Positions 1 to 39,440 of a stretch of DNA of 39,440 nucleotides are shown here, in pieces. The notes under the pieces are model-generated. The model ran no database searches. It was not told where the DNA came from and was given only the letters and a program-made list of their open reading frames with translations. Numbering within the stretch: position 1 is the first letter of the stretch; every line of letters starts with the position of its first letter. The position numbers were made by a program, and so were the translations under genes. Source of the stretch: Lactococcus cremoris subsp. cremoris NBRC 100676 (lineage in GTDB: Bacteria; Bacillota; Bacilli; Lactobacillales; Streptococcaceae); assembly GCF_001591705.1 (NCBI RefSeq), contig NZ_BCVK01000015.1:1-39440 (forward strand). The letters run 5' to 3'.

Positions 1-2
1 AC

Positions 3-206
3 AAAGGTAACTGTCATGATAATTCAGTCATGGAGAACTTCTTTGGCTTGCTTAAACAAGAAATCTACTATGGTCATGTTTTCAATTCATTTGAAGAACT
101 TGAACAAGCGATTACTAAATGGATTCACTATTACAACACGAAACGAATTAAGAAAAAATTGAACTGGATGAGTCCAATCCAATATCGTTTAACTTATTCA
201 AAATAA
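3..206 (+). CDS. IS3-family transposase, 3' end only (window edge)
   Basis: This is the C-terminal part, 67 residues, of the DDE integrase-type transposase of an IS3-family insertion sequence; the rest lies outside the window. The segment keeps the end of the catalytic core: the D-N pair followed by the conserved glutamate in MENFFGLLKQE, then the YYNTKRI and MSPIQYR signatures that close IS3 orfB proteins. Those motifs are typical of the IS150-like subgroup. The stop codon is at 204-206 and the element's right end follows about 55 bases later. I do not assign a named IS. Whether the element is complete and active cannot be judged here. Confidence 0.9.
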   Translation, partial: KGNCHDNSVMENFFGLLKQEIYYGHVFNSFEELEQAITKWIHYYNTKRIKKKLNWMSPIQYRLTYSK

Positions 207-215
207 CAAAAAAAA

Positions 216-260
216 GACAAGAAATTATTCTTGTCTAAAAAGTCTAGCTTTTGGGGTTCA
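216..260. mobile_element. Right end of the IS3-family element, with hairpin
   Basis: The element appears to end at 260: the reverse complement of the last bases reads TGAACCCCAAAAGCTAGAC, beginning with the TG that IS3 termini carry. Inside the end is a perfect 8-bp hairpin, GACAAGAA (216-223) and TTCTTGTC (228-235). On the minus strand this hairpin is followed by a run of eight T, so it would act as an intrinsic terminator for transcription arriving from the convergent pseudouridine synthase gene, whose stop is only 10 bases away. The left terminus and target duplication are not visible. Confidence 0.65.
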
Positions 261-269
261 CATCAGAAA

Positions 270-1142
270 TTACTTCTTTTTTATTTTATTTAGAATGTTT
301 GAAAAGCTAGGGCTCGGTGCCGAAATGTTTAAAAGTTGATTAGTGAAGGGATGGGGGATAATGATGCTTTCAGCATGTAGCATCAAGCGTGAGGTGCTTT
401 TTTGCCCATATAATGCATCTCCAATGATAGGGTGACCTAAAGAGGATAAATGAACACGAATTTGATGTGTTCGTCCTGTATCCAAAATACATTTAACTAA
501 ACTTTTGTCAGTAAAATTTTGTATAAGTTGAACATGTGTGATTGCTTTTTGCCCATGTTTAGAAATGATTCGTTTATTCTTTTCATGACGATTTTGTCCA
601 ATGGCTTGGTTGATGGTAAAGGTTTCTTCTAAGAAATGACCAGCAACAAGAGCTAAATATTCACGATGAATTTTATTTTCTTCAAACATTTTTCCAAGAA
701 TTGGCAGTACGAATTGATTTTTGGCAAATAAAACAGCTCCAGAAGTTGCCTGGTCAAGTCGATGAACCACAAAAACATTTTGATTAATTGCTGCTTCAAC
801 ATGATTTTGTAAAGCAATTTCATCAGCTGTATTTCCGTGAGTTTTCATTCCTTCAGGTTTATTGACTACAATCAAATGTTCATCCTCATAGAGAATATCT
901 GCTAAGGAGGCTGAGCCAAATTTTAATGACAAATTTGAAAAATCTTCTTTATCAAAAATAAGAGTCACCTTATCTCCAGCATGAAGGAGTTGATTTTCAT
1001 CGATTATTTGATCATTGACTAAAGCATGTTTTTTCATTCGTAAAAAATGTCTTTGTTTACGCGGGACGAGCCAAGTTTTTTCAAGTAAATCTGAAAGAAC
1101 TTGTGGGATAAAATTTTCGGGTAAAATGAAGTTAAATTCCAT
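270..1142 (-). CDS. RluA/RluD-family RNA pseudouridine synthase
   Basis: The protein converts specific uridines in rRNA or tRNA to pseudouridine. It has a short S4-like N-terminal region (about residues 10-70) and then the RluA-type catalytic core with the HRLDQATSG motif, whose Asp at about residue 130 is the catalytic nucleophile. Length (290-292 residues) fits the family. An upstream in-frame GTG at 1148-1146 could also start it, but the ATG at 1142-1140 is preferred because the likely -10 box (TATAAT, 1154-1149) would begin the transcript at or next to this ATG. No Shine-Dalgarno sequence is visible, so the mRNA may be leaderless. The exact RNA target cannot be read from sequence, so no symbol is given. 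Confidence 0.9.
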   Translation of the reverse strand: MEFNFILPENFIPQVLSDLLEKTWLVPRKQRHFLRMKKHALVNDQIIDENQLLHAGDKVTLIFDKEDFSNLSLKFGSASLADILYEDEHLIVVNKPEGMKTHGNTADEIALQNHVEAAINQNVFVVHRLDQATSGAVLFAKNQFVLPILGKMFEENKIHREYLALVAGHFLEETFTINQAIGQNRHEKNKRIISKHGQKAITHVQLIQNFTDKSLVKCILDTGRTHQIRVHLSSLGHPIIGDALYGQKSTSRLMLHAESIIIPHPFTNQLLNISAPSPSFSNILNKIKKK

Positions 1143-1148
1143 AATCAC

Positions 1149-1154
1149 ATTATA
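1149..1154 (-). promoter_or_regulatory. -10 box of the pseudouridine synthase gene
   Basis: Perfect TATAAT on the minus strand, 6 bases before the ATG of the gene. No convincing -35 lies at the usual distance (the 17-bp position reads TGGGGG). If used, transcription begins at about the start codon. Confidence 0.45.
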
Positions 1155-1220
1155 CTATAAGTTTTTAGTTGCCCCCAAAATATAAAGAGCTCAAATTGTG
1201 AATATCGAAAGAATTACTTT

Positions 1221-1409
1221 TCAATTAACTCTAGGTTTGTTATAATCAAAGTATCTTCTTAAAAATACGTAATAAAAATAACTCAAAGTGTAAAAAATGA
1301 TAAATATTATGAGTGGAATTATAGAAAGAGAAAAAATGCTAACAAAAAAATTTAAAGAGACATTAGAATATGAAGGGTCAGTTTCCTTAACTTCATGAGG
1401 GTCTGACAA
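1221..1409 (-). CDS. Doubtful small membrane ORF (62 aa)
   Basis: A 62-codon reading frame from a TTG codon without a visible ribosome site. Residues 20-50 are strongly hydrophobic (FFVSIFSLSIIPLIIFIIFY) and the tail is basic, as in a single-span membrane peptide. It matches no family I recognise. Its 5' end abuts the breakpoint of the truncated FMN-binding gene, so it may be a fragment brought in by the rearrangement that removed that gene's 5' end, or simply AT-rich non-coding DNA. I favour non-coding or remnant. Confidence 0.2.
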   Translation of the reverse strand: MSDPHEVKETDPSYSNVSLNFFVSIFSLSIIPLIIFIIFYTLSYFYYVFLRRYFDYNKPRVN

Positions 1410-1713
1410 TCATCCACATGTTACGGGAACATGGATTTCTTATTTACATCTTACCAATGATGAACGGATATTGGCACCAGCGGCAGGGATGCATTATTTA
1501 GAAGAAGACATTAAAGTAAATGATACAATTTATCTTATGCTTGGGGTTAGAGAAGTCGAAGGTAAAAATGGCTATCAAGGGATTGGCTTTAGGGTGAGTG
1601 CTAAAGCAAAACTTATTTCAAGTGGTCCAGACTATGCGATGATGAAAGAGAAATATCCATTTTTAAGAGCAGTTCTTGAACTTACTCCGTTGGAAGTAGA
1701 GCAACTATTATAA
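1399..1713 (+). pseudogene. Pyridoxamine 5'-phosphate oxidase-like FMN-binding protein, 5'-truncated
   Basis: The frame is open from just after a TGA at 1396 and encodes about 104 residues ending at 1713. It resembles the split-barrel flavin-binding family (pyridoxamine-phosphate-oxidase-like, usually about 125-130 residues): HVTGTWISYLHL, ILAPAAGMHYLEED, VREVEGKNGYQGIGF and the SGPDYAMMKEKYPFLRAVLE segment are characteristic. The N-terminal strand that normally precedes the PHxxxTW segment, roughly 25-30 residues, and a start codon with ribosome site are missing; upstream sequence is unrelated. A TTG at 1471 would give an 80-residue product lacking half the barrel. I call it a remnant left by a deletion or rearrangement near 1400. 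Confidence 0.7.
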
Positions 1714-1801
1714 AGATAATTTTTCATCTTATGAAAGATTATCTATAAAATTAAATGAGTTTTTGAATAATTATATAATGATTTATTAATTATTTTTTTA
1801 A

Positions 1802-1807
1802 TATAAT
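1802..1807 (+). promoter_or_regulatory. -10 box of the DUF3290/DUF421 pair
   Basis: Perfect TATAAT 20 bases before the start of the DUF3290 gene, close to a strong GGGGGGAGA ribosome site. The -35 region is weak (TGATTT at 17 bp). Confidence 0.4.
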
Positions 1808-1827
1808 AGTTATTAAGGGGGGAGAAC

Positions 1828-2259
1828 ATGAAGTTTTATGATATTGAATTTTTAAAATCTCAAGCTGGACTTAGCGATTATCTTCGGTATATCTTTATTT
1901 TTGGGAGTCTTGTAGTTCTTGTTATTGTATTTGCTATATATATTAAGCATAGAATTAAAACGAAATATAGAGATCTTAGTATTATTTTATTATTATTTAT
2001 TATTTTAGAAATCGGTATACAATATTCCAATTATCAAATTAACCAGTCTAAGCATACTCAATCTTCACAGATGGTTGGATTCATTGAAAGAGTCGCTAAA
2101 AATGAAAGAACGGATAAAAATAATATTTTTGTTAATTCCACACAATTAGCTGATGGCGTGATTGTCAAAATAAAAGGTGATTATTATAAAGTTAATCTTA
2201 GTACTGATCAGCAATCATATACCCTTACCAAAAGTTACTTGATTAATCCAGAAAAATAA
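1828..2259 (+). CDS. DUF3290-family membrane protein
   Basis: A 143-residue membrane protein with two hydrophobic helices (about residues 22-42 and 50-66) and a C-terminal soluble part of about 75 residues. The overall design and its position directly before a DUF421 gene match the DUF3290 family of Lactobacillales, whose function is unknown. A strong ribosome site (GGGGGGAGA) precedes the ATG. It is separated from the next gene by 17 bases, so the two are probably cotranscribed and may form a membrane complex; that last point is inference from the recurring gene pair. Confidence 0.75.
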   Translation: MKFYDIEFLKSQAGLSDYLRYIFIFGSLVVLVIVFAIYIKHRIKTKYRDLSIILLLFIILEIGIQYSNYQINQSKHTQSSQMVGFIERVAKNERTDKNNIFVNSTQLADGVIVKIKGDYYKVNLSTDQQSYTLTKSYLINPEK

Positions 2260-2276
2260 AAAATTTAGGAGTTATA

Positions 2277-2912
2277 ATGCAATTATACAGTCCAATAATA
2301 TTAAAATTTGCTTTAGGGATTATTTGTTTAATTATTCAAATAAATTTAATGGGTAAAGGTAATCTTGCTCCCTCATCAGCAATGGACCAAGTTCAAAATT
2401 ATGTTTTAGGTGGAATTATTGGTGGAGTCATTTATAATGATTCTATTACGGTCTTACAATTTGTCTTGGTTCTAATCATATGGACGCTGTTAGTATTAAT
2501 TTTGAAATTTGCAAAGGAGCACAATCGCTATGTAAAATTAATCATTGATGGTAAACCCTTGACTCTAATTCAAGATGGGAAAGTTAGAGTAAATGAATGC
2601 CTCAGAAATGGAATCTCTGCTAATGAATTAATGTTTAAATTACGTTCCAATGGTATCTATGAGATACATAATGTTAAAAGAGCTATTTTAGAGCAAAATG
2701 GTCAATTGACATTGATTGAATTTGGCGGTGAAAATATTAAATATCCAATTATTGTTGATGGACAAGCAAATTTTGACGTTCTCGAATTAATTGATAAAGA
2801 TGAAGTTTGGCTTGAACAACAAATTAATCTGCAAGGGTACAACCAAATCAAGGAAATTTATTTAGGTGAATACTTATCAGGTGAACTTAAGCTTTACGGA
2901 TATACAAAGTAA
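2277..2912 (+). CDS. DUF421 (YetF/YrbG-like) membrane protein
   Basis: The 211-residue protein has three predicted membrane helices in its first 80 residues (about 8-26, 44-52 and 60-78, with the GGIIGGVIYND segment between) followed by a cytoplasmic domain typical of the DUF421/YetF group, including the KPLTLIQDGK and NELMFKLRSNGI stretches. Members are inner-membrane proteins of uncertain function, some linked to spore or envelope physiology. The gene uses an AGGAG site 7 bases before ATG. It follows the DUF3290 gene as second and apparently last member of a two-gene unit. Confidence 0.8.
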   Translation: MQLYSPIILKFALGIICLIIQINLMGKGNLAPSSAMDQVQNYVLGGIIGGVIYNDSITVLQFVLVLIIWTLLVLILKFAKEHNRYVKLIIDGKPLTLIQDGKVRVNECLRNGISANELMFKLRSNGIYEIHNVKRAILEQNGQLTLIEFGGENIKYPIIVDGQANFDVLELIDKDEVWLEQQINLQGYNQIKEIYLGEYLSGELKLYGYTK

Positions 2913-3297
2913 ATATTAGCAGGTGAATACTTTTCTTTTAATTTAAATTTAGCTAAATTATAGATGGATTTACAAATGATAAAAGTCTCAAAAGATGATT
3001 ATTTATTGTCGCTATATTGATAATAAAGATATAAATTTTATAAATAGAATTTTGATACTGTAAGTAAAACAATTGAAAAATCCTTAGAAATCTTTATAAT
3101 AAAACATAAATCCCTTTCGTTTTACAAATTTATATTGTAGTCCAAAGGGATTTTTGATAAAATAAGCAAAACTGAAAAGATGAAAACTAGAGGTCTTACA
3201 AATATGTAAGGAAAAAAATCGGAAAAGTATTAAAATAAGATATTGATGTATTCATTTGAGTAAGTATAGAAATAAAAAATATCTGAGGGAAGTATAG
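2913..3297. other. 385-base gap between DUF421 gene and pbp2A
   Basis: No coding frame of merit is seen. The stretch is very AT-rich. It holds one notable structure, the inverted repeat at 3108-3153 described separately, and the ribosome site GAGGGAAG just before pbp2A. A possible -10 (TAAAAT, 3231-3236) lacks a good -35, so the pbp2A promoter is not settled. Confidence 0.5.
3108..3156 (+). terminator. Terminator-like hairpin upstream of pbp2A
   Basis: A perfect 10-bp inverted repeat, AAATCCCTTT (3108-3117) and AAAGGGATTT (3144-3153), ending in a T run. The 26-base loop contains a second TACAA/TTGTA pairing. It could end the DUF421 transcript about 200 bases downstream of the gene, or be a leader attenuator of pbp2A. 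Confidence 0.5.
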
Positions 3298-5529
3298 ATG
3301 CCTGAAAATAAGAATTTCAGTCGGCGTAGTAAAAAAGAAACAGGAAAGAAAAGTTTAAAAATTCCTAAAATACGCCCTAAAAAACAAAAAAAACTTGAAG
3401 AAGAAATAGAAAAACCAGCTAAAACTAAATTTGGTAAATTTATGAGATCGATAAAACGTTTCTGGAAACGTTATAACTTAACAAAAATTACAATTATTTT
3501 TGTTTTGGTAGCGATCGTTGCGACAGGCTCATATCTTTTTTACTTGGCTAAAACAGCAAATGTGAAGGTTCTACAAAGTTCTATTTCTGCTCAGACAGTT
3601 ATTTATGATAAAGATAATAATGAAGCTGGAAATCTTTATGGTCAAAAGGGAACTCCTGTTAAGATTGACCAAATTTCTAAAAATATTACGAATGCTGTAG
3701 TGGCAACAGAAGATAGAACCTTTTATGAAAACCACGGGGTTAATTTGAAACGTTTTGCTCTGGCGGCAGTAACACTTGGTCGTTTTGGGGGTGGTTCAAC
3801 AATTACTCAACAGTTGGCTAAAAATGCTTACTTGACTCAAGAACAAACCATTGACCGTAAGGCGCGTGAATTTTTCTTGGCTCTTGAAATTAACAAACAC
3901 TATAGCAAAGATGAGATTTTAGATATGTATTTGAATAACTCTTACTTTGGTAATGGGGTTTGGGGAATTCAAGATGCAGCCTTGAAATATTTTGGAGTTC
4001 CAGCCAGTGAAGTAACTGTTGATGAAGCAGCCAGTCTTGCCGGAATGCTAAAAGGTCCTGAAATTTATAATCCTTTATATGAAAAGGGAAAATATGCCAC
4101 CGACCGTCGCAATACCGTCTTACAAAACATGGTTAATGCTGGCTATCTTGAGCAATCACAAGCAGATAGCTTTATGAAGGTTGATTTACAAGCTCAATTG
4201 CAAGATAATTATCAATCTAAAAGTAGTCAGTACAAATATCCAAGCTACTATAATGCGGTAATTTCTGAGGCTGAACGTAAGTATGGTTTAACCTTACAAG
4301 AAATTATGAATAATGGCTATAAAATTTATACGGGAATGGATCAAAATATGCAGTCAGGTTTACAAAAAACCTATGCGGATCCAAGCTTCTTCCCACAAGC
4401 AGCAGATGGAACCTATGCCCAGTCAGCATCGGTGGCAATTGATCCAAAAACAGGAGCTGTTAATGCTCTCGTGGGTAATGTTAATACAGAAGGTTCTAAT
4501 AGTTTTACTGATTATAACTATGCGACAATGTCTAAACGTTCTCCCGGTTCGGTCATCAAACCATTGATTGTCTATGCTCCTGCAATTGAAGCGGGTTGGT
4601 CAATTGACAAAACAGTTGATGACTCTCCGGCTGATTATAATGGTTGGAAACCAACGGACTTTGATAATCAATGGCGAGGACAAATTCCGATGTATACGGC
4701 TTTAGCCAATTCATATAATATTCCAGCCATAAATACCTATCAAGCCATTGGTCCAAAAGTTGGAAATGCTTTGGGACGTGAATTTGGTTTGGATTTAAAT
4801 AGTAAAAATGATGTTTTACCAACGGCTCTTGGCGCAGGAGTTGAAACAAATCCATGGCAAATTGCTCAGGCTTATCAAGCTTTTGCCAATGGTGGAGTAA
4901 TGAATGATGCGCATCTCATTACTAAAATTGAAAATGCAGCTGGTCAAGTCGTTAAAACGGCAAAAGTAAACAAAAAACGTGTCGTTAGTAAAGATACTGC
5001 CGATAAAATGACTCAAATGATGTTAGGGACTTACACTAATGGTTCTGCTTGGAAAGCTTCACCTAAATCTTATACTTTGGCAGGTAAGACAGGGACTAAC
5101 GAAGACCAAGACCAGTGGGTAGTCGGTTATACTCCAGATGTTGTGATGGCGCTTTGGGTTGGTTATTCTGATGGTAAATATAAATTGACAGGTTCATCAG
5201 AAGGACAAACGTCAGTAATTTTCCGTCAGGAAGCAAGTTATATGTTGCCTTACACCAAAGGAACACCTTTCACAGTTGAAAACCCTTATGCTCAGGCAGG
5301 CGTTGCAGCTCAACAACCTTATTGGACTCAACAAAGACAATATCAAGATGATATTGTAGACCAAGAACAGGCAGAAGCGAATACGACTGGAAATACTCCA
5401 GAAAGCTCTAGTTCTAGCACTTCATCATCTTCTGATTCCAATGGTTTGGACCTAGGTAAAATTGGTAAAAATATTGGTGATGCAGCTAAAAATGCTTGGG
5501 ATAAAGTTAAAGGGGTTTTTGGCAACTAA
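3298..5529 (+). CDS. pbp2A: Class A penicillin-binding protein (transglycosylase/transpeptidase)
   Basis: A bifunctional peptidoglycan synthase: it polymerises lipid II and cross-links the stem peptides at the outer face of the membrane. A basic cytoplasmic tail of about 60 residues precedes one membrane anchor (about 64-84). The GT51 domain follows, with the catalytic glutamate E138 in EDRTFYENHG and the GGGSTITQQLAKN block. The transpeptidase domain carries all three penicillin-binding motifs: S418-V-I-K421, S472-Y-N474 and K597-T-G. The C-terminus is a Ser-rich tail. Length (743) and location ahead of rpmG-secE-nusG match streptococcal PBP2a, hence the symbol. No defects are visible. The next gene, oatA, modifies the same polymer. 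Confidence 0.95.
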   Translation: MPENKNFSRRSKKETGKKSLKIPKIRPKKQKKLEEEIEKPAKTKFGKFMRSIKRFWKRYNLTKITIIFVLVAIVATGSYLFYLAKTANVKVLQSSISAQTVIYDKDNNEAGNLYGQKGTPVKIDQISKNITNAVVATEDRTFYENHGVNLKRFALAAVTLGRFGGGSTITQQLAKNAYLTQEQTIDRKAREFFLALEINKHYSKDEILDMYLNNSYFGNGVWGIQDAALKYFGVPASEVTVDEAASLAGMLKGPEIYNPLYEKGKYATDRRNTVLQNMVNAGYLEQSQADSFMKVDLQAQLQDNYQSKSSQYKYPSYYNAVISEAERKYGLTLQEIMNNGYKIYTGMDQNMQSGLQKTYADPSFFPQAADGTYAQSASVAIDPKTGAVNALVGNVNTEGSNSFTDYNYATMSKRSPGSVIKPLIVYAPAIEAGWSIDKTVDDSPADYNGWKPTDFDNQWRGQIPMYTALANSYNIPAINTYQAIGPKVGNALGREFGLDLNSKNDVLPTALGAGVETNPWQIAQAYQAFANGGVMNDAHLITKIENAAGQVVKTAKVNKKRVVSKDTADKMTQMMLGTYTNGSAWKASPKSYTLAGKTGTNEDQDQWVVGYTPDVVMALWVGYSDGKYKLTGSSEGQTSVIFRQEASYMLPYTKGTPFTVENPYAQAGVAAQQPYWTQQRQYQDDIVDQEQAEANTTGNTPESSSSSTSSSSDSNGLDLGKIGKNIGDAAKNAWDKVKGVFGN

Positions 5530-5552
5530 AAGTAAAAAAAACACTGAAAATA

Positions 5553-5561
5553 TGATAAAAT
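5553..5561 (+). promoter_or_regulatory. Extended -10 promoter of oatA
   Basis: TGaTAAAAT, an extended -10, lies 70 bases before oatA in the short pbp2A-oatA gap; the -35 region is poor. It would allow oatA expression independent of pbp2A. Confidence 0.4.
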
Positions 5562-5630
5562 TAAGAAGAAAGCGTAGTAGTTTTAAGACAAAATGAACTT
5601 AAAGAATAAAGATAGAAATCGAGAAGGAAA

Positions 5631-7448
5631 ATGAAGCGTTACGTCACAGGTTTTAATGGATTACGGACTATTGGAGTTTTAACGGTTATTCTTTATCACC
5701 TCTGGCCAAATCATGTTCAGGGCGGTTTTCTTGGTGTCGTTTTATTCTTTGTCCTTTCTGGTTATTTGGTGACGGACTCTCTTTTAAGGGAGTACGAAAG
5801 AAGTAAAAAGATTAATATTTGGAAGTTTTGGGGCAGAAGAATTAAAAGACTCTATCCTTTATTAATCTCAATCTTTCTTCTTGTCACACCTTATATTATT
5901 ATCTTCCAACCTAATTTATGGGCTGGCTTACGTTCAAACTTTCTTTCGGCTGTTTTTTCAGTGCAGAACTGGTGGCAAATTTCGCAAGGAAGTTCTTACT
6001 TCGCTGATATTGCTGGGGCTTCGCCCTTTAAACATATTTATTACTTAGCAATTGAAGGACAATTTTTCATCATCTGGCCTTTGCTTTTAATTGTATTACT
6101 TAAATTTGTTAAAAAACGGGGTCGAATTTTTATCATTGCTAATGTTTTAGCTATTCTTTCAGCAATTTTGATGGCGGTGCTTTTTGTTCCTGGGGCTGAC
6201 CCAACACGGGTTTATTATGGAACAGATACGCGGTTCTTTAGCTTAATGATGGGGGCAAGTTTAGCTTTCATCTGGCCTTTAAATAAACTTTCGCATAAGG
6301 TTAATAAAAAGGCAACTAAGATTGCTTGGCAGCTGATCATTGGCTTATCTTTAGTTCTATTGGTTGCTTATATCTTCATGCCGGCTCAAGGGACATTCGC
6401 TTACTATGGCGGAATGTGGCTGGCCAGTCTAGCAAGCGTTATATTAGTAGCACTAGTGGCACACCCAAGTCTACCAGCTAACAAGCTATTTTCAAATCCT
6501 GTTTTTGAATACATTGGTTCGCGTTCTTATGGAATTTATCTTTGGCAACTTCCTGTTTTTGCCTTTGCTGAGGCTAAAGTATTAGCACCAACTTCTTGGT
6601 ACAATTTGATTTGGCAATTAGCGCTCATTCTTATCCTGACTGAACTGTCATATCGTTTGATTGAGTTGCCTACACAGCGTTTTGATTATAGTAATGTTTT
6701 TGAAATTGTTCAAAATTTCATCCGAGAAAAAGGCTGGAAGTTGAAAAAGAATATTGGACCAATGATTCTTTCTGGACTTATTCTGATAAGTTTAGGTTTC
6801 ATAATTTTTTCACCTCCTTCACCACATGACCAAAGACTTATTGAAGAAAAAATCATGGCCCAACAAGTTGCTTTGCAAAAGAAACAATTAGCCGAAGCGA
6901 ATAACAAGGTTCCTCTGTCTTTGAAGACAGTTGCAGAAAAATATGAAATTCAACCAGTTGTTGCTGAAAAAGCTTCACAAATGAATGTTCTAGCACTTGG
7001 AGATTCGGTCATGGTTGCCGCTTCAACAAATTTGCAAGAGGTCTTCCCACATATGTATATTAATGCAGCAGTTGGTCGTCAAGCCGAGTCGCTTGCAACA
7101 GATTTAACGAATGCTAAGGCTAAAATGCCTAATCCAGATGCTTATCTGATTGGTCTGGGAACAAATGGAACAATTAAAGAATCTGAAATTGAAGCCGCAA
7201 TGAAGGTTGCAGGGAATAAACCAGTCTATTGGATGAACATTCATGCCGATCGAGTTTGGGCAAAACCTAATAATAATTTACTGACCAAAACGGCTAAGAA
7301 ATATAAAAACTTAAAAATTATTGATTGGAATAAAAAAGCATCGGGTCATAACGCATGGTTTTACAGTGACAATATCCATCCAAAAGGAACAGGTGCAGAA
7401 GAATACGCGACTTTGGTGGCAAACAGTCTGATTAAGGTAGCAAAATAG
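5631..7448 (+). CDS. oatA: Peptidoglycan O-acetyltransferase OatA
   Basis: An integral-membrane enzyme that transfers acetyl groups to the C6 hydroxyl of N-acetylmuramic acid, protecting the wall against lysozyme and autolysins. The N-terminal acyltransferase-3 domain (about 1-390) begins with FNGLRTIGVL and the catalytic YHLWP segment, and has about ten membrane helices. After a last helix and a short linker comes the extracellular SGNH domain (about 445-605), with the GDS serine at S459, the GLGTNG block and the D580-x-x-H583 pair that completes the triad. The 605-residue length is that expected of lactococcal OatA. It lies 101 bases after pbp2A with its own AAGGAAA ribosome site, pairing wall synthesis with wall protection. 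Confidence 0.93.
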   Translation: MKRYVTGFNGLRTIGVLTVILYHLWPNHVQGGFLGVVLFFVLSGYLVTDSLLREYERSKKINIWKFWGRRIKRLYPLLISIFLLVTPYIIIFQPNLWAGLRSNFLSAVFSVQNWWQISQGSSYFADIAGASPFKHIYYLAIEGQFFIIWPLLLIVLLKFVKKRGRIFIIANVLAILSAILMAVLFVPGADPTRVYYGTDTRFFSLMMGASLAFIWPLNKLSHKVNKKATKIAWQLIIGLSLVLLVAYIFMPAQGTFAYYGGMWLASLASVILVALVAHPSLPANKLFSNPVFEYIGSRSYGIYLWQLPVFAFAEAKVLAPTSWYNLIWQLALILILTELSYRLIELPTQRFDYSNVFEIVQNFIREKGWKLKKNIGPMILSGLILISLGFIIFSPPSPHDQRLIEEKIMAQQVALQKKQLAEANNKVPLSLKTVAEKYEIQPVVAEKASQMNVLALGDSVMVAASTNLQEVFPHMYINAAVGRQAESLATDLTNAKAKMPNPDAYLIGLGTNGTIKESEIEAAMKVAGNKPVYWMNIHADRVWAKPNNNLLTKTAKKYKNLKIIDWNKKASGHNAWFYSDNIHPKGTGAEEYATLVANSLIKVAK

Positions 7449-7449
7449 T

Positions 7450-7478
7450 TTGCGCTTGTAAATAATTTTTGATAGAAT
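7450..7478 (+). promoter_or_regulatory. rpmG promoter, directly abutting the start codon
   Basis: TTGCGC (7450-7455), 17-bp spacer, TAGAAT (7473-7478). The -35 overlaps the end of oatA. The predicted start of transcription, about 7484-7486, leaves only a few bases before the rpmG ATG at 7489. Confidence 0.6.
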
Positions 7479-7488
7479 AAGAGATAAT

Positions 7489-7638
7489 ATGTTAAGAAAA
7501 GCTGGATTAGCGTGTACCGTTTGTGGTTCACGAAATTATACACTCAATCTTTCATCAGTAGCGAAAGAAAAACGAGTTGAAGTTAAAAAGTTTTGCCGTA
7601 CTTGTGGCAAACACACATTGCACAAAGAAACGCGTTAA
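7489..7638 (+). CDS. rpmG: 50S ribosomal protein L33
   Basis: A 49-residue protein of the large subunit. Two CxxC pairs (C9-x-x-C12 and C37-x-x-C40) mark the zinc-binding form. The frame runs [14 protein letters not shown] to KHTLHKETR and stops with TAA at 7636-7638. The order rpmG-secE-nusG is conserved in streptococci and lactococci. The region just upstream offers only a weak AAGAGA ribosome site, and the promoter sits so close that the transcript may be nearly leaderless. Firmicutes often carry several L33 paralogs, including zinc-free ones; only this one is in the window. Confidence 0.95.
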
Positions 7639-7672
7639 ATCGTATTACTTTAATAGGATTTGAACACGTCGA

Positions 7673-7690
7673 ACTGACAGACTTGTCAGT
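7673..7690 (+). repeat. ACTGACA hairpin between rpmG and secE
   Basis: Perfect 7-bp stem ACTGACA (7673-7679) and TGTCAGT (7684-7690) with a 4-base loop, one of the recurrent copies of this word in intergenic regions of the window. It lacks a proper T run and so is more likely a processing or leader structure than a full terminator. Confidence 0.55.
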
Positions 7691-7749
7691 AAACTTTTAA
7701 TAAGAAATGGACTCTGTCAGTAATAATGTGGCAGGGATAGGAAAAGGTT

Positions 7750-7944
7750 ATGTTTAAATTTATTGGTAGCATTGTTGAAGAAATGAAATTGACAACTTGG
7801 CCAAGCAGAAAACAATCTGTTCGTGATTTTTTTATGGTCATTGAATATACAGCTTTCTTCTTGGTGTTTATCATAATTTTCGATTGGGTAACTCAACATG
7901 GAATTACATTTAGTGTTAGCCACTTGGTACCATTTCTCAAATAA
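7750..7944 (+). CDS. secE: Preprotein translocase subunit SecE
   Basis: A 64-residue subunit of the SecYEG channel that clamps SecY in the membrane. The conserved amphipathic segment EEMKLTTWPS precedes a single membrane helix (about residues 32-52). This one-span short form is normal for Gram-positive bacteria. The ATG is preceded by AGGAAAAGG. secY is in the spc cluster at 23286, and a hairpin terminator separates secE from nusG. Confidence 0.93.
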   Translation: MFKFIGSIVEEMKLTTWPSRKQSVRDFFMVIEYTAFFLVFIIIFDWVTQHGITFSVSHLVPFLK

Positions 7945-7953
7945 GCGATTAAT

Positions 7954-7980
7954 CTGTCATTTTTGACAGGTTTTTCTTTT
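7954..7980 (+). terminator. secE terminator
   Basis: CTGTCA (7954-7959), loop TTTT, TGACAG (7964-7969), then G and a T-rich run to 7980. It uses the same ACTGACA-like word as other terminators here. Confidence 0.8.
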
Positions 7981-8017
7981 CTTAACTGACAAAAGTTCTT
8001 TTAATTCAAGATAAATA

Positions 8018-8026
8018 TGATATAAT
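8018..8026 (+). promoter_or_regulatory. Extended -10 promoter of nusG
   Basis: TGaTATAAT, an extended consensus -10, lies about 125 bases before nusG. The -35 region is poor, as is usual for extended -10 promoters. Predicted start about 8033. Confidence 0.65.
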
Positions 8027-8039
8027 AATATTATCTGAT

Positions 8040-8102
8040 AAGGGCTTGGCCCTTTTTCTTGTACCCAAATTACTGACAGAAATGCTCTAGAAGCTCTGTC
8101 AG
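8040..8102 (+). promoter_or_regulatory. Structured nusG leader, possible attenuator
   Basis: Two structures follow the promoter. The first is a short GC hairpin, AAGGGC / GCCCTT (8040-8054, loop TTG), running into a T tract, the form of an intrinsic terminator. The second pairs CTGACAG (8073-8079) with CTGTCAG (8096-8102) around an inner GCT/AGC stem. Early termination would produce a transcript of about 25-30 nt. Control of NusG through its own leader is inference. Confidence 0.45.
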
Positions 8103-8150
8103 CTGGGATTTCACTAATTACGTAAAAAAATAAATACAGAGGTATTTCAA

Positions 8151-8708
8151 ATGGAAGATAATAATTTAGTAAGTTTTGACCAAGGTTGGTTTGTTATTCA
8201 AACTTATGCAGGTTATGAGCGTAAAGTCAAAGAAGATTTGCTTGAACGTGCTGAACTTTATAATATGGCAGATAAAATCTTGCGCGTCGAAATTCCAACG
8301 GAAACAATTCGTACCGAAGTGAACGGTAAAATGAAAGACGTTGAAGAAAACTTGTTCCCAGGATATGTTTTGGTCGAAATGAACATGACTGATGAAGCGT
8401 GGTTTATCGTGCGTAATACACCAAACGTTACTGGATTCGTTGGTTCACACGGGAACCGTTCAAAACCTACACCACTTTTTGAACAAGAAATCCAAGATAT
8501 CTTGGTTGGTATGGGCAAAGTTGTTCGTGAAATCGACTTTGACGTTTTTGTTGGCAAACGCGTCCGTATTGTTGATGGAGCCTTTTCAGGATTTGAAGCG
8601 CCAATTACTGAAATCAATGGCGATAAATTGACTTTGACTGTTGATATGTTTGGTCGTGCAACTCCAGTTGAATTGGACATGCACCAAATCGAAGATATTC
8701 AAGCCTAA
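8151..8708 (+). CDS. nusG: Transcription termination/antitermination protein NusG
   Basis: A 185-residue elongation factor that binds RNA polymerase and affects pausing, Rho action and coupling to ribosomes. The NGN domain occupies about residues 12-115 (WFVIQTYAGYERKVKEDL and NLFPGYVLVEM are diagnostic) and a KOW domain follows (GKRVRIVDGAFSGFEAPI, about 130-185). The length is normal. The gene has its own promoter and structured leader and is closed by a strong hairpin, making it a single-gene unit. Confidence 0.96.
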   Translation: MEDNNLVSFDQGWFVIQTYAGYERKVKEDLLERAELYNMADKILRVEIPTETIRTEVNGKMKDVEENLFPGYVLVEMNMTDEAWFIVRNTPNVTGFVGSHGNRSKPTPLFEQEIQDILVGMGKVVREIDFDVFVGKRVRIVDGAFSGFEAPITEINGDKLTLTVDMFGRATPVELDMHQIEDIQA

Positions 8709-8721
8709 TTAATTATTATAA

Positions 8722-8749
8722 AAAAAGCCACGAGAATTCGTGGCTTTTT
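8722..8749 (+). terminator. nusG terminator
   Basis: Perfect stem AAAAAGCCACGA / TCGTGGCTTTTT around GAAT, ending in the T run; the stem is symmetric so it can work in both directions. Confidence 0.92.
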
Positions 8750-8776
8750 GCGAGTTTACAGAATATTTGTTATAAT
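8748..8776 (+). promoter_or_regulatory. thrC promoter
   Basis: TTGCGA (8748-8753), 17-bp spacer ending in TGt, TATAAT (8771-8776). The -35 hexamer starts inside the T run of the nusG terminator. Confidence 0.75.
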
Positions 8777-8806
8777 TATAAAAAATGTGATTGGGGAATA
8801 AATATC

Positions 8807-10297
8807 ATGGTAACTTTTTATCAATCAACACGGGATAAATCAAATAAAAAAACAGCCTCACAAGCTATCTTGCAAGGTTTGGCAGAAGACGGTGGACTTT
8901 TTGTTCCTGTTGACTTCCCAAAAGTTGATTTAGACTTTGAAAAATTAAAAAACGCTTCTTATCAAGAAATTGCTGAACTTGTTTTGAAAGCATTTTTTGA
9001 TGATTTTTCTGCTGACGAAATTAAATCAATGGTTACAAAAGCATACGGAGAAAAATTCGATAGTCCGGAAATTGCACCGCTTAAAAGACTTGGGAATCAC
9101 TATATTCTTGAACTTTTTCATGGTGAAACGATTGCTTTTAAAGACATGGCACTCTCTATCTTACCTCATTTAATGACCCAAGCGGCTAAGAAAAATGGTG
9201 TGACCAATGAAATTGTTATCTTGACTGCAACTTCTGGAGATACAGGAAAAGCCGCAATGGCTGGTTTTGCTAATGTGCCCCAAACAAAAATTATTGTTTT
9301 TTATCCCAAAGGTGGTGTCAGCCATATTCAAGAGCAACAAATGCTGACCCAAAAAGGGGCTAATGTTCACGTTGTTGGAATTGATGGAAATTTTGACCAA
9401 GCTCAAACAGCAGTAAAAGAAATGTTTAATAACAAAGTTTTACATGATCAACTTTTGAAAAATAATAAACAATTTTCGTCAGCAAATTCAATGAATATTG
9501 GACGTTTGATTCCGCAAGTCGCTTATTATATTTATGCTTACGCACAACTGGTCAAAACTGGTCAAATTACTGACGGAGAAAAAATCAATTTTTCAGTTCC
9601 GACAGGAAATTTTGGAAATATTTTAGCCGCTTATTATGCTAAAAAATTGGGCTTGCCCGTTCATCAGCTCATCTGTGCTTCAAATAAAAATAATGTGCTG
9701 ACAGACTTTTTCAAAACAGGACTTTATGATAAAAATCGAGAATTTTATGTGACAAGTTCACCGTCAATGGATATTTTGGTTTCTTCAAATCTTGAACGAT
9801 TGATTTTTGATTTAACTGACGAGAATGATGATGAGACTTTGGCTTTACTGACAGCTTTGTCAGCAGAAGGTCATTATCAAATTTCTAAAAAAATGATGAG
9901 TAAGTTACAAGGTTTTATAGCTGACTGGGCATCAGAAGAAGAAATTTCCCAAGAAATTAATGAAACTTTTGAAAATGAAAACTATGTTCTTGACCCCCAC
10001 ACAGCGGTTGCAAACTATGTCTATCATCAAATTCAACCAAAAGAAAAAACAGTTGTTGTCAGCACTGCCAGCCCTTATAAGTTCCCTAAAGTTGTTTTAG
10101 AAGGACTTCAAAAGTCAGGAACGGACTTGTCAGAGAAGATAGATGATTTTGCTGCCGTTAAATCACTTGAAAAACTCAGTGGTATTCCATTACCCAAAGC
10201 TGTGTTAGGACTTGAAAAAGCTGAAATTTTGCATCATACAGTAGTTCCAGTTCAGGAAATGCAAAAAGAAGTAGAGAAATACCTTGGTTTAAAATGA
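8807..10297 (+). CDS. thrC: Threonine synthase
   Basis: A cytoplasmic PLP enzyme that converts O-phosphohomoserine to threonine, last step of the pathway. The 496-residue protein belongs to the long class of threonine synthases: it begins MVTFYQSTRD with the TASQAILQGLAEDGGLFVP segment, carries the PLP lysine in ETIAFKDM (K112), the TATSGDTGKAA loop and the phosphate-binding VPTGNFGN motif. It has its own promoter and overlaps the next gene by 4 bases (ATGA), so a MATE exporter is translated from the same message. Confidence 0.95.
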   Translation: MVTFYQSTRDKSNKKTASQAILQGLAEDGGLFVPVDFPKVDLDFEKLKNASYQEIAELVLKAFFDDFSADEIKSMVTKAYGEKFDSPEIAPLKRLGNHYILELFHGETIAFKDMALSILPHLMTQAAKKNGVTNEIVILTATSGDTGKAAMAGFANVPQTKIIVFYPKGGVSHIQEQQMLTQKGANVHVVGIDGNFDQAQTAVKEMFNNKVLHDQLLKNNKQFSSANSMNIGRLIPQVAYYIYAYAQLVKTGQITDGEKINFSVPTGNFGNILAAYYAKKLGLPVHQLICASNKNNVLTDFFKTGLYDKNREFYVTSSPSMDILVSSNLERLIFDLTDENDDETLALLTALSAEGHYQISKKMMSKLQGFIADWASEEEISQEINETFENENYVLDPHTAVANYVYHQIQPKEKTVVVSTASPYKFPKVVLEGLQKSGTDLSEKIDDFAAVKSLEKLSGIPLPKAVLGLEKAEILHHTVVPVQEMQKEVEKYLGLK

Positions 10298-11583
10298 AAA
10301 CAAATAAAGAAATATTAAAATTCGCCCTTCCTGCGATTATTGAAAATTTCTTGCAAATGTTAGTTGGTGTGAGTGATACAATGATTGTTGCTCACCTTAG
10401 TCTTTCTGCTGTGGCCGCAGTTTCTCTTGCGAATAATTTAATTACGGTATATCAGGCAATATTTATCGCCCTAGGAACAATTATTTCAAGTTTATTTGCC
10501 AAGGTACTTATTGAAAAAAAGGCAAAAGAAAAGCTAAAGGAATTAATTAATTCTGCAACTAAACTCACCGTTTTAATCGGTTTAGTTTTTGGTCTATTTT
10601 CCCTTTTTGCTGCTCAACCGATTCTTTATTTGTTGGGGGCTCGTCAGCAAGTTTTAGAACTTTCAATCATTTATCTGAGTTTAGTGGGTGGTTTGATTGT
10701 TCTTTTAGCTTTAATGACAACTTTTGGAGCCTTTTTACGGGCTGATGGAAATACAAAGACACCCATGTGGGCGTCTTTCTTTGCAAGTGTTCTAAATTTA
10801 TTATTTTCAATTGTTTTTATCTTTGTTTTTCATTTAGGCGTCTTAGGAACGGCACTTGGAGCAGTTCTTGCCAGAGTAATTGGGACAGCTTTCCTCTATT
10901 ATAAATTAAAAGAAAAACGGCCCAGTCTTCAATTTTATAAAGTAAAACTCAATCGTCAGTTAATCAAGCTAAGTCTACCTGCGGCAGGAGAAAGATTATC
11001 CATGAGATTGGGTGATTTATTAATCATGATGATTATTGTCCGTTTAGGAGAACGTGTCTTTGCGGGGAATGCAATTGGCGAGAGCATTACACAATTTAAT
11101 TATATGCCAGTCTTTGGAATGGCAACCGTGACAGTGATTTTAGTAGCACAGGCAACCGCTGAAAATAATATTGAAAATATTAAATCTTACATCAAAAAAA
11201 CTTACTGGTTGGCAACAAGTATGATGTTTGTCATTGGATTAGTTCTTTTACTGACAGCCAATATGCTAAATCATTTATTTACTACTGATAGGATTGCCAT
11301 GGGCGCAAGTACGATAGTCATCTTATTTTCTTTTTTAGCGACTTTCTTCGTCACAGGAGCGACGACTTATACGGCGGCTTTTCAAGGAATTGGAAATACC
11401 AAACTTCCGTTTTATGCAACAACTTTAGGCATGTTTGGCATTCGGTTAATCTTAGGCGCATTTTTAGCTTTAGTATTGAAGCTAGGCTTAGAAGGTGTTT
11501 GGTTAGCGGTCTTGCTTGATAACTTTTTTAGATTCGTTTTTCTTAAGATAAAATTTAAGAAAACACTCATAACAGAAATTTAA
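10294..11583 (+). CDS. MATE-family efflux transporter
   Basis: A 429-residue polytopic membrane protein with about 12 helices arranged in two homologous halves. KFALPAIIENFLQMLVGVSDTMIVAHLS at the start and KLSLPAAGERLSMRLGDLLIMMIIVRLG in the middle are the paired first helices of the MatE repeats. Such proteins export cationic compounds or metabolites in exchange for Na+ or H+. Translational coupling to thrC (ATGA overlap) is suggestive of a link with amino acid metabolism, but the substrate cannot be inferred. No ribosome site of its own is needed given the overlap. Confidence 0.9.
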   Translation: MKTNKEILKFALPAIIENFLQMLVGVSDTMIVAHLSLSAVAAVSLANNLITVYQAIFIALGTIISSLFAKVLIEKKAKEKLKELINSATKLTVLIGLVFGLFSLFAAQPILYLLGARQQVLELSIIYLSLVGGLIVLLALMTTFGAFLRADGNTKTPMWASFFASVLNLLFSIVFIFVFHLGVLGTALGAVLARVIGTAFLYYKLKEKRPSLQFYKVKLNRQLIKLSLPAAGERLSMRLGDLLIMMIIVRLGERVFAGNAIGESITQFNYMPVFGMATVTVILVAQATAENNIENIKSYIKKTYWLATSMMFVIGLVLLLTANMLNHLFTTDRIAMGASTIVILFSFLATFFVTGATTYTAAFQGIGNTKLPFYATTLGMFGIRLILGAFLALVLKLGLEGVWLAVLLDNFFRFVFLKIKFKKTLITEI

Positions 11584-11589
11584 TCAATA

Positions 11590-11620
11590 AAAAAACTGAC
11601 AAGATTTTGTCAGTATTTTT
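11590..11620. terminator. Bidirectional terminator between MATE gene and mscL
   Basis: ACTGACAA (11595-11602) and TTGTCAGT (11607-11614), with an A run before and a T run after, serving the two convergent genes. Confidence 0.9.
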
Positions 11621-11621
11621 A

Positions 11622-11987
11622 TTATTTTTTCAACAAGTCGCGAATTTCTTGGAGAGTTTCCAATTCTTCGTTTTTTTGTTCTTCAACAATTTCTTCCTTT
11701 TTAGGGAAAAGTTTGTTGATAAATTTTATAAGAACGAAAATAACAAAAGCTGTAATGACGAAATTGATAACATCGTTTAAGAAAGCTCCGTAAGTAAATT
11801 TAGTCTTACCAACAGTTACTGATAAGTGGGCAAGAGCGCTGCTTTGGACGAACATTCCAATCAAAGGGTTAATCAAATTATCAACCAAAGATTTAACTAA
11901 AGCAGTAAAAGCTGCCCCGATGATAACCCCAACGGCCAAGTCTAAGACATTGCCACGCAAAATAAAGTTTTTAAATTCCTTTAACAT
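11622..11987 (-). CDS. mscL: Large-conductance mechanosensitive channel
   Basis: A 121-residue membrane channel that opens under high membrane tension and releases solutes on osmotic downshock. The N-terminal [29 protein letters not shown] segment holds the amphipathic helix and the first, pore-lining helix. The second helix is at about 72-92 ([20 protein letters not shown]), followed by the charged cytoplasmic helix that ends the protein. The ribosome site AGGAGG lies 8 bases before ATG. It is transcribed alone, away from rpsJ. Confidence 0.95.
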
Positions 11988-12027
11988 AAATCCTCCTATA
12001 TAAATAGTTTATAAAACCTTTAATCAA

Positions 12028-12055
12028 ATTATATCAAAAAGTTTAAAGATGACAA
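12028..12055 (-). promoter_or_regulatory. mscL promoter
   Basis: On the minus strand, TTGTCA (12055-12050), 16-bp spacer, TATAAT (12033-12028), about 40 bases before the gene. It shares a 333-base gene-free interval with the divergent rpsJ promoter. Confidence 0.65.
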
Positions 12056-12157
12056 AGTGTGGGTTCTTGTCTTTTTCAGTAAATTCATTGATTTTATTTA
12101 AAATTTTAAAAGATATATAAAAAGAACTGGAAAGAATAAAAAAAGTCTAAAAAGTCC

Positions 12158-12186
12158 TTGACAAGGCACATCTCCTTTGATAGAAT
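12158..12186 (+). promoter_or_regulatory. rpsJ (S10 operon) promoter
   Basis: Consensus TTGACA (12158-12163), 17-bp spacer, TAGAAT (12181-12186). Predicted start about 12193, giving a leader of about 128 bases. Confidence 0.85.
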
Positions 12187-12192
12187 AGACAA

Positions 12193-12320
12193 GTGCTGTT
12201 AAAAACAGTATGTAGCGACGAAACGAGAGGTTGCGACACACCCGAAGGTATTGCCATACCTAACGTGTCGGTTTTCCCGTGGAGCTAGCCTATTGAATAC
12301 AATAGACGAGAGGAGAAAAA
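12193..12320 (+). promoter_or_regulatory. Structured leader of the S10 operon
   Basis: The leader contains a small CTGTT/AACAG hairpin and then a two-tier stem: CGACAC (12234-12239) with GTGTCG (12265-12270) enclosing AGGTAT (12246-12251) and ATACCT (12256-12261), followed by a short T tract. The ACACCCGAA element lies within it. In enterobacteria L4 controls this operon through its leader; this leader does not resemble that one and its regulator, if any, is unknown. Confidence 0.5.
12238..12253 (+). repeat. ACACCCGAAnnYATTG element, copy 1 (rpsJ leader)
   Basis: Reads ACACCCGAAGGTATTG, in the 5' side of the leader stem of rpsJ. The preceding bases make a 12-base identity (GACACACCCGAA) with the copy upstream of rpsH. 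Confidence 0.5.
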
Positions 12321-12629
12321 ATGGCAACTAAAAAAATTCGCATTCGCTTGAAAGCATACGAACATCGTATCCTTGACGCAGCTGCAGAAAAAATCGTAGA
12401 AACTGCTAAACGTACAAACGCAGAAGTAAGTGGTCCAATTCCACTTCCAACTGACCGTAGCGTCTACACTGTTATCCGCGCGACTCACAAATATAAAGAC
12501 TCACGCGAACAATTCGAAATGCGTACACACAAACGCTTGATCGACATCATCGAACCAACACAAAAAACTGTTGATTCACTTATGAAACTCGATTTGCCAA
12601 GTGGTGTAAACATCGAAATTAAACTCTAA
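12321..12629 (+). CDS. rpsJ: 30S ribosomal protein S10 (NusE)
   Basis: A 102-residue small-subunit head protein that also joins NusB and NusG in antitermination complexes. The [14 protein letters not shown] start and the [17 protein letters not shown] block are diagnostic. It is the first gene of the S10 cluster, behind a strong promoter and a long leader, with GAGAGGAG as ribosome site. Confidence 0.97.
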
Positions 12630-12647
12630 TTAAGAAAGGTAATTCTC

Positions 12648-13271
12648 ATGTCAAAAGGAATCTTAGGGAAAAAAGTGGGAATGACTCAAATCTTCACAGA
12701 CAACGGTGAATTAATTCCTGTTACTGTGATCGAAGCGACTCCAAACACAGTTCTTCAAGTTAAATCTGTCGAAACAGACGGTTACGAAGCAACTCAAGTT
12801 GGTTTCGATACACTTCGTGAAGTTTTGACCAACAAACCTGCCAAAGGTCATGCTGCTAAAGCTAATACGACTCCTAAGCGCTTCGTTCGTGAATTCAAAG
12901 GACTCGAAGGCGCTGAAGTAGGAGCAGAAATCACTGTTGATACATTTGCAGCCGGAGATGTTGTTGATGTTACCGGAACTTCTAAAGGTAAAGGTTTCCA
13001 AGGCCCAATCAAACGTCATGGTCAATCACGTGGTCCTATGGCCCACGGTTCACGTTACCACCGTCGTCCTGGTTCAATGGGTCCTGTTGCAGCTAACAAA
13101 GTTCCAAAAGGTAAAAAACTTGCTGGACGTATGGGTAACAAACGCGTTACTGTACAAAACCTTGTTATTGCACAAGTGCTTCCTGAAAAGAACGTTATCC
13201 TTGTAAAAGGTAATGTCCCAGGTGCTAAGAAATCATTGATTGTTGTTAAATCAGCAATCAAAGCTAAATAA
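12648..13271 (+). CDS. rplC: 50S ribosomal protein L3
   Basis: 207 residues; early-assembly large-subunit protein whose central extension reaches the peptidyl-transferase centre. [15 protein letters not shown] at the start and the loop [20 protein letters not shown] (about residues 123-142) are typical. Second gene of the S10 unit, 18 bases after rpsJ. Confidence 0.97.
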
Positions 13272-13296
13272 GAAGGAAAGGAGATAGAAATCTATA

Positions 13297-13923
13297 ATGG
13301 CAAAAGTATCATTATTTAAACAAGATGGTTCACAAGCTGGTGAAGTTACACTTAACGACTCAGTATTTGGTATCGAACCAAACGAATCTGTCGTATTCGA
13401 CGTTGTAATCTCACAACGCGCTAGCCTTCGCCAAGGTACACATGCACACAAAAACCGTTCTGCTGTATCTGGTGGTGGTAAAAAACCATGGCGTCAAAAA
13501 GGTACAGGTCGTGCCCGTCAAGGTTCTACCCGCTCTCCACAATGGCGTGGTGGTGGTACTGTCTTCGGACCGAACCCACGTAGCTACGCTTACAAACTTC
13601 CACAAAAAGTTCGTCAATTGGCGCTTAAATCAGTTTACTCAACAAAAGTTGCTGATGGTAAATTAATCGCTGTTGATACACTTGACTTTGCAGCTCCAAA
13701 AACTGCTGAATTTGCAAAAGTAATTTCAGCACTTTCAATCGAACGTAAAGTACTTGTGGTTCTTCCAAACGAAGGTAACGAATTTGCAGAACTCTCTGCA
13801 CGCAATCTTGAAAACGTGAAAGTTACAACTGCTAATTCAGCATCTGTACTTGACATCGTTTCTGCTGACAAACTCCTTGTGGTTCAATCAGCATTGACAC
13901 AAATTGAGGAGGTTCTTGCATAA
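13297..13923 (+). CDS. rplD: 50S ribosomal protein L4
   Basis: 208 residues. The long basic loop that lines the exit tunnel is seen at about residues 45-95 ([20 protein letters not shown] onward), the site of macrolide-resistance changes in other bacteria; no lesion is evident. Its TAA shares its last A with the ATG of rplW, so the two are translationally coupled. Confidence 0.97.
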
Positions 13924-14216
13924 TGTCACTTTATGATATCATCCGTAAACCTATCATTACTGAAGCTTCTATGGCTGCAATGGATCAAAAGAAATACACT
14001 TTTGAAGTTGATTCACGTGCGCATAAACTTCTCATCAAACAAGCTGTTGAAGCTGTCTTTGATGTAAAAGTTGCCTCAGTAAATACTATCAGCGTAAAAC
14101 CAAAATCTAAACGAGTTGGTAAATATACTGGTACTAAATCAGGCTACAAAAAAGCTATCGTTACTTTGACTGAAGATTCTAAAACAATTGAAATCTTCGG
14201 CGAAGACGCAGAATAA
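13923..14216 (+). CDS. rplW: 50S ribosomal protein L23
   Basis: 97 residues; sits at the tunnel exit and docks signal recognition particle and trigger factor. Starts [17 protein letters not shown] and has the [20 protein letters not shown] loop. Overlaps rplD by one base; ribosome site GAGGAGG lies within the end of rplD. Confidence 0.97.
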
Positions 14217-14231
14217 TAGAGGAGGAAAATC

Positions 14232-15062
14232 GTGGGAATTAAAGTTTACAAACCTACCACAAACGGTCGCCGTAACATGACTGGTAGCGACTTCGCTGAA
14301 ATCACTACAAGTACTCCTGAAAAGAGCTTGCTTGTAAGCATGAGCAAAACAGCTGGTCGTAATAACACTGGTCGTATCACAGTTCGTCACCACGGTGGTG
14401 GTCACAAACGTAAATATCGTATGATCGACTTCAAACGTACAACTGACAACGTAGTTGCTAAAGTTGCTACAATTGAATACGATCCAAACCGTACAGCAAA
14501 CATCGCATTGATTGTTTACGCTAACGGGGTTAAATCATACATCTTGGCTGCTAAAGGCCTTGAAGTTGGAATGACAGTTGTATCTGGCCCTGATGCCGAT
14601 ATTAAAGTTGGTAACGCGTTGCCACTTGCTAACATTCCAGTTGGTACATTGATCCACAACATTGAATTGAAACCTGGTAAAGGCGGACAATTGGTTCGTT
14701 CAGCTGGTGCTTCAGCTCAAGTACTCGGTTCAGAAGGTAAATATACACTCGTTCGTCTTCAATCAGGCGAAGTTCGTATGATTCTTTCAACTTGCCGTGC
14801 TACAATTGGTGTTGTTGGTAATGAACAACAAAGCTTAATCAACCTTGGTAAAGCAGGACGTACACGTCACATGGGTATCCGCCCAACAGTACGTGGTTCT
14901 GTAATGAACCCTAACGATCACCCACACGGTGGTGGTGAAGGTCGTCAACCAGTTGGTCGCAAGTCTCCAATGACTCCATGGGGTAAACCAGCCCTTGGTC
15001 TCAAGACTCGCAACAAGAAAGCAAAATCAAGCAAACTTATCGTTCGTCGTATCAACGACTAA
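14232..15062 (+). CDS. rplB: 50S ribosomal protein L2
   Basis: 276 residues, one of the most conserved proteins near the peptidyl-transferase centre. Starts at GTG behind a strong GAGGAGG. The conserved [18 protein letters not shown] loop (about residues 226-243) with its essential histidine is present. A 160-base gap follows before rpsS. Confidence 0.97.
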
Positions 15063-15221
15063 TAAGTCGCTTTATTTTCACAAGAGCCTTCTCGGCGTCT
15101 TGTTAAATTTGATAAAACTTATTATCAAATTTAATGAGATGTCGAAAGTGCATCTATAAATTCCGCCAACTCCGCCTTAGTAGCGGCAGTGGTACAAATA
15201 TTTAAAGGAGAAACTCGCAAA
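15063..15221 (+). other. rplB-rpsS intergenic region
   Basis: An unusually long gap for an S10 operon. It contains an inverted repeat AAATTTGATAA / TTATCAAATTT (about 15104-15114 and 15121-15131) and GC-richer sequence before rpsS. No convincing promoter pair is seen; an mRNA processing or regulatory structure is possible. Confidence 0.4.
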
Positions 15222-15500
15222 ATGGGTCGTAGTCTTAAAAAAGGACCTTTCGTCGATGAGCATTTGATGAAAAAAGTTGAAGCTCAAACCAACGCCGAAA
15301 GAAAATCTGTGATCAAAACTTGGTCACGCCGTTCTACAATCTTTCCAAACTTTGTAGGACTTACAATTGCTGTTTACGATGGTCGCAAACACGTACCAGT
15401 TTATGTTCAAGAAGATATGGTTGGACACAAACTTGGTGAATTCGCACCAACTCGTACTTACCGTGGTCACGCTGCTGACGACAAGAAAACACGTCGCTAA
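15222..15500 (+). CDS. rpsS: 30S ribosomal protein S19
   Basis: 92 residues, small-subunit head. An in-frame GTG at 15189 would add 11 residues, but the family start [15 protein letters not shown] and the AAAGGAG site at 15204-15210 select the ATG at 15222. [21 protein letters not shown] and the [15 protein letters not shown] block are typical. Confidence 0.96.
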
Positions 15501-15515
15501 TAGGAGGAGAAAAAA

Positions 15516-15863
15516 ATGGCAGAAATTACTTCAGCTAAAGCAACTGCAAAAACAGTTCGCGTTTCACCTCGTAAGACTCGTCTTGTTATCGATCTTATCC
15601 GCGGGAAACGTGTTGCAGATGCAATTGCAATCTTGAAATTTACACCGACTAAAGCTGCTGTAGAAGTTGAAAATGTACTTAATAGTGCTATCGCTAATGC
15701 AGAAAATAACTTTGGTCTTGAAAAAGCTAACTTGGTAGTAAGCGAAACATTCATTAACGAAGGTCCAACAATGAAACGTTTCCGTCCACGTGCCAAAGGT
15801 TCAGCTTCACCAATTAACAAACGCACAGCTCACATTACTGTAGTTGTAGCTGAGAAAGAATAA
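15516..15863 (+). CDS. rplV: 50S ribosomal protein L22
   Basis: 115 residues. Helical body ([18 protein letters not shown]) plus the long beta-hairpin ([19 protein letters not shown], about residues 87-105) that lines the exit tunnel next to L4. Ribosome site AGGAGG, 15 bases after rpsS. Confidence 0.97.
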
Positions 15864-15875
15864 GGAGGTAAAAAC

Positions 15876-16529
15876 GTGGGTCAAAAAGTACATCCAATAG
15901 GAATGCGTGTTGGCGTTATTCGTGATTGGGATGCCAAATGGTATGCTGAAAAAGAATATGCGGATTACCTTCACGAAGACTTGGCAATTCGTCAACTTAT
16001 CCAAACTAAACTTGCTGATGCATCAGTATCATTGATTGAAACTGAACGTGCAATTAACAAAGTTATTGTAACTTTGCACACTGCTAAACCAGGTATGGTT
16101 ATTGGTAAATCAGGAGCTAACGTTGATGCACTCCGTGCAGAACTCAACAAACTTACTGGTAAACAAGTTCACATCAACATCGTTGAAATCAAAAAACCTG
16201 ATTTGGACGCTCATCTTGTTGGTGAAGGAATTGCTAAACAACTTGAAGCACGTATCGCTTTCCGTCGTGCTCAAAAACAAGCCATCCAACGTGCTATGCG
16301 CGCTGGTGCAAAAGGGATCAAAACTCAAGTTTCTGGTCGTTTGAATGGTGCTGATATTGCCCGTGCTGAAGGATATTCAGAAGGTACAGTTCCACTCCAC
16401 ACACTCCGTGCGGACATCGACTACGCTTGGGAAGAAGCAGACACAACTTATGGTAAACTCGGCGTTAAAGTTTGGATCTACCGTGGTGAAGTTCTCCCTA
16501 CTAAAAAATCTGTGAAAGGAGAAAAATAA
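15876..16529 (+). CDS. rpsC: 30S ribosomal protein S3
   Basis: 217 residues. GTG start behind AAGGAGG. Type II KH domain with the [17 protein letters not shown] loop at about residues 70-86, then the C-terminal RNA-binding domain ([16 protein letters not shown]). Part of the mRNA entry site of the ribosome. Confidence 0.97.
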
Positions 16530-16532
16530 TCC

Positions 16533-16946
16533 ATGTTAGTACCAAAACGTGTAAAACACCGTCGTGAATTCCGCGGTAAAATGCGTGGTTATGCTAAAGG
16601 TGGCGACACAGTATCATTCGGTGAATATGGTCTTCAAGCGACTACATCTCACTGGATTACTAACCGCCAAATTGAAGCAGCTCGTATTGCTATGACTCGT
16701 TACATGAAACGTAACGGTCAAGTTTGGATTAAAATTTTCCCTCACAAATCATACACTGCCAAAGCTATTGGTGTGCGTATGGGTTCAGGGAAAGGTGCTC
16801 CTGAAGGATGGGTTGCTCCAGTTAAACGTGGCGTTGTCATGTTTGAATTGGGCGGCGTTGATGAAGCAACTGCACGCGAAGCGTTGCGTCTTGCATCACA
16901 CAAACTTCCTGTTAAAACTAAATTTGTGAAACGAGGTGAAGCGTAA
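16533..16946 (+). CDS. rplP: 50S ribosomal protein L16
   Basis: 137 residues, binds 5S/23S rRNA near the A-site tRNA. Starts [19 protein letters not shown]; the [15 protein letters not shown] block is diagnostic. Only 3 bases after rpsC, and its TAA overlaps the ATG of rpmC by one base. Confidence 0.97.
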
Positions 16947-17155
16947 TGAAATTGAGCGAAACTAAATCACTTCTTAAAGATTTGCGCGCTTTGTCAGTTG
17001 AAGAATTGACAACTCGTGAAGCTGAATTGAAAAAAGAATTGTTTGATCTTCGTTTCCAAGCTGCTGCTGGTCGTCTCGAAAACACAGCTAAGCTTGACGA
17101 AGTCAAGAAAACTATTGCACGTGTAAAAACTGTGCAAGCTGAATTGAACAAATAA
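16946..17155 (+). CDS. rpmC: 50S ribosomal protein L29
   Basis: 69 residues forming two antiparallel helices near the tunnel exit beside L23. The [20 protein letters not shown] signature is present. Coupled to rplP by a one-base overlap. Confidence 0.96.
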
Positions 17156-17175
17156 TAGGTCAGGAGAAACTATAA

Positions 17176-17436
17176 ATGGAACGCAAACAACGTAAAGTTT
17201 ATCAAGGCCGCGTGGTTTCAGACAAAATGGATAAAACTATCACAGTTGTCGTAGAAACTAAGCGTAACCACCCTGTCTATGGTAAACGTATCAACTATTC
17301 AAAAAAATATAAAGCTCACGACGAAAACAACTCTGCAAAAACTGGCGACATCGTTCGTATCATGGAAACTCGTCCTTTGTCTAAAGACAAACATTTCCGT
17401 CTTGTAGAAATCGTTGAAGAAGCAGTTATTATCTAA
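17176..17436 (+). CDS. rpsQ: 30S ribosomal protein S17
   Basis: 86 residues, OB-fold primary rRNA-binding protein. [18 protein letters not shown] at the start and [19 protein letters not shown] toward the end are typical. AGGAG ribosome site 11 bases upstream of ATG. Confidence 0.97.
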
Positions 17437-17458
17437 GCAAAACTAGGAGGAATATAGC

Positions 17459-17827
17459 ATGATTCAAACAGAATCTCGTTTGAAAGTTGCAGATAACTCA
17501 GGTGCTAAAGAACTTTTGACTATCCGTGTCCTCGGTGGTTCATCACGTAAGTTCGCTGGTATCGGTGATATCGTTGTAGCTACAGTTAAATCAGCTGCCC
17601 CTGGTGGAGCAGTTAAAAAAGGTGAAGTTGTGAAAGCAGTCATCGTTCGTACTAAATCTGGTGCGAAACGTCCTGACGGTTCATACATCAAATTTGATGA
17701 AAATGCAGCAGTGCTCATCCGTGACGATAAAACTCCTCGCGGAACACGTATCTTTGGCCCAGTTGCCCGCGAACTCCGCGAAGGTGGCTACATGAAGATC
17801 GTTTCACTTGCTCCAGAAGTACTCTAA
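17459..17827 (+). CDS. rplN: 50S ribosomal protein L14
   Basis: 122 residues, interface protein that contacts 16S rRNA. Starts [20 protein letters not shown]; the [15 protein letters not shown] stretch is the family signature. Last gene before a 133-base gap with a new promoter. Confidence 0.97.
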
Positions 17828-17866
17828 TCAAGCATTATAGAGATATGGTTTTGTCGGAAAAATTTT

Positions 17867-17895
17867 TTGACAGAGTCATATTTTACTGTTATTAT
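17867..17895 (+). promoter_or_regulatory. Internal promoter ahead of rplX
   Basis: TTGACA (17867-17872), 17-bp spacer, TATTAT (17890-17895). The leader carries a small GCCC/GGGC hairpin (17932-17942) before the rplX ribosome site. It lets rplX-rplE-rpsZ be made independently of the S10 promoter. Confidence 0.8.
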
Positions 17896-17960
17896 TAACA
17901 GAATAGTCCCCTGATAGTAAAATATGAGGGTGCCCATCGGGCGTAAGAAAGGAAATAAAC

Positions 17961-18266
17961 ATGTTTGTAAAAACTGGTGATACAGTTAAAGTTATCGCAG
18001 GTAAAGACCGCGGTACTACTGGTAAAGTAATCAAAGCTTTGCCAAAAGTAAATAAAGTTGTCGTTGAAGGTGTTGCTATCATGAAGAAACACCAAAAACC
18101 AAACTCAGAAAACCCAAGTGGTGCTATTCTTGAAATCGAAGCTCCTATCCACGTTTCTAACGTACAAGTGCTCGACAAAAATGGCGTTGCTGGTCGTGTA
18201 GGTTACAAAGTTGTTGACGATAAAAAAGTTCGTTTCAACAAAAAATCTGGCGAAATTTTAGACTAA
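17961..18266 (+). CDS. rplX: 50S ribosomal protein L24
   Basis: 101 residues with a KOW motif near the N-terminus ([20 protein letters not shown]). Assembly-initiator protein of the large subunit. First gene of a separate three-gene unit; ribosome site AAAGGAAA. Confidence 0.96.
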
Positions 18267-18285
18267 GGCGGAAAGGAGAAATAAT

Positions 18286-18828
18286 ATGACTAATCGTTTG
18301 AAAGAAAAATATACTAACGAAGTAGTACCAGCGTTGACTGAACAATTCAACTACACTTCAATCATGGCTGTACCAAAAGTTGATAAAATCGTTATCAACA
18401 TGGGTGTTGGAGATGCTGTAAACAACTCTAAAAACCTTGATAAAGCTGTTGCTGAATTGGCTTTGATCTCTGGTCAAAAACCATTGATTACTAAAGCTAA
18501 AAAATCAGTTGCTGCTTTCCGTCTTCGTGAAGGTATGCCAATCGGTGCGAAAGTAACTCTTCGTGGCGAACGTATGTTCGAATTCTTGGACAAATTGGTT
18601 ACTGTTTCACTCCCACGTGTACGTGACTTCCACGGTGTTTCAAACAAAGCGTTTGATGGTCGCGGTAACTACACACTTGGTGTGAAGGAACAATTGATTT
18701 TCCCAGAAATCAACTATGATGATGTTGATAAAGTTCGTGGTATGGACATTGTTATCGTAACAACTGCTAACACTGACGAAGAATCACGTGAATTGCTTGC
18801 TAAACTCGGCATGCCGTTCGCTAAATAA
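18286..18828 (+). CDS. rplE: 50S ribosomal protein L5
   Basis: 180 residues, central-protuberance protein binding 5S rRNA and P-site t[18 protein letters not shown], the [22 protein letters not shown] segment and the terminal [10 protein letters not shown] are typical. Ribosome site AAAGGAG. Confidence 0.97.
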
Positions 18829-18846
18829 GATAGGGAGAATACATAA

Positions 18847-19032
18847 ATGGCTAAGAAATCTATGGTTGTTAAAAACCAACGCCCTGCAAAATTCTCAACA
18901 CAAGCTTATACTCGTTGCGAACGTTGCGGACGTCCACATTCAGTTTACCGCAAATTTAAACTTTGCCGTATCTGTCTTCGCGAATTGGCTTACAAAGGTC
19001 AATTGCCAGGCGTTAAAAAAGCTTCATGGTAA
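18847..19032 (+). CDS. rpsZ: 30S ribosomal protein S14, zinc type
   Basis: 61 residues, the short zinc-binding (type Z) form of S14. Two CxxC pairs are visible in [20 protein letters not shown]. Many Firmicutes also carry a zinc-free S14 elsewhere. Followed by a strong terminator, so rplX-rplE-rpsZ ends here, which is not the usual uninterrupted spc arrangement. Confidence 0.96.
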
Positions 19033-19056
19033 TTTGTTAATTATCGTGTAACGAAT

Positions 19057-19092
19057 AAAAATTACTGACAGGATTTCTGTCAGTAATTTTTT
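19057..19092 (+). terminator. rpsZ terminator
   Basis: Perfect stem AAAATTACTGACAG / CTGTCAGTAATTTT around GATTT (core 19061-19071 and 19077-19087), followed by T residues. The longest and most perfect of the ACTGACA-type hairpins in the window. Confidence 0.95.
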
Positions 19093-19182
19093 TATACCTT
19101 AGAAGTATTATGAAAACATGGTCTATTTATAGTGGATTAAAAGTGAGAATTTGCTATAATGGTGAGGAAATAGGAGGGATTT

Positions 19183-19782
19183 ATGAAAAAAATATCAGCT
19201 AATATTAAAAAGTTTGTAGGAATTAGCCTAATTCTTTTAGGAACTTTAACCGTTTTATCGGCCTGTGGCAGTAAAGAAAGTAAAAAGTCTGAACAAAGCA
19301 GCTCCTCTTCAAGTATTAAAAATAATGAAAGTATTCAAAGTAGTAGTTCGTCTTCAAGTACAAGTTCATCAAATTCAAGTTCTTCCAGTCAGGAAGGATT
19401 TGGAAACAGTTCACAAATTCTTTCAGGGAATTATTCTTCTTTGAATGGAACTTGGCAGACTGCTGATGGTACTTCTAAAATTATTTTAAAAAACGGTAAC
19501 ATCATTTTTAGTTCAGAATATGTGAGAATAATATCAAATCCAATAGCTAAGGATGGAATAATTATTGCTGATGCATTGAATGACAAAAGACACATGGGCT
19601 TTATGTTTGCCGCTGCTTATAATTCTCCAATCTTTCCAAATTCCTCAAATTTAGATAAGACAGATTCGGGAAAAGACCGGCTTATAATAACTACGGATGA
19701 AGAAGGCATAGAAATATTTGATACGATGCCAACATCATTTTATTATAAGGTAAGTAATGATACCACAAGTTTGAGTTCATAA
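19183..19782 (+). CDS. Ser-rich putative lipoprotein (DUF6287-like)
   Basis: A 199-residue protein with a lipoprotein signal peptide: basic start MKKISANIKKF, hydrophobic core, and an LSAC lipobox (Cys at about residue 28). A serine-rich linker (about 38-75) follows, as in surface-anchored lipoproteins that must span the wall. The folded part begins with SSLNGTWQTADGTSKIILKNG, resembling the small DUF6287 beta-domain of Lactobacillales lipoproteins; its function is unknown. Codon use and base composition are AT-rich, unlike the flanking ribosomal genes. It has its own ribosome site (TAGGAGGG) and terminator, and its place inside the spc cluster is atypical. Confidence 0.85.
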   Translation: MKKISANIKKFVGISLILLGTLTVLSACGSKESKKSEQSSSSSSIKNNESIQSSSSSSSTSSSNSSSSSQEGFGNSSQILSGNYSSLNGTWQTADGTSKIILKNGNIIFSSEYVRIISNPIAKDGIIIADALNDKRHMGFMFAAAYNSPIFPNSSNLDKTDSGKDRLIITTDEEGIEIFDTMPTSFYYKVSNDTTSLSS

Positions 19783-19790
19783 GTTATAAC

Positions 19791-19820
19791 AAATTACTGG
19801 CGATCCTGTCAGTAATTTTT
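19791..19820 (+). terminator. Terminator of the lipoprotein gene
   Basis: ATTACTG (19793-19799) and CAGTAAT (19810-19816) with an imperfect inner stem, then TTTTTA. It looks like a decayed version of the rpsZ terminator. Confidence 0.75.
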
Positions 19821-19838
19821 ATTCTAAAAATCCATGAC

Positions 19839-19854
19839 ACACCCGAAAACATTG
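19839..19854 (+). repeat. ACACCCGAAnnYATTG element, copy 2 (upstream of rpsH)
   Basis: Reads ACACCCGAAAACATTG and ends 12 bases upstream of the rpsH -35 hexamer. Confidence 0.5.
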
Positions 19855-19866
19855 TAAAGAAAAATG

Positions 19867-19895
19867 TTGACAGAGTGCGGAACTTCTGCTATACT
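19867..19895 (+). promoter_or_regulatory. rpsH promoter
   Basis: TTGACA (19867-19872), 17-bp spacer, TATACT (19890-19895). The leader, about 85 bases, carries a perfect 9-bp hairpin GGTCTTTTT / AAAAAGACC (19906-19926). Confidence 0.85.
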
Positions 19896-19986
19896 AATTA
19901 AGTTCGGTCTTTTTATGAAAAAGACCTCATTAATTTGAAAGTGGGATTTGAACAAGCCCAAACTACAAATAAGGAGAAATTACACT

Positions 19987-20385
19987 ATGGTAATGACTGA
20001 CCCAATTGCAGATTTCTTGACTCGTATTCGTAATGGTAACATGCGTAAATTCGATGTTGTTGAAGCACCTGCATCAAAAATCAAACGTCAAATCGCTGAA
20101 ATCCTCAAAGCTGAAGGTTACGTGAAAGACGTTGAATACGTTGAAGATAACAAACAAGGCGTAATCCGCGTTTTTCTTAAATACGGTAAAAACGGTGAAA
20201 AAGTTATCACTAACTTGAAACGTATCTCAAAACCAGGTCTTCGCGTTTACGTGAAATCTGATGATGTTCCTAAAGTTCTTAACGGACTTGGTACAGCAAT
20301 CATCTCAACATCTACTGGTGTCGTAACTGATAAAGTTGCTCGTCAAACAAATGTTGGTGGTGAAGTAATTGCCTACATCTGGTAA
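19987..20385 (+). CDS. rpsH: 30S ribosomal protein S8
   Basis: 132 residues, central-domain assembly protein. The frame is open to a codon at 19948, but family alignment ([18 protein letters not shown]) and the AAGGAG site at 19971-19976 select the ATG at 19987. The C-terminal [26 protein letters not shown] is typical. In enterobacteria S8 represses the spc operon; no such target is evident here. Confidence 0.95.
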
Positions 20386-20601
20386 TTATTTTAGGAAAAA
20401 CTTCATTTTCTGAAGTTTTATCCTCACATTCGACACTTCTAAATGCTGTGTTGAACTGACAAGCGATTTTTCGTAAGTCAAATTTACTGACAAAGATAAT
20501 TTTATTTTTGTCAGTAAAAAATTATATCTTTTAAGTCAAAATTGATTTAAAACCCGTGAAAACAGATTGAATCAAATCTGATAATTTAACAGGAGAAAAA
20601 A
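20386..20601 (+). other. rpsH-rplF intergenic region with two hairpins
   Basis: Contains AAAACTTCA / TGAAGTTTT (20397-20419), a likely weak terminator after rpsH, and TTTACTGACAAA / TTTTGTCAGTAAA (20483-20518), an ACTGACA-type hairpin in front of rplF. A third small stem AGATT/AATCT precedes the rplF ribosome site. No clear consensus promoter was found although rplF must be expressed strongly. Confidence 0.5.
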
Positions 20602-21138
20602 ATGTCACGTATTGGTAACAAAGTCATCGTTATCCCTGCAGGCGTAACTGTAGAAGTAAACGGTGCAACTGTCACTGTCAAAGGACCTAAAGGTGAACTC
20701 GTTCGTTCATTCAACGAAAACATCACACTTGAAATTGCTGAAAACGAAATCACTGTAAAACGTCCAAACGACACTAAAGAAATGAAAATGCTCCACGGAA
20801 CTACTCGTGCCCTTCTTGCTAACATGGTAGAAGGTGTTTCAAATGGTTTCTCTAAAGCACTTGAAATGATCGGGGTTGGGTACCGCGCACAATTACAAGG
20901 AACTAAACTTGTATTGTCTGTTGGTAAATCTCACCAAGACGAAGTTGAAGCACCTGAAAACATTAAGTTTGTTGTTGCAACTCCAACTTCTATCGTCGTT
21001 GAAGGTATCAGCAAAGAAGCTGTTGGTCAAACAGCAGCTTACATCCGTAGCCGTCGTTCTCCAGAACCTTATAAAGGTAAAGGGATCCGTTACGTTGGTG
21101 AATACGTTCGTCGTAAAGAAGGTAAAACTGGTAAATAA
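20602..21138 (+). CDS. rplF: 50S ribosomal protein L6
   Basis: 178 residues, two-repeat protein near the factor-binding stalk base. [15 protein letters not shown] at the start and the C-terminal [23 protein letters not shown] signature are diagnostic. AGGAG ribosome site. Separated from rpsH by 216 bases and from rplR by 268 bases. Confidence 0.97.
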
Positions 21139-21240
21139 TTTTTGCGTCGGGCTTGCGTCGTTAGCTTTTGCTTTATGTACGTCAGTACGATTCAGCACGG
21201 ACTTCGTCCTAAAAGCTGCCTAGCAATCCTTTAGCAAAAA
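21139..21240. repeat. Multi-hairpin palindromic element between rplF and rplR
   Basis: About 100 bases closed by TTTTTGC (21139-21145) and GCAAAAA (21234-21240). Inside, AGCTTTT (21163-21169) pairs with AAAAGCT (21211-21217), and within that are GTAC-GTCA-GTAC and GGAC-TTC-GTCC mini-hairpins. Locally it is richer in G+C than other gaps. The nested symmetry suggests a structured RNA or a small dispersed repeat. Confidence 0.5.
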
Positions 21241-21406
21241 ATGTTATCCGTAATTGGTGGTTTGATTTAGGTCAAATTGCCAGTATTTTGTCAATGCTAA
21301 CTTTGTTAGACAGACAAAAACTCCCCGCTTGCTAATTATTTTATTAATCAGTAAGAAAATCGATGGCAAAAACTATCGAAATTTAAAATAATATAGAGGT
21401 AGAATT

Positions 21407-21754
21407 GTGATTTCTAAACCAGATAAAAACAAACTCCGCCAAAAACGTCACACACGTGTACGCGGAAAAATTTCAGGAACTACTGAAACTCCACGTTTGA
21501 ACGTTTTCCGTTCAAACACAAACATTTATGCACAAGTCATTGATGACGTTACTGGTACAACACTTGCATCAGCTTCATCACTCAAATTGACTGGTACTAA
21601 AACTGAACAAGCCGCAGAAGTTGGTAAACTCGTTGCTGAAGCTGCAAAAGCTAAAGGCGTTGAAGAAGTTGTCTTCGACCGCGGTGGTTACCTCTATCAC
21701 GGACGTGTTGCAGCACTCGCTACAGCAGCTCGTGAAGCTGGATTGAAATTCTAA
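21407..21754 (+). CDS. rplR: 50S ribosomal protein L18
   Basis: 115 residues, binds 5S rRNA in the central protuberance. GTG start behind an AGAGGT site. [21 protein letters not shown] and [18 protein letters not shown] are typical. Followed 18 bases later by rpsE. Confidence 0.96.
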
Positions 21755-21772
21755 GGAAAGGGGTAATTAAAC

Positions 21773-22279
21773 ATGGCAGAAAACAGAAGAAATGATCGCG
21801 AACAAAGCGAATTTGAAGAACGCGTAGTTTCAATTAACCGCGTTACTAAAGTTGTAAAAGGTGGACGTCGTCTTCGCTTTGCAGCACTTGTTGTTGTTGG
21901 TGACCGTAACGGTCGCGTAGGTTTCGGTACTGGTAAAGCTCAAGAAGTTCCTGAAGCTATCCGTAAAGCAATCGAAGCAGCTAAGAAAAACCTTATTACA
22001 GTTCCTATGGTAGGTACTACACTTCCTCACGAAGCACTTGGTGTCTTCGGTGGTGGTAAAATCCTCCTTAAACCAGCTGTAGAAGGTGCTGGAGTTGCCG
22101 CAGGTGGTGCCGTTCGTGCCGTCCTCGAACTCGCTGGTGTTGCTGACGTAACATCAAAATCACTTGGTTCAAATACACCAATTAACGTTGTTCGTGCAAC
22201 AGTTGATGGTTTGACTCAATTGAAACGTGCTGAAGAAGTTGCTGCATTACGCGGTAAATCTGTATCAGATTTCGCCTAA
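21773..22279 (+). CDS. rpsE: 30S ribosomal protein S5
   Basis: 168 residues. Double-stranded-RNA-binding-like N-terminal domain (about 18-82; [21 protein letters not shown]) then the S5 fold ([19 protein letters not shown] region). Sites of ram and spectinomycin-resistance changes lie in this protein in other bacteria; nothing odd is seen. Confidence 0.97.
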
Positions 22280-22289
22280 GGAGGAAAAA

Positions 22290-22469
22290 ATGGCTCAAAT
22301 TAAAATTACATTGGTAAACTCACCAATCGGCCGTATCCCTGCTCAACGCAAAACTGTTAAAGCACTCGGTCTTGGTAAACTCAACAGCTCAGTAGTAAAA
22401 GAAGGTTCACCTGCTATTCTTGGTATGGTAAACTCTATTTCTCACTTGGTAAAAGTTGAAGAAGCATAA
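22290..22469 (+). CDS. rpmD: 50S ribosomal protein L30
   Basis: 59 residues, [20 protein letters not shown] start. The frame is open further upstream, into rpsE, but the AGGAGG site at 22279-22284 and family alignment set the ATG at 22290. Last gene before a terminator, so rplR-rpsE-rpmD form a unit. Confidence 0.95.
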
Positions 22470-22486
22470 TTACTATTGCATAAAAT

Positions 22487-22520
22487 AACAATCCTATCTT
22501 TACTGATAGGATTGTTTTTT
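22487..22520 (+). terminator. rpmD terminator
   Basis: Perfect 12-bp stem AACAATCCTATC / GATAGGATTGTT with a TTTACT loop and T run. Confidence 0.93.
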
Positions 22521-22623
22521 TCCTTAAAAAATCCGTCAGTAATTTAAAAACTTGTAAATTTTATCTCACCAATTCAAAAGATAACTTTAGAATTGTAAAA
22601 TGCAGGACAAACGAGGAAATGGC

Positions 22624-22652
22624 TTGTAATTCCAATCGAAAAATAGTAAAAT
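22624..22652 (+). promoter_or_regulatory. rplO promoter and leader
   Basis: TTGTAA (22624-22629), 17-bp spacer, TAAAAT (22647-22652). The leader to rplO is about 105 bases and holds a hairpin TAATTTTCA / TGAAAATTA (about 22702-22730). Confidence 0.7.
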
Positions 22653-22764
22653 AATAGGAGTCTGTTAATAGACAAATAAATATATTGAAGTATCGGCGAG
22701 TTTAATTTTCACGTTCCTTACATGAAAATTAGGCGACAGCAAGGTACAAAATAAGGAGAAAAAA

Positions 22765-23208
22765 ATGGAACTTCATTCATTGAAAGCTGCTGAAGGCAGT
22801 CGTAAAGTACGTAATCGCGTAGGTCGTGGTACATCATCAGGTAACGGTAAAACATCTGGACGTGGACAAAAAGGTCAAAAATCTCGTTCAGGTGGTGGAG
22901 TACGTCCTGGTTTTGAAGGTGGACAAACAGAGTTGTTCCGTCGCATGCCAAAACGTGGTTTCTTGAATGTTAACCGTAAAGAATACGCTATTGTCAACCT
23001 TGAAACTTTGAACCGTCTTGAAGATGGAGCAACTGTTTCAGCTGAAACTCTTGTAGCTGCTAAAATCGTTAAGGACGTTAAATCAGGTGTTAAAGTTCTT
23101 GCTAACGGTGAATTGACAGCTAAAAACCTTACAGTTAAAGTTGCTAAAGTATCTGCTGCTGCCAAAGCTGCAATCGAAGCTGCTGGTGGTTCTGTAGAAG
23201 AAGCTTAA
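22765..23208 (+). CDS. rplO: 50S ribosomal protein L15
   Basis: 147 residues. The Gly-rich basic start ([20 protein letters not shown]) and [15 protein letters not shown] segment are diagnostic. Starts a new unit with secY; AAGGAG ribosome site. Confidence 0.97.
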
Positions 23209-23225
23209 TTTTTACATTTCAATTG

Positions 23226-23245
23226 GCGGTTGAAGCTTCAACCGC
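23226..23245. repeat. 20-bp perfect palindrome between rplO and secY
   Basis: GCGGTTGAAGCTTCAACCGC, self-complementary, with only a weak T run after it. It could reduce readthrough from rplO into secY, stabilise the upstream mRNA end, or bind a dimeric protein. Confidence 0.6.
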
Positions 23246-23285
23246 TTATTGTCTATTTACAATTAAAACGCTTTAAGGAGATTTT

Positions 23286-24605
23286 ATGTTTTTTAAGACG
23301 CTTAAGGAAGCCTTCAAGGTAAAAGACGTCCGAGCAAGAATTCTCTTTACGATCTTCATTCTTTTTGTTTTTCGCCTAGGTGCTCACATTACTGTACCTG
23401 GCGTTAATGTACAAAATCTACAACAAGTTGCGGATTTGCCATTCTTAAGCATGATGAACTTGGTTTCTGGTAATGCAATGCAAAACTATTCACTCTTTGC
23501 AATGGGAGTTTCGCCTTATATCACTGCCTCAATCATTGTGCAATTATTACAAATGGATATTTTACCAAAATTTGTTGAGTGGTCAAAACAAGGAGAAATT
23601 GGACGTCGTAAGCTGAATCAGGCGACACGTTATATTACCTTAGTGCTTGCTATGGCACAATCTATCGGGATTACTGCTGGTTTCCAAGCCATGAGCTCGT
23701 TAAATATTGTGCAAAACCCAAATTGGCAAAGTTATTTGATGATTGGGGTGCTTTTGACCACAGGTTCAATGGTTGTTACTTGGATGGGTGAACAGATTAA
23801 TGAAAAAGGTTTTGGATCAGGTGTTTCAGTAATTATCTTTGCTGGGATTGTCTCTGGTATTCCATCAGCCATCAAATCTGTTTATGATGAAAAATTCTTA
23901 AACGTAAGACCATCTGAAATTCCTATGTCTTGGATATTTGTTATTGGATTGATTTTGTCAGCAATTGTCATTATTTATGTTACAACATTTGTTCAACAAG
24001 CGGAACGTAAAGTACCAATTCAATACACTAAGTTGACTCAAGGCGCACCAACAAGTTCGTACTTACCACTTCGTGTCAATCCAGCTGGTGTTATTCCAGT
24101 TATCTTTGCTGGTTCAATTACAACTGCACCTGCTACGATCTTGCAATTCTTGCAACGTTCACAAGGTAGCAATGTAGGTTGGTTATCAACCTTACAAAAT
24201 GCTTTGTCATATACGACTTGGACAGGGATGCTCTTCTACGCATTATTGATTGTTCTCTTTACTTTCTTCTATTCGTTCGTTCAGGTCAATCCTGAAAAGA
24301 TGGCTGAAAACCTTCAAAAACAAGGTTCGTATATTCCATCTGTTCGTCCGGGTAAAGGAACTGAGAAGTATGTTTCTCGTCTATTAATGCGTCTTGCAAC
24401 GGTTGGTTCGCTCTTCCTTGGATTGATTTCAATCATTCCAATTGCGGCCCAAAACGTTTGGGGACTTCCAAAAATCGTCGCTCTTGGAGGGACATCATTA
24501 TTAATCTTGATTCAAGTTGCGATTCAAGCAGTTAAACAACTTGAAGGATATTTACTTAAACGTAAATATGCAGGATTTATGGATAATCCACTTGAAACAA
24601 AATAA
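23286..24605 (+). CDS. secY: Preprotein translocase subunit SecY
   Basis: The 439-residue pore subunit of the Sec channel with ten membrane helices. Early GAHITVPGVN (plug region), AMGVSPYITASIIVQLLQMDILP and QQAERKVPIQYTKL blocks are typical. Its cytoplasmic loops contact SecA and the ribosome. It lies downstream of rplO as in most bacteria, but is followed by a terminator before adk. Confidence 0.97.
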   Translation: MFFKTLKEAFKVKDVRARILFTIFILFVFRLGAHITVPGVNVQNLQQVADLPFLSMMNLVSGNAMQNYSLFAMGVSPYITASIIVQLLQMDILPKFVEWSKQGEIGRRKLNQATRYITLVLAMAQSIGITAGFQAMSSLNIVQNPNWQSYLMIGVLLTTGSMVVTWMGEQINEKGFGSGVSVIIFAGIVSGIPSAIKSVYDEKFLNVRPSEIPMSWIFVIGLILSAIVIIYVTTFVQQAERKVPIQYTKLTQGAPTSSYLPLRVNPAGVIPVIFAGSITTAPATILQFLQRSQGSNVGWLSTLQNALSYTTWTGMLFYALLIVLFTFFYSFVQVNPEKMAENLQKQGSYIPSVRPGKGTEKYVSRLLMRLATVGSLFLGLISIIPIAAQNVWGLPKIVALGGTSLLILIQVAIQAVKQLEGYLLKRKYAGFMDNPLETK

Positions 24606-24606
24606 A

Positions 24607-24634
24607 ATCTTGTCATTAGACAAGGTTTTTCTTT
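24607..24634 (+). terminator. secY terminator
   Basis: CTTGTC (24609-24614), loop ATTA, GACAAG (24619-24624), then T-rich tail. Confidence 0.85.
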
Positions 24635-24692
24635 ATTTTTCAGTAAAAATACGCTAAAATAGTGTAGGTAAAAGACAGTGCACATCTGCATT

Positions 24693-24714
24693 TTACTGAC
24701 AGAGCTGTCAGTAA
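24693..24714 (+). repeat. ACTGACA hairpin in the adk leader
   Basis: TTACTGACA and TGTCAGTAA with a 4-base GAGC loop, 30 bases before adk. A weak -10 (TAAAAT, 24655-24660) lies upstream, so this is probably in the adk mRNA leader. Confidence 0.6.
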
Positions 24715-25392
<678 letters not shown>

Positions 25393-25400
25393 TAAATCAT

Positions 25401-25428
25401 AAAACCTCTGTCAGAGGTTTTTTATTTT
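25401..25428 (+). terminator. adk terminator
   Basis: AAAACCTCT / AGAGGTTTT with a GTC loop and a T run. Confidence 0.85.
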
Positions 25429-25493
25429 AAATATGAAAAATGAAAGATAAAATTTACTGACAGAAAAGTCAACAAGCTTAAAAATAAAAAGAA

Positions 25494-25509
25494 ACACCCG
25501 AAAGCATTG
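25494..25509 (+). repeat. ACACCCGAAnnYATTG element, copy 3 (upstream of infA)
   Basis: Reads ACACCCGAAAGCATTG and, like copy 1, continues with CCAT. It lies about 80 bases upstream of the infA -35 hexamer. Confidence 0.5.
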
Positions 25510-25589
25510 CCATAGGTACTCTTATCAGATAATCTGAAAATAAAAATGGACTCAGGCTAGAAAAATAAAGGCTTTTATGAAAGAAAGAC

Positions 25590-25618
25590 TTGCATTTGTT
25601 GTTGAAAAATGCTAAAAT
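25590..25618 (+). promoter_or_regulatory. infA (alpha operon) promoter
   Basis: TTGCAT (25590-25595), 17-bp spacer, TAAAAT (25613-25618). The leader of about 70 bases contains an AT stem AGATATA / TATATCT. Confidence 0.75.
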
Positions 25619-25694
25619 ACATAAGTCCGACTTTTTAGATATATTTAAATTTGTATTTATATCTTTCGGGAAATTTTTAAGGAGGTACTTTTGC

Positions 25695-25913
25695 TTGGCA
25701 AAAGATGATGTAATTGAAGTAGACGGCAAAGTCGTTGACACCATGCCGAATGCGATGTTCACTGTTGAACTCGAAAATGGTCACCAAGTCTTGGCGACGA
25801 TTTCAGGAAAAATTCGTAAGAATTATATCCGTATCTTGCCTGGAGACAAGGTTCAAGTTGAACTCTCACCATACGATTTGACACGCGGACGAATTACTTA
25901 CCGATTTAAGTAA
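25695..25913 (+). CDS. infA: Translation initiation factor IF-1
   Basis: 72 residues, OB-fold factor that occupies the ribosomal A site during initiation. The family start [21 protein letters not shown] is preceded by TTG at 25695, with GGAGG at 25681-25685 at proper distance; no in-frame ATG is available at this point. A longer frame upstream lacks family similarity. TTG is a weak start codon, notable because IF-1 and IF-3 take part in start-codon discrimination. First gene of the infA-rpmJ-rpsM-rpsK-rpoA-rplQ unit. Confidence 0.93.
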
Positions 25914-25966
25914 TCCGGACATTCATTGAGTGCATGATGCACAGTAACCATAGAAAGGAAGACACA

Positions 25967-26083
25967 ATGAAAGTAAGACCATCAGTTAAACCAATCTGCG
26001 AATACTGTAAAGTTATTCGTCGTAACGGTCGTGTAATGGTAATTTGCCCTGCCAATCCAAAACACAAACAACGTCAGGGATAG
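25967..26083 (+). CDS. rpmJ: 50S ribosomal protein L36
   Basis: 38 residues: [20 protein letters not shown] to PKHKQRQG, stop TAG at 26081. Zinc-binding form with C-x-x-C, C and H ligands (C11, C14, C27, H33). Ribosome site AAAGGAA. Too short for many gene finders but unmistakable between infA and rpsM. Confidence 0.97.
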
Positions 26084-26100
26084 AAAGGAAATAGAAAAAT

Positions 26101-26466
26101 ATGGCTCGTTTTGCTGGAGTTGATATTCCAAACGAAAAACGCATTGTTATTTCATTAACATACGTATTCGGTGTTGGACTTCAAACATCTAAGAAAGTAC
26201 TTGCAGCTGCAGGTGTTTCAGAAGATATCCGTACTAAAGATTTGACATCAGATCAAGAAGATGCAATCCGTCGTGAACTCGATGGCTTGAAACTCGAAGG
26301 AGATCTTCGTCGTGAAGTGTCACTTAACATCAAACGCTTGATGGAAATCGGTTCTTACCGTGGTATGCGTCACCGTCGTGGACTTCCTACACGTGGACAA
26401 AACACTAAGAACAACGCTCGTACACGTAAAGGTCCTGCTAAATCAATCGCAGGTAAGAAAAAATAA
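26101..26466 (+). CDS. rpsM: 30S ribosomal protein S13
   Basis: 121 residues, subunit-bridge protein of the 30S head. [21 protein letters not shown] and the basic tail [20 protein letters not shown] are typical. 17 bases after rpmJ. Confidence 0.97.
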
Positions 26467-26486
26467 TTAAATAGAAAGGAGTTAAA

Positions 26487-26870
26487 ATGGCAAAAATTAC
26501 ACGTAAACGTCGTGTTAAAAAGAATATTGAATCTGGGATTGTTCATATCCAATCAACATTCAACAACACAATCGTTATGATCACAGACGTTCATGGTAAC
26601 GCCCTTGCATGGTCTTCAGCTGGTGCACTTGGTTTCAAAGGTTCTAAAAAATCTACACCTTTCGCCGCTCAAATGGCCTCAGAAGCTGCTGCTAAAGCTG
26701 CTCAAGAGCAAGGTTTGAAAACTGTATCTGTTACAGTTAAAGGTCCTGGTTCAGGTCGTGAATCAGCTATCCGCGCACTCGCTGCAGCTGGTCTTAATGT
26801 AACATCTATCAGTGATGTGACTCCTGTACCTCACAATGGTGCACGTCCTCCAAAACGTCGTCGTGTATAA
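26487..26870 (+). CDS. rpsK: 30S ribosomal protein S11
   Basis: 127 residues, platform protein near the mRNA exit. [18 protein letters not shown] and the C-terminal [20 protein letters not shown] are diagnostic. AAAGGAG ribosome site. Confidence 0.97.
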
Positions 26871-26918
26871 TTAGTCACTCTTGTCACTAATCACTTTTCG
26901 CTTTAGAGGAGAACATAC

Positions 26919-27857
26919 ATGATTGAGTTTGAAAAACCAAAAATTACTAAATTTGACGAATCAGAAAATTACGGTAAATTCGTTGTTGAACCACTTGAAC
27001 GTGGTTATGGTACAACTTTAGGTAACTCTCTGCGTCGCGTCCTTTTGTCATCACTTCCTGGTGCTGCTGTGACTTCAATTCAAATTGAAGGTGTTCAACA
27101 CGAATTCGCAACAATCCCTGGCGTACGTGAAGATGTCATCCAAATCGTTCTTGCGGTTAAAGGAATTGCCATCAAATCATACGTTGAATCTGAAAAACAA
27201 ATCGAACTTGACGTTACTGGTCCTATGGATGTTACTGCTGGTGATATCTTAACTGATAGCGACATTGAAATTGTCAACAAAGACCATTACTTGTTCTCTA
27301 TTGCTGAAGGTCACTCAATGCGTGCTGTAATGACTGTTAAAAAAGGATACGGCTATGTTCCGGCTGACGAAAATAAAGTCGATGGAGCGCCAATTGGCAC
27401 AATTGCTGTAGACTCAATTTACACACCAATAAGTAAAGTAAATTATCAAGTTGAACCTGCCCGTGTTGGTGGAGATTCTAGCTACGATAAATTAACACTT
27501 GAAATTACTACAAACGGTACTATCGTTTCTGACGAAGCTTTGTCACTCTCAGCTAAAATCTTGACAGACCACTTGAACTTGTTCGTTGATCTTTCAGAAG
27601 TTGCAGCTGAAGCTGAAACACTTGTTGTTAAAGATGAAGTTAAAACAGAACGTGTGCTCGATAAAATTATTGAAGAAATGGACTTCTCAGTTCGTGCTTA
27701 CAATGGTTTGAAACGTGCAGGTATCAACACTGTTGCTGATATTGTTGAAATGAGCGAAGCTGACATGATTAAAGTCAAAAACCTCGGTCACAAATCAGTA
27801 GAAGAAGTCAAAGTTAAATTGACTGAATTGGGACTTTCCCTTAAAAAAAGAAAATAA
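26919..27857 (+). CDS. rpoA: RNA polymerase alpha subunit
   Basis: 312 residues. The N-terminal dimerisation/assembly domain (about 1-228) has [23 protein letters not shown]; the C-terminal domain (about 245-312) has the DNA/activator-contact helix [15 protein letters not shown] and [10 protein letters not shown]. Usual length and position between rpsK and rplQ. Confidence 0.97.
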
Positions 27858-27875
27858 TAATATAGGAGGAAACAA

Positions 27876-28256
27876 ATGAGCAATCGTAAACTCGGACGTA
27901 CATCTTCACAACGTAAAGCTATGCTTCGTGATTTGACTACAGATTTGATCATCAACGAAACTATCGTTACAACTGAAGCTCGCGCTAAAGAAGTTCGTCG
28001 TACAGTAGAAAAAATGATTACGCTTGGTAAAAAAGGTGACCTTTCAGCTCGTCGTGCAGCAGCTGCTTACGTACGTAATGAAATCGCAATTAAAGATTTC
28101 AACGAAGAAACTGAAACTTTCCCAACTGCCCTTCAAAAATTATTCAACGACCTTGCTAAACGCTACGAAGGACGTAACGGTGGTTACACTCGTATCCTTA
28201 AAGTTGAACCACGTCGTGGTGATGCTGCGCCTATGGCAATCATTGAATTGGTTTAA
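27876..28256 (+). CDS. rplQ: 50S ribosomal protein L17
   Basis: 126 residues, tunnel-exit protein. [18 protein letters not shown] start and [20 protein letters not shown] end are typical. Last gene of the alpha unit. The stop is followed by an AT-only 8-bp hairpin (28257-28282) without a T run, so readthrough toward the tRNA gene is possible. Confidence 0.97.
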
Positions 28257-28285
28257 TTTTATTAAATCTTGAAGTAATAAAATAC

Positions 28286-28429
28286 TAAATTGAGTGTTAT
28301 GATGTTGGCGGGGGTTTCTGTGGGTGCATGTGTTGAGTTGTGATTGACTCTCTTTCGCATCAGCCTTGCTTATAGTCTAGCTCTGTCTGATTAGATTAAA
28401 TTTCTAATCTGGTCAGACCACTCAATTTA
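28286..28429. ncRNA. Candidate structured RNA (or small mobile repeat) between rplQ and tRNA-Thr
   Basis: A 144-base segment closed by a perfect 11-bp helix, TAAATTGAGTG (28286-28296) and CACTCAATTTA (28419-28429). Inside, GTCTGA (about 28385-28390) pairs with TCAGAC, enclosing AGATT/AATCT. The interior has a G-rich stretch (GGCGGGGG) unusual for this AT-rich genome and no coding frame. It lacks the conserved cores of SRP RNA, tmRNA or RNase P RNA. It could be a regulatory RNA, a tRNA leader, or a MITE-like element with terminal repeats. Confidence 0.35.
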
Positions 28430-28438
28430 TTTATTTTA

Positions 28439-28511
28439 GCCGTTGTAGCTCAGTCGGTAGAGCAGCACCATGGTAAGGTGAAGGTCGACAGTTCGATTCT
28501 GTTCAATGGCA
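28439..28511 (+). tRNA. tRNA-Thr (anticodon GGU)
   Basis: A 73-base cloverleaf: acceptor GCCGTTG/CAATGGC with one G-T pair, D arm GCTC/GAGC, anticodon loop ATGGTAA with GGT at 34-36 (28472-28474), T arm GACAG/CTGTT around TTCGATT, discriminator A. CCA is not encoded. The first anticodon-stem pair is a G27-A43 mismatch. It reads ACC and ACU. A large terminator follows. Confidence 0.95.
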
Positions 28512-28514
28512 TAT

Positions 28515-28580
28515 AAACTTAGACAAATAAAAAAACTCATTTTGGATTAGATGAGTTTTTTTATTTGTCTAAGTTTTTTT
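28515..28580 (+). terminator. Very long perfect hairpin terminator after tRNA-Thr
   Basis: A 26-bp perfect inverted repeat (28515-28540 and 28551-28576) with a 10-base loop (TTTGGATTAG), then further T. The inner half alone, AAAAAACTCAT / ATGAGTTTTTT, is already a complete terminator, so it is nested. Confidence 0.93.
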
Positions 28581-28966
28581 GTAATCAAAAAAGGGCGGTC
28601 AACAAGATTGCCTTTTTCATTTATAAAAAATTTGAGAAATGTTAGGGAATTCACTAAAGAAAATGAACGGAATAGTGTAATGTGTTGTATCCTTGTGATT
28701 ACAATAAAGAAATAAAAGTATAGATAAAGAAAAAATAACATGATTTGTTGACAAAAAATATAATAATGCGTAATATAGATGTATTAGAAAAGTTTGACTA
28801 TTTAATATATGTATCTAAAAAATTTGTAACATCCTCAACTGTAAAATAATAGAAATGCTCAATCTTTTATGAAATAGTATGGAGTGATTGAAAGCTTTAG
28901 TGGTAACCTTTTACCAAGACAAAATGAGAGCAGCAAAATTTAAAAAATTAGAAATTAATATATGTT
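28581..28966. other. 386-base gap upstream of the glycan operon
   Basis: No coding frame is credible on either strand. It holds a weak AAAAAGG/CCTTTTT hairpin (about 28587-28617), a strong promoter (28748-28776) and a leader of about 185 bases with a GGTAA/TTACC mini-hairpin (28912-28925). Base composition is strongly AT-rich. Confidence 0.6.
28748..28776 (+). promoter_or_regulatory. Promoter of the glycan operon
   Basis: TTGACA (28748-28753), 17-bp spacer, TAATAT (28771-28776). It is the only clear promoter before nine closely spaced or overlapping genes. Confidence 0.8.
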
Positions 28967-30157
28967 ATGAATGAATATACATCAAGAGAGTTTGAATTCA
29001 AAAGCATCGTAGACTTGAAAAAGGTTGAAAACTTCATACTCAAGTCACCGCTTTTTGATATTTTGCAGACACCATCATGGAGAAATGTTAAAGATGAATG
29101 GAAGTCAGAATTTTTAGGATTTACGGAAAAAGGGGAGACAGAACTTTTAGCTTCTTGTTTAGTACTGACGCGTTCTTTACCTCTGGGTTTTAAAATGTGC
29201 TATATTCCACGAGGCATTATCATGGATTATTCCGATGATGAGCTTTTAAGCTTTGTTGTTTTGAAGTTGAAAGAATATGGTAAGAAAGAAAAGGCGCTTT
29301 TTATTAAATTTGACCCGCTTATTGAAGAGAATTCGGAGGGAAAGCGACTTATTGAAAAGTTAACTCTATTAGGAGTGGCTTATGGAGGAAGAACAAAAGA
29401 AATTCATGAAACAATTCAATTTCGTTTTGATGCAACAATCTATAAAGACGATTATAGCTATGAGAAACTATCAAAAAAGTTTAATAGTCGATTAAATAAA
29501 GCCAAAAAAGCCTTTCCTGAAATTAAGATTGGTCAAGAAGAATATAGCGAGGATTTTGCTCGCTTAATGACATTAACAGAGACAAGAAAAGTTATAAATT
29601 TAAGAGATAAAGCATATTTTGAAAAAATTCTAGCTGCTTTTCCCAAAAATTCTGCTATTGTTATTGTTTATACAAATGTTAAAGAACTTTTGGATGAAGT
29701 AAAGACCGAAACTTTGAAATTATCAAAAAGAATCAAAGATATAAGTAATGAAAAGAAAAAAGTTCTTTTAGAACATCAACTTCTTGAAAAAAAGGCTGAG
29801 GTGAATGACTTAGAACAAATCATAAAAACTTCGGGAGAAATTGTCCCAAGTGCAGGAAATTTAATAATATATTATGGTGAAAAGTCATACAACTTGTATG
29901 TAGGGATGGATGATGCTTTCAAAAAATATTATGTTTCTTATCTTTCTTGGGATGAAAGTATAAAGTATAGCTTTCTAAAAGGAGCTTTGATGCATGATAT
30001 GGGGGGAGTAGAGGCAGATTCTGGAGGTTTACGCTCTTTTAAAAAAATGTTTAATCCTTCCTTTAAGGAATATGTTGGAGAATTTGATATTCCTACAAAT
30101 AGACTTCTTTATCCTCTAATCAAACGACTCTATAAAATGCGAAAGGATAAAAAGTAG
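28967..30157 (+). CDS. FemABX-type aminoacyltransferase (peptidoglycan bridge family)
   Basis: A 396-residue cytoplasmic protein of the FemABX/MurMN group, which use aminoacyl-tRNA to add amino acids to lipid II or related acceptors. Seen: ILQTPSWRNVKDEW at the N-terminus, the YIPRGIIMDYSD strand, a tandem GNAT fold, and an inserted coiled-coil arm (about residues 245-285, rich in K, E and L) like the tRNA-binding-like arm of FemA. The C-terminal SYLSWDESIKYSFLKGALMHDMGGVEADSGGL region matches the family. No good ribosome site precedes the ATG. Position at the head of a glycan operon suggests it may decorate the glycan or anchor; that is inference. Confidence 0.8.
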   Translation: MNEYTSREFEFKSIVDLKKVENFILKSPLFDILQTPSWRNVKDEWKSEFLGFTEKGETELLASCLVLTRSLPLGFKMCYIPRGIIMDYSDDELLSFVVLKLKEYGKKEKALFIKFDPLIEENSEGKRLIEKLTLLGVAYGGRTKEIHETIQFRFDATIYKDDYSYEKLSKKFNSRLNKAKKAFPEIKIGQEEYSEDFARLMTLTETRKVINLRDKAYFEKILAAFPKNSAIVIVYTNVKELLDEVKTETLKLSKRIKDISNEKKKVLLEHQLLEKKAEVNDLEQIIKTSGEIVPSAGNLIIYYGEKSYNLYVGMDDAFKKYYVSYLSWDESIKYSFLKGALMHDMGGVEADSGGLRSFKKMFNPSFKEYVGEFDIPTNRLLYPLIKRLYKMRKDKK

Positions 30158-30163
30158 AGAATT

Positions 30164-31144
30164 ATGCCTAAAATAAGCATTATTGTTCCAGTTTATAATA
30201 GCGCCCTCTTTTTAGAAAGATGTTTAGATTCGATTATTAATCAGACTTTTCAGGATTTCGAATTAATTCTAATAGAAGATGGCTCTGATGATAAATCTCC
30301 TCAAATCTGTAAACACTACCAACAGAAAGATCGTCGTATCCAACTATTTTATGAGCAACATAGTGGACAGAGTATAGCCAGAAATCTGGGTCTAACTAAA
30401 TCTCAGGGAAAATATATTTATTTTATAGATAGTGATGATTATGTTACTTCTGATTATTTGGAACGGCTTTATGAAGTGATAGCGCAAGAAAAAGTTGACC
30501 TAGTAAGTTGTCAGATGAGAGGGGAGAGCTACTTAAAAAGTTTGACACCAAAAGAGAGGGGAAAGCTCACCTATTTCCAAACAAATGATGGTTTAATGGC
30601 TGCCTATCTTCAAGAAAGTCCGTTTAGTTTTGGACCGGTTACAAAACTTTATCATCGAGCATTGCTAGAAGGGATATATTTTTCTGAGCATAAAATATAT
30701 GAGGATTACTATTTCAATTACCAGTATTTTTCAAAGATAAGCTCGGCAGTTGCAATTGATTTTGTAGGTTATTTTTACATTCAAAATCAAGAGAGTACTG
30801 TAAGAAAATCCTTTGATTTAAGACAACTTGACAATATTACCGAACAACATAAAGTAATCAAAGAAGTTAAAGAAAAATATCCAGAATACTTACCCATTGC
30901 TGCTTATAATTTAGCTTGGGGTTACTATTGGATTATCATAAAATGTCTGGCTTTGCTTAAAGAGAATAAAGCAAAATCTAAAGAGTATTTAAAGCTTATC
31001 AGAAACTATCTCACTGAAGATCAAGAAATTTTGCAAAGAGCTCTTGCTCTTAAAACTAAAAGAGAAAAGTGGACGATTAAAATGGTTAAATCTTGTCCGA
31101 ATATTATCTGGTGGGCTTATAATATAAGATTCTATTTCAAATGA
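30164..31144 (+). CDS. GT2-family glycosyltransferase
   Basis: A 326-residue inverting transferase of the GT-A fold, acting at the cytoplasmic side of the membrane. KISIIVPVYNSALFLERCLDS, EDGSDDKS and the metal-binding FIDSDDYV are the family landmarks (about residues 3-95). The C-terminal EDYYFNYQYFSKISSAVAI and YFYIQNQES segments closely parallel those of the last GT2 in the operon, marking the two as paralogs. Donor sugar and linkage cannot be read. Intact, 6 bases after the FemABX gene. Confidence 0.92.
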   Translation: MPKISIIVPVYNSALFLERCLDSIINQTFQDFELILIEDGSDDKSPQICKHYQQKDRRIQLFYEQHSGQSIARNLGLTKSQGKYIYFIDSDDYVTSDYLERLYEVIAQEKVDLVSCQMRGESYLKSLTPKERGKLTYFQTNDGLMAAYLQESPFSFGPVTKLYHRALLEGIYFSEHKIYEDYYFNYQYFSKISSAVAIDFVGYFYIQNQESTVRKSFDLRQLDNITEQHKVIKEVKEKYPEYLPIAAYNLAWGYYWIIIKCLALLKENKAKSKEYLKLIRNYLTEDQEILQRALALKTKREKWTIKMVKSCPNIIWWAYNIRFYFK

Positions 31145-31162
31145 AGGGCACCTAGAATAATA

Positions 31163-32122
31163 ATGAAAAATATAAAAGTTTCGGTCATTGTGCCGATATA
31201 TAATTCAGAAAAACATATTCGTACTTGTCTAGAGTCTTTAATCAAGCAAACTTTAAAACCCATTGAAATTATTCTGGTTAATGATGGTTCGACTGATCGT
31301 AGTATTGACCATATCTTTGATTTGATTGAAAAATATAATTTTATTCGACTTATTGAGATTGAAAATAGTGGGGCAGCTGAAGCTAGAAATAAAGGACTTG
31401 CTCTTGCGCGTGGTAATTATATTAGTTTTGTAGACAGTGATGATTTTGTGCATTCTACTTTTTTAGAAAAACTTTATCAAGAAGCTGAAAATAAAAAACT
31501 TGATATCATTTGTGGAAGTTTCGAAGCAACTTACAAAAATAAAGTTTCCAAGAAAATGGAAAGAAATAACGAACTTTTGAGGGCTGGAGTCCAAGAAGGA
31601 ATAGTACTTTTTAAGAAACAAATTCAACTAAGAAATTATATTCCAATGATTTGGGCCTATATGTATCGGCGAGAATTCTTAACAAAAAATAGTCTTTGGC
31701 TTTCCCCAAAAACGATTCATGAAGATGAGAAATTCACCCCTCGGGTTTGGAACCTTGCCAAACGAGCAAAAATTATCGAGACTTTCGAGTACATTTATCA
31801 AAGAGAGCATGAGGATTCTATTATTGAGAGTAGAGATGAAAGCTCCGTCCTAGACTTGGAAAATATATTAATTTCTTAGTTGAAATATGAAGAAAATTTA
31901 TCAGGAAAAAGCAAAGAATCTTTTGATTATGCTCTGTTATACGTACTAGATCATTATGTTTACTATGGCCGGATGACAAAAACTCTTAATAAATTGCTGA
32001 TAAAAGGCATTTATTCTAGATTAAGGCGAGCAAAAATACTAACCTTCAAACAAAAGATAAAATATTTTCTAATAATAAAAAGCACTTGGCTTTATTTTTT
32101 AGTTCAAAATTATCAAGAATGA
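31163..32122 (+). pseudogene. GT2-family glycosyltransferase, interrupted by an in-frame amber stop
   Basis: A reading frame of 320 codons (319 residue positions) is broken only by TAG at 31877-31879 (codon 239). Before it: KVSVIVPIYNSEKHIRTCLES, NDGSTDRS and SFVDSDDFV, a complete GT2 catalytic domain. After it, the same frame continues with KYEENLSGKSKESFDYALLY and a basic hydrophobic tail, to a TGA at 32120. The rejoined length matches its neighbours (326 and 337 residues). TAG could arise from TTG by one change. The 238-residue truncated product would keep the catalytic motifs, so some activity cannot be excluded. Confidence 0.85.
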
Positions 32123-32130
32123 GAAGTGAA

Positions 32131-33120
32131 ATGAAAAAAATAATAGTTGATATGGATGGTCGTTTAGGCAATCAAATGTTTCAATACGCTTATGCCTTGA
32201 AACTAAAAAAAGAAATTCCAAAGAGTGAAATTATTATTAATTTCTATAGAATTTCGCTTTATGGAGATTTAGCACCAAATGAGCAAGGGTGGATGAATAA
32301 TCTTCAATACTTTCATGCAGATTATCAACTGGATCAGCAAAAATTATCAAATTTTTTAATTCAGTATTTATCAAAAAGACAGTATTTCTGGCTAAGAGTA
32401 ACAAATCGCCTCTTACATCATTTATCATCCTTCAAAAGGCACTCATACTTTCCTTTTGATAAATTGCCTAACTTTCTGAAATATTATAGTCGCTTTCTGT
32501 ATCGAAAGGGTTTGTTAATTTATCCTAGTAAGATAAAAGACTTAAACTATGAGCCTCAAAATAAAACAATCTTACTTCATTCATATTTTGAAGATGCTGG
32601 TTTTTTTGAAGGAATGCAGACTGAGCTACAAGCAACCTTTTCTCCAAGAGAGGGATTACTTGAGCAAAATAAAGAGTTTTATAGAAAAATTCAAGAAAGC
32701 CAGTCGATTTGTATTACAATCCGCCGAGGAGATTATCTCTCAACTGAAAATCGTCAGTCCTTTTTTCAATGTGATGAATCTTACTTCATCAAAGGAATTG
32801 AAATACTTAAGTCAAAAATCGTCAATCCAGTTTTTTTCTTTTTTAGTGATGACTTAGAGTACGCAAAACAGTTTGCAGAGGATGTGATGACAGAAGAGGA
32901 TAATTTTATGGTCGAAAAAGAGGGAAACCCTGTTTGGGAGAAATTAAGATTAATGAGCGCCTGTAAGCATTATATCATTGCAAATTCCACTTTTTCATGG
33001 TGGTGCCAATTTCTATCAGCTAATCCACAAAAAATCGTTGTAGGCCCCAAAAATTGGTACCCTAAAGATTCTATTAATAAAAATAATGCCCTAGTACAAA
33101 GTGATTGGATACAATTATGA
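32131..33120 (+). CDS. GT11-family (alpha-1,2-fucosyltransferase-like) glycosyltransferase
   Basis: 330 residues. The GDP-sugar-binding GT-B protein family GT11 is indicated by DMDGRLGNQMFQYAYALKL at the N-terminus, the ICITIRRGDYLS motif (family RRGDY), FFSDDLEYAKQF and the NSTFSWWCQFLSANPQKIVVGPKNWYP end. Known members transfer fucose from GDP-fucose in alpha-1,2 linkage; a GDP-heptose donor is conceivable here, given the neighbours, but is speculation. The frame is open to 32086 inside the preceding gene; the ATG at 32131 fits the family start and a GAGAAG site. It overlaps the flippase gene by ATGA. Confidence 0.88.
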   Translation: MKKIIVDMDGRLGNQMFQYAYALKLKKEIPKSEIIINFYRISLYGDLAPNEQGWMNNLQYFHADYQLDQQKLSNFLIQYLSKRQYFWLRVTNRLLHHLSSFKRHSYFPFDKLPNFLKYYSRFLYRKGLLIYPSKIKDLNYEPQNKTILLHSYFEDAGFFEGMQTELQATFSPREGLLEQNKEFYRKIQESQSICITIRRGDYLSTENRQSFFQCDESYFIKGIEILKSKIVNPVFFFFSDDLEYAKQFAEDVMTEEDNFMVEKEGNPVWEKLRLMSACKHYIIANSTFSWWCQFLSANPQKIVVGPKNWYPKDSINKNNALVQSDWIQL

Positions 33121-34641
33121 GAATTCAAAATTCCTTACGTAATATGATAACAGCAGTGATGCAGATTGTTGTTACAATCATTCTAAGATTTATAGCTCAA
33201 TCCTATTTCATACATATTCTAGGTTTGAAATATCAAGGACTTAATGGACTTTTTTCAAGTATTATTGGCATGCTTGGGATTGCTGAGCTTGGGCTGGGGA
33301 CAGCTATCTTATTTAACATGTATGAGTATATTGCTAAACGAGATATTGAAACGATAAAATCATTATTAAAATTTTATCAGCGCTGTTATCAAGCTATTGC
33401 CGGATTTGTCATTGTTTTTGGTCTTGCTCTTATGCCCTTTTTACATGTTTTTGTTAATATGTCTTCGATTAATGAAAATGTATATGTAATTTATTTACTT
33501 TTTTTAGCTGATTCAGCTTTTTCCTATTTATTAATTTATAAACAATCAATACTGATTGCTCACCAAAAAAAACATCTGATTAATCTGGCAGATTTAGCGT
33601 ATACGATTATCTATAATTTAGGGCAGATTGCTTTGTTAATTCTAACCCATAATTATATTCTTATTTTGTTGCTTGTTCTTTTTCTTCGTTTAGCTGAAAA
33701 TATTATGATTAGTCGAGTTGCGGACCGACGTTATCCATATATTAAAGATAAAAAGGTTCAATTGTTGGATAAAAAAATTGCTCGAAGATTAATAAAACAA
33801 ATGAAAGGACAAGCTTTTCACGTCATCGGAGGATTTGTTGTTTTTGGAACAGATAATATGATAATCAGCTCCTTCTTAGGACTTACTGTTATGGGGCTCT
33901 ATAGTAACTATTTACTGATAACGAATACGCTCAACAGTTTTTTTACTTCAAGTTGTAGGAAGTGTAACTCCGAGTGTGGGGGATTTATTAACGGAAAAAA
34001 ATGGTAAAGAAAATTTTAAAGTTCATCAGCATTTAACCTTTATCTGTTTTTGGCTCTACTCATTTTCAGCAATTGGGATTTATATTGTAACGCAGCCTTT
34101 TATTGAGTTATGGTTGGGGAAAAATTATCTCTTATCTGGTGGTGTTCTGTTGGTTGTTGCACTTAACTTTTATGTTCAGGGAATGAGAAGTCCAATGACA
34201 GTCTTTCAGCAAGCGGCTGGTATTTTTTATGAGAATAGGTTCGTCCCAGTAGCTGAAGCGATAACAAATTTGATAGCTTCGATTGTATTGATTAAATACT
34301 TAGGGCTTGCGGGTGTTTTACTGGGAACAATTATATGTACGATGATACTTTATGGTTACAGTTTTCCAAAATATACTTTTGTTCCGATATTCAAAAAGAA
34401 AGTTTCTGTTTATGTAATTGAGCAACTCAGCTATCTTTTTATCTTTGTTTTACTCTTTATATCCACAGTAGTCGTATCGCATTTTTTAGACGTAAGCAAT
34501 GTCTGGGGAAATTTTATACTTAAAATTGTAATTTGTCTCATTATACCCAATGCTTTACTTATCTTACTTTTTAGAAAAAGTAGAGAATTTAGATATTTTA
34601 GAAGCTTGGTCAATGGTTTATTTTCAAAAAATAATAGTTAG
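33117..34641 (+). pseudogene. Wzx-like polysaccharide flippase, frameshifted
   Basis: Two adjacent frames together encode a polytopic protein of about 507 residues of the MOP superfamily, which flips lipid-linked oligosaccharides to the outer face. The first (33117 to about 33944) gives RIQNSLRNMITAVMQIVVTIILR through GLYSNYLLITNTLNSF; the second resumes as QVVGSVTPSVGDLLTEKNGKENF and runs to 34641. One extra base between 33933 and 33952, most simply in the T7 run at 33938-33944, accounts for the break; dropping one T gives NSFLLQVVGSVT. The first frame ends at 34007 after 18 out-of-frame residues. About 12-14 helices would exist in the intact protein. Confidence 0.85.
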
Positions 34642-34670
34642 AAATATAAATATTAAGGAGAAATATTTAA

Positions 34671-35644
34671 ATGATTATTGTACGAGCCCCCTTTAGGGTA
34701 TCTTTCGCAGGAGGCGGAAGTGATATTGCAAGTTTTTACGAGAAAATGGAGGTTGTGTCCTTTCAACAACAATAGATAAATATATTTATTTATCCGTTCA
34801 TCCATCTTTCAATGCTAATGAAACAATATTACGTTATAAAAAAAGTGAAGTGGTTCAAGAAATTTCAGAAATCGGTCATGATATTGTAAGAGCTTGTCTC
34901 CAAAAGAAAAATATAAAAAATATCGAAATTCATTCAGATGCAGACATTCCAGCAGGAACAGGGCTGGGTTCTTCAAGTACATTTACAACGGCTTTATTAA
35001 CGGCTTTGAATAGCTACAAGGGACAGAAAACAGATAAGGAACAACTTGCTCAAGAAGCTTGTGAAATTGAAATAGAGGATTTAGGAAACCCAATTGGGAA
35101 ACAGGACCAATACGCTGCAAGCTACGGTAATCTTAACTTTTATCGATTTCAAAAAGATGGTTCTGTTAGTGTTGAAGCAGTTAAGATGAGTTCAGCTGAT
35201 AAAGAGAAAATGGCAAATAACTTATTGATGTTCTATATTGGAGGGGTTCATGATGCTCCACAGATTTTGTCAGAGCAGTCTAAAAATATTCAGGAGGTAA
35301 GTAAAGAAAAGAACTTGATTAAAATGTGCGAGCTTGCTGAAAAATTAAAAGTTGAGCTTGAAAGTGGGAATATTGATGCTCTTGGAGAAATTTTACATGA
35401 AAATTGGCTTTTAAAAAGAACTTTGGCAAGAGGAATTTCCAATCCTAGAATTGATGAATATTATCAATTGGCTTTGGAAGCAGGTGCGCTAGGTGGTAAA
35501 TTGCTGGGCGCAGGTGGAGCAGGATTTTTATTATTTTATGCCACTAAAGACTCGAAAGAAAAAATTAGGAAAGCTTTGAAGCTCCCTGAAATTAAATTTT
35601 CTTACGATACCGAAGGAACTAAAGTCATTTATGAGGAAAAATAA
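34671..35644 (+). pseudogene. hddA: D-glycero-D-manno-heptose 7-phosphate kinase (HddA-like), frameshifted
   Basis: GHMP-family kinase that phosphorylates heptose 7-phosphate at C1. The ATG at 34671, with AAGGAG upstream, starts IIVRAPFRVSFAGGGSDIASFYEK; the frame then reaches TAG at 34773 after 34 codons. Adding one base to the A run at 34743-34746 restores NGGCVLSTTIDKYIYLSVHP, which continues in the downstream frame to 35644 (324 residues in total). The ATP loop IPAGTGLGSSSTFTTALL and the C-terminal LGGKLLGAGGAGFLLFY motif are intact. So a single-base deletion disables the gene. An internal start at 34850 would lack the substrate-binding N-terminus. Confidence 0.85.
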
Positions 35645-35705
35645 AAGCCATATATTTCTACTAATAAAATGATTATCAGCTATGCATAGCAAAAGGAGAA
35701 ATTAA

Positions 35706-36281
35706 ATGAATTATACAGAAGAAATCACAAACTATTACGCACGTCTTGAAAAAACAATAGAATCACTTGATAAAGAAGCACTAAATCAAGTCATGAATCT
35801 TTTGCAAGAAGCTTATGAAAATGAAGTAAGAATTTATGTTTGTGGAAATGGTGGCTCTGGAAGCACTGCTTCACATATCATGAATGATTTTAACAAAGGA
35901 CTTTCTTATGACCAAGACAAAAAATGGCACCTTGTTTGTTTGAATGATAACGTGGCAACTTTGATGGCTATTTCCAATGATGATAGTTATGACAAGGTAT
36001 TTTCAAAACAACTTGAGGGAAATATCACAAAAGACGACATTCTTCTTGCGATTTCTGGAAGCGGAAATTCAAAAAATATAATTGAGGCGGTTAAAGAGGC
36101 TCAAAAAGTGGGAGCTAAAGTCGTTGGAATGACAGGTTATGATGGAGGAAAACTTTATCAAATGAGCGATTTTAATATGCATGTACCTATCAATGATATG
36201 CAAATCGCTGAGGATATTCACCTTACTTTTAATCATATGATGATGTCTGTCTTTTATAAAAAGGTTGCGAATGAAAAATGA
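35706..36281 (+). CDS. gmhA: Phosphoheptose isomerase (GmhA)
   Basis: A 191-residue cytoplasmic SIS-domain enzyme converting sedoheptulose 7-phosphate to D-glycero-D-manno-heptose 7-phosphate, the first step to activated heptose. IYVCGNGGSGSTASHIMNDF, LAISGSGNSKNI and the terminal AEDIHLTFNHMMM helix, with zinc/active-site histidines and glutamate, mark the family. Intact, AAGGAG ribosome site, and ATGA overlap with gmhB. The only undamaged heptose-pathway gene here. Confidence 0.93.
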   Translation: MNYTEEITNYYARLEKTIESLDKEALNQVMNLLQEAYENEVRIYVCGNGGSGSTASHIMNDFNKGLSYDQDKKWHLVCLNDNVATLMAISNDDSYDKVFSKQLEGNITKDDILLAISGSGNSKNIIEAVKEAQKVGAKVVGMTGYDGGKLYQMSDFNMHVPINDMQIAEDIHLTFNHMMMSVFYKKVANEK

Positions 36282-36823
36282 GAAAAGCAATTTTCTTTGA
36301 TCGTGATGGGACGCTCAATGAATTTAAACTAGGAGATTATATTACACAAGTTGAAGAGCTTGTATTACTTAATGGAGCAGCAAGGGCAGTAAAAAAGGCC
36401 AATGCAGCGGGCTATTTGTGTATTATTGTTACCAATCAAGGAGGAGTTATTCATAACAGATGAGTTGCTTATTCTGAGGTTGAAAGAATAAATGAACGAT
36501 TGGTTCAACTTTTGAATGAGGAGGGGGGCAAAATTGATGGAATTTATGTTTGTCCGCATTATCCTGGCTTTGAGTCTTGTACATGCCGTAAACCCAAAAC
36601 TGGCTTGATTAATATGGCTGTGAGTGATTTCAGTATTAGTCTGAATAATTCATATATAATCGGGGATTCTGATTCTGATGTCTTGGCTGGAAAAAATTCA
36701 GGTCTTAAAACAGTAGGGATAGGTGAGCGAATAAAAACCGAGGCAGATTTTTGTACTTATAATGTCGAAGAAGCGGTGAATTATATTTTGAAAAGAGAGA
36801 GTAAATGCCAAAAGTCAGTGTAA
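36278..36823 (+). pseudogene. gmhB: Heptose bisphosphate phosphatase (GmhB-like), interrupted by an opal stop
   Basis: HAD-family phosphatase that removes the C7 phosphate of heptose 1,7-bisphosphate. The frame reads FFDRDGTLNE (nucleophile D9, acid D11), TNQGGV, then TGA at 36461-36463 (codon 62), and continues without shift as VAYSEVERINERLVQLLNEE, the zinc-loop CPHYPGFESCTCRKPKTG and GDSDSDVLAGKNSG, to 36823 (181 positions). TGA lies where the family has a variable substrate-loop residue; one change from TGG or CGA would create it. The last 19 bases overlap the next GT2 gene. Confidence 0.87.
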
Positions 36824-37818
36824 TTGTACCTGTATACAATGTTGAAAAACTTTTAGAGAGATGTTTGAATTCTGTTCTCAACCAAAGCTTCCAGGATTTT
36901 GAGTTGCTATTGATTGATGATGGTTCAAAAGATAGTTCTGGTCAAATCTGTGATAATTATGCAAAAAAAGATCAGCGTGTGCGCGTTTGGCATATTCCAA
37001 ATGGAGGGCAAAGTGCAGCTAGAAACTTGGGAATTGATAATGTCTACGGAACCTATATTGTTTTTATTGACAGTGATGATTTTGTTGAATTAGATTACTT
37101 AGAGCAGCTTTATCAGCCAATGGTTGAATATGAAGCTGATGTCGTGAGTTGTCGTTATATCGCTTATTCGGAAGAACGAGATGAAGAAGTAAAGAAAATA
37201 ATTCGGGAAAATCAAGCAAAAGTCTATCATTTTAGGAATAATCAGGATGTTATGCAAGATTTTTTAGAGAAAGAATTCAAAGATGATAGAAATTTTCCTT
37301 GGGAGTCTTATGCAAATCTTTATAAAACCGAGCTTCTTGGAGAGATTCGTTTTGAAGTGGGCAGAGAATTTGAGGATAATTTCTTCAACTATCAGTACTT
37401 TAAAAAAGTCCAAAAGGCCATTGCAACAAGCTACATTGGTTATTATTATTACGCTAATCCGACCTCAAAGACAAGAATTACTTTTTACGAAAAACAATTC
37501 GATTTAATCCAACAAGAGCGTTTAATAATAGAAGACGTAAAGATTAAATACCCGGAGTTTATAGATTTAGAAGCTAATAATTTAGCACTCAAATATTGTT
37601 GGCTTTATGGTAAGATTTTTGGTGATATTCGATTTTCTAATTTTTCGGTTAGTAAAAAAAATATTCGGATCATTCAAAGTCTTTATAAAGAGGATAAAAA
37701 ATATTTTCTAAAATTAGATATTGGAAAAAAATGGGGAACATTTTTGAAATTGGCAAGTTCATTTCCTTATGCTACTGGATTATCCAATCGATTATACAGA
37801 CTACTAAAGCAGAAATAA
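36805..37818 (+). CDS. GT2-family glycosyltransferase
   Basis: 337 residues, GT-A fold: KVSVIVPVYNVEKLLERCLNS, DDGSKDSS and FIDSDDFVELDYLEQL in the first 100 residues, and a C-terminal EDNFFNYQYFKKVQKAIAT region shared with the first GT2 of the operon. Intact. It overlaps the 3' end of gmhB by 19 bases and is the last gene of the operon. Donor and acceptor are unknown. Confidence 0.92.
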   Translation: MPKVSVIVPVYNVEKLLERCLNSVLNQSFQDFELLLIDDGSKDSSGQICDNYAKKDQRVRVWHIPNGGQSAARNLGIDNVYGTYIVFIDSDDFVELDYLEQLYQPMVEYEADVVSCRYIAYSEERDEEVKKIIRENQAKVYHFRNNQDVMQDFLEKEFKDDRNFPWESYANLYKTELLGEIRFEVGREFEDNFFNYQYFKKVQKAIATSYIGYYYYANPTSKTRITFYEKQFDLIQQERLIIEDVKIKYPEFIDLEANNLALKYCWLYGKIFGDIRFSNFSVSKKNIRIIQSLYKEDKKYFLKLDIGKKWGTFLKLASSFPYATGLSNRLYRLLKQK

Positions 37819-37880
37819 ACCAAGCATTTTCCTTTATATCATGATATTTCATAGATAATAACGATAAGTCAAATAAAGTA

Positions 37881-37889
37881 TGGTAGAAT
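37881..37889 (+). promoter_or_regulatory. Extended -10 promoter of radA
   Basis: TGgTAGAAT about 100 bases before radA, with no good -35. Between this and the operon end there is no recognisable terminator, so operon readthrough into radA cannot be ruled out. Confidence 0.45.
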
Positions 37890-37987
37890 AATAAGATAAA
37901 AAATTATTTATCAGGGTATTTTAGGACGATTTATTCGCTTTTTTGTTACATCTGAATAAATTTTACGTATAAATAAGTGGAGGGAAA

Positions 37988-39349
37988 ATGGCGAAGAAAA
38001 AATCATCTTTTGTTTGTCAAAATTGTGGTTATAAATCTGCAAAGTATCTTGGGCGATGCCCAAATTGTGGAGAGTGGTCCTCTTTTGTTGAAGAAGTTGA
38101 AGTACAGGAAGTCAAAAATCAGCGAGTGTCGATGTCTGGTGAACGTTCAAAACCAATGAAATTAGATGAAGTTGAGCTTTTTGATACACCACGTATTGAA
38201 ACAGATCTTGACGAATTTAATCGTGTTTTAGGTGGTGGTGTTGTTCCTGGTTCACTCGTTTTGATTGGTGGAGACCCAGGAATAGGAAAATCTACGTTGC
38301 TTTTGCAAGTATCGACTCAGCTTGCATCAAGAGGACGGGTTCTCTATGTGAGTGGTGAAGAATCTGCTCAACAAATTAAGCTTAGAGCGGAACGTTTGGG
38401 CGATATTGATCGAGATTTTTATCTTTACGCCGAGACTAACATGCAGTCAATTCGTGCTGAAGTTGAACGTTTGAAGCCAAATTTTTTGATTATTGATTCG
38501 ATCCAAACTATTATGACACCTGAAATTCAATCAACTCAAGGCTCTGTGAGTCAAGTTCGAGAAGTGACAGGTGAACTCATGCAAATTGCCAAAACGAATG
38601 ATATTGCTACTTTTATCGTTGGTCATGTGACGAAAGAAGGTCAATTGGCAGGACCAAGAATGCTAGAGCACATGGTTGATACCGTTCTTTATTTTGAAGG
38701 AGAAAGAAATAATACTTTTAGAATTCTTCGAGCAGTTAAAAACCGGTTTGGGTCAACCAATGAAATTGGTATATTCGAAATGCAAGGGCATGGTTTAGTT
38801 GAAGTAACTAATCCTTCTGAGGTTTTCTTGGAAGAGCGATTAGAGGGTTCAACTGGTTCTGCTATTGTTTGTGCACTCGAAGGGACACGTCCGATATTAG
38901 TTGAAATACAGGCTTTAACTACACCAACAATGTTTGGAAATGCTAAGAGAACAACTTCTGGTTTAGATTTTAATAGAGTGAGCCTGATTATGGCAGTACT
39001 TGAAAAACGGACAGGCTTATTGATGCAAAATCAAGATGCTTACCTTAAATCAGCTGGGGGAGTAAAATTAGATGAGCCAGCCATTGACCTTGCGGTTGCT
39101 GTCGCTGTAGCCTCAAGTTATAAAGAACTTCCGACGGATGCGCGTGAATGTTTTATTGGTGAAATTGGCTTAACAGGAGAGATTCGTCGTGTGACGCGAA
39201 TTGAACAAAGACTGAATGAAGCTGCTAAATTAGGATTCAAAAAAGTCTATGCTCCTAAAAATTCAATTGTGGGAATTGATATTCCTGAACAAATAAAAGT
39301 AATTGGGGTAACAACCCTAACTGAATGTCTAAAATTAGTATTTGGCTAA
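37988..39349 (+). CDS. radA: DNA repair protein RadA
   Basis: 453 residues, a RecA-related helicase that drives branch migration in recombination and, in streptococci, transformation. Order of domains: zinc finger C10-x-x-C13 and C24-x-x-C27; ATPase core with Walker [11 protein letters not shown] (about 94-103); the RadA-specific KNRFG motif (about 250); and a Lon-protease-like C-terminal domain ([23 protein letters not shown]). Ribosome site GGAGGG before ATG. Intact and normal in length. Confidence 0.97.
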
Positions 39350-39354
39350 AATAA

Positions 39355-39397
39355 AAAACAAAAGCTATTTGGATAGATAAATAGCTTTTGTTTTTTT
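39355..39397 (+). terminator. radA terminator
   Basis: Perfect 16-bp stem AAAACAAAAGCTATTT / AAATAGCTTTTGTTTT around GGATAGAT, followed by T residues. Confidence 0.95.
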
Positions 39398-39440
39398 ATG
39401 AAAATTTCAGATTATAAGAATATAGTATATAACCCGAATC

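What the first reader, a model, noticed from the sequence alone, without database searches (positions are those of the whole stretch)
34671..36823. GDP-heptose pathway with three of four enzymes and no guanylyltransferase
GmhA, HddA and GmhB are all recognisable, yet HddC, which makes GDP-heptose from heptose 1-phosphate, is absent from the operon. Either it lies elsewhere, or a deletion removed it, or another nucleotidyltransferase serves. A heptosyltransferase of recognised family is also missing, so one of the GT2s or the GT11 would need to use the sugar.
Basis: partly seen in the sequence, partly recalled or inferred. Interest (0 to 1): 0.6.

Follow-up and report, generated by a model that had tools for sequence, protein, structure and literature searches.

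The report
Decaying lactococcal sugar operon without guanylyltransferase
A milk-type Lactococcus carries a broken surface-sugar operon whose kinase, isomerase and phosphatase resemble the GDP-heptose enzymes but belong to a different subfamily, and the missing guanylyltransferase is absent from the related operons and every related genome checked, so it was not recently cut out of this operon.

Summary
The gene content is real, but the pathway is not "three working enzymes minus one". The kinase gene (frameshift) and the phosphatase gene (stop codon) are disrupted, as are a neighbouring glycosyltransferase and the flippase; only the isomerase of the trio is intact. A housekeeping control in the same window (1 of 38 genes disrupted) argues against poor sequencing. 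A guanylyltransferase is absent from the whole genome (99.87% complete; only RmlA, GalU and GlmU). A same-genus relative (G006) carries the trio intact and adjacent, also without hddC; a second (G008) shows the same order until its contig ends in gmhA. The nearest relative (G001) keeps only relics of the operon at the same site. None of 18 genus genomes shows an HddC-type enzyme. Three other Bacilli with a related kinase carry hddC or a fused version. The lactococcal enzymes fall below the curated GDP-heptose cut-offs; the isomerase differs at positions aligned with E. coli GmhA E65, R69, T120 and Q172, a pattern shared by its own clade. Best reading: an acquired, non-canonical heptose-like sugar-phosphate pathway in a surface-glycan operon, now decaying. 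The activating enzyme, if any, is unidentified. Interest is modest.

The parts
28439..28511 (+). tRNA-Thr (ggt) directly upstream of the island; left border of a variable site between rplQ and radA
   Evidence: site comparison
28967..30157 (+). FemAB-family protein, intact
   Evidence: PF02388 E 8.9e-81
30164..31144 (+). GT2 glycosyltransferase a, intact
   Evidence: PF00535; homolog in G008
31163..32119 (+). GT2 glycosyltransferase b, pseudogene: in-frame TAG at 31877-31879
   Evidence: tblastn of the G006 homolog runs through the stop in one frame (stop position)
32131..33120 (+). GT11 glycosyltransferase, intact (the ORF list gives an upstream TTG start at 32086)
   Evidence: PF01531 E 9.9e-33
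33114..34641 (+). Wzx-like flippase, pseudogene: frameshift about 33940-33950, next to a T7 run
   Evidence: two tblastn pieces in two frames; no Pfam hit, named by its place in the operon and its hydrophobic sequence
34671..35644 (+). HddA-like GHMP kinase, pseudogene: frameshift about 34740-34746, next to an A4 run
   Evidence: PF00288 and PF08544
35706..36281 (+). GmhA-like SIS isomerase, intact
   Evidence: PF13580; TIGR00441 125 bits, cut-off 209
36278..36823 (+). GmhB-like HAD phosphatase, pseudogene: in-frame TGA at 36461-36463
   Evidence: NF006506 70 bits for the 3' fragment and 144 for the intact G006 homolog, cut-off 178
36805..37818 (+). GT2 glycosyltransferase c, intact
   Evidence: PF00535; 68% identical to the G006 homolog

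Best explanation
This is a decaying surface-glycan operon, probably acquired horizontally, inserted between rplQ/tRNA-Thr and radA in a Lactococcus. It encodes glycosyltransferases (three GT2, one GT11), a flippase-like protein, a FemAB protein and a GHMP kinase / SIS isomerase / HAD phosphatase trio. By homology the trio would turn a ketose phosphate (sedoheptulose 7-phosphate or a similar sugar) into an aldose 1-phosphate: isomerase, then C1 kinase, then removal of the distal phosphate (inferred). The trio belongs to a subfamily distinct from the canonical GDP-heptose enzymes. A dedicated guanylyltransferase was probably not part of this operon in lactococci: it is missing from this genome, from the intact trio in G006 and from the other lactococci examined. 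In this strain the kinase and phosphatase genes are broken, so the route is very probably not working. Shown: gene content, disruptions, absence of HddC-type genes, relics in the nearest relative, altered active-site positions. Inferred: substrate, product, donor use and the horizontal origin.
For: Disruption of 4 of 9 operon genes against intact relatives; only 1 of 38 comparisons in the housekeeping stretch of the same window is disrupted (Fisher p 0.003); elsewhere 12 of 70 genes are disrupted, and those that matched a family look dispensable (6-phospho-beta-glucosidase, BcaP-type transporter, efflux, HisJ-type phosphatase), in line with the genome decay reported for dairy lactococci (PMC5372332). 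PF00483 in the own genome gives only RmlA, GalU and GlmU; none of 18 genus genomes has an HddC-type hit. Intact hddA-gmhA-gmhB in G006 without hddC. Relics of the same operon, including the gmhA-gmhB junction, at the same site in G001. HddA relatives are rare: 3 of 18 in the genus, 1 of 395 sampled in the order. Subfamily: canonical HddA in G481 scores 508 bits on NF049969 against 152 for the lactococcal one; the tree puts the canonical pair apart with full support; GmhA positions E65, R69, T120 and Q172 are D, G, G and E in the lactococcal copies (Q172 is not covered in G008).
Against: G006 and G008 are incomplete (71% and 85%), so an unlinked hddC could be hidden there; the G008 contig ends inside gmhA. 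G000 is itself decaying and could have lost an unlinked hddC. Reads were not available, so assembly error at individual breaks is not formally excluded. Against the genome-wide sample the excess of disruptions in the operon is weak (p 0.08).
Confidence: 0.75

Rival explanations
1. A resident nucleotidyltransferase, most likely RmlA or GalU, activates the sugar 1-phosphate in lactococci with an intact operon, so no dedicated enzyme is needed.
For: Single RmlA and GalU genes are present in G000, G006 and G008; no other NTP_transferase candidate is shared by the three genomes besides GlmU.
Against: No duplicated or divergent RmlA is seen. All seven non-lactococcal genomes holding a relative of the kinase have a closer HddC/ManC/MurU-type match, E 1e-23 or better, against about 1e-11 (RmlA) in lactococci. 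GT11 enzymes are known mainly as GDP-fucose users (own knowledge), not dTDP or UDP.
Confidence: 0.25
2. The ancestral lactococcal system had an unlinked hddC elsewhere in the chromosome; it was lost in this decaying strain and is hidden in the missing parts of G006 and G008.
For: G006 and G008 are incomplete; G000 shows widespread gene decay and lacks the GlgC/GlgD-type hits that most relatives have.
Against: No HddC-type gene in any of the 18 genus genomes. In Bacilli comparators the NTP transferase gene is always inside the cluster.
Confidence: 0.2
3. The activating enzyme is of another fold, such as the cytidylyltransferase-like domain of HldE, giving an ADP- or CDP-sugar.
For: Not all nucleotidyltransferase folds could be searched genome-wide.
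Against: tblastn with the E. coli HldE C-terminal domain finds nothing in the 1.59 Mb of the own genome held here, about two thirds. IspD (PF01128) finds only GlmU in G000, and PF07959 finds nothing there.
Confidence: 0.1
4. The four disruptions are sequencing or assembly errors and the operon is intact in the living strain.
For: Two of the breaks lie next to short homopolymers (T7 in wzx, A4 in hddA).
Against: Two are in-frame stop codons, not indels; the 28 kb housekeeping stretch of the same contig has 1 disruption in 38 comparisons; the nearest relative has almost deleted the same operon.
Confidence: 0.08

Closest known systems
[quoted passage not shown] Campylobacter jejuni, Aneurinibacillus, Acholeplasma oculi)
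   Same: Same three enzyme superfamilies (GHMP kinase, SIS isomerase, HAD phosphatase) in one operon with glycan genes; the pathway steps are described in PMC10680097 and PMC4221730.
   Different: No HddC; kinase, isomerase and phosphatase fall below the curated cut-offs; several isomerase active-site positions changed; two of three genes disrupted in this strain.
hddA-gmhA-hddC-gmhB clusters of other Bacilli (G481, G561) and the fused NTP-HAD version (G734)
   Same: Cluster logic and order hddA-gmhA-(hddC)-gmhB in G481 and G561.
   Different: hddC sits between gmhA and gmhB there, or is fused to gmhB in G734; in lactococci gmhA and gmhB adjoin or overlap.
Non-canonical kinase/SIS loci of L040 (Flavobacteriales) and L043 (Spirochaetes), and the SIS isomerase on a Moellerella plasmid
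   Same: Shared D, G, G, E positions of the isomerase; L040 and L043 have the HddA-like kinase next to it.
   Different: L043 carries an NTP transferase fused to a GmhB-type phosphatase in the same cluster; the lactococci have none. No kinase was seen beside the Moellerella isomerase.

Membership tests
GDP-heptose pathway | HddA equivalog (NF049969, cut-off 600 bits) | tested here: not met
   125 bits for the window fragment, 152 for the intact G006 protein, 508 for the G481 protein. The canonical-looking G481 protein is also below the cut-off, so the relative scores matter more than the threshold.
GDP-heptose pathway | GmhA equivalog (TIGR00441, cut-off 209 bits) with the E. coli active-site positions | tested here: not met
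   125 bits; E65D, R69G, T120G, Q172E; S55, H61, D94, S119 and H180 conserved.
GDP-heptose pathway | GmhB equivalog (NF006506, cut-off 178; NF050049, cut-off 250) | tested here: not met
   144 and 112 bits for intact G006 GmhB; it passes the broader domain models TIGR01656 and TIGR01662.
GDP-heptose pathway | HddC guanylyltransferase in the operon or genome | tested here: not met
GDP-heptose pathway | Conversion of sedoheptulose 7-phosphate to GDP-heptose | not testable with these tools
   Needs enzymology.
GDP-heptose pathway | Intact genes for the three upstream steps in this strain | tested here: not met
   hddA and gmhB disrupted, gmhA intact.
ADP-heptose pathway (HldE) | HldE nucleotidyltransferase domain in the genome | tested here: inconclusive
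   No match to the E. coli HldE C-terminal domain in 1.59 of 2.34 Mb.
GDP-fucose supply for the GT11 | ManC or Fkp-type guanylyltransferase in the genome | tested here: not met
   Only RmlA, GalU and GlmU in PF00483; PF07959 absent.

The most novel reading that the evidence does not exclude
Lactococci with an intact operon make a heptose-like (or other) sugar 1-phosphate by a non-canonical kinase-isomerase-phosphatase trio and activate it without any dedicated nucleotidyltransferase, through a promiscuous housekeeping enzyme or an unrecognised one, feeding a GT11 or GT2 transferase.
Probability: 0.2. Interest if true: 0.6.

Novelty: new variant of a known kind. Interest (0 to 1): 0.3.

Why it matters
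Heptose-type sugars are hardly described in lactococci (full-text searches returned no relevant paper). An intact operon with the trio but no nucleotidyltransferase would either show a new donor-forming route or a sugar other than GDP-heptose, and it corrects the likely automatic annotation 'GDP-heptose biosynthesis'. In this strain the main point is ordinary: a surface-glycan operon in decay in a dairy-type genome, with the nearest relative a step further along.

Tried and rejected
HddC elsewhere in the genome (PF00483, PF12804, PF01128, PF07959 and HddC proteins): only housekeeping enzymes. Deletion scar at the gmhA-gmhB junction: none; the junction is the same in the window and the G001 relic and nearly the same in G006. 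hddC remnant in the 455 bp upstream of femAB or elsewhere in the operon: none. Phage or plasmid origin: no near DNA match among plasmids, no relative in viral contigs; plasmid relatives of the kinase and isomerase are below 60% identical. Literature on heptose or gmhA in Lactococcus: nothing relevant in the held library. A fused NTP domain in a lactococcal trio gene: lengths (325, about 190 and 173 aa) leave no room. The family model NF049969 could not be used for whole-genome searches, so alignment A2 was used.

Full report
What is there. The window is the whole of contig C15 of a 2.34 Mb, 122-contig genome, 99.87% complete. Size, G+C and neighbours fit a Lactococcus of the lactis/cremoris group: RpoA is 98-99% identical to five same-genus genomes and RadA 99.3% to G001; the species name itself is an inference. 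Between rplQ/tRNA-Thr and radA lies a nine-gene operon: FemAB protein, GT2, GT2, GT11, flippase-like protein, HddA-like kinase, GmhA-like isomerase, GmhB-like phosphatase, GT2.

The genes are broken. Aligning intact proteins of G006 and G008 to the window shows four disruptions: a TAG in the second GT2, a frameshift in the flippase, a frameshift in the kinase near its N terminus, and a TGA in the phosphatase. Of the trio only the isomerase is intact. Control: 38 comparisons covering the ribosomal and neighbouring genes of the same contig against G001 show one disruption, p = 0.003 against the operon. In a 70-gene sample from elsewhere in the genome 12 are disrupted, and those recognised are catabolic, transport or biosynthetic genes of a dispensable kind; two of the twelve queries hit the same locus, so the true count is slightly lower. 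The excess in the operon over that sample is weak (p = 0.08). Genome decay is described for dairy lactococci, above all cremoris (PMC5372332). The breaks are therefore probably real and not special to this operon.

HddC is absent, and probably was not in the operon. PF00483 finds three genes in the own genome, named RmlA, GalU and GlmU by curated models over their cut-offs. G006 has the same three; G008 has in addition GlgC- and GlgD-like genes and an IspD-like gene in another glycan locus (the GlgC/D naming is from length and adjacency). Over 18 genus genomes no HddC-type hit appears. G006 carries flippase, hddA, gmhA, gmhB and GT2 intact at another chromosomal place, near uvrC and folate genes, again without hddC. 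G008 shows FemAB to gmhA in the same order and is cut inside gmhA. G001, the nearest relative, retains at the rplQ-radA site a piece of the operon's upstream region, a frameshifted gmhA running into the gmhB start, and the tail of the last GT2, so its ancestor had the operon there and most of it has since been deleted. Other near relatives have other genes at this place.

The comparators do have a nucleotidyltransferase. Two Bacilli (G481, G561) have hddA-gmhA-hddC-gmhB, and a third (G734) has an NTP-HAD fusion. A spirochaete (L043) has such a fusion beside the same non-canonical isomerase, and a Rhizobium plasmid has an NTP-HAD protein beside the kinase. All seven non-lactococcal genomes reached by the kinase search contain an HddC/ManC/MurU-type match at E 1e-23 or better, against about 1e-11 (RmlA) in the lactococci.

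The enzymes are not canonical. The intact G006 kinase scores 152 bits on the HddA model where the G481 kinase scores 508, and the tree separates the G481/G561 pair from the rest with full support; the order within the rest is mostly unresolved. The isomerase keeps S55, H61, D94, S119 and H180 of E. coli GmhA but has D, G, G and E at E65, R69, T120 and Q172; L040, L043 and Moellerella share this pattern except T at R69 in Moellerella and N at H180 in L040, while G481, G561 and G734 keep the E. coli residues. From memory, E65 and H180 are the catalytic pair in GmhA. So the substrate may not be sedoheptulose 7-phosphate, and 'GDP-heptose' is a label by resemblance.

How it most likely works. In an intact operon (G006) the trio would make a sugar 1-phosphate that must be activated before a GT2 or the GT11 can use it. 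No dedicated enzyme is known; a promiscuous RmlA or GalU is the simplest candidate, and an unlinked, unseen enzyme in the incomplete G006 and G008 genomes is the main alternative. The GT11 also lacks a visible GDP-sugar source in this genome. In the window strain the question is largely moot because kinase and phosphatase genes are broken.

Limits. G006 and G008 are incomplete assemblies; reads were not available; the HldE-type fold was checked in only two thirds of the own genome; PF01467, PF01704, PF02348 and PF01075 were not searched genome-wide.

Noticed in passing
window 28439-28511 and 28512-37987: The tRNA-Thr/rplQ-radA interval is a variable site: the glycan operon here, relics in G001, genes for surface-type proteins of 1589-1750 aa after rplQ in G010, G011 and G013, other genes in G005 and G016, and little in G003 and G007.
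   Followed up: partly
L043:12639-13835: A spirochaete gene fuses an NTP transferase with a GmhB-type phosphatase next to HddA- and GmhA-like genes; G734 (L153:8124-9413) has a similar fusion.
   Followed up: no
L148:4055-6004: A Rhizobium plasmid gene next to the HddA-like kinase encodes an NTP transferase, a HAD phosphatase and a uridine-kinase-like domain in one 649 aa protein.
   Followed up: no
window 33930-33960: The flippase frameshift lies beside a T7 run; phase variation by slippage is conceivable but was not tested.
   Followed up: no
window 1336-1710: A 125-codon gene that is open in G001 has an in-frame stop here.
   Followed up: no
G000 whole genome: The GlgC- and GlgD-type PF00483 hits present in most genus members are absent here and in G003 and the incomplete G006.
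   Followed up: no
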